From positions 1-32,014 of the forward strand of contig PWME01000034.1 of assembly GCA_003559235.1 (NCBI GenBank): a stretch of 32,014 nucleotides of DNA, written 5' to 3'. Every line of letters starts with the position of its first letter. Within the stretch, counting starts at the first letter, position 1. The notes below the pieces were generated by a model. It was given only the letters and a program-made list of their open reading frames with translations. It did no database searches and had not been told where the DNA came from. Made by a program: the position numbers and the translations under genes. This DNA comes from Mollicutes bacterium. GTDB taxonomy: Bacteria > Bacillota_I > Bacilli_A > Izemoplasmatales > Izemoplasmataceae. Positions 1 through 32,014 of this stretch are shown piece after piece.

Positions 1-527
1 AATAAAGTGCCTTTGCCAATGCCATGCAACGTGCCAGCATCAATAAAGAAATAATCTTTGGCGCTAACTGGGACTTTTTGAACAATACTTTCAATTGTAT
101 CGTTTTCAATGTGTTGCTTTAACTCTGCAAGACTTTTGGCATGATGGCCAATAATTAGAGTAGCATCCGCTTCTGCTTCAACAATATACCAACACTCGGT
201 TTTCCCATAACTGCCTAAAGTCTTTGCCATAGCATCATCAGGATGGACTTGCACGCTTAAATCATCCGCTGCATCGATAAATTTAACCAATATCGGGAAT
301 TCATCCGCTCGGTGATTGCCAAACAAATGGCGTTGATTTTGCCATAAGGAGGATAACGTTTCACCTTGATACAGTCCATCTTTGATGGTTACATCACCAT
401 TTGTGTGCGCCGCAATACCCCAACATTCACCGGTTTTCTCACTGGGCAATGCGTAGTTAAAACGCGCACGCATCTTTTGGCCGCCCCACATTTTGGTTTT
501 AAAGATAGGATCGAACTTTATAATCAT
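1..527 (-). CDS. manA: Mannose-6-phosphate isomerase, class I (C-terminus off the window edge)
   Basis: Manual translation from ATG at 527 on the minus strand: MIIKFDPIFKTKMWGGQKMRARFNYALPSEKTGECWGIAAHTNGDVTIKDG...FPILVKFIDAADDLSVQVHPDD...FFIDAGTLHGIGKGTL. The LSVQVHPDD and GTLHxIGKG motifs are typical of type I phosphomannose isomerase. Open to the window edge, hence absent from the ORF track. Confidence 0.93.
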   Translation of the reverse strand, partial: MIIKFDPIFKTKMWGGQKMRARFNYALPSEKTGECWGIAAHTNGDVTIKDGLYQGETLSSLWQNQRHLFGNHRADEFPILVKFIDAADDLSVQVHPDDAMAKTLGSYGKTECWYIVEAEADATLIIGHHAKSLAELKQHIENDTIESIVQKVPVSAKDYFFIDAGTLHGIGKGTL

Positions 528-579
528 TTTGAACGCCTCACAATACATCATACATTTCGTTGATGCTTACGAAATGGTT

Positions 580-1749
580 TCATTTAATCGCCTTTCGATA
601 AACATTTTCAGCCATTGCACGGTCAACTTTCACAAAGCCACCGACGGGTCCAACAATGGTGACTGTATCTGCCATCCATTCGATTGTATCATCATCTGGT
701 ATATGGCCTGCTGCTTCAAAAGTCGTTGGGGCTTTAAAAATCTTCTCAAGCATATTTTTGATCGCTTCAATGACTTGTTCAGGATGTTCTGTTTCAAATA
801 ATTCACGCCCTAAAAAGGCAAGGCGTGGTGCGACAATCGAGGGTGATGCATCTAAAATAGTTTCTAAGTACGCAGGGTATATACTCGTTAAAGCATAACC
901 ATGGGTTACACCATATTTTTGTGTGTAAGGATACGATAATTGGTGGGTTGCCCAATCGCCTTTTTTTCCTTGTGCTAAAAGCCAAGATAGTCCGATCGTT
1001 GCCGCCCAACTAATATTCGATCGGGTATCATAATCGTCTTCACCACGGTTTAACCGTTCAGTGTTTTCAATGACACTTTTGAGCAATCCAAATGATAGAT
1101 AATCCGCTGTTTCAGTGCGCTCTGTTTTAGAAAAGTATTGTTCGAACACATGCATGACAATATCGGTGACACCAGCATAGGTATAATGGGTGTTGACATG
1201 CATTGTATAGGTTGGGTCAATAATAGAAAACTGCGGGATTAAAAACGGGTATGCGCAACTGCGTTTTTGATTGGTTGCATCATTGGTGACAACGGTATTA
1301 CCATTGGTTTCTGTGCCCGTGGCCGCAAGGGTTAAAATCGTTCCAAGTGGCAAGGCATCCTCAGGTTTCTTTTTGCCTAAAAAGACATCCCATATTTCAT
1401 CTTCATGCATCGTCACCGAAAAGGCAATTGCTTTTGCAGCATCGATGACTGACCCGCCACCGGCAGCTAAAATGAACTCAACATTATGTTTCAAGCATTT
1501 TTCTCTTCCACTTAAAACACTTTGCATTTCAGGGTTCGGTCTTACCCCTGATTCTTCAATGCGCGTAATCGAAAGGGCATCCATCACAGAGACAATATTT
1601 TCATAAATGCCAATCGATTTAATCGACTGTTTCCCATACACCAGCAACACTGCTTTGCCTTGATAAGGTTTTAATATTTCACTAAGCTTCTCAATTTGAT
1701 CTTTGCCAAAATAAATCTGTGTTGGTAATGCATACGTAAATGATTCCAC
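580..1749 (-). CDS. Iron-containing alcohol dehydrogenase (BdhA/YqhD-like)
   Basis: 389 aa ORF with a GTG start; GGGSVIDAAKAIA, TLAATGTETNGNTVVTN and THGYALTSIYPAYLE motifs of the Fe-ADH family. Confidence 0.93.
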   Translation of the reverse strand: MESFTYALPTQIYFGKDQIEKLSEILKPYQGKAVLLVYGKQSIKSIGIYENIVSVMDALSITRIEESGVRPNPEMQSVLSGREKCLKHNVEFILAAGGGSVIDAAKAIAFSVTMHEDEIWDVFLGKKKPEDALPLGTILTLAATGTETNGNTVVTNDATNQKRSCAYPFLIPQFSIIDPTYTMHVNTHYTYAGVTDIVMHVFEQYFSKTERTETADYLSFGLLKSVIENTERLNRGEDDYDTRSNISWAATIGLSWLLAQGKKGDWATHQLSYPYTQKYGVTHGYALTSIYPAYLETILDASPSIVAPRLAFLGRELFETEHPEQVIEAIKNMLEKIFKAPTTFEAAGHIPDDDTIEWMADTVTIVGPVGGFVKVDRAMAENVYRKAIK

Positions 1750-1863
1750 AATATCAACTCCCTATCGGTTATTATAACACGAAAACCCTCTGTCTTGTTT
1801 AAGCTGTTTTCCTTGAAATGTTTGCATAACTTGGGTACACTTGATATGAAAGGCGGTGGCACG

Positions 1864-2970
1864 ATGAAAATCGATTATACACATTCAATCGTCAATATTA
1901 CCGCATCCATTGAACGCTATTATACGGGGAAACATAATCATCCAACCCTTGAAACACTTAATCAAGCGCTTAATAAGCAGCCTGATCACGTTGTCCTTGC
2001 TTTAATGGATGGGTTTGGCATGAACCTCATGCGTCATCATTTAGATTCCAAAGGTTTCTTTCATCGTCACTTAGCCACGTCTTTAACGTCAGTATTTCCA
2101 TCGACAACCACCGCAGCCACAACCGCTGTTTTAACAGGAAAGACACCGTATGAATCAGGTTTTTTAGGCTGGTTCATGCGTTTTCCCAAAGACGATTTGC
2201 ATTACACAGTATTTATGTCAGAGGACTATTATGAACCGCATAAAGCGATACCCTTAGATATGCAATCAAGATTTAACCGAGAGACGTTCTTAGATCGCAT
2301 TCAAAAAAAGGATACAACTGTAAAAACACAAGCCTTCTTCCCTTTTCCAGTTGTTAAGGACGGGCACCGAAATATTGAAGACGGTTTGAAGCGCGTTAAA
2401 GCCTTTCAAGCCAATCATCCGAAAACACTCGTCTATCTTTATTGGGTTGAACCTGATTTATCGCAGCATAAAACCGGTGTAAAAAGTGCTGAAACCAAAC
2501 AGCAGGCAACCCTAATAGAAAACGCCTTTAAAGATTATCATCACACAGCATCACCAAATACATTAACCATTGTGACTGCTGATCATGGGTTGATTGATGT
2601 TTTGGGAGAACCCTTGCTTGATGATGCCATGCGGGATTGTTTTGAAGCGTTGCCTGCGCTTGAACCACGCTTTACAACATTTTTTGTAAAACCAGAAAAA
2701 AAAGACACCTTTGAAACCTTGTTTAATACACGTCACGCAGATAGCTTTACCTTATACACAACGAATGCGTTTTTACAAACGGGCTTGCTTGGCAAAGGCA
2801 AAAGACATCCTTTTGTAAATCAATGCTTAGGCAATTATATAAGCATCGCAAAAAGTAATAAACACTTTCTATTTAGTGACGCAAATCCGCACAAAGCACA
2901 TCATGCCGGCTTATCTTCCGATGAACTTGATGTGCCATTGATTGTTTTTAAAGGAGTGAATCATTCATGA
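1864..2970 (+). CDS. Alkaline phosphatase superfamily / nucleotide pyrophosphatase-phosphodiesterase-like protein
   Basis: ORF 1795..2970; ATG at 1864 preferred because AAAGGCGGTGG lies just upstream. VVLALMDGFGMNLM metal site, nucleophile region SVFPSTTTAATTAVLTG, and TADHGL motif. Confidence 0.85.
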   Translation: MKIDYTHSIVNITASIERYYTGKHNHPTLETLNQALNKQPDHVVLALMDGFGMNLMRHHLDSKGFFHRHLATSLTSVFPSTTTAATTAVLTGKTPYESGFLGWFMRFPKDDLHYTVFMSEDYYEPHKAIPLDMQSRFNRETFLDRIQKKDTTVKTQAFFPFPVVKDGHRNIEDGLKRVKAFQANHPKTLVYLYWVEPDLSQHKTGVKSAETKQQATLIENAFKDYHHTASPNTLTIVTADHGLIDVLGEPLLDDAMRDCFEALPALEPRFTTFFVKPEKKDTFETLFNTRHADSFTLYTTNAFLQTGLLGKGKRHPFVNQCLGNYISIAKSNKHFLFSDANPHKAHHAGLSSDELDVPLIVFKGVNHS

Positions 2971-3764
2971 GTATTTTCCAACGCCCAACCGGTCCCGGCA
3001 TGATTAAACGTACCAACCCTGTCACACTTGTGATGATTATTATTGTAACGTCTGTATACATCATGCAGTTAATAACCCCTGCGTTTGGCATTAGTTTGGC
3101 AGAGCTTGGGGCTTTAAAAGCGTATGATCACGAAGGGTTTGTTCATACGGTTACGTTAAACACCCAGTTTTATCGGTTTGTAACATCAATTTTTTTGCAT
3201 GGGTCGCCAACCCATTACTTATTTAATACCTTTTTCGGATTATTTATTATCGGTGGGGCGTTAGAACGGCTCATCGGTCCGAAAAAATATGCCATTACTT
3301 TAGCCATTAGCGGTTTGGGTGGAAGCCTTGTCGTATACGGTTATAACGTATTTATGTGGGAACTATTACAAAATCAAGATGCCTTGCGACCAACGTTAGG
3401 GGCAAGTGGTGCCATTTATGGTGTGATGGGATTTTTACTGTATTTAACCCTCAAGCGCCCAATGTGGTTTGCACCACAAGATATTTCAGGCATTCGTAGC
3501 TTAATCCTCATTAATGTCGTTTTAACATTCTTAGCCCCAAACATCTCCATTCCTGGGCACTTAGGTGGGTTAACCTTTGGCTTAGTAGCCGCATTCTTTT
3601 TAACCGACCAAACGCCGTTTAGCCGTGCAAAACAACAAGGATTCTTTGACCCGCATGATCCGTATGCGCACGAAGATGCCTATAACCAGGACGATTTTTT
3701 TGACAACTTGGATGATGTTGAAATCGTTGATGACGACGATGATGACGATCGACGCGTGTGGTAA
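2967..3764 (+). CDS. Rhomboid family intramembrane serine protease with acidic C-terminal tail
   Basis: FLHGSPTHYLFNTFFGLFIIGGALERLIG, catalytic GASGAIYGVMG (GxSG), and catalytic His in SIPGHLGGLTFG. The ATG overlaps the upstream stop by 4 nt. Confidence 0.93.
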   Translation: MSIFQRPTGPGMIKRTNPVTLVMIIIVTSVYIMQLITPAFGISLAELGALKAYDHEGFVHTVTLNTQFYRFVTSIFLHGSPTHYLFNTFFGLFIIGGALERLIGPKKYAITLAISGLGGSLVVYGYNVFMWELLQNQDALRPTLGASGAIYGVMGFLLYLTLKRPMWFAPQDISGIRSLILINVVLTFLAPNISIPGHLGGLTFGLVAAFFLTDQTPFSRAKQQGFFDPHDPYAHEDAYNQDDFFDNLDDVEIVDDDDDDDRRVW

Positions 3765-3852
3765 AGCGCGTCTTTTTATTGCTTTTAAAAGTTGCTTGAA
3801 TGCGCTATAATGAACACGATAAACAAACTTTAGCGAACCCGGAGGTCAATGT

Positions 3853-5088
3853 ATGGAGACGATTATTTTTGGTATTATCATCGCACTTATTATCCTTTAT
3901 TATGTCTTTTCTTTTTTCGCGGACTATTTGAACGATCAGATGCGCACCAAACCGATTCCAGAAAATGTTGAAGATGTTTATGATACTGAACAATATGCGA
4001 AATGGCTAAGTTATTCACGCGAAACGAGTCGGATTGGTTTTATTGAAAGCGCGTTAGCGTTTTTGTTTATATTGCTTATGTTATTGAATGGCGGCTTTTT
4101 AATGCTTGCAACATGGACCCGCGACATGACTAGCAGTGTTTATACCGAAATGTTCGCCTTTTTAGGCATAATCTTTGCAATAAACTTTGTTTACCGCTTA
4201 CCGTTTAATGCGTATCGTACATTTTCGATTGAAACGCGTTATGGGTTTAACCGTACAACGGTTAATACATTTATTAAAGACCGTATTATTTCAGTCATTT
4301 TAACCGTCTTATTGGGCGGAGGATTGGTGTACTTTATTACGTGGTTGCTTGAAAATACTGGTAATTATTTCATCCTTTTTGCGTTTATAGGTATTATGGT
4401 TGTGTTTTTATTCATTAACATTACTTATACAAAACTGTTACTGCCATTATTTAACACGTTAACCCCGCTTGAAGACGGCGAGCTTAAGACCCGTATTGAA
4501 GATTTTGCGGCATCGCAAAATTATGAAATTAAGAAAATTCATGTTATGGATGCTTCGAAACGTTCAAGCAAACTCAATGCATTTTTCTCAGGGTTCGGAC
4601 GTTTCAAAAACGTTGTGCTATTTGATACGTTAATCAATGTGATGGACAATGATCAAATCATGGCGGTTTTAGCGCATGAAATCGGGCATGCTAAGCATAA
4701 AGATGTTGTAAAAAACATTATTTTCTCCATGGTGCAGTTTGCATTAATATTGTCATTGTTCTTCGCGTTTGTGCGCATTGATGTCTTCGCACAAGCATTT
4801 GGATGGGAAAACGTGGTTCATTACGGCTTTATGCTACTTATATTTGCGATTGCGCTAAGCCCTGTGTTAATGCCACTGAACATACTTAGAAACAGTATTT
4901 CAAGGCGGTATGAGTATGCAGCGGATAAGTTTGCAGCAACCAACATTGGCAAAACACCAATGAAAGAAGCGTTAAAAGTGTTAGCCAGAGAAAATTTTGC
5001 CCAGTTAACCGTTCATCCGCTTTATGTTTTCTTGTATTATTCACATCCGCCGATTACTTTTAGAGTCGCGGCGATTGATCATGCCTGA
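3853..5088 (+). CDS. M48 family metallopeptidase (Ste24/CAAX prenyl protease 1-like)
   Basis: HEIGHAKHKD (HExxH) zinc motif, downstream SRRYEYAADKFA third-ligand region, multiple TM segments, ETRYGFNRTT motif of Ste24-like enzymes. Confidence 0.93.
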   Translation: METIIFGIIIALIILYYVFSFFADYLNDQMRTKPIPENVEDVYDTEQYAKWLSYSRETSRIGFIESALAFLFILLMLLNGGFLMLATWTRDMTSSVYTEMFAFLGIIFAINFVYRLPFNAYRTFSIETRYGFNRTTVNTFIKDRIISVILTVLLGGGLVYFITWLLENTGNYFILFAFIGIMVVFLFINITYTKLLLPLFNTLTPLEDGELKTRIEDFAASQNYEIKKIHVMDASKRSSKLNAFFSGFGRFKNVVLFDTLINVMDNDQIMAVLAHEIGHAKHKDVVKNIIFSMVQFALILSLFFAFVRIDVFAQAFGWENVVHYGFMLLIFAIALSPVLMPLNILRNSISRRYEYAADKFAATNIGKTPMKEALKVLARENFAQLTVHPLYVFLYYSHPPITFRVAAIDHA

Positions 5089-6190
5089 TGTTAGATTAGC
5101 CCCTATAAATATTCGGCGCTTGTGTTATGTTTTTGCAAGTATCTTTTTCATTGAAGCCGCTTTTCTAATTATTGTCGAAAGAGAGCGGTTGATGGCGGAT
5201 GCGCATGAACTGGTATGGGTTTCATTTATGTTGCATGCTATACTCGCTCTTTATGCACTTTTGCATATTATTTGGCTAAACATTCTTAAACGTAAATCGA
5301 ATGATGCGAGTCCTTTAGCGCAACGGATTTCACCTTATGCAACATTTACAACGATGATGGTAGTGGCGACAATTAGTGTGTTTGATCAAGTAACACATGG
5401 CCATATTACTTTGTTCAGTGTGTTTTTATTGGCTTTTGGATTACTCGTATTCATCCGACCTTGGTGGAATTTGTTTGTATACGGGGTTCCCTTTGGAGTT
5501 TTTATGCTCGGTGTAATAATGTTTCAAGATAACACCGATATTCAAATTACACACTTCATTAATGGCACTGTTGTATTTGTTGGTGTTTTATTTGCATCCA
5601 CAGTATTTTACCGAAGAACGCTGCTCACAACGATTCAATCTGAGCGCCTTCAAAACGCGAATGAAAAATTAACACACCTCGCAACGATTGATGCTTTAAC
5701 TGAACTGCCTAATCGTCGTTTATTTGAACGCCATATGATTCATGAACTCTCGATCGCAAAACGTTATGACACACGCGCATCATTAATGCTTATTGATATT
5801 GATGATTTTAAAACGGTGAATGATACTTACGGCCATCATGTTGGCGACGTGTTACTCACAAAAATTGGTCAATTGTTAACCGAAAATGTTCGCGCTTCAG
5901 ACATGGTTTCACGTTGGGGTGGTGAAGAATTTATGATTTTACTGTCTCATACTGAAACAGATGGCGCGAATATTTTAGCCGAGCGCTTACGAGAGGCCAT
6001 CGCAAGCTCACCTTTTGAGATTGACAATAAAACCCTGCATGTGACCATAAGCATTGGCATCAGTCCGTTATTTTTTGAAGCCGATGATGCTTTTACAATT
6101 AGTTACCAAACCGTTGATAAAGCATTATACGATGCCAAAAATGCGGGTAAAAATTGTGTAAAAACCTTAAAAAAACCGACCTTACATTAA
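5081..6190 (+). CDS. Membrane GGDEF domain protein (diguanylate cyclase), GGEEF active site
   Basis: N-terminal TM segments, then ATIDALTELPNRRLFERH...LIDIDDFKTVNDTYGH...RWGGEEFMILL. RASD (RxxD I-site) lies five residues before GGEEF. ATG at 5081 overlaps the M48 gene. Confidence 0.93.
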   Translation: MPDVRLAPINIRRLCYVFASIFFIEAAFLIIVERERLMADAHELVWVSFMLHAILALYALLHIIWLNILKRKSNDASPLAQRISPYATFTTMMVVATISVFDQVTHGHITLFSVFLLAFGLLVFIRPWWNLFVYGVPFGVFMLGVIMFQDNTDIQITHFINGTVVFVGVLFASTVFYRRTLLTTIQSERLQNANEKLTHLATIDALTELPNRRLFERHMIHELSIAKRYDTRASLMLIDIDDFKTVNDTYGHHVGDVLLTKIGQLLTENVRASDMVSRWGGEEFMILLSHTETDGANILAERLREAIASSPFEIDNKTLHVTISIGISPLFFEADDAFTISYQTVDKALYDAKNAGKNCVKTLKKPTLH

Positions 6191-6217
6191 TCGACTTACC
6201 ACGAAGGAGGGGAGCGA

Positions 6218-7999
6218 ATGGATTTTGATGCTTTACGCAATCGCGCGATGAAACACGACATAGAAGCGCAAGTTGAACTTGGTAAACACCTATTAAAGCG
6301 TAACACACCACATGACAATGCAGAAGCTGAAAAATGGCTTAAACGTGCTGCTTTGAAAAAACACCCTGAAGCTCTCTTTCAAATGGGGGTCATCCGCTTA
6401 GAAGCTTTAGAAGCTGAAAAAGCGTGTCATTATTTTGAAAAAGCTTATAAAAAAGGCATAAAGCTTGCCGCTAAATATTTAGCGATGATTTATCGTGGCG
6501 ATATAGACCCAAGCATTCATGATGAGGCAAAAGCCAATACCATGATGCTAAATTATTATCGCTACGATCGCTACGATGCTTTAGAACCTTTGATTAACCA
6601 ATACACACCCGAAGGTTTTAAACCGACAAAAGAAACCAAAACGTTTTTAGAAGAAGCCAAAGATTACGGTTTGTTGAAAGCAAAATACCACCTTGCTATG
6701 CTCCATTTAACCGTGCCTAAATTTAAAAACTTACAAAAAGCCGTGCACTTATTAGAAAGCTATTTTGAAGCGACTGCTGATACCCAAGCGGCGCGGGTTT
6801 TATATCAACTTTACGCACCTGGCATCGATACGTACGCAGATTTTAAAGCAACCGATGCGAAAAAGGCCGCATTTTATTTAAAACATACCATCGATGAAGG
6901 TGCTGATGTTCATGAAGCCGCTTTTATTAAACACCACGATGTATATCTTCCCCATGATACATCGCCTTTAGAGCCTTACATCGACCATCAATTAGAACGA
7001 ATGCGCCGTTCACTTGCGGTAGACGCAGATTTTGCCGAAAGCGTTGTTCGCGATGATTTTTCAACCCAGCTCCACTATCATATTGAAACCATCGTTGATT
7101 ATGATGCAACCATAACGTATCGAATGAAAGAAGTTACTGAAGATGTCATCGAGCGTGAAGTTGAAAAAAAGCGGGTTGTAAAAAAAGGCTTCAAAAAAAC
7201 AGGCACTGTCAAAGTTCCTGAACGCATTACAAAAGTCAAAAAGCATAAACAAAACGTTGAACGCACCAAAAAAATTGCATCCGATCAAAACATTGACCGC
7301 CTCCATCATTACGCTAAACGAATTGACGATTTTCCGCATCTTGTTGAAACGACAAAAGCGCATAACGCAAGCATTACATTTGACCAACCTTTAGAAGATT
7401 CCGCTGTGAAAACAATGGTTGAGAACACCCTAAAAGCACGCTTTAAAAAACCACGTAAAGCGCGACGCATCAAGCGAGATTTCACTTTTTCACACGCCAT
7501 TCGTCTTCGGCCTATTGCGCATATTTCTCACGCTTTTTTAGGAAGAACGTATGCCATCGATGTCCCACTCACAAACAGCGATTTACCCAATATTCCATTT
7601 CCACTTGACAAGGGGTTTGCACGAACCTTACGTAAATTTACTAAAGCGCAACACGCAACACGACGCAACCACCAATTTGCGCATCTAATGCTTGCGCTTG
7701 GGCCAGCATGGTTTATTCATCAGCTTTTTCACCATTTAACACTTTCCACATGGCTTGAACAGCTTCACACTCAAGCCATCATATTTTTCAGCACATTGCT
7801 TTTAAGCAGTATATTCAGTGTTTGGTTGTATAAAAAATTCCCCTTCAAACGTATTGAAGCGGATGTGTTTATTACCTATTATGACGACAATAACATTGAA
7901 GCATTAAAACCCAAGCGCACAAAACAGCTTCTTATTATCGCCATTAAGTTTATTAGTGGTTTAGCGTTTTTTATCGCAGGCGCTTTGATGATGCCATAA
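6218..7999 (+). CDS. Sel1-like/TPR repeat protein with long basic central region and two C-terminal TM helices; function unknown
   Basis: AEKWLKRAALKKHPEALFQMGVIRLEALEAEKACHYFEKAYKKGIKLAAKYLAMIYRGD resembles Sel1-like repeats; Lys/Arg-rich centre; hydrophobic AIIFFSTLLLSSIFSVWLYKKF and IAIKFISGLAFFIAGALM at the C-terminus. AAGGAGGGGAG RBS upstream. Confidence 0.75.
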   Translation: MDFDALRNRAMKHDIEAQVELGKHLLKRNTPHDNAEAEKWLKRAALKKHPEALFQMGVIRLEALEAEKACHYFEKAYKKGIKLAAKYLAMIYRGDIDPSIHDEAKANTMMLNYYRYDRYDALEPLINQYTPEGFKPTKETKTFLEEAKDYGLLKAKYHLAMLHLTVPKFKNLQKAVHLLESYFEATADTQAARVLYQLYAPGIDTYADFKATDAKKAAFYLKHTIDEGADVHEAAFIKHHDVYLPHDTSPLEPYIDHQLERMRRSLAVDADFAESVVRDDFSTQLHYHIETIVDYDATITYRMKEVTEDVIEREVEKKRVVKKGFKKTGTVKVPERITKVKKHKQNVERTKKIASDQNIDRLHHYAKRIDDFPHLVETTKAHNASITFDQPLEDSAVKTMVENTLKARFKKPRKARRIKRDFTFSHAIRLRPIAHISHAFLGRTYAIDVPLTNSDLPNIPFPLDKGFARTLRKFTKAQHATRRNHQFAHLMLALGPAWFIHQLFHHLTLSTWLEQLHTQAIIFFSTLLLSSIFSVWLYKKFPFKRIEADVFITYYDDNNIEALKPKRTKQLLIIAIKFISGLAFFIAGALMMP

Positions 8000-8336
8000 A
8001 CGCAATGAGTTGATGACTAAAATGAATCAGTCTTTCAACAGCAGACCGATGGTCAAGCAATGCCTTAGGAGAACACGTTTTTACGTCCCCAAGAATTTCA
8101 TGGCAAAGGGTTAACAATACATCTTTTGGCAATGCTTCAAGGCGTTTACGCAACCGTTTTTTCGCCTTAAAATACTCAGGGGATGGCACATGACGCAATG
8201 ATGCATCTGACTCTGCCGAGTCACGCATTATCGTTGCGTATTGTAACATCTTTTTAACGGTTTTTTCATCCATAGAACGCGACACGTCTTCTAGTATTTC
8301 TTTAGGCGTGTTTTTGAGTGTATGCATTGACTTCAC
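7971..8336 (-). CDS. Small protein of unknown function, translationally coupled to GGDEF gene
   Basis: 121 aa ORF starting with GTG in a GTGA overlap with the stop of the 8333..9463 gene; GGAGGTAAAG lies immediately upstream. Its 3' end overlaps the convergent Sel1-like gene by about 29 bp. Confidence 0.65.
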   Translation of the reverse strand: MKSMHTLKNTPKEILEDVSRSMDEKTVKKMLQYATIMRDSAESDASLRHVPSPEYFKAKKRLRKRLEALPKDVLLTLCHEILGDVKTCSPKALLDHRSAVERLIHFSHQLIAFMASSKRLR

Positions 8337-9463
8337 CCTTTACCACCTGTTTTATGATGCTGTTTTTCACGGTACATCTTTTTGTCAAGTTCACGAATAA
8401 ACGCATCTGGTGACGAATGATGCGGAGATAGAATACCAATCCCAGCGCTGAAGGTTGTTGCGTATTTAATGCGGTTCATGTGACTGCGCTGCGCAATGAC
8501 ATCACGAATCAACTGAACCCGTTCACGCAAACAGTCTTCGTTATCTGTTTGCATGACAATCATAAATTCATCGCCGCCAAGCCTTGCAAAGATTTCATCC
8601 CCAATCGTCGTATCCTTAATCGCTTTGGTACTATCTTTAAGCAAGCGATCCCCCTCAGCATGACCATAGTTATCATTGATGGTTTTCAAATCATCAAAGT
8701 CTATAAAAATTAATCCCAATGCTTCTTCCATGTTGCGGCGTCGATAAAACCAGTTATCAAATGTCGCTCGTGTCCACGCTTGCGTTAAATGATCAAGATG
8801 AACAAAGCGCTCTTGTAAAAACAAATACACGATAACCAAAGATAGTGCCATACTGCTCCAAAGTGTTAATATGCCATAAAATGCAATTTGTGCAATACTA
8901 CCAAGCACTGGGAGTACCACCAAAAAGCTTAACGCAACCATATCTTGTTTTAAGATTACATGACGATGTTTAATCAGTTGTCCAATCCCAACCATTAAGT
9001 AAAAATACGCTGTTAAAGCTGAAACGAAAAACCAAGGACCGCGCACATACACATTTGCCTCAGAAATGGTGAAAATCAGCCCAAAAAATGGTGTTAAAAG
9101 CACGAAAACAGTATTAATGATGAGTGGCATCAAAAACAATACCAATGCGTTTCCACGGCGCGTTTCATGACCTATAATCGTCTTTTTTACAAGCCTATAC
9201 CACATAAAGGTAAGCAATGGTGTGTTAAAAAACAACACCATGTGTAAAACAAAGGATACGGTTGAAAACCATGCGACGGGTTCAGTGTTAATAATGACTG
9301 TCAATGCTTCAAAGATTAACTGAACAAGGACAATCATCGATAACCATACAAAATGGCGATTCACCCGCGCTTCTAAGTCTAACCGATTGACTGCAATGAT
9401 TAACACAACCGCGAAAAACACAAACACAATTAAGTTTACATCCACACGGAAATATTGTTCCAT
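8333..9463 (-). CDS. Membrane GGDEF domain protein (diguanylate cyclase)
   Basis: Multiple N-terminal TM segments; LDHLTQAWTRATFDNWFYRR...FIDFDDLKTINDNYGHAEGD...FARLGGDEFMIVM. Confidence 0.93.
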   Translation of the reverse strand: MEQYFRVDVNLIVFVFFAVVLIIAVNRLDLEARVNRHFVWLSMIVLVQLIFEALTVIINTEPVAWFSTVSFVLHMVLFFNTPLLTFMWYRLVKKTIIGHETRRGNALVLFLMPLIINTVFVLLTPFFGLIFTISEANVYVRGPWFFVSALTAYFYLMVGIGQLIKHRHVILKQDMVALSFLVVLPVLGSIAQIAFYGILTLWSSMALSLVIVYLFLQERFVHLDHLTQAWTRATFDNWFYRRRNMEEALGLIFIDFDDLKTINDNYGHAEGDRLLKDSTKAIKDTTIGDEIFARLGGDEFMIVMQTDNEDCLRERVQLIRDVIAQRSHMNRIKYATTFSAGIGILSPHHSSPDAFIRELDKKMYREKQHHKTGGKG

Positions 9464-9573
9464 GAAACCACCTCACAATACTGATGCATTCATTGTACCA
9501 TAGACGTACGATTATTTGCCAAAATGGCTTTGATAGTCTATAATAATGCAAGATGCATGAAAGGAGCCTCGCT

Positions 9574-10842
9574 ATGAATGAAAAACGCAAAATTTCCCTT
9601 GAGCGCGCGAATGTTTTGAAATCGCGAATCATGGACTATTTAGAAGCACGACCATCCATAAAGAAAGGACAGGAACTCTCACAAACCATTCAAAAACGCC
9701 AAGTGCATATCAAAAACGTTTTAGGCGCAACTGACGATACGTGGAATGACTATAAATGGCAACTGAAGCATCGGATTAATTCGCTTGATGTATTAAAAAA
9801 ACTGTTGCCACTAAACGATAAGGAAACCAAGGCCATTGAAACCATTTCATCAATGTATCGTTGGTCTGTATCTCCCTATTATTTATCACTTATTGACCCT
9901 GATAATCCATTTGACCCAATCAAACTCATGTCAATTCCAACGGCGTTAGAACTATCCTGCGACGATGGTAGCCTCGACCCCATGAATGAAGAACACACCA
10001 ATCCTGCAGGCTCAATTACGCGGCGTTATCCTGACCGATTAATCATTAACGTGACCAATGAATGTGCGATGTATTGTAGACATTGCCAAAGACGTCGAAA
10101 CATTGGTCAAGAAGACCAAATGCGCTCACGCAGTGAGCTTGAAGCCTCTATTAACTATATTAGAGAAAATGAAGAAATTCGTGACATCTTAATCACAGGG
10201 GGTGACCCTCTAACACTATCCGATACACAACTTAAATGGCTATTAGATAACTTGCGGGCTATTCCTCATGTTGAAATTATTCGTATCGGCTCAAGAACCC
10301 CTGTCACCTTACCGCAACGCATTACTGATGAGCTCGTTGCGATGCTAAAAAATTATCACCCGCTCTTCATTAATACACATTTCAATCATCCTGTAGAAAT
10401 TACTGAAGAAGCACGAATCGCGTGTGAAAAACTCGCCAACGCAGGTATTCCCCTTGGTAATCAAGCAGTACATCTTAATGGGGTTAACAATGACAAATTC
10501 GTCATGCGTGTGTTAAATCACGAACTGCTAAAAATACGGGTTAAACCATACTATATCTTTCATGCAAAAAGTGTCAAAGGTACCCATCATTTCGCAACAT
10601 CAATCGATGATGGCATCGAAATTATGGAGTATTTACGCGGCTACACGTCTGGCATGGCAATTCCAACGTATATCGTTAACGCCCCTGGTGGAAAAGGAAA
10701 AACCCCTATATTACCGGAATACTTAATTTCAAGAGGAAAAGATTACTTTGTGATACGTACGTGGGAAGGCGAAATTTTAAAACACGAAAACCATCCCACA
10801 GAAGACATTGAGACATTGTACGAAAAACTCATGCAAGGCTAA
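9574..10842 (+). CDS. KamA-family radical SAM aminomutase, predicted glutamate 2,3-aminomutase
   Basis: CAMYCRHCQRRRNIG (CxxxCxxC radical SAM), ILITGGDPLTL, PYYIFHAKSVKGTHHF, PTYIVNAPGGKGKTPILP. ATG 9574 with AAGGAG RBS. Lys and Asn occupy the two positions that are Asp in lysine 2,3-aminomutase. Confidence 0.88.
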   Translation: MNEKRKISLERANVLKSRIMDYLEARPSIKKGQELSQTIQKRQVHIKNVLGATDDTWNDYKWQLKHRINSLDVLKKLLPLNDKETKAIETISSMYRWSVSPYYLSLIDPDNPFDPIKLMSIPTALELSCDDGSLDPMNEEHTNPAGSITRRYPDRLIINVTNECAMYCRHCQRRRNIGQEDQMRSRSELEASINYIRENEEIRDILITGGDPLTLSDTQLKWLLDNLRAIPHVEIIRIGSRTPVTLPQRITDELVAMLKNYHPLFINTHFNHPVEITEEARIACEKLANAGIPLGNQAVHLNGVNNDKFVMRVLNHELLKIRVKPYYIFHAKSVKGTHHFATSIDDGIEIMEYLRGYTSGMAIPTYIVNAPGGKGKTPILPEYLISRGKDYFVIRTWEGEILKHENHPTEDIETLYEKLMQG

Positions 10843-10894
10843 TGCCTGCATGGGTTTTTTCTATGCATGATATAATGATGATGGGGGTGAAGCC

Positions 10895-11521
10895 ATGAAG
10901 GCATTTAAAATGGATACACGCGCTGAATCGATGGTCAAACATCAGCTTAAAGCGCGCGGGATAAAGGACCAACGCGTCATAGACGCCATGCAAAAGATTC
11001 CACGTGAAGCGTTTATAGATGAATCCTTAGCGCCGTACGCTTATGAAGATACACCACTTAGCATCGGTCAAGGACAAACAATCTCACAACCTTACATGGT
11101 CGCATTAATGACTGAAGCCTTAAAACTTAAAGAAACTGATGTGGTGTATGAAATCGGCACAGGATCTGGCTATCAAACGGCATTGCTTGCGACTTTATCA
11201 AAACACGTTCACACCATTGAGCGTATTGAATCACTGAGTGCGCACGCGAAAAAAACATTGCGATCCCTTGGTTTAAACAATATCACCTACCATGTGAGTG
11301 ATGGCAATCTTCAACTAAACCGTATGTTTGACAAAATCATCGTTACAGCCGCCGCAAAAAAACTTCCAGCATCACTCATGCATCAACTTAATGATGGTGG
11401 CATCATCGTAATCCCAATCGGTGGGTGGTTTCAAACGCTATATCAAATTGAAAAACGCGGTGATAAGCTTCATAAAAAAGCTTTGTGTGATGTTCGGTTT
11501 GTGCCATTGCTTAATGCGTAA
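10895..11521 (+). CDS. pcm: Protein-L-isoaspartate(D-aspartate) O-methyltransferase
   Basis: VYEIGTGSGYQTALLATL SAM-binding motif, IPREAFIDESLAPYAYEDTPLSIGQGQTISQPYMVALMTEAL, and C-terminal VRFVPL. Confidence 0.94.
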   Translation: MKAFKMDTRAESMVKHQLKARGIKDQRVIDAMQKIPREAFIDESLAPYAYEDTPLSIGQGQTISQPYMVALMTEALKLKETDVVYEIGTGSGYQTALLATLSKHVHTIERIESLSAHAKKTLRSLGLNNITYHVSDGNLQLNRMFDKIIVTAAAKKLPASLMHQLNDGGIIVIPIGGWFQTLYQIEKRGDKLHKKALCDVRFVPLLNA

Positions 11522-11525
11522 TAAA

Positions 11526-11560
11526 AGCGCGCTTTTCTCAAAGAGAAAGCGCGCTGTTTT
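11526..11560 (+). terminator. Intrinsic terminator after pcm
   Basis: Stem AGCGCGCTTTTCTC / GAGAAAGCGCGCT followed by a T-run (GTTTTTT). Confidence 0.85.
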
Positions 11561-11598
11561 TTAAACAACTAGTGAATACGTTACATAATTACATTTTT

Positions 11599-11886
11599 CT
11601 AGTCATTGGCATGCTTGTAGCCGACTTCAAACATTTCTTTAACCTGCTCATCTTTTAATGAATAAAAGACTTGTTTTCCGTCACGACGCGTTTTAACAAC
11701 ATCAAGATAACGCATGTTCTTGAGTTGATGAGAAATGGTCGACTGACTGAGCTTAAGATTTTTGGCAATGCTGTTCACGCATCTTTCACCTTCTGCAAGC
11801 AATGCAATGATGGACAATCGGGTTTCATTGCACAAAACTTTGAACAGTTTCACCGTGTCTTCAATCGATTTAGTCAAGAGTTTCAT
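11599..11886 (-). CDS. ArsR family HTH transcriptional regulator
   Basis: LFKVLCNETRLSIIALLAEGERCVNSIAKNLKLSQSTISHQLKNMRYLDVVKTRRDGKQVFYSL, a canonical ArsR winged HTH. ATG 11886 preferred, with GGGGTG upstream. Confidence 0.93.
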   Translation of the reverse strand: MKLLTKSIEDTVKLFKVLCNETRLSIIALLAEGERCVNSIAKNLKLSQSTISHQLKNMRYLDVVKTRRDGKQVFYSLKDEQVKEMFEVGYKHAND

Positions 11887-12023
11887 GTGCTTCACCCCGT
11901 TTCTAAAGTTTATGGTAAATACATTCTAACACTGAAAATAGGTTAAGACAAGCGTTTTACGATTCATTCGTATACGAAATGCAAAACATTTTTTTTGGTT
12001 TGCACACTAAACCGGTTTCGGTG

Positions 12024-14057
12024 TCAATCAAACCAATCGAGAATTTCTGGATGGTCCCAATAGAGTAGTTCAACGAAATGCGGATAATCAATGAATGGGT
12101 TTCTATTATTCTGATAATGATATATGATGTCATTTCGAACCGTTTCAAATTCGCGGACTTGATGCTCAAAATGCCACAATAACAACGTTTCTAATTCTCC
12201 CATTTCAAAATTGTCAGCATTTGGGTTTGAGGCCAAACTTAATGACTCATACATCGTAATCATGTAAAACATCATGCGGGCAACATCACCACGAACAACT
12301 GCTGGTGGTGCGTAACTTGTGGTCGTTGTCGTTTCTGCAAAATATTTAAAACCACGGGAATTATTCTCTGCAGGATTGGCTGGGGTTAAGTTATGTGCGT
12401 CACTTCCCATATTTCTTGTCGATGCGCCGGGTCGATCGACGGGCATGCGACGTACTGGCCAAACGTGTTCTCGGTTCCAAGTAGTGCCTTGGTCCCAAAC
12501 CGCAGGCACACTAAGTTGTGTATAGATGAGCATAACATTATCAGAGTTATCTGGGTCGCGGTCACTTTCTTGCATAATACCAATGATTTCAGAATACGAT
12601 GGTAATGTGACACCATCATTAATAATCGCATGCAATGCATCGTGCAAATTTTCTCCGAACAAGCCAAACGCTTCTTGGTAATAACCATCATAATCATCCA
12701 ACGCCTTATCAAGTAACGTCGCATCACGTAACACATATTTTTCGACTTGTTTTGATGCGTATAATCCGTCTTCATCAAGGGCGTAATACGTAATGGTATA
12801 GCGACCAATTGATGTTGTATCAACGGTGCCATACACATAACAGTCGACCTCACCAAATGTTTCATCGTTAGCCTCGCACGCATCGCCTTCCCACGAATCA
12901 CCGAGTGAAAATACTTGAACAAAATCATCACGCAACGTTAAATCAATACGTTCACTTTCATTTGGAAACAAAATCGCACCTTCATCGCGCATTTCAGGAA
13001 GTTCAAACACTGAATAGCGCGGTGTTTCAAATTGTATTTCATCAATATTGGCACGGTTGTTCGTTTCACTGACAATTTTTACATACAAAGCGTCGCTTGG
13101 ATTAAACGGCAGTGTATCATACGCCAAAGTTACACTCGCTTGTTCAAAATCACCTTGCGCCCTAAACGTTTCTAATACAACAAAGTCTTCACCGTCATCA
13201 CTAATTTTTAATTGAATGTCATGACTACTATCATTGCCATAAGCCCCGTAATGAAACGAAATGGTTTGCAAGGATTCAATCGAAAACAGTGTTTGAATGT
13301 AACCATCGCGTAACCGGGCACTACGATTACCGATTTTTTGATCATTATCCAAACTGCCAATGAGGGTATCTTCAAAATGCCAATCTTTTCCTTCAGTTGT
13401 TAGTGTTCCAGATGCATACGCTTGTTTTGTCGTGTCTTCAAAACCTGTTTGATAGAAAATCTCTAATCCATCTATCACGCGGTACATCGCGACAATGCGT
13501 CGTGTTCCTTCAACCGTATGCTTGTATGTGCGTGCATCAGATAAAGGTTCCATGGTTAGCCCATCAATCCACTGATGAAACAAGCGTTCACCATCATCTT
13601 CTGCAGACACTATTATTTCAGTCCCTAGCGCATATGGTCCATCACGATCAACACTAATCGGTGCACCGTCAATGTTTGCTTCAACAGAAACACCGTATTC
13701 ATCTAAATTAACATAAACAGCTTTAATTGTGCGGCTGCGATTTAACGCAATCGCGAGTGTTGATTGATCCGTTAACATCACATCTAAATCAACGTCGCGG
13801 AAGTGATCAAACCTTTTTCCTTCAATCGCTTCGGCAATAATCGTAACCGTATCACCAGCTTCATAAGGACCCCCATCAAGAATGGTAATCGGTGCATCCT
13901 CAACCGACGCTGTCACACTTAAAGTAATATCATCATTGGGTAAAGGGGAACCATTGGGGTGATCATCGTTATCCTCTTGAGATGGCATATTACACGCCAC
14001 AAGCGAAAACGCAAACACCATCAACACCAAAACAGTAACTATCTTCTTCATCGTCAA
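12024..14057 (-). CDS. Multidomain lipoprotein with C-terminal endonuclease I (EndA/NucM) domain
   Basis: Lipobox FAFSLVACN; two tandem repeat units (APITILDGGPYEAGDTVTI / APISVDRDGPYALGTEIIV); beta-rich/Ig-like middle; endonuclease I motifs WNREHVWPVRRM, SDAHNLTPANPAENNSRGFKYF, RGDVARMMFYM, LLLWHFEHQVREFETVRND and NNRNPFIDYPHFVELLYW. Confidence 0.92.
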   Translation of the reverse strand: MTMKKIVTVLVLMVFAFSLVACNMPSQEDNDDHPNGSPLPNDDITLSVTASVEDAPITILDGGPYEAGDTVTIIAEAIEGKRFDHFRDVDLDVMLTDQSTLAIALNRSRTIKAVYVNLDEYGVSVEANIDGAPISVDRDGPYALGTEIIVSAEDDGERLFHQWIDGLTMEPLSDARTYKHTVEGTRRIVAMYRVIDGLEIFYQTGFEDTTKQAYASGTLTTEGKDWHFEDTLIGSLDNDQKIGNRSARLRDGYIQTLFSIESLQTISFHYGAYGNDSSHDIQLKISDDGEDFVVLETFRAQGDFEQASVTLAYDTLPFNPSDALYVKIVSETNNRANIDEIQFETPRYSVFELPEMRDEGAILFPNESERIDLTLRDDFVQVFSLGDSWEGDACEANDETFGEVDCYVYGTVDTTSIGRYTITYYALDEDGLYASKQVEKYVLRDATLLDKALDDYDGYYQEAFGLFGENLHDALHAIINDGVTLPSYSEIIGIMQESDRDPDNSDNVMLIYTQLSVPAVWDQGTTWNREHVWPVRRMPVDRPGASTRNMGSDAHNLTPANPAENNSRGFKYFAETTTTTSYAPPAVVRGDVARMMFYMITMYESLSLASNPNADNFEMGELETLLLWHFEHQVREFETVRNDIIYHYQNNRNPFIDYPHFVELLYWDHPEILDWFD

Positions 14058-14078
14058 AACTCCTTAAATTTAGTCAAA

Positions 14079-14711
14079 CTATACTTGTCGTACGTCGATT
14101 TCTACCGGGTTTATCAACGTATCAATAATTGTTAAAACAGCATCAACCATGTGCCGTTTTTCAAGCGATGGCAACTGGGATTTACCAATCGTTTGATGAG
14201 GTAATAATGGTACATGCACAAAGCCAGCAACCGTATCGAGGGATTCGCGACGAATCAAATGCATAACACGATACATCAATGTGTTGCATACAAACGTTCC
14301 TGCCGATTCAGAAATCGCGGCAGGGATTGTTTTTTTATGTAACCGCCGAATAATCTTACTGAGTGGCATATTGGTAAAATACGCATCAGCGCCCCCTTCT
14401 TCTAAACGCTGCTCGTGCAAGCGATTGCCCAAATTATCTGCTTGTTTACTCGATGCAATATTCACCGCCACACGCTCGATGCTCACATGGGTTCTTCCGC
14501 CGGCTAACCCAAGCATGACAATGACCTTGGGTTTATGTTTTTCTATATACGGCAAGAGCACATTAAACGCATGATGGTAAACAACGGGTAGCGTCACTTT
14601 AATAACTTTGGCATTATACAAAAAATCAGGAATATCTGCGAGGACGGTCGCAGTTGGATTTTCCTCATAATCCCCAAACGGTTCAAACGCCGTCAATAAA
14701 ACGGTTTCCAT
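14079..14711 (-). CDS. pcp: Pyroglutamyl-peptidase I
   Basis: LLTAFEPFGDYEENPT, GLAGGRTHVSIERVAVN, SESAGTFVCNTLMYRVMH, GFVHVPLLPHQ, matching C15 family landmarks. Confidence 0.95.
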   Translation of the reverse strand: METVLLTAFEPFGDYEENPTATVLADIPDFLYNAKVIKVTLPVVYHHAFNVLLPYIEKHKPKVIVMLGLAGGRTHVSIERVAVNIASSKQADNLGNRLHEQRLEEGGADAYFTNMPLSKIIRRLHKKTIPAAISESAGTFVCNTLMYRVMHLIRRESLDTVAGFVHVPLLPHQTIGKSQLPSLEKRHMVDAVLTIIDTLINPVEIDVRQV

Positions 14712-14876
14712 AATAATTCCTCTTTTATATAAGACGTGTAATCATTGTATCACAGTGGAACCTATGATGACAACGCAAACTCTATGCTGTACACAATTCT
14801 TTAGGTGTAATTCATTGCACATAGCGTTTAAGAAAGTTATAATATTAGTACCAATATAATAAAGGCGGAATGCATA

Positions 14877-15221
14877 ATGATGAAAAAGTTTGCTTTGCTT
14901 ATGATGCTTCTTATGATGATGTTCACATTAACTGCATGCGGTACCATTGTGGAGCGCTTTTTCAATGATGTCCGCACCATCGAAGTTGATGAAGACACCT
15001 TGAAAAGAAGTTATAATATCGGGGATTTTGGCTTTGATGAGATTGAAATAATCGTCACCCGCTTTGATGGTAGAACGTATCGCTTGCCGCTTGAAGAGGA
15101 TATGATTTATCGCGCACATAGACAAAGACTTGAACAAGATGGGAACCACCGTATTCGTATTATGTATGGTGGTGCCTCGACAACGATTGATGTACGCATT
15201 GTAAAACAAGAACCCATTTAA
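14877..15221 (+). CDS. Small predicted lipoprotein of unknown function
   Basis: Signal peptide and lipobox MMKKFALLMMLLMMMFTLTACG; short beta-rich mature region. AAAGGCGG RBS and TATAAT-like -10 (GTTATAATATT) upstream. Confidence 0.7.
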   Translation: MMKKFALLMMLLMMMFTLTACGTIVERFFNDVRTIEVDEDTLKRSYNIGDFGFDEIEIIVTRFDGRTYRLPLEEDMIYRAHRQRLEQDGNHRIRIMYGGASTTIDVRIVKQEPI

Positions 15222-15226
15222 GTCAT

Positions 15227-15260
15227 AAAAATGCGAACCCGCCCAAGGTCCGCATTTTTT
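15227..15260. terminator. Bidirectional intrinsic terminator between lipoprotein and crt gene
   Basis: Stem AAAAATGCG...CGCATTTTT with A-run and T-run on the two sides, between convergent genes. Confidence 0.8.
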
Positions 15261-16750
15261 TATGATAAATCCTCTTTTAATGCTTTATGTACTAACTTGC
15301 CGCTTGTAATCGCAATGGGAACCCCTGCGCCTGGATGGGCGCTACTTCCTGCAAAATACAAGTTTTTTGCATAAGGATGCACATTTTTAGGGCGATAGTA
15401 ATTGCTTTGCTTTAAGGTTGGTGCAAGCCCAAACGTCGCCCCATACATGGCGTTTAACTCTTTGTCAAAACGATCGGGTGTCATCATTTCTAAAAACTCA
15501 ATATGGTTTTGGAAGTTTTCAAATCCCTCAAGTTTTTCAATCTTATTAAAGATTTTTTCTTTATAAGATTCTTTCAGTTCATCTGTCCACGGCGTTTGCA
15601 TGGTTTTGAGCTCAGGCACTGGCACTAAAACGTATATTCCTTCTTTTCCTTTAGGTGCAACTGAGTCATCCACTCGGCTTGGACTGTAAATATAAAACGC
15701 TGGGTCACTTGGCAGTAATCCTGTGAAGATTTCGCGGAGGTTTTCATCAAAATCAGACCCAAAGTATAGATTGTGCACCTGTAAATTATCGATTTGTTTA
15801 TCGAGGCCAATGTAAAGCAAAAACACACTACATGAATAATCCATCTTAGCGATTTTTTTGTCTGTATACTTGCCTTTAACTTTGGGCGATTGAATTAGAT
15901 GTTTCATCGCATAGGGAAAGTCAGCATTACAGACAACAGCATCGGCTTCAATGGTCTTTGTTTTGGTTTGAACCCCCGTAGCGCGTGTGCCATCAAAGAC
16001 AATCGATTCAACTTCAGTATCGAGCTTTAACGTGCCACCAAGTTCTTTGAACCTGCGTTCTAACGCTTCCGCATAGGCATACATACCACCCTTTGCGTAT
16101 GAAACACCATAAAGCGTTTCAATCATTGGAATGATGGTATAAATCGACGGTCCCTTTTTAGGGCTAATGCCAATATATAAGGTTTGAAAAGAAAGCAATT
16201 TTTGAATTTTTTCATTTTTAACATACTTTGCAATGGTATGATGCGCACTATCAAATGTTTTTAGTTTCAACCCTTGCCATAACGTTTTCGGGTTATAAAA
16301 ATCACTAGGCTTGCGGAATGTACGCTCAATAAAGTGGTTTTTCGCGACCAAATATTTTTTATACGTTTCATTGAGATACGTCAAATAACCAGAAGCGGCC
16401 GCTTCGCCTTTTGGTTCTAAATCTCTTATAATATTTACCAGATCCGTTGACGCATCAATCGTTTCACCATCATCAAAGGTGACGCGGTACATTGGCTCTA
16501 ATGTATTAAATTTGATGTAATCATCAGGATTCACACCAGTATACGAGAGCGTTTCTTTGTATACATGGGGCATCATCACAATTGTTGGACCTAAATCGAA
16601 GGTGAATCCCTTACCTTTGATGCGGTTCATTTTACCGCCAACGTCGCTTCTTCGCTCTAAAAGTATGACATTATAGCCATCGTGTTGTAAACGAACTGCA
16701 GCGGTTAAGCCGGCAACGCCAGCGCCTACGACAACCACTTTCTTTTGCAT
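15260..16750 (-). CDS. Phytoene / diapophytoene desaturase (CrtI/CrtN family)
   Basis: N-terminal VVVVGAGVAGLTAAVRLQHDGYNVILLERRSDVGGKMN dinucleotide-binding motif; FTFDLGPTIVMMP; C-terminal NLYFAGSSAHPGAGVPIAITSGKL, all carotenoid desaturase hallmarks. Confidence 0.95.
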   Translation of the reverse strand: MQKKVVVVGAGVAGLTAAVRLQHDGYNVILLERRSDVGGKMNRIKGKGFTFDLGPTIVMMPHVYKETLSYTGVNPDDYIKFNTLEPMYRVTFDDGETIDASTDLVNIIRDLEPKGEAAASGYLTYLNETYKKYLVAKNHFIERTFRKPSDFYNPKTLWQGLKLKTFDSAHHTIAKYVKNEKIQKLLSFQTLYIGISPKKGPSIYTIIPMIETLYGVSYAKGGMYAYAEALERRFKELGGTLKLDTEVESIVFDGTRATGVQTKTKTIEADAVVCNADFPYAMKHLIQSPKVKGKYTDKKIAKMDYSCSVFLLYIGLDKQIDNLQVHNLYFGSDFDENLREIFTGLLPSDPAFYIYSPSRVDDSVAPKGKEGIYVLVPVPELKTMQTPWTDELKESYKEKIFNKIEKLEGFENFQNHIEFLEMMTPDRFDKELNAMYGATFGLAPTLKQSNYYRPKNVHPYAKNLYFAGSSAHPGAGVPIAITSGKLVHKALKEDLS

Positions 16751-16937
16751 TGTATCACCCTTTCACATAAGACTATTTTACTGAAAAACTGCCTTGTTGT
16801 AAATGATTAATAGCTATTTTAAGACAAAATATAGAATACACCACCATCATAATTTCTCGAGGTTTTTGGGGTGCTTGCATTTACTTTAAGCCATTTTTTC
16901 GGTATAATCGGGGTAACACGACAAAGTGGGGTTTAAT

Positions 16938-17801
16938 ATGGACAAATATGAGTATTGCGAAAACATTATTAAAGAAAAAAGTGAAAGTTTTTACAAAGCA
17001 TTTAGTGAGTTAGAACCAGACAAAGCCAAAGCGGTTTATGCAATTTACGCGTTTTGTCGCGAAGCGGACGATGCAATTGATGAACACAACGACTTAGAAA
17101 AAGTGAATACGTTAAAAGCAAACATCAAGAAAACCTTCGAAGGCAATGTGCCTGAGGGCAACTTGTTGTTCGAAGCGCTTGCGGATACGTTCAAGCGTTA
17201 CCCATCACAAATTGACCCTTATCTTGAATTGCTTGATGGGATACGCGATGATTATTACTTTGAAGCCTTCAAGACTGAAGATGAACTCGAACAATATTGT
17301 TACAAGGTCGCTGGAACCGTTGGTCTTATGCTTTTGCCTGTCATTGCCAGTGAAAACTACAAAACGGATTCAAAAAAACTTAAAGAAGTCGCGGTTGAAC
17401 TTGGTAAAGCCATGCAGCTGACCAATATTTTGCGGGATGTCCGCAATGACTTAATGAAAGACCGCGTCTATTTTTCTGAAGAAATCATCGAACAACACCA
17501 AGTCAAAATCGAAATGATTCGTACGGGACTTGTCATTCCTGAATGGCGTTCGATGATGGAATACTACATTGACAAAACCAAAAACAAATACAAAGTGTTT
17601 TATGATAATGTTGAACTGTTTGATAAAGATGCTCGGTTGCCCACCATGCTTGCTGCAAGCTATTATGAAGGAATTTTAGATGAAATTGCGAAAAAGGATT
17701 ACTCTAATATAAACAAACGTCATTACGTAGGGAATTTTCGCAAACGACGTCTTGCAAAACAATCCGAAAAATCTCTGAAGAAACAAGGACTGATTGAATG
17801 A
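16938..17801 (+). CDS. Phytoene/squalene synthase family protein (CrtB/CrtM)
   Basis: SESFYKAF, YAIYAFCREADDAIDE (first Asp-rich motif), GKAMQLTNILRDVRNDLMKDRVYF (second Asp-rich motif). Confidence 0.95.
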   Translation: MDKYEYCENIIKEKSESFYKAFSELEPDKAKAVYAIYAFCREADDAIDEHNDLEKVNTLKANIKKTFEGNVPEGNLLFEALADTFKRYPSQIDPYLELLDGIRDDYYFEAFKTEDELEQYCYKVAGTVGLMLLPVIASENYKTDSKKLKEVAVELGKAMQLTNILRDVRNDLMKDRVYFSEEIIEQHQVKIEMIRTGLVIPEWRSMMEYYIDKTKNKYKVFYDNVELFDKDARLPTMLAASYYEGILDEIAKKDYSNINKRHYVGNFRKRRLAKQSEKSLKKQGLIE

Positions 17802-18424
17802 GCGGGCTGCTTTGGTCTTACGGTTTCGTATTTGCCGTAATCGGCCTAAGCACCTTACTCGATAAATTGAACGTTTTTGATGATGAAGGCAGTCGTAAGT
17901 TTATCCATATTGGCGTTGCCAACTGGTGGCTTATTGCCATGTGGCAGTTTGAAGGACAGTGGACGCTTGCCATCATACCACCGGCAACGTTTATTGTACT
18001 AAATTACTTGTCTTACCGCTTTAATCTTCTTAAATCTATGGAACGTGACCAACAGTCCACACGTGATTTAGGAACCGTTTATTATGCAATAAGTTTGTTT
18101 ATTATTACTGGATTTGCGTTTTATTTTGACTTGCTTTTACTGGGTTTGATCGCTATTTTTGCGATGGGATACGGAGACGGTTTAGGCGCGGTCATTGGCA
18201 AACGTTTCGGAAAACGAAAAATTACAAATGGTAAAACCATTGCGGGGTCATTGACCATGCTTCTCGCTACATTAATTATAGGCGTTATTGCATTTCCCGA
18301 ACAATGGTACCTCATGATCTTCGTTGCGTTTATCGCCATGTTTATTGAACTATTGACAGCGCGCGGCTTAGACAACCTTACCGTGCCACTTGGTATTTTC
18401 TTATTACTGGTGGTGATTTTATGA
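17798..18424 (+). CDS. Phytol kinase / dolichol kinase-like (VTE5/SEC59-type CTP-dependent prenol kinase)
   Basis: DDEGSRKFIHIGVANWW (RKxxHI), GYGDGLGAVIGKRFGKRKITNGKTIAGSLTM, typical of the phytol/dolichol kinase-CDP-DAG synthase-related family. ATGA overlap with the crtB stop. Confidence 0.88.
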   Translation: MSGLLWSYGFVFAVIGLSTLLDKLNVFDDEGSRKFIHIGVANWWLIAMWQFEGQWTLAIIPPATFIVLNYLSYRFNLLKSMERDQQSTRDLGTVYYAISLFIITGFAFYFDLLLLGLIAIFAMGYGDGLGAVIGKRFGKRKITNGKTIAGSLTMLLATLIIGVIAFPEQWYLMIFVAFIAMFIELLTARGLDNLTVPLGIFLLLVVIL

Positions 18425-19167
18425 GTCTAGAGGCTTTTATTATCGGTTTTATTGCCAGTGCGCTCGTTGGCGCTTATGCAATGCATAAAAACAGCCTAAC
18501 GCTCTCAGGATGGAGCGCGGCCGTTTTTATAGGGACACTATTATATGGTTTTGCGGGTGGCTATGCCTTTTTCTTACTTATGGTATTTTTTGGGTCAAGT
18601 TCACTCATTAGTCGCTTTAACCCCGATAAAGTTTCATCAAAACGGACTGCCGTGCAAGTTTTTGCCAACGGATTACCGGCAGCCATCGTGGCAATTTTTT
18701 ATGGGTTTTTGGGATATTTAGAACTTTATGCCCTCATGATTGCCTCCATTGGCATTGCGACAACCGACACATGGAGCAGTGAAATCGGGCGTTTATCAAA
18801 ACACCCACCACGCCACATCTTTACCCTTAAGCCTATAAAGACAGGATTAAGTGGTGGCGTTACATTGCTTGGATTTTTAGCAAGTGCGGGTGCAGCCTTA
18901 TTAATGACCGCCTTAAGCGTTCCTGTTGTGCCTTCACTGCCGCTACTATCTGGCATCTTTCTTTTTAGTTTCTTAGGCAGTGTGATCGACAGTATGCTCG
19001 GTGTCATTCAAGTGAAATATAAAGATATTTTAGGGGATGTTACAGAATTAAAAACGGCCGCAATTGAAAAGCATAGTGGGCTCAGCTTTCTAGATAACAA
19101 CCTCGTCAATGCTTATTCAAACGGCCTCGGAATACTTGCGTTTATTATTTACATTACCCTTTTATAA
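18421..19167 (+). CDS. DUF92 / TMEM19 / VTE6-like family (phytyl-phosphate kinase-like) membrane protein
   Basis: FGSSSLISRFNPDKVSSKRTAVQVFANG, IATTDTWSSEIGRLSK, FSFLGSVIDSMLGVIQVKY, matching DUF92 family landmarks. ATGA overlap with the upstream gene. Confidence 0.88.
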   Translation: MSLEAFIIGFIASALVGAYAMHKNSLTLSGWSAAVFIGTLLYGFAGGYAFFLLMVFFGSSSLISRFNPDKVSSKRTAVQVFANGLPAAIVAIFYGFLGYLELYALMIASIGIATTDTWSSEIGRLSKHPPRHIFTLKPIKTGLSGGVTLLGFLASAGAALLMTALSVPVVPSLPLLSGIFLFSFLGSVIDSMLGVIQVKYKDILGDVTELKTAAIEKHSGLSFLDNNLVNAYSNGLGILAFIIYITLL

Positions 19168-19986
19168 TTGCATGGCTTTTAAGAATTTTTTTAATGCATC
19201 ATTTTCAAGTGCTACACTGCCAAGTTCAGCATGGTCTTTATCGTTCTCAATCCCATGAAAATCACTACCCGCCGTAATAAGCAGCCCGCTTTTTTCGGCG
19301 ATTTTTTTATACATTTTGGTTTCTTCAGGTGTGTTAATGCCATAAATCGCTTCGATTGCATCATAATCATACGCCAACACGTGATCGTGAATATGGGATT
19401 TTAAAAGTTTAGGGTGAGCTAAGGACACTAAAATATCATGTTTTCTAAGCAGGGCTAACCCTTCTTCAAGATGTAACTCTGTAGATGGGACATATGCTTT
19501 TGTGTGATCGCCAATAAACTTGTCAAATATTTCTTTATGTGTGTACTGTTGGTAACGGTTCATAATCGCTTTGGCAAGATGTGGCCTCCCAATAATTCCG
19601 TGTGATACGGCCAGCACATCCTCATAAGTAATGTGAATGTTAAAGTGTGTTTTCAAGTTTTTTATAAACTTTTGGGCGCGTTGTTCGCGGCCATTTTTTA
19701 TGTATGCGTAATAATCAAGCATCGATGATGATTGATAAGAATTATCCCTAAAGTACCCTAATAAATGAACACTTTTGCCTTCATAAAGTGTGGATAATTC
19801 AATCCCAGGAATGTAGGTTAAGCTATGTTGTTTCGCTAGGCGATGGTTATCTTTAACGTGCAGACACGTATCATGGTCGGTAATGGCGATGATATCAACC
19901 AAAGATTGTTCAGCACGTTTAAACAGTGCTTCTCTTGTTAGTCTGCCGTCAGATTCGGTGGTGTGCATGTGCAAGTCTGCACGCAT
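19162..19986 (-). CDS. PHP domain phosphoesterase (TrpH/RNase AM-like)
   Basis: MRADLHMHTTESDGRLT, IAITDHDTC, IPGIELST, AHPKLL, AGSDFHG, matching PHP metal-binding motifs. Confidence 0.93.
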   Translation of the reverse strand: MRADLHMHTTESDGRLTREALFKRAEQSLVDIIAITDHDTCLHVKDNHRLAKQHSLTYIPGIELSTLYEGKSVHLLGYFRDNSYQSSSMLDYYAYIKNGREQRAQKFIKNLKTHFNIHITYEDVLAVSHGIIGRPHLAKAIMNRYQQYTHKEIFDKFIGDHTKAYVPSTELHLEEGLALLRKHDILVSLAHPKLLKSHIHDHVLAYDYDAIEAIYGINTPEETKMYKKIAEKSGLLITAGSDFHGIENDKDHAELGSVALENDALKKFLKAMQL

Positions 19987-19999
19987 AATTATCAGTCCT

Positions 20000-22297
20000 T
20001 TATGATGCCGTAATAGGTATAATACTATGGTTAAGATTTAATGCATTTAGGATTTTATGTTCGCGCCCATGCGCAGTGAAAAGCAAGATTTGCTTGGATT
20101 GTGCGAGTGCATGTAACCACGTTAAAATGTTTTTTAATCGCGTATCATCGCTTAACGTAAACGCTTCATCTAACAATACGGGTGCGTGGGTTAGCCCTAA
20201 CGCATCAAGCATGCCCATCCGCATCGCAAAATGGATTTGATCTTTCGTACCGTGTGAAAAATATAAATCGGTTTGTTCGGTTTGTGCAACGTCAACCTTG
20301 AAAGAAAAATCCCGCAACATTTTTATAGAATCATAGCGGTTATCTGTGCATATTTTCATGATGTTGTTTACCGCTTCGTTGAGTTCTGGTGCAAGGGTTC
20401 TTTCCATGGCATCGATGGCTTTATCAAGGAGCGAAATTGCGCGCTCAAGGGTTTCACGACGCCTAGTCAAGGCTTGAATTTCTTGGGATAAAGCTTCAAG
20501 GTTTGCGTCAATGCTTTCAAGCGAGTCGACGGCCTCTTCTTCACGTTCTATTGCCCCATCGAGACGGTTAATCTCTCTTTCTTTGGTTCGGATGGTTTCA
20601 TCCAACGTTTTACGGGTTTCGACAAGGGTATCATAGTTCGATTCGTCTTCTAATGGTGCATCAAAGTCAATGGACGCTTTAAAATCTTCAAAACAATGAC
20701 TGCCTAACAAGTCTTGAATGCGTGTTTCAATATTATTTAGCTTTTCCTGAGTTTTTTGATATGTGCGATAGGATTGATCGAATGCTTTCAGCTCTTCTTC
20801 ATTGTTAAGTCCATAGGCTGTTAATAAGACCTTTTGTTTATCAAGACTTTCGTCAAGTTTGCCTTTTTCTGTTTGAATTTTTTCTTGATATTCACGAATC
20901 TTTTCAGCATTAGTTTTAGCCTGCTCGCGTGAATTCTTGATCGATAATACTCTATCTCTAAAGTCTTGATAAGGGGCATCAGACTTCAATCCATAGTGTT
21001 GATGCAATGCTTCAATCGCTGATAAAGTCTTTTGTAAGACCGCTTCAACGTTGCGACGTCTTCGCACACTTAAAACCGTTGTGATAACGAACACTATAGC
21101 GATTAACCCACTAAGCAAACCCCAATAAATAAGATGAGCATAACCGATACTTAATACCCCACCTATAAGGATTGCCAATAAGGTTAAAGCAAAGAAACTC
21201 CATTGAATTATCTTTGCATTTTTAAGTGTCTTTGAAGATTTAGTGTAAATTACCTCTGTTGCCTCGCGTTTTGCTAAATCCGCTTCACACTGTTCAATTG
21301 TATGAATTTTATTGGCATCATCAACCGATGTATCCCCAAGCAATTTTATGGATTCTTTAGCGTTTTGAATGGTTTCTTTTGATTTTTCAATATCCCTAGA
21401 TAACTTAGTATAATTTTCAAGCGTATCGGGTTCATAATCTTTGGCGTGTTGATGTTCTTTTAGCGTTTTTGAAAGTTTTTCCTTTTCTTTATACAATGTA
21501 TCTAATGCCTCGTAACGCTTACGCTTTATCGTATTTTCAACACGTTTTATTTTTGTGTTAATGCACGCTAAATCTGCTTCTAGCTTCGTAAGTTGTTCAG
21601 CGTGCTGTTCACGGTTTTCACGCATTTTTTTTACATCGTCAAGGATGGTTTTTGTTTTATCGCGTTTTTCCTTTAAGGCGCTTTGTTGGTCAAGCTTTTG
21701 TTTGTAAGGTTTTGTGCGTGCTTGATGTGAGCCAATTGCATCAAGCTTTTGTTTTAAGTAGGCTTTGGCTTTCTCAGCGTTGAAACCGCCACCAGTGCTT
21801 CCAATCGCATTTAATGCTTCAACGAAGCCAGAAGCATCTGCGGTTGGTTTGAGTGCAAGTTGAGATACGCTCAAGGTATTTTTATACATAAAGTAAGGAA
21901 TTTCTAACCATGAAGCAATATCTGGTAGTTTGGTGGCTGGGTCGATGTCTAATGTATGGGTAATATCTTTCCCTGTCGCTGCTTCAGTAACCGTAACGGC
22001 GTGTTTGGACTTATCAAGATTACGGTCAATGCGGTAAGTGATATCATTTAGTTCAACAATGAGTGCACCACCATACACGTGGGTACTTAGTGGTTGATAG
22101 CGCGTATATGCTTCAAAATACTGTTTTTTCTTTTTCGTAGGATTTAAAAACCCATATAAAATGCCTTCAATGAATGCATGTAATGTGGATTTCCCCGCTT
22201 CATTTTCACCTTCAATAACCGTAAGCCCATCCGAAAAATCAAACGTTTGATTCACAAATTTTCCAAAACCACGGATAATCGCTTGCTTAATAATCAT
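20000..22297 (-). CDS. yhaN: SbcC/Rad50/YhaN-like AAA ATPase
   Basis: Walker A GENEAGKSTL near the N-terminus, long coiled-coil with two TM-like segments, and PVLLDEAFTLSDDTRLKNIL Walker B/D-loop. ATG at 22297 overlaps the stop of the phosphoesterase gene. Confidence 0.88.
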   Translation of the reverse strand: MIIKQAIIRGFGKFVNQTFDFSDGLTVIEGENEAGKSTLHAFIEGILYGFLNPTKKKKQYFEAYTRYQPLSTHVYGGALIVELNDITYRIDRNLDKSKHAVTVTEAATGKDITHTLDIDPATKLPDIASWLEIPYFMYKNTLSVSQLALKPTADASGFVEALNAIGSTGGGFNAEKAKAYLKQKLDAIGSHQARTKPYKQKLDQQSALKEKRDKTKTILDDVKKMRENREQHAEQLTKLEADLACINTKIKRVENTIKRKRYEALDTLYKEKEKLSKTLKEHQHAKDYEPDTLENYTKLSRDIEKSKETIQNAKESIKLLGDTSVDDANKIHTIEQCEADLAKREATEVIYTKSSKTLKNAKIIQWSFFALTLLAILIGGVLSIGYAHLIYWGLLSGLIAIVFVITTVLSVRRRRNVEAVLQKTLSAIEALHQHYGLKSDAPYQDFRDRVLSIKNSREQAKTNAEKIREYQEKIQTEKGKLDESLDKQKVLLTAYGLNNEEELKAFDQSYRTYQKTQEKLNNIETRIQDLLGSHCFEDFKASIDFDAPLEDESNYDTLVETRKTLDETIRTKEREINRLDGAIEREEEAVDSLESIDANLEALSQEIQALTRRRETLERAISLLDKAIDAMERTLAPELNEAVNNIMKICTDNRYDSIKMLRDFSFKVDVAQTEQTDLYFSHGTKDQIHFAMRMGMLDALGLTHAPVLLDEAFTLSDDTRLKNILTWLHALAQSKQILLFTAHGREHKILNALNLNHSIIPITAS

Positions 22298-23327
22298 CAA
22301 ATCCCTCCCCACTTTCATAGAGAGCTTCAAGGGCTAAAGCAAAAGCGTCTTCATCGCCTTCTTTTTCATGGATGTCTACCAATGCCTCAACAACCGTTCC
22401 TTTATACTGTTTTTTTAGCATTTTATAATCATCGAACTTAGGACGCGTCTCATCCTTAATCTCAACATGGCCAAAGGTTTCTTTTAATCCATCAAACACT
22501 GCATCGTGCGGATCAATCACACGATCTCTTTGCCCTATTAAAGTAATCCGATGAAATGTATGCATTGCTTCATCGCTATTGTGCGTAAATAAATACGCTT
22601 CAACCGCCTTATCTAACCCTTCAGATATATCAAGTTGGTTTTGGATAAAACGGTACTGTTGGGATGGGTGGAAGGTAACCTTAACAGGTTTTTCTAATGA
22701 ACCTTCAATAAACCCTTTGTCTTCAGTTTCAGAAAAATCAAGCGGTTCAATGTTGCCGCTATAAACCACATGATTATACGTTGTATGCTTATGAATATGC
22801 CCTAAGGCGACATAATCAAAATCCATCGCTTGTAACGTTTTGTGTGACGTTAAATAATGCTCATCACGTGCGTTCATAATATCGCCATGCAAACATAAAA
22901 CGTTGATGCGCTTTTTATCAAGCGTGTCGTTAATTGTTTTGAGTACTTCAAGGTCAAAATCATGGGTGTTAAAGCCGTATACATCGACATCCCCCATCGT
23001 ATGCTTGCGTATATCTTGATTAAATGTGTGAATATTTTTGTGGGTGAAATGGCGTTTATACGCTTGATTACGTAAAAACATATCGTGGTTTCCAATCACA
23101 ATAAATACGGGAATATCTAACGCAGCCAAGCGATGAAAAAACGTATCAACCGTCGATACTTTTACATCGTCGCGGTCAAATAAATCTCCCGTTAAAAAAA
23201 GCATCTGTACTTCACGTTTTTTTACTGCACTAAGCATCGCTGTTGCACGCCGAAACATCACATCAGAATGTTTTGAAAACGGATGTGATGCACCAATATG
23301 AAAATCGCCTGTATGAATAAATTTCAT
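22287..23327 (-). CDS. yhaO: Metallophosphoesterase (SbcD/YhaO-like DNA repair exonuclease)
   Basis: MKFIHTGDFHIGASHPF, LFLTGDLFDRDDV, VIGNHDMF, LCLHGDIM, VALGHIHKH, the full calcineurin-like motif set. GGGAGCGTTGCC RBS upstream of ATG 23327. Confidence 0.92.
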   Translation of the reverse strand: MKFIHTGDFHIGASHPFSKHSDVMFRRATAMLSAVKKREVQMLFLTGDLFDRDDVKVSTVDTFFHRLAALDIPVFIVIGNHDMFLRNQAYKRHFTHKNIHTFNQDIRKHTMGDVDVYGFNTHDFDLEVLKTINDTLDKKRINVLCLHGDIMNARDEHYLTSHKTLQAMDFDYVALGHIHKHTTYNHVVYSGNIEPLDFSETEDKGFIEGSLEKPVKVTFHPSQQYRFIQNQLDISEGLDKAVEAYLFTHNSDEAMHTFHRITLIGQRDRVIDPHDAVFDGLKETFGHVEIKDETRPKFDDYKMLKKQYKGTVVEALVDIHEKEGDEDAFALALEALYESGEGFDDY

Positions 23328-23340
23328 GGCAACGCTCCCT

Positions 23341-23940
23341 TCACACAATCCATAAAATACCGTATTGGACAAGCCCAATGATGACACCAAGTATTAGGCC
23401 GATGAGTTCAATAAAGCGTAATTCTTTTTTTACGACTTTTAACGCCAGCGCTTCAAACGTCTCCATGTCGAGTGCATCAATGTTTTGTTTCATCATGGCA
23501 GACATATCCAAACGTTCTAACCCCTCTTCTTTTACCGAGGCAAATAACTTTTGAATCATCGCTTCACTTTCATCGTCGATAAAGCGGTCAACCGCATGCG
23601 ACATACCTTCACCAAATAAACTATGCAATGACCTTGGCATTTTCTTTAATAATGCCTCTTTTACAACAGCCTTTAATTCTGCTTGAAAACGTTCAATGGT
23701 GGTATCATCCAACATCGCATCAAATAGGTCATCTTTCTTTAAAAATGCGGACTCAATAACCTCTCCGAGCGAAGCCGCAATTAACCCCTTACGTTTTGGC
23801 AAAACCCCTTGTATTTTTAAAGGACCAATGTGTTTTACTTCGTGGGGTCTAAACAACATTTTTACAGCGACTTTATTCGTTAAAAAGCCAATCGTACCGC
23901 CAACCACCGCAAAAAGTAGTATCCTGAGTACTTCTTCCAT
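23341..23940 (-). CDS. UPF0754/DUF445 membrane protein (YheB-like)
   Basis: GGTIGFLTNKVAVKMLFRPHEVKHIGPLKIQGVLPKRKGLIAASLGEVIE; C-terminal TM segment. GGAGG RBS before ATG 23940. Confidence 0.85.
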   Translation of the reverse strand: MEEVLRILLFAVVGGTIGFLTNKVAVKMLFRPHEVKHIGPLKIQGVLPKRKGLIAASLGEVIESAFLKKDDLFDAMLDDTTIERFQAELKAVVKEALLKKMPRSLHSLFGEGMSHAVDRFIDDESEAMIQKLFASVKEEGLERLDMSAMMKQNIDALDMETFEALALKVVKKELRFIELIGLILGVIIGLVQYGILWIV

Positions 23941-24103
23941 CCCATTAACCTCCGCATGTTCCATTGCTCTCATTATAGCATACATACCCCATACCTTAAG
24001 ACAAGTTTAGATAATGCATTACCCTTTTACAACCTTAGATAAGTACGCTATAATGATAACGAACCTTAAAGCAATTGATATCTTTTTGTGAAAGGCTGAT
24101 TGT

Positions 24104-24604
24104 ATGAAAAAAAACTATAAAGATACCGTCATGAACCTGTCAAAGACAACCGCCTTGTTTGAAGGCGCTAAATTGAGTGGTTCTATTACAACGGGAGAAC
24201 ATGTCGGCATTTGGTTTAACGCAGTTTTGCGGGGTGATATGGCACCCATCACCATCGGTGATAATACCAACATTCAAGATAATGCGGTTGTGCATACCAA
24301 TACCGATATGCCAACAACCATCGGCAATAACGTCACCATAGGTCATAGCGCAATTGTGCATGCCGCACACGTAGAAGATGACGCATTAATTGGTATGGGA
24401 AGTATTATTCTTGATGGGGCAACCGTAAAAAAAGGTGCGTTCGTCGCTGCTGGGACTATTGTGCCGCCAGGAAAAACCGTTCCAGAAAACACGCTTGTCA
24501 TGGGCAATCCCATGAGAATTGTAAAAGCATTATCCGATGAAGAAAGAGCAGCAATGCGAAAAAATAAGGATGGTTATGTAACCCTTAAAGATCAATACAC
24601 GTAA
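24104..24604 (+). CDS. Gamma carbonic anhydrase-like left-handed beta-helix protein
   Basis: Hexapeptide repeats; GEHVGIWFNAVLRGDMAPITIGDNTNIQDNAVVHTN, IGNNVTIGHSAIVHAAHVEDDALIGMGSIILDGATV. Confidence 0.92.
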   Translation: MKKNYKDTVMNLSKTTALFEGAKLSGSITTGEHVGIWFNAVLRGDMAPITIGDNTNIQDNAVVHTNTDMPTTIGNNVTIGHSAIVHAAHVEDDALIGMGSIILDGATVKKGAFVAAGTIVPPGKTVPENTLVMGNPMRIVKALSDEERAAMRKNKDGYVTLKDQYT

Positions 24605-24627
24605 AAAGCGGCAACAAAGCCGCTTTT
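24604..24627. terminator. Bidirectional intrinsic terminator
   Basis: AAAAGCGGC-AACAAA-GCCGCTTTT perfect stem between convergent genes. Confidence 0.85.
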
Positions 24628-25507
24628 ATAATGCTTCCTTATCTACGAGTAAACGGTCAACACGCCGGTGATTGAACGCAATTTGTTCAGTAAGTTGATG
24701 CAATGTTTCTTGTGTCATGGTGCGCTTTCGCCTATCCATTTTATGGGGCTCAATGGCAACGTGCACCGTTTCTTCTAAGGCGCTGATATAAAGATGTTTA
24801 ACCCTATCGTCTTCAAACAACTTCTGGGCATGGTCAAGCATCATTTCAACATGCTTAGGCACACGCTCTCCCGCCTCAACAAACAACGACACTTTCCCAG
24901 CTTGTTTAACACGTGTAAAGGATACACCTTTTAATGACGGTCTTCCGCGCGTGCGAATTTGGTAAAACACATCGTGCTTTTGTTTAAGGATATAATAATA
25001 CCCATTAAAAACAACACTTGAGGCATTCCCAGTACTTACCACAAAATGGGTATCATAAAGCGTATAGGGTATGCCTTCAGGAGACGTTCCTTCAATCGCA
25101 AAACGGTTTTTTACAAACGCCCCACGGGTAAACAACCCTGCGTTTTTATTACGCTCTTCCATACCCGCTTTTTTTGGATACGCTGTATACGTTAAATCTT
25201 CCGATTCAAACGCATTGAACCCTTCCACAACTTTTGGCATGACATGTTCATAAAGCGGCCGTTCACTAACATAAAACAGATAGACCATGAGCCCGATGAT
25301 AAAGAGTACCCCAGCAACGCCAAGAATAACAAAAACAACAATATCAAAACGCGCATCGACCGCATCAAAAAACGACAGCGCTTCAAACGCTAAGATTACG
25401 ACGACCAACGCCAATACAAACATGCTGTTGCGTAAGGTTTTACGCCAAGCATGGGCTTCTTTTTGATAGGTTCTAATAAGCATTTCCATGTCATGTGGGT
25501 TCATCAT
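24626..25507 (-). CDS. Membrane protein of unknown function (possibly DUF3137-like)
   Basis: Two adjacent TM segments (MFVLALVVVILAFEALSFF; IVVFVILGVAGVLFIIGLMVYLFYV), then a soluble domain. Start overlaps the stop of the upstream gene. Confidence 0.6.
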   Translation of the reverse strand: MMNPHDMEMLIRTYQKEAHAWRKTLRNSMFVLALVVVILAFEALSFFDAVDARFDIVVFVILGVAGVLFIIGLMVYLFYVSERPLYEHVMPKVVEGFNAFESEDLTYTAYPKKAGMEERNKNAGLFTRGAFVKNRFAIEGTSPEGIPYTLYDTHFVVSTGNASSVVFNGYYYILKQKHDVFYQIRTRGRPSLKGVSFTRVKQAGKVSLFVEAGERVPKHVEMMLDHAQKLFEDDRVKHLYISALEETVHVAIEPHKMDRRKRTMTQETLHQLTEQIAFNHRRVDRLLVDKEAL

Positions 25508-25949
25508 TAGGCATACCTCCAAAATGAGATTTTAACGACTGCTTTAGTGCTGAACGCATTCGATCTTGACGGTATAGCTTATCATCCGTAGACGCTTCCA
25601 TCACAAACCGTGTCAACGTTTTTAAAAGGACAATATGCAACGCCTCATCGCGTGCCCCAAACACAAACACATGGTGTAAGGTTTTATCAAAATATCCAAC
25701 CCCATTTTTCACATGCATGTACGCGATAAACTCTTTGCGAACATGTTCGCTCGGACGCGCATGGAATAATACAACGTGGTCATTCATCACAAACACGGTT
25801 TTTGATTCTAAAACCGCATCCACAATATCCTTTAAATAAATCGCGCTCATCACTTTGCGATGCAACGCATCACTCGCCGCTTCATAAAGTGCTGTTTCCC
25901 ATGTATCGATTGAGCGTTTGGTTTGGTAGGAAAAATAATAATCACGCAT
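25491..25949 (-). CDS. Protein of unknown function
   Basis: ATG 25949 preceded by GAGGGAGGTAACGGC RBS; ORF overlaps the downstream membrane-protein gene, so likely coupled. Confidence 0.6.
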   Translation of the reverse strand: MRDYYFSYQTKRSIDTWETALYEAASDALHRKVMSAIYLKDIVDAVLESKTVFVMNDHVVLFHARPSEHVRKEFIAYMHVKNGVGYFDKTLHHVFVFGARDEALHIVLLKTLTRFVMEASTDDKLYRQDRMRSALKQSLKSHFGGMPNDEPT

Positions 25950-26120
25950 GCCGTTACCTCCCTCGCAAAGCAACTTTATTTTACCATGTTTGCGCAGTGT
26001 TTTCACGCATTTAGGTCCTCGCGATTAAGAAATCGCAACTTATCGCCTCACATCACTAAACAAATTACAAAAAATATTGTATAATGAACATACAAACACA
26101 CCACGCAAAGGGGAATGGGT

Positions 26121-26717
26121 ATGGCCAAAGAACGTAGAACACTTGATAAAGAACTACGGCATGCACTCGATAAGAAATCTTGCCATGAAATAATGGACTA
26201 TTTAATGGTGGAGTTTTCTGACCGCCGTGATTTTCATTACAATTATTATTTCGATACACCAGATAATGATTTAGATAAACGTGATTCCACGTTAAGATTA
26301 AGAACCATTGTAAAGGGTGATGACATCAGTTATCATCTCTCTTTAAAAATGCCTACGGTTCATAAAAACACCTTTTTGGAGTATCATGAAGTTCTCGATG
26401 AACGAGAATTTCGTTCCCTTGCCTATGAAAACAGACTTCCCAAAGGAGAAATATCGGATTTAACGTCGATTCACGGTGGCAATATTCACCTTATAAACAT
26501 GATTAAAGTAAATCGTGTCTTTGGTCTTTATCAAAACAACAAAGTCTTCTTCGATAAGATTTCTCAAAAAGGGGAAACCTATTATGAAATCGGCATGAAT
26601 ATCGACGCAAACGATGCTGCTCTCATAGATAAAAAAACTAAGCAGTTCCATGGGCTATTAAAAAAGTTTGATATTGAATTTGAACATGCTGGAAGACGCT
26701 CTGAACGCTATCGCTGA
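26121..26717 (+). CDS. CYTH-like (YjbK-type triphosphate tunnel) domain protein
   Basis: LDKELRHALDKKS aligns with the ExExK region; FHYNYYFDTPDNDLDKRDSTLRLR; DDISYHLSLKMP, matching the CYTH core pattern. Confidence 0.78.
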   Translation: MAKERRTLDKELRHALDKKSCHEIMDYLMVEFSDRRDFHYNYYFDTPDNDLDKRDSTLRLRTIVKGDDISYHLSLKMPTVHKNTFLEYHEVLDEREFRSLAYENRLPKGEISDLTSIHGGNIHLINMIKVNRVFGLYQNNKVFFDKISQKGETYYEIGMNIDANDAALIDKKTKQFHGLLKKFDIEFEHAGRRSERYR

Positions 26718-26720
26718 AGT

Positions 26721-26745
26721 AGACGCCCAATCGGGCGTCTTTTAT
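26721..26745 (+). terminator. Intrinsic terminator
   Basis: AGACGCCC-AATC-GGGCGTCT perfect 8 bp stem followed by TTTATTT. Confidence 0.85.
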
Positions 26746-26753
26746 TTAAGCAT

Positions 26754-26811
26754 AAAAAAAGCGGCTATTCCGCTCGAAAAAGCGCATCAACGCGCCATAA
26801 AATAGCCGCTT
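26754..26811 (-). terminator. Long-stem terminator for the minus-strand PH-domain gene
   Basis: Perfect 11 bp arms AAGCGGCTATT (26759-26769) / AATAGCCGCTT (26801-26811), with a T-run on the minus strand from A7 at 26754-26760. Confidence 0.75.
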
Positions 26812-26820
26812 AAATCGTTC

Positions 26821-27291
26821 TTATTGTAATTGCCAAATGGTGGCGAGCTGTGTATAAAGAACTTCTTGAAGACTATCAATCTTTCCAATGCTTTCTAAAA
26901 CCACTTTCGTTCCACCGGTTGTAAAAAGAACAACCGATCCATACTTGAATAGTGACCCAAGTGAACGACGTTCAACATGGTAATGTGTCACATTCTTAAG
27001 CGGAACAATCGAACGAACCGCTTGTAAAGACAAGTGTTTCGTTACCACGACACGGTCACTGTAAACGTCTACACTTAAGCGTTTACGCGCCAACAACCGA
27101 ATGACAACTACCAGCAAATACAGTACTAAGAGTCCTAAGAAAATGAATCCCGCATACGGTACACCCGCAATTAATAAGACAAGACCCAACAAGACAACAA
27201 ACAAAAATGCAATCATAATCGGTTTAAGTAAAAAATGAATCACAGTGTAACGAGAGGACTTCGCAGTAATCAATGCTTCTTGCTTTTCCAT
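26821..27291 (-). CDS. PH-domain (bPH2/YdbT-like) membrane protein
   Basis: Two TM segments then VDVYSDRVVVTKHLSLQAVRSIVPLKNVTHYHVERRSLGSLFKYGSVVLFTTGG, a bacterial PH domain pattern. Confidence 0.75.
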   Translation of the reverse strand: MEKQEALITAKSSRYTVIHFLLKPIMIAFLFVVLLGLVLLIAGVPYAGFIFLGLLVLYLLVVVIRLLARKRLSVDVYSDRVVVTKHLSLQAVRSIVPLKNVTHYHVERRSLGSLFKYGSVVLFTTGGTKVVLESIGKIDSLQEVLYTQLATIWQLQ

Positions 27292-27374
27292 AAATACCCT
27301 CCTACAAGTACTTGCAAACTTATATTTTGATTATATCATAAATTGATAAAAAACACAGTTAGATTTAAAAATCC

Positions 27375-28982
27375 TTATGGAATCAATACAAAATAAACAC
27401 TCATCACAACGACAAACATTATAAATACAAAGTTCGCGCTTTGAAATGATGGTTTGTATTCTCGAATCATCCGGATGGGTCGGTAATCTTTTTTAATGAT
27501 GAAGTAATAAATTAAGAACCCTATCGCAAGCGCCACAAAATAATCAAAAAAGGCATCAAAATTGAAAACACTTATATATGATAATTCAACCCCAAAAAAA
27601 CCATCGCTAATCGGAATATAAAAATTGCCTAATATGACACACGCAAACGCAAACCCCATCAATGCAATGCGATCAAAGGGGGCGTAAAGCCGCAATGTCA
27701 TACGCCGCGGTCCAAAAAATATTTGCGACATTTTAATAAATGATGTCGCCGTCCCAATATTAACCCCAAACAATATCCATGATTTCAATGTCGAGTCTTC
27801 AATCGAATATTTAATAATAGTTTTAGAAATAAAGCCATTAAAAAGTGGTGCGCCAGTAATCGAAAGCATTCCGACAATCATGAAGATACTTACCGCAGGC
27901 ATGGTTTTAAACACCCCACGCATATCGGACACATATTTCGTTCGATACGCTTTAATGATGACCCCTGCCCCAAGAAATAATAAACTTTTAAACAAAGCAT
28001 GGTTGAAGATGTGCAAAAGTCCCCCGTAAAACGTATCGAAATCTGGGCTTGATAACCCCATCATCACTATTCCAATTTGCGAGACGGTATGGTAGGCTAA
28101 TATTTGTTTGATGTCTTTTTGACTCACCGCAAACAAAACCCCAACCACAGCGGTCGCAGCCCCGACATAAAAGAAAAACTCGCCGCTTTCTAAGTTTGCG
28201 CCAGAAAACATTTGGTTAATGCGAATAAACATGTAAAGCCCGCCCTTTACAATCAAGCCACTCAATAAAGCACTAATCGCAGATTGTGCAACTCCATGCG
28301 CTTTAGGGAGCCATGAAAAAACGGGAAATAAAGCAGATTTAACCGCGATACCTGCCATCATTAAGACATACGCAAAGCGTACTGAGGTTGCCTCACCGAC
28401 TGAATCAATCGCTTCACCAATAACACCGACATTAATGGTCCCAAAAACATTGTACATAATAATGACGCCAATCAAAAAGACCAAAACACCACTTGCATTA
28501 AGCAAGATATAATAAACCGCAGCGCGGAAACTATCGCCACTTTTTTTAAAGGCAATTAAAATCGTCACTAAAATCGTTGTTAGTTCTAAAAACACAAACA
28601 TATTAAAAAGATCATACGTTTGTAATAATCCTAAAAATACCCCTTGTAAAAACATTAAGAAAAACAAAAACGTTCGGTTACTTTGACGTGTATCAAATGT
28701 ATAAATCAACACCATCCAAAAACTAAAAAGCGTTAAAAAGATAAACGACATGCTGATTTCATCGTTTATTAAACTGATACCAATACGCAAGTCCCAATCC
28801 CCAAACACAATAAGGGTTGAAGCCCATTGATCAGAAAACTCACGGTAATAAAGCACAGCTAAAATTGTCATAGCAAGCTGTGCGATAAACGTTAAATACT
28901 TTACAGCACTATGTTTGTATAAATAAATAACTAATGCTGTAAAAACAGGAATGATAATAAGCAAAACTGAAAAAAACGCCAT
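27375..28982 (-). CDS. mrpD: Na+/H+ antiporter subunit D (MrpD/MbhH-like, NuoL/M/N family)
   Basis: Many TM segments; LQTYDLFNMFVFLELTTILVTILIAFKK, SALFPVFSWLPKAHGVAQSAISALLSGLIVKGGLYMFIR, LAYHTVSQIGIVMMGL. TAATG coupling to the mrpC stop. Confidence 0.93.
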   Translation of the reverse strand: MAFFSVLLIIIPVFTALVIYLYKHSAVKYLTFIAQLAMTILAVLYYREFSDQWASTLIVFGDWDLRIGISLINDEISMSFIFLTLFSFWMVLIYTFDTRQSNRTFLFFLMFLQGVFLGLLQTYDLFNMFVFLELTTILVTILIAFKKSGDSFRAAVYYILLNASGVLVFLIGVIIMYNVFGTINVGVIGEAIDSVGEATSVRFAYVLMMAGIAVKSALFPVFSWLPKAHGVAQSAISALLSGLIVKGGLYMFIRINQMFSGANLESGEFFFYVGAATAVVGVLFAVSQKDIKQILAYHTVSQIGIVMMGLSSPDFDTFYGGLLHIFNHALFKSLLFLGAGVIIKAYRTKYVSDMRGVFKTMPAVSIFMIVGMLSITGAPLFNGFISKTIIKYSIEDSTLKSWILFGVNIGTATSFIKMSQIFFGPRRMTLRLYAPFDRIALMGFAFACVILGNFYIPISDGFFGVELSYISVFNFDAFFDYFVALAIGFLIYYFIIKKDYRPIRMIREYKPSFQSANFVFIMFVVVMSVYFVLIP

Positions 28983-29317
28983 TATCTGCCACGCTCCATG
29001 CCAAGCACATCTACCCACTCGACACTACCAAAATGATGGAACACTTTAATACAAAGCATCAACGACAAACTCGTCACGGTTGAACCAATAACAATCGTCG
29101 TAATCATTAATGCTTGTGGAAGCGGATCGGCAATCAATGTATCAGGAATAATATCAACTGGTATCCGTCCACCGTCTAAATTTCCCATGTTCAAAAATAA
29201 TAAAATAACTCCCGACTCGATAATTGTTACACAAAATACGCTTTTGATAATATTCGTACTCGTCGCCAAACCGTAAAAACCGATTAGTATGACGATGAAG
29301 GTTAGTAATGGATCCAT
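28982..29317 (-). CDS. mrpC: Na+/H+ antiporter subunit C (MrpC/MbhG, NuoK-like)
   Basis: IGFYGLATSTNIIKSVFCVTIIESGVILLFL ... DPLPQALMITTIVIGSTVTSLSLMLCIKV. Confidence 0.92.
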   Translation of the reverse strand: MDPLLTFIVILIGFYGLATSTNIIKSVFCVTIIESGVILLFLNMGNLDGGRIPVDIIPDTLIADPLPQALMITTIVIGSTVTSLSLMLCIKVFHHFGSVEWVDVLGMERGR

Positions 29318-29318
29318 C

Positions 29319-30053
29319 TCATCGTCCCTCCTTCAAAAACGCCGTAAAGATTGCCCATAATCCTAAAGCAACTTTAAAGCCAATCAAGACATTAAGCACA
29401 ACAAGGTAAATCGACTTTGCGTCCGCTGATGACTCAAGCGGAAACACATTCGTAAAAAATGCACCTCTGGTAAAATAACTTGCTGTTGCCAAAAGCAAAA
29501 TGGCAATGTATATATATTTTTCAACCGTTACAATCAAGTTAATGTTTGTGTCTTTTTCTGCATCAATGTAATAAAGAATCAAAATTGCCGTTGCAACAAT
29601 CGCGCCCCCTTGAAACCCACCACCTGGTGATAGATGGCCGTTAATAATAACATAAAAACCAAATGCCAACATCAACGGATAAACCAAGCGACTGAATGTC
29701 ACAAACAAGTCAGGCGTTTTAAACTTATCAATCATAAACTGTGCATTTTTTTCTTCAATTTCATGTCGGCTAATCCAAATAACCCCAGAGACCGCAATAA
29801 GCAATATACCCGCTTCAAACAAACTGTCAAACAAACGATAATCTAGTAAGATGGATGTGACTAAGTTTTTCGACCCTGTTTCTGCCTCAGCGTAACGCGA
29901 AAAATAATCCTTTCCAAACGTATTGTATAGTGCTTCAAGGTTTTCATAGGCGCCAAAAAATACATAAAACAAAAACCCTAACATGCCAATTAATACGATA
30001 TGTTTAATCACCGAAATCACGATCCTTGAACTTGATGACTTCAATATCATCAT
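29319..30053 (-). CDS. mrpB: Antiporter subunit: MbhE-like (MrpA C-terminal) segment fused to MrpB/MnhB domain
   Basis: NLVTSILLDYRLFDSLFEAGILLIAVSGV (MbhE/MrpA C-term-like) followed by FYVIINGHLSPGGGFQGGAIVATAIL (MnhB). A GTG at 30011 may be the real start, overlapping the upstream stop. Confidence 0.88.
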   Translation of the reverse strand: MMILKSSSSRIVISVIKHIVLIGMLGFLFYVFFGAYENLEALYNTFGKDYFSRYAEAETGSKNLVTSILLDYRLFDSLFEAGILLIAVSGVIWISRHEIEEKNAQFMIDKFKTPDLFVTFSRLVYPLMLAFGFYVIINGHLSPGGGFQGGAIVATAILILYYIDAEKDTNINLIVTVEKYIYIAILLLATASYFTRGAFFTNVFPLESSADAKSIYLVVLNVLIGFKVALGLWAIFTAFLKEGR

Positions 30054-30585
30054 AGTCCTTCGCCATTTGTTCTAACTTATTCATTAAAATGCTTGATGCC
30101 TTTCCTTTTAAAACATAAACCCCACGTTCTTCATCATGGGAGACAATTAAATCAACATTCGTGTCTTCACATAATTTTTGGTCTTTACCAGACCCTAAAG
30201 AACATAAACGGACATCATTACACAAATTCAACTCTAAATGATAATAATCGGTAAACCGCTTAAGTAGTATGTACCCTCGTCCAGTAAAGGTATTGTCGCT
30301 GATGATGAAATCATCCATCGCTTTATCTAAGACAATGAACTCACGTTGCCGCGAAATACTAATAACGTAAATTAATGGAATAATCGCACTGCCAATCGCC
30401 ACTTCCGCAATCGCCACATCGGGCGCACGATTAATAACATAAAGACTTGCCGTAATGAGTGAGAACGTTGTAATTAAGATAATAATCGTGCCGTTGTTTT
30501 TATGAACCACAATGGCAATTGCCATAATGATAAGCAACACTTGAAGTGCATAAGCCGTAAAGTCGAGCATCGTCAAATCACCCAT
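30004..30585 (-). CDS. MbhD/DUF4040-like subunit with C-terminal soluble extension
   Basis: IILITTFSLITASLYVINRAPDVAIAEVAIGSAIIPLIYVISI (MbhD / MrpA C-terminal motif), then about 100 hydrophilic residues. Start 30585 or 30570, overlapping the mrpG stop. Confidence 0.85.
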   Translation of the reverse strand: MGDLTMLDFTAYALQVLLIIMAIAIVVHKNNGTIIILITTFSLITASLYVINRAPDVAIAEVAIGSAIIPLIYVISISRQREFIVLDKAMDDFIISDNTFTGRGYILLKRFTDYYHLELNLCNDVRLCSLGSGKDQKLCEDTNVDLIVSHDEERGVYVLKGKASSILMNKLEQMAKDYDDIEVIKFKDRDFGD

Positions 30586-30925
30586 ACAGGTCACGCTCCT
30601 TCTCTTGTGCTTTTTCACGATCGGCTTTGCTTTCAAGACGTTTAATATCAACACCTGTTAAATACGCACTACGAATATTAACATGCGAACTAATAGGGGT
30701 CGTAATCAATAAAAACCCAATCAACAAAATAAAACGAATGACGTAATTGTATTCTGTAATATTAATGAGCATAAGGGCAATCAAAATCGACAAACTGCCA
30801 ACGGTGTCAATGGTGGCTGCACTTAAAATACGCGTGTAGATGTTTTTTAAGCGGAAAATCGCAACCAATCCAAACACAATAAACAGCCATGAAAGGATCA
30901 AAATGAAAATGACAATAGCATTCAT
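30578..30925 (-). CDS. mrpG: Na+/H+ antiporter subunit G (MrpG/MbhC)
   Basis: GLVAIFRLKNIYTRILSAATIDTVGSLSILIALML ... LLITTPISSHVNIRSAYLTGV. Confidence 0.92.
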   Translation of the reverse strand: MNAIVIFILILSWLFIVFGLVAIFRLKNIYTRILSAATIDTVGSLSILIALMLINITEYNYVIRFILLIGFLLITTPISSHVNIRSAYLTGVDIKRLESKADREKAQEKERDLYG

Positions 30926-31200
30926 TTTTCGCGCCCCCCTGTCATGATATATTTTGATAAGAGCGTAATGGTTAAAAAGCCAACAATACCATACGCAATC
31001 GCAATGTCTAAAATCAAGTTGCTATCTTCCCAAATCGCAAACACTGCCATAAACATTAACACTTTAGCACTGATCAAGTTAATCATTAAAATACGATCCC
31101 AAATTGTTGGTCCGATAACCATTTTCACAAAACTTACCGCAACGGCGAGTATCAACATAAACAGCGTAAAAATTAAAAACCACTCTACCATAGGATGCAT
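30922..31200 (-). CDS. mrpF: Na+/H+ antiporter subunit F (MrpF/MbhB)
   Basis: KMVIGPTIWDRILMINLISAKVLMFMAVFAI ... LDIAIAYGIVGFLTITLLSKY. Confidence 0.92.
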   Translation of the reverse strand: MHPMVEWFLIFTLFMLILAVAVSFVKMVIGPTIWDRILMINLISAKVLMFMAVFAIWEDSNLILDIAIAYGIVGFLTITLLSKYIMTGGREK

Positions 31201-31724
31201 TATTTATCACCTTTTTGTTTAAGCAAACGTTCAAATTTCTGACGAATCGGCTGTTCAAGCATTTCTGCACTAACCCCAGGTTTTGCCATCGTCATTACCG
31301 TAATGATATGCTTTTTAGAGTCTGTGTCGATGGTAATCGTTCCAGGTGTTAATGTTATCGAATTGGAAATAATCCCAATCAATACCGCATCTTCAACATC
31401 GAGCTCAATATCGAATATAACGGGTTCGTAGTGATGAGCGATTAAATTGAATACATAGGTAAACGAAGCTTTATAGATTTCATAAAATAAAAATACGACG
31501 TAAACGATGATGGTCCGAAACCGGACCGCCGCATACATATACCCTTTATCATCATAAAGAACATTGTACGTTGCGATTGTGACAACCCCACAAATAAAAA
31601 TACCCGCTAAAATAGTCTCAATCTCAAAATTAAGCGCCAATAAAAACCAAAAACCTAACAAAACAAGAAATAACTTATAGCGCATTTTGATAAAACGCAG
31701 TAATCGCTCTTTACGTGTTTTCAT
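31200..31724 (-). CDS. mrpE: Na+/H+ antiporter subunit E (MrpE/MbhA)
   Basis: MrpE-like layout with TMs, then VLIGIISNSITLTPGTITIDTDSKKHIITV. ATAGGAGTG RBS upstream. Confidence 0.92.
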   Translation of the reverse strand: MKTRKERLLRFIKMRYKLFLVLLGFWFLLALNFEIETILAGIFICGVVTIATYNVLYDDKGYMYAAVRFRTIIVYVVFLFYEIYKASFTYVFNLIAHHYEPVIFDIELDVEDAVLIGIISNSITLTPGTITIDTDSKKHIITVMTMAKPGVSAEMLEQPIRQKFERLLKQKGDK

Positions 31725-31815
31725 TGAATCACTCCTATAAACACTCTTGGGGTGTCATGTTTAGTTTCTAACTTTTTGCCATAGACGTTTTATGCCGTAA
31801 AAAGAACCTCCTTGT

Positions 31816-31846
31816 CATAGTATCATACGCTGTGTGATGATCTATG
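31816..31846 (-). other. Inverted repeat (hairpin) in 5' leader of mrp operon
   Basis: Minus strand CATAG-ATCAT ... ATGAT-a-CTATG: 10 bp stem with a single bulge and a 10 nt loop, upstream of mrpE. Confidence 0.55.
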
Positions 31847-31918
31847 CATCGGTTGCCTCGGTGTTATTGTACCACTTTATGGGTAGTGTGGACATATCGA
31901 TTTTAAAAACATATATTT

Positions 31919-32014
31919 TTAATCATGGTTTTTGCTTGTATATCGCGTTACAAAGAAGCGTTGAATCGTTATGCTTTCACCCGCATTAATGCCTGCTTTT
32001 TGCATCGCGATGGC
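31919..32014 (-). CDS. C-terminal fragment of an unidentified CDS (truncated by window edge)
   Basis: Open frame from the window end: AIAMQKAGINAGESITIQRFFVTRYTSKNHD followed by TAA; no internal stops. Confidence 0.5.
   Translation of the reverse strand, partial: AIAMQKAGINAGESITIQRFFVTRYTSKNHD

Follow-up and report, generated by a model that had tools for sequence, protein, structure and literature searches.

Genes for prenol kinases are known in few organisms, most of them photosynthetic or parasitic, and the gene pair that would convert farnesol or geranylgeraniol into its diphosphate is referred to in PMC9782597 as a missing pathway. The VTE5-type/DUF92 pair has already been proposed as a prenol/prenyl-phosphate kinase module, together with an archaeal fusion of Sec59 and DUF92 (PMC5898192, PMC3223725), while a description of a bacterial VTE5-DUF92 cassette linked to crtB or crtM was not found in the open literature searched. 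The first-pass annotation knew of no described cassette of this kind, in agreement with the literature searched as regards the bacterial carotenoid link; the kinase pair and the archaeal fusion were both predicted earlier.

Analysis of the window, the whole stretch of 32,014 nucleotides considered here, revealed an operon of three plus-strand genes encoding a head-to-head prenyl synthase of the crtB/crtM type (PF00494; 287 aa, 16938..17801), a VTE5/FOLK/PolK-like (COG0170-type) membrane protein proposed to be a prenol kinase (208 aa, 17798..18424), and a DUF92/COG1836/VTE6-like membrane protein proposed to be a prenyl-phosphate kinase (248 aa, 18421..19167). The host of this operon is a wall-less sediment bacterium related to Izemoplasma. 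Consecutive genes share ATGA stop/start overlaps at 17798..17801 (crtB-VTE5) and 18421..18424 (VTE5-DUF92), and a carotenoid desaturase of the crtI/crtN type (496 aa, 16750..15260, minus strand) is the divergent partner of crtB, with a separate transcript. The gene order and the two overlaps that had been annotated at first pass are real, as is the divergence of crtI, which lies outside the operon; the word "fused" does not apply, as there is no fusion within the window and fusions of the kinase genes occur in other species. Although crtB was listed with a GTG start at 16926, ATG 16938 is more likely because relatives begin with M(D/E)KYEY. The divergent intergenic region (16751..16937) has promoter-like sites toward crtB (TTTACT-17-TATAAT, 16880-16908, plus strand) and toward crtI (TTTACA-17-TAAAAT, 16803-16775, minus strand), both being consensus matches only, with a total count in the region not above that in shuffles. 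Judged from sequence, the operon is probably a prenol-to-carotenoid module in which two-step phosphorylation of a prenol would feed the synthase.

In a sample of relatives comprising 80 species from a VTE5-based search, VTE5 is followed by or fused to DUF92 in 68, and CrtB is found directly upstream of VTE5 in 40, all of which have DUF92. Conservation beside carotenoid genes in relatives, which had been set in advance as a check, was thus strongly supported, with DUF92 present in 40 of 40 crtB-linked loci. The crtB-VTE5-DUF92 trio recurs in many anaerobic bacteria, an overlap or near-overlap of crtB and VTE5 is kept in relatives, and the overlaps together with the gene order are kept in approximately 19 genomes of the family; since gene order is conserved, the overlaps are not due to chance, and the arrangement of the trio is not due to chance either. 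One-chain VTE5-DUF92 fusions are present in nine species, some of them culturable, and the tree shows no fewer than three state changes for this character; a fused homologue occurs, for example, in Anaeromonas frigoriresistens. Genes for PHP, Rad50-like and pyroglutamyl-peptidase proteins adjoin in synteny and are not obviously members of the module, and tocopherol-cyclase-like genes were detected near the locus in some relatives. A second DUF92 in one genome (G031, locus L042) looks like contamination and was set aside; it adjoins a gene resembling, by eye, an archaeal phosphoglycerate mutase.

Across 49 genomes of the window's family, VTE5 and CrtB co-occur (22 genomes with both, three with each alone and 21 with neither, p=8.5e-8), and the three CrtB proteins without VTE5 (G010, G012, G085) have the first Asp motif destroyed and the catalytic aspartates lost. 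This close tracking of CrtB by the pair, and the decay of CrtB where the pair is missing, argue against the alternative that survives best, namely general recycling of prenols or polyprenols for all users of prenyl diphosphates, including UppS for the synthesis of undecaprenyl phosphate and others, with crtB present for co-expression or as one customer. That alternative is consistent with the 28 of the 68 VTE5-DUF92 pairs that lack an adjoining CrtB and with the two genomes (G022, G029) that keep the pair and have no CrtB, because of which the pair is not exclusively carotenoid-related; furthermore, the archaeal DUF92 adjoins uppS (PMC5898192), and UppS, found in all checked genomes but G064, occurs in genomes that lack the FPP synthase. 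However, the pair is dispensable for UppS, as seen from G016, a relative that has UppS although both PF00348 and the pair are missing, and general recycling seems unlikely.

Regarding isoprenoid supply, the genome of the window has its own FPP-type prenyl synthase and MEP pathway, so that salvage would be a supplement in this organism. A trans-prenyl synthase of PF00348 was not detected in the trio-bearing genomes G013, G015, G024 and G031 (91-96% complete), in the isolates Acholeplasma equifetale and Paracholeplasma vituli, or in four further trio-bearing genomes, and in the genomes rechecked with a family-specific profile no trans-prenyl-diphosphate synthase was found at E<=10. All six genomes of genus g16, which belongs to the window's family, are without it. 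Incompleteness of metagenome-assembled genomes is an unlikely cause, given that six g16 genomes and two isolates are without the synthase. PF00348 is also missing in relatives that do not carry the trio, such as G006, G008 and G016; its absence is lineage-wide, is not tied to the cassette, and was therefore rejected as proof of salvage. A complete lack of isoprenoid synthesis was likewise rejected as grounds for salvage, because those trio genomes that were tested for a marker of the MEP or MVA route to IPP have one. A different, unrecognised source of FPP is possible. We put forward only tentatively that g16, A. equifetale and P. vituli make carotenoids wholly from scavenged or recycled prenols, with FPP/GGPP obtained via VTE5-DUF92 alone and the IPP synthesised de novo used elsewhere; such a wholly salvage-fed bacterial carotenoid pathway would, if true, be previously undescribed.

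The crtB-type protein matches the SQS_PSY profile PF00494 with 205 bits (cut-off 26), has an intact first Asp motif (CREADDAID, 17055-17081) and an intact second motif (NILRDVRND), and does not reach the cut-off of any phytoene, presqualene or squalene synthase equivalog; its nearest solved structures are 5iys, 8is6 CrtM and S. aureus CrtM. Mutants of CrtM show that aromatic residues at positions F26 and W38 limit chain length and set the C30 product, and F22 and Y34 of the window CrtB (287-aa numbering) align to these positions of S. aureus CrtM, as in 5iys. The synthase looks CrtM-like and, because in addition the prenyl synthase that the genome itself encodes is of the FPP type, a route from farnesol via FPP to C30 is likelier in this genome than one via GGPP. 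Salvage of prenols into FPP or GGPP for carotenoid synthesis, as suggested in the first-pass annotation, is partly supported, through the conserved linkage to carotenoid genes, but is narrowed to a supplement, FPP/C30 being likelier than GGPP and the genome having its own FPP synthase. The crtI-type protein matches TIGR02734 with 443 bits (cut-off 238), its closest solved structures being the phytoene dehydrogenase 4dgk and the gamma-carotene desaturase 4rep, and two more CrtI-type desaturases are encoded elsewhere in the genome.

The CrtB-like homologue YisP of B. subtilis has been described as releasing farnesol from FPP, and a closed farnesol cycle is conceivable in which a CrtB-like protein or another phosphatase frees farnesol from FPP and the kinases re-form FPP, so that the cell salvages its own losses with no uptake. 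YisP (3we9) and the window CrtB are members of one superfamily, degenerate CrtB copies exist in relatives, and the tested trio genomes still make IPP. This cycle is nevertheless improbable, as YisP is far less similar to the window CrtB than CrtM-type enzymes are (99 vs 220 bits), the window CrtB retains its two catalytic motifs and is encoded opposite a desaturase, and the first source of FPP would be left unexplained in genomes without a trans-prenyl synthase.

The assignment of the VTE5-like protein to a kinase family is based on residues and context and is put forward as a prediction. Pfam gave no match even at E<=10 and NCBIfam a spurious one only, neither library being known to contain a model for the family. 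The charged R33-K34-x-x-H37 clamp near the N-terminus (RKFIH codons at 17894..17908, plus strand) is invariant in 20 family sequences, RKxxH is present in 79 of the 80 relatives, and the same R-K-x-x-H is formed by Arg29, Lys30 and His33 of PfPolK, the tested prenol kinase of Plasmodium. E184 is also invariant in the 20 sequences and, compared by spacing, lies 147 residues from the clamp, versus 146 for the hinge Glu179 of PfPolK. The dolichol-kinase CTP motif DxxAxxxGxxxGx8KKTxEG is partly kept, as D-x6-G...K-[ST]-x2-G in 73 of 80 relatives (D127-x6-G134 ... K146-T-x2-G150, compared across the 20 family sequences), while conservation does not extend to the Ala, the second Lys and the Glu of the motif. 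The DUF92 protein matches PF01940 with 167.6 bits (gathering cut-off 27.5), and its 79.2 bits against TIGR00297, under the hypothetical-equivalog cut-off of 205.85, lower only the claim to that subgroup. Two conserved aspartates of DUF92 are important (PMC5898192), and we infer that these correspond to D116 and D190, neither of which varies among 20 sequences.

The predicted models are of high confidence for both the VTE5-like protein (all-helical, pLDDT 90) and the DUF92 protein (pLDDT 95). A search of PDB sequences with profiles of both kinases returned chance matches only, and a fold search of both models against solved structures gave no significant match, CdsA and CarS appearing only weakly, with CdsA, a cytidylyltransferase, near the top. 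Homology of the two kinases is not claimed because their profile-profile comparison was not significant. In keeping with the kinase roles originally annotated, no better match to non-kinase families was seen, the DUF92 protein being far over its own cut-off and the VTE5-like protein, though named by no profile library, having the PfPolK clamp. That both membrane proteins are lipid nucleotidyl- or phosphotransferases of the CdsA/CarS kind acting on another lipid, for example in modifying or anchoring the carotenoid, is just as improbable as the closed cycle: both families are near the cytidylyltransferase fold (PMC5898192), CdsA and CarS are among the weak fold matches, the CTP motif is incomplete and tocopherol-cyclase-like genes are nearby in some relatives, but the clamp is that of PfPolK, the fusion of the two domains suits a pair of successive phosphorylations, and plant VTE6 is described as a phytyl-phosphate kinase (PMC9782597).

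In a prenol-to-carotenoid module, the reading we prefer, the VTE5-like protein would use a nucleoside triphosphate (its tested relatives use CTP) to phosphorylate a prenol, which is most likely farnesol but may be geranylgeraniol, the DUF92 protein would add the second phosphate to give FPP (or GGPP), the CrtM-like synthase, as its family suggests, would join two FPP or GGPP head to head, and the CrtI-type desaturases, one divergent and two elsewhere, would yield a coloured carotenoid. Import from the sediment and recovery from prenyl phosphates hydrolysed within the cell fit the sequence equally well as origins of the prenol. Such a module would supplement the FPP supply in the window genome. 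In relatives without a trans-prenyl synthase no other supply of substrate for the carotenoid synthase is apparent, and the module offers a concrete hypothesis for synthase supply in Mycoplasmatota that have carotenoid genes and no FPP/GGPP synthase. The compact bacterial operon, the single-chain fusions in species that can be cultured and a carotenoid product that can be seen would make the missing prenol pathway directly testable, and VTE5-DUF92 would, if the predicted activity is true, provide two genes ready for use in channelling prenols into the production of isoprenoids.

Compared with known systems, the VTE5-like protein resembles the phytol and farnesol kinases VTE5/FOLK of plants, VTE5 of Synechocystis and PolK of Plasmodium in being a small polytopic membrane protein with R-K-x-x-H, a Glu that by spacing alone is comparable (about 147 residues downstream) and a proposed role in the first phosphorylation of prenol; it differs in its bacterial, non-photosynthetic host, its length of about 208 aa, its lack of a Pfam or NCBIfam match and its position beside a carotenoid synthase rather than tocopherol or phylloquinone metabolism. 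The DUF92 protein shares with the phytyl-phosphate kinase VTE6/DUF92/COG1836 a PF01940 match far over the cut-off, two invariant Asp and a VTE5-type partner, but falls under the TIGR00297 cut-off and would likely act on a C15/C20 prenyl phosphate, not phytyl phosphate. The archaeal Sec59-DUF92 fusion Mbar_A3310 (Makarova et al., PMC5898192) likewise combines the two domains in one chain with a predicted isoprenoid kinase step, whereas it is archaeal, has uppS as its conserved neighbour, and has no reported link to a carotenoid synthase (PMC5898192). Finally, the CrtM/CrtN C30 genes of Bacillota (S. aureus, E. hirae) also place a CrtM-type synthase beside a CrtI/N-type desaturase; the cassette described here differs from them in that two kinase genes are added to the operon and some of its carriers are without any FPP synthase.

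The window spans an entire contig. The genome it belongs to totals 1.7 Mb in 261 contigs at 90% completeness, and its relatives carry the labels Candidatus Izimaplasma or Mollicutes and originate from sediments. The layout described in the first-pass annotation was recovered, with crtI (16750..15260, minus strand) diverging from crtB (16938..17801), which is followed on the plus strand by a VTE5-like gene (17798..18424) and a DUF92 gene (18421..19167). For crtB, the ATG at 16938 is more likely to be the start than the GTG at 16926, given the N-terminus M(D/E)KYEY of the relatives and a GGGG stretch a short way 5' of the ATG. Family assignments from sequence are firm for CrtI, CrtB and DUF92; the VTE5-like gene had no match to any model in the Pfam and NCBIfam profile libraries.

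The order crtB-VTE5-DUF92 is conserved within the family, with a convergent PHP gene next, and crtI adjoins the trio in only some genomes. A wider search, with the VTE5 alignment against one genome per species, gave 473 confirmed stretches; the 80 species kept include Acholeplasma, Paracholeplasma, Soehngenia, Tissierellales, Clostridium, Eubacterium callanderi, Acetobacterium and spirochaetes. The neighbourhood survey proposed earlier for DUF92, VTE5-like and CrtB genes bore out their linkage: DUF92 is adjacent or fused to VTE5 in 68 of the 80 species, and CrtB is directly upstream of VTE5 in 40, all of which also have DUF92. Since the flanking genes vary by lineage and Acholeplasma granularum has the order VTE5-crtI-crtB-DUF92, the association survives rearrangement. 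VTE5 and DUF92 form a single chain in nine species, the fused state requiring four changes on the VTE5-domain tree, at least three of them forced by well-supported branches. VTE5 and DUF92 would form a pair for salvage that frequently, though not in every case, accompanies a carotenoid synthase; the proposed tie holds in this looser form, and the pair is not carotenoid-only.

Across the 49 family genomes, cassette-type VTE5 and CrtB occur together in 22, each alone in 3 and neither in 21 (p=8.5e-8, uncorrected for shared ancestry). All three CrtB homologues found without VTE5, full-length open reading frames in genomes without the kinase pair (G010, L141:7353-8228; G012, L140:1213-2139; G085, L150:1374-2255), no longer carry the first catalytic aspartate motif, with YAFYIEARNAVV, YAFYQMASDAVR and YAYYEHAQSAIE, respectively, replacing YAFCRxADDAID. 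The motif is also lost from the full-length homologue of G001 (L041:1815-2702), which retains a diverged pair, and is partly altered in G086, where the pair is present. Among readable full-length family CrtB, an intact motif is always found in a pair-bearing genome. The motif-less homologues are possibly pseudo-enzymes or proteins of new function, perhaps YisP-like.

Regarding substrate supply, the window genome encodes IspH and a trans-prenyl-diphosphate synthase (PF00348) with the motif HTYSLIHDDLPAMDDDD, which is of FPP type by the chain-length rule. Profile searches found PF00348 absent from 14 of 25 CrtB-bearing family relatives; there was no match in CrtB-bearing G013, G015, G024 and G031 (91-96% complete) or in any of the six genomes of genus g16. 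In total 34 of the 49 family genomes lack PF00348, yet the cis-prenyl synthase UppS is present in every family member checked and, among all genomes checked, in all except G064. In the wider set PF00348 was missing from 9 of 23 genomes; two of these nine, Acholeplasma equifetale and Paracholeplasma vituli, have crtB, VTE5 and DUF92 in their clusters (crtI was seen beside crtB in A. equifetale as a short stretch only). PF00348 was detected in 14 of 14 control genomes, and a recheck at E<=10, using a profile made from FPP synthases of the family itself, gave no match in 15 genomes and recovered 3 of 3 expected positives. Every genome tested for both has IspH or a mevalonate-decarboxylase marker. 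Because UppS and these markers were found and PF00348 was not, such cells apparently produce IPP as well as cis-polyprenyl chains with no visible trans-FPP/GGPP enzyme, and the kinase pair would be a natural candidate for the source of trans-FPP/GGPP. PF00348 is also missing in relatives without CrtB or the pair, which makes the absence a feature of the lineage and not of the cassette.

Among solved structures, E. hirae 5iys and two CrtM (C30-type) enzymes come closest to the window CrtB, and both chain-length positions are aromatic in all four proteins. As aromatic residues here favour FPP and C30 products, the window CrtB may use FPP to form a C30 carotenoid, with farnesol favoured over geranylgeraniol; since it reached no equivalog cut-off among the NCBIfam profiles, this is a lean and not a result. 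Two further CrtI-family genes in the window genome, lying (by eye) beside a UbiB-like kinase (L134:3104-4588, contig C149) and a probable membrane methyltransferase (L135:8587-10155, contig C192), suggest a longer carotenoid pathway. G013, G023 and G024 have CrtB and the kinase pair and no CrtI above cut-off, and their product may be a colourless C30 or C40 hydrocarbon staying in the membrane. Gene content and evolutionary pattern support the earlier reading, in which prenol salvage would feed carotenoid synthesis, with GGPP giving way to a likely FPP/C30 route.

In Acholeplasmataceae, genes for heliorhodopsin (PF18761), a tocopherol-cyclase-family protein (PF14249) and photolyase often flank the VTE5-DUF92 cassette (loci L067, L072, L074, L082, L093 and L095), and in Acetobacterium a PF14249 gene directly follows DUF92 (L130:9505-10521). 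In these non-photosynthetic anaerobes the PF14249 product is perhaps carotenoid hydratase-like. A light-related setting has been noted for heliorhodopsins beside carotenoid genes, in passages that make no mention of kinases (PMC8612252). The window genome has a heliorhodopsin-like gene (L136:12770-13627, contig C223; by eye against PF18761 relatives) about 4 kb from its sole FPP-type prenyl synthase gene.

A second, diverged VTE5-like paralogue of about 250 aa in the window genome (L144:4175-4918, contig C165) keeps RK-x-x-H, has no adjoining DUF92 and has similar genes in G012, G015, G023 and G031; such paralogues often neighbour another small membrane-protein gene. A diverged DUF92 gene in G031 (L042:1081-1839, contig C48), beside a gene resembling archaeal phosphoglycerate mutase, is probably archaeal contamination of that assembly.

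The profile match gives good support for placing DUF92 in its kinase family, and residues and context do the same for the VTE5-like protein; the functions of both are predictions. R33-K34-x-x-H37 is invariant in an alignment of 20 family VTE5-like sequences, and RKxxH is present in 79 of 80 VTE5-like relatives. The spacing is identical to that of the clamp Arg29, Lys30 and His33 of PfPolK, a Plasmodium prenol kinase with tested activity, and E184 lies nearly as far from the clamp as the hinge Glu179 does in PfPolK (PMC10849223). Of the dolichol-kinase CTP motif (PMC5853391), only part is retained. Confidently predicted structures (pLDDT 90 for VTE5-like, 95 for DUF92) gave no significant fold match among solved structures. 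Activity has been tested for VTE5, FOLK and VTE6 of plants and for VTE5 of Synechocystis, and these enzymes prefer CTP (PMC9782597); COG1836 is listed under phytol-phosphate metabolism and reported as essential in Synechocystis (PMC3223725). From a Sec59-DUF92 fusion in Methanosarcina barkeri and the conserved neighbour uppS, Makarova et al. predicted that isoprenoid synthesis includes a kinase step (PMC5898192). We found no description of a crtB- or crtM-linked VTE5-DUF92 pair in the open-access literature, which subscription papers mostly fall outside; relative to that literature, the carotenoid-linked form of this already predicted kinase pair would be new.

Follow-up and report, generated by a model that had tools for sequence, protein, structure and literature searches.

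The stretch of DNA analysed here, referred to as the window, is 32,014 nucleotides long and is the entire contig PWME01000034.1 from a wall-less Mollicutes bacterium of the Izemoplasmataceae. Its minus strand carries, from 31724 to 27375, a seven-gene operon in the order MrpE-MrpF-MrpG-MbhD-(MbhE+MrpB)-MrpC-MrpD, with no MrpA. The seven minus-strand open reading frames and their Pfam matches bear out the gene order of the original prediction. The features, in order of transcription, are as follows.

31200..31724, minus strand: MrpE/MnhE, 174 residues (PF01899, E 8.6e-24)
30922..31200, minus strand: MrpF, 92 residues (PF04066, E 4.9e-10)
30578..30925, minus strand: MrpG, 115 residues (PF03334, E 1.4e-16)
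30345..30585, minus strand: MbhD, membrane part of three helices (PF13244, E 9.5e-15)
30004..30344, minus strand: MbhD, C-terminal soluble domain of about 110 residues (AlphaFold pLDDT mostly 70-90)
29319..30053, minus strand: fusion of MbhE and MrpB, at most 244 residues, start uncertain (PF04039, E 1.7e-21; PF20501, E 1.4e-4)
28982..29317, minus strand: MrpC, 111 residues (PF00420, E 3e-17)
27375..28982, minus strand: MrpD, 535 residues, the sole antiporter-like subunit in the operon (PF00361, E 6.4e-56)
26821..27291, minus strand: bacterial PH-domain membrane protein, the gene after MrpD (PF03703, E 1e-4)

The last of these had been described as a same-strand neighbour with a long terminator of its own. 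The gene is real, although its match is weak (22.9 bits to PF03703 against a cut-off of 22), and it stays behind MrpD in some relatives only. The length of the terminator did not hold up: with six pairs, the terminator-like stem that follows the gene at 26775-26759 cannot be called long, and the region holds hardly more stems of this kind than chance would give (9 observed, 5.6 expected, sd 2.9). On the other side, the contig ends 290 bases upstream of MrpE, so that the upstream neighbour is incomplete. The last residues of this cut gene match the C-terminus of a LigB/AMMECR1 protein (58% over 26 residues, E 2e-6), and the matching protein, identified by Pfam, sits two genes upstream of MrpE in the related genome G007. 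The cut gene resembles an AMMECR1-type protein and is therefore not MrpA, which rules out the loss of an MrpA at the contig edge.

The residues expected along the ion path are conserved. In MrpD, alignments show conservation of E133, K215, K246, H324, H328, K332 and K387; its predicted structure (pLDDT 92.9) matches 7qru_D over model residues 1-465 with a Z of 45.6 and has two additional C-terminal helices (475-496 and 513-533). Asp35 of MrpF, the proposed Na+ entry residue, is invariant in 11 of 11 aligned sequences, as is Glu34 of MrpC, which lies in a stretch that reads His-Gly-x-His in canonical MrpC. The membrane part of MbhD matches 6cfw_D (VIA Z 12.3 over 76 residues), and its Glu56 (counted from the ATG at 30570), within the motif APDVAIAE, is invariant in the alignment. 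The MbhE part scores 22.2 bits against PF20501, below the 27-bit cut-off, but this weak call is backed by a full-length alignment of the fusion to 6u8y_E, an MBS subunit that is likewise fused (E 5.8e-23). For D, C, MbhD and MbhE-B, the closest solved homologues belong to MBS/MBH and not to Mrp, in agreement with the MbhA-H-like layout first proposed; for MrpF the two kinds of chain are in a near tie.

Although the layout had been treated as unusual, it is already known in kind. Stand-alone mrpEFGBB'CD clusters without MrpA have been published as 'Group 3 Mrp' and characterised genetically in Pyrococcus furiosus, where deletion of PF1147-53 rendered growth more acid-sensitive and blunted the Na+ stimulation of H2 production (PMC8415708). 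As in that group, there is no mrpA here, and MrpD occurs with E, F, G, B and C subunits bearing conserved ion-path residues. The P. furiosus cluster PF1147-1153 has the same order, equivalent content including MbhD/MbhE equivalents, a single MrpD and neither MrpA nor a redox module; it differs in that its MbhD and MbhE are fused and its MrpB separate, whereas the window has a separate MbhD with a soluble domain and an MbhE fused to MrpB. MBS of P. furiosus (6u8y) shares the MbhE-MrpB fusion and an acidic MrpC residue in addition to supplying the best solved homologues, but the operon lacks MbsH', J, K, L, M and N, and MbsD, at 94 residues in 6u8y_D, has no counterpart to the soluble domain. 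MBH of P. furiosus (6cfw) has the same A-H module layout; the operon is without its hydrogenase module. Canonical Group 1/2 Mrp (6z16, 7qru, 7d3u) shares the fold of D and has homologous C and F, yet its MrpA, in which a NuoL-like part is fused to an MbhD/MbhE part, is absent here, and the canonical MrpC sequence Ser-His-Gly-Ala-His is replaced by Glu-Ser-Gly-Val-Ile. A further bacterial, MrpA-less system with extra MrpD genes, MrpEFGBBBCD plus MrpDD in NPL-UPA2, was compared by description only (PMC6305446). The less ordinary features of the bacterial version are an MrpD clade of its own, the soluble MbhD domain and an MrpD paralogue, D2, in 14 of 61 relatives.

Absences in the source genome are not final, since it is 90% complete and in 261 contigs. 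Within it, PF00361 has two matches only, the operon MrpD and D2 on another contig. The original prediction saw no NuoL-like MrpA domain in the operon, which Pfam confirms, and named an MrpA elsewhere in the genome as counter-evidence; none was found with PF00361, and nothing scored above the TIGR00940 cut-off. The original prediction also saw no hydrogenase or oxidoreductase genes with the operon; PF00346, PF01058 and PF00146 are absent from this 90% complete genome as a whole, leaving it with no homologue of MbhJ, MbhL or MbhM. In the related genome G029 (99% complete, two contigs), the operon is present with no class II pair.

The same layout occurs in Acholeplasmatales, Clostridia and Spirochaetota, and named strains with such loci include Acetobacterium, Fusibacter, Alkalibacter and Peloplasma. 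We collected 80 loci with the soluble-domain MbhD as query, a set biased towards that domain because the query carried it. Setting aside 21 (11 without a full D or MbhD, 10 with less than 1.5 kb downstream) left 59 with 1.5 kb or more downstream, and at 53 of these both a second D gene and an oxidoreductase are missing; where at least 1.5 kb is available on both sides, neither type of partner occurs at 40 of 44 loci. Neighbours were tested by BLAST, the queries being class II oxidoreductases from two relatives; the three Thermococcus loci were recovered, but with such queries very remote oxidoreductases could escape. This recurrence indicates that the one-channel Mrp is a widespread bacterial class and no archaeal oddity.

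Two readings had been offered at the outset, a stand-alone antiporter or a membrane module that docks with an oxidoreductase whose genes lie elsewhere. The second, with the operon supplying the membrane half of a redox complex, draws on the likeness of its layout and best solved homologues to MBH and MBS, and on relatives such as G022 that hold full Mbh/Mbx-like complexes. These complexes, however, have their own E-F-G to D genes and so need no second set. Together with the missing MbhJ/L/M families, the G029 operon and the 40 loci free of partners on both flanks, this leaves docking disfavoured; the docked complex was rejected on genome searches and synteny, and we consider it very improbable. 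The stand-alone inference is the better of the two, given the 53 stand-alone loci and a genome without MbhJ/L/M.

A tree of D subunits bears on a different alternative, a canonical seven-gene Mrp that has recently lost MrpA. The tree is a quick one of long rows; canonical Mrp is represented in it only by three MrpD and three MrpA taken from plasmid records, and the P. furiosus Group 3 MrpD is not among the rows sampled. The operon MrpD falls in a clade of stand-alone clusters (SH-aLRT 100) apart from the three canonical MrpD, so that, for the D subunit at least, the nesting inside canonical Mrp that could have overturned the original prediction was not seen. The separate MbhD, the MbhE-MrpB fusion and MrpC Glu34 are, moreover, MBS-like. 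A recent loss is thus highly unlikely, any room for the idea lying deep in the past. The operon MrpD also falls outside the four Thermococcus MbhH rows, which form a separate clade, and 'MBH-type', the term originally applied, therefore holds as likeness in layout and residues rather than as demonstrated descent. The deep branches, which bear on descent from MbhH and on whether the clade stands nearer to D-type or to long L-type subunits, have an AU p of 0.49, and the other grouping has a support of 53.

D2 is the genome's one other antiporter-like gene. Twelve of the 14 relatives with D2 also have the operon, although D2 was not found in 7 of 19 operon genomes, including the near-complete G022 and G029, nor operon MrpD in two D2 genomes, G013 (93% complete) and G030 (82%). 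In some genomes (for instance G010, G011, G019, G025, G036 and G044) PF00361 matches were classed by length only, and short matches in G054 and G059:C17 fall outside the inspected set. D2 forms a single clade nested within the operon MrpD family (support 98/92), and its catalytic residues are invariant in all 14 aligned sequences. MrpA-like subunits are described as having a helix VIII signature, His-x-x-Thr-Met-Val (PMC4938563); it is absent from all 33 rows of the operon-MrpD clade, D2 included, and the His and Met-Val occur in 3 of 3 MrpA rows. This signature and the tree rule out D2 as a disguised MrpA.

D2 could nevertheless complete the operon complex as a second antiporter-like subunit, a D-type copy replacing MrpA and giving two proton channels, and this was counted against the stand-alone reading. 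Its intact catalytic residues, its nesting in the operon family, its co-occurrence with the operon and the separate MrpDD of the NPL-UPA2 genome (PMC6305446) speak for such a partnership. We think it unlikely, given the genomes in which either gene was found without the other, the missing MrpA/NuoL signature and the frequent position of D2 beside DUF1576, flavodoxin and FMN-binding genes instead. D2 and DUF1576 as one functional unit is itself weakened, as DUF1576 occurs at E <= 0.001 in 31 of the 61 relatives, and many of these lack D2. Somewhat easier to entertain, if still tentative, is that D2 acts outside the operon complex as a separate single-subunit antiporter, perhaps resembling Nt-Nha of Natranaerobius. 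None of the 14 D2 loci, several of them at contig ends, has a neighbouring gene for another Mrp subunit, and Nt-Nha, a lone MrpA/MrpD homologue, has reported Na+/H+ antiport activity (PMC5703873). A separate D2 is compatible with the stand-alone reading.

The predicted fold of the soluble MbhD domain resembles a single lobe of a type II periplasmic binding protein. The domain matches several binding proteins with VIA Z of 7.5-7.9 over 92-100 residues, just below the tool's caution line of 8, and its best Foldseek E is 8e-3; a profile search of the PDB with the domain returned no binding protein, and no consistent Pfam family emerged across 35 members. Among genomes whose operons were found through PF00361, independently of the MbhD query, all 15 in which MbhD is readable have the domain, the window being one of them. 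In other Mrp-like clusters, 21 of 22 labelled MbhD have 77-101 residues (a NuoJ in L203 touched by the MbhD model was excluded); the exception, a 182-residue archaeal MbhD in L208 annotated DUF4040, is probably MbhD fused with MbhE. The Acetoanaerobium cluster L205, with an MbhD of 97 residues, is a counter-example to a strict link between the domain and the stand-alone state, and so is the stand-alone Mrp of P. furiosus, for which passages of PMC8415708 describe no such domain. Nor do passages found in the literature on MrpA-less Mrp, on Izemoplasma Mrp and on MbhD/DUF4040 with a periplasmic-binding domain describe it.

Gene content and residue conservation thus suggest that the operon encodes a stand-alone Group 3, one-channel Na+/H+ antiporter for pH homeostasis with no redox module, a reading to which we assign a probability of roughly 0.75. 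We infer the assembly of the complex, the ions and the direction of exchange. Na+ would pass through MrpE, F, G and B together with the pieces MbhD and MbhE, H+ through MrpD, and the two paths would join where MbhD Glu56 and MrpC Glu34 lie. Having one proton channel instead of two may lower the ratio of H+ to Na+, possibly making the exchange electroneutral. Existing ion gradients would drive the exchange of Na+ for H+, supplied by an Nqr-like pump and probably a Na+-type ATP synthase. The genome has NqrB/C/D/E-like genes and, read in two pieces, an NqrF-like gene; its F-type c subunit contains the stretches GPGIGQG and AETTGLY, which we take to be a Na+ signature. An alkaline-spring study that included Izemoplasmataceae lists Mrp and Nqr among the genomes' adaptations (PMC10308030). 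MrpA is reported as essential in Bacillus subtilis Mrp (cited in PMC8415708), and a complex with one channel may therefore be unable to carry out exchange by itself. The soluble MbhD domain is probably cytoplasmic and may regulate the exchanger. It is conceivable, though we regard it as a long shot, that this binding-protein-like domain detects a small molecule or an ion in the cytoplasm and gates Na+/H+ exchange, with a separately controlled D2 joining so that a one-channel exchanger of low ratio becomes a two-channel one.

The soluble domain offers a concrete handle on the regulation of the exchanger. Whether one antiporter-like subunit is enough to couple H+ to Na+ flow is the question that underlies models of both Mrp and complex I. 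The one-channel Mrp is the simplest system in nature for testing this, and the named strains that carry it may be handier for the purpose than P. furiosus.

The seven genes of the original prediction are present in the order proposed, and all are matched by their own Pfam models, with only the MbhE part below the curated cut-off.

Window 31724-27375, minus strand: MrpE-MrpF-MrpG-MbhD-(MbhE+MrpB)-MrpC-MrpD, without MrpA

The MbhE-MrpB fusion can be aligned over its full length with 6u8y_E, its fused counterpart in archaeal MBS. Because the window is an entire contig, one of 261 in a 1.7 Mb genome (90% complete), the gene upstream of MrpE is truncated after 290 bases. An MrpA hidden at this contig edge is rejected, since the truncated gene's last readable residues correspond to the C-terminal end of a LigB/AMMECR1 protein encoded two genes upstream of MrpE in relative G007. 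The operon is real, complete, conserved and MrpA-less. Convergent to it, at window 26115-26717, is a gene that we take to be VTC/CYTH-like and that keeps the same place in many relatives.

PF00361 was matched in 45 of 61 genomes, the window's own included, and the Mrp-like clusters were told apart by reading gene neighbourhoods. Class I, with the window's layout, occurs in 19 of the 61. In class II, that same module precedes genes assigned by Pfam to a further antiporter-like protein, NADHdh and the 20, 30 and 49 kDa subunits, with a protein that we read as NfnB-like at the end; the whole is a full MBH/Mbx-like complex. Class III has the module and, behind it, one or two long antiporter-like proteins (about 700 residues). 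Classes I and II are both present in the single-contig genome G022, as are classes I and III in G029 (two contigs); class I is therefore a distinct system coexisting with the other kinds. The following loci were also noted.

L071:1459-13107 (G022; similar in L061, L062 and L068): full MBH/Mbx-like complex of wall-less relatives, ending in the NfnB-like flavoprotein
L139:5551-12912 (Clostridia MAG): two tandem MrpA-less E-F-G-MbhD-MbhE-B-C-D clusters

Mrp operons lacking mrpA already form a recognised class, known as Group 3, with mrpEFGBB'CD of P. furiosus as a stand-alone example (PMC8415708); a review takes irregular gene order as the mark of Group 3 (PMC5703873), and bacterial MrpEFGBBBCD with MrpDD is given for NPL-UPA2 (PMC6305446). 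The window operon thus belongs to a class already known.

An MbhD alignment scan of 84,980 species genomes returned at least 80 loci, those among the matches listed coming from Izimaplasma, other Mollicutes MAGs (many with names suggestive of soda lakes), Peloplasma, Fusibacter, Acetobacterium, Alkalibacter, Spirochaetota and Thermococcus. Fifty-nine of the 80 listed were assessable, having a full D gene and at least 1.5 kb behind it, and 53 of these, among the matches listed, have within the locus no further D-type gene and no gene for an oxidoreductase subunit. Two of the 59, again among the matches listed, bear an oxidoreductase; both are from Thermococcus and, with a third Thermococcus locus outside the 59, served as the positive control for the neighbour test. 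When 1.5 kb was required on both sides, 40 of 44 loci among the matches listed were free of either partner.

In an MrpD tree of 62 rows built by a quick method, one clade (SH-aLRT 100) unites the class I MrpD of Mollicutes, Bacilli, Clostridia and Spirochaetota. Outside it lie three canonical MrpD, four Thermococcus MbhH, and the D subunits of classes II and III from the window's own relatives; the tree favours no particular order among the deeper branches. The helix VIII signature common to MrpA and NuoL is found in none of the 33 rows of this clade.

Two genes of the window's genome match PF00361, namely MrpD and a paralogue, D2, on another contig. PF00346, PF01058 and PF00146, the oxidoreductase families of MBH-like complexes, are absent from this 90% complete genome, whereas 11 of 14 controls were positive for each. 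In the tree, the D2 sequences make up one clade (support 98/92) within the class I MrpD family, so that D2 arose in this lineage by duplication of the operon's MrpD. It occurs in 14 of the 61 genomes, with catalytic residues invariant in all 14 aligned, and 12 of these also carry the operon; operon MrpD was not found in the other two (G013 and G030), and seven genomes have the operon without D2. D2 often adjoins DUF1576, a small protein, a flavodoxin and an FMN-binding protein, and DUF1576 is also frequent in genomes without D2.

L003:7048-11246 (contig C235 of the window's genome): lone D2, followed by DUF1576, 118-aa protein, flavodoxin and FMN-binding protein; partly conserved in relatives
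L213:5560-9990 (G421, a different family in the class): class I operon directly adjoined by divergent genes for DUF1576 and the 118-aa protein

The latter arrangement associates DUF1576 independently with Mrp clusters of this class and is a second hint of a link.

Profiles of the class I family were ranked against solved structures. For D, the MBS and MBH chains 6u8y_H (218 bits) and 6cfw_H (216) score above the Mrp chain 7qru_D (207), and for C 6u8y_G (81) and 6cfw_G (68) score above 6z16_C (54); MbhD and MbhE-B also score best with MBS or MBH chains, and for F the MBS, MBH and Mrp homologues are level. MrpC Glu34, present in 11 of 11 aligned, lines up with a Glu of MbsG and an Asp of MbhG, and the two histidines that canonical MrpC has are missing. 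MrpF Asp35 and MbhD Glu56 are invariant in the alignments; roles for the MrpC, MrpF and MbhD positions follow PMC7419157. MrpD of the window retains E133, K215, K246, H324, H328, K332 and K387; in that of the MBH/Mbx-like complexes (4 of 4), Glu stands in place of Lys215 and a lysine is missing where the window has Lys246. Over residues 1-465 the window MrpD model (pLDDT 92.9) agrees in fold with Bacillus MrpD (Z 45.6); it continues into two further C-terminal helices, the first of which is matched in the structure-match list solely by NuoL/ND5-type chains.

Class I MbhD extends about 110 residues past the third helix, and this soluble domain is present in all 15 class I genomes, found through PF00361, that have a readable MbhD. 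In other Mrp-like clusters, by comparison, labelled MbhD have 77-101 residues in 21 of 22 cases (the exception being archaeal L208); the stand-alone cluster of Acetoanaerobium has an MbhD of 97 residues without the domain, which is likewise absent from the description of the P. furiosus cluster. Sequence searches with the domain found no family. The AlphaFold model of MbhD is confident enough for structure comparison, and the domain is best matched by individual lobes of type II binding proteins (Z 7.5-7.9 across 92-100 residues, just under the caution line of the comparison tool). By the positive-inside rule it would face the cytoplasm, and any role is putative. Our literature searches found no description of the bacterial clade as such, of this domain or of the D2 duplication.

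The window's genome also contains NqrB-, NqrC-, NqrD-, NqrE- and NqrF-like genes, the names beyond Pfam being our own reading.

L191:5068-8976 (contig C48 of the window's genome): Nqr-like operon (B, C, D, E, F)

Its NqrF-like gene is split into two neighbouring pieces, by either a frameshift or an assembly error, and no NqrA was seen within the stretch of C48 examined. An F-type ATP synthase c subunit gene is present, certain stretches of which we take to be a sodium-binding signature. For genomes from an alkaline spring rich in Izemoplasmataceae, Mrp, Nqr and the ion type of the ATP synthase have been discussed (PMC10308030). The most likely function predicted for the window operon, at a probability of roughly 0.75, is that of a stand-alone, one-channel Na+/H+ antiporter.
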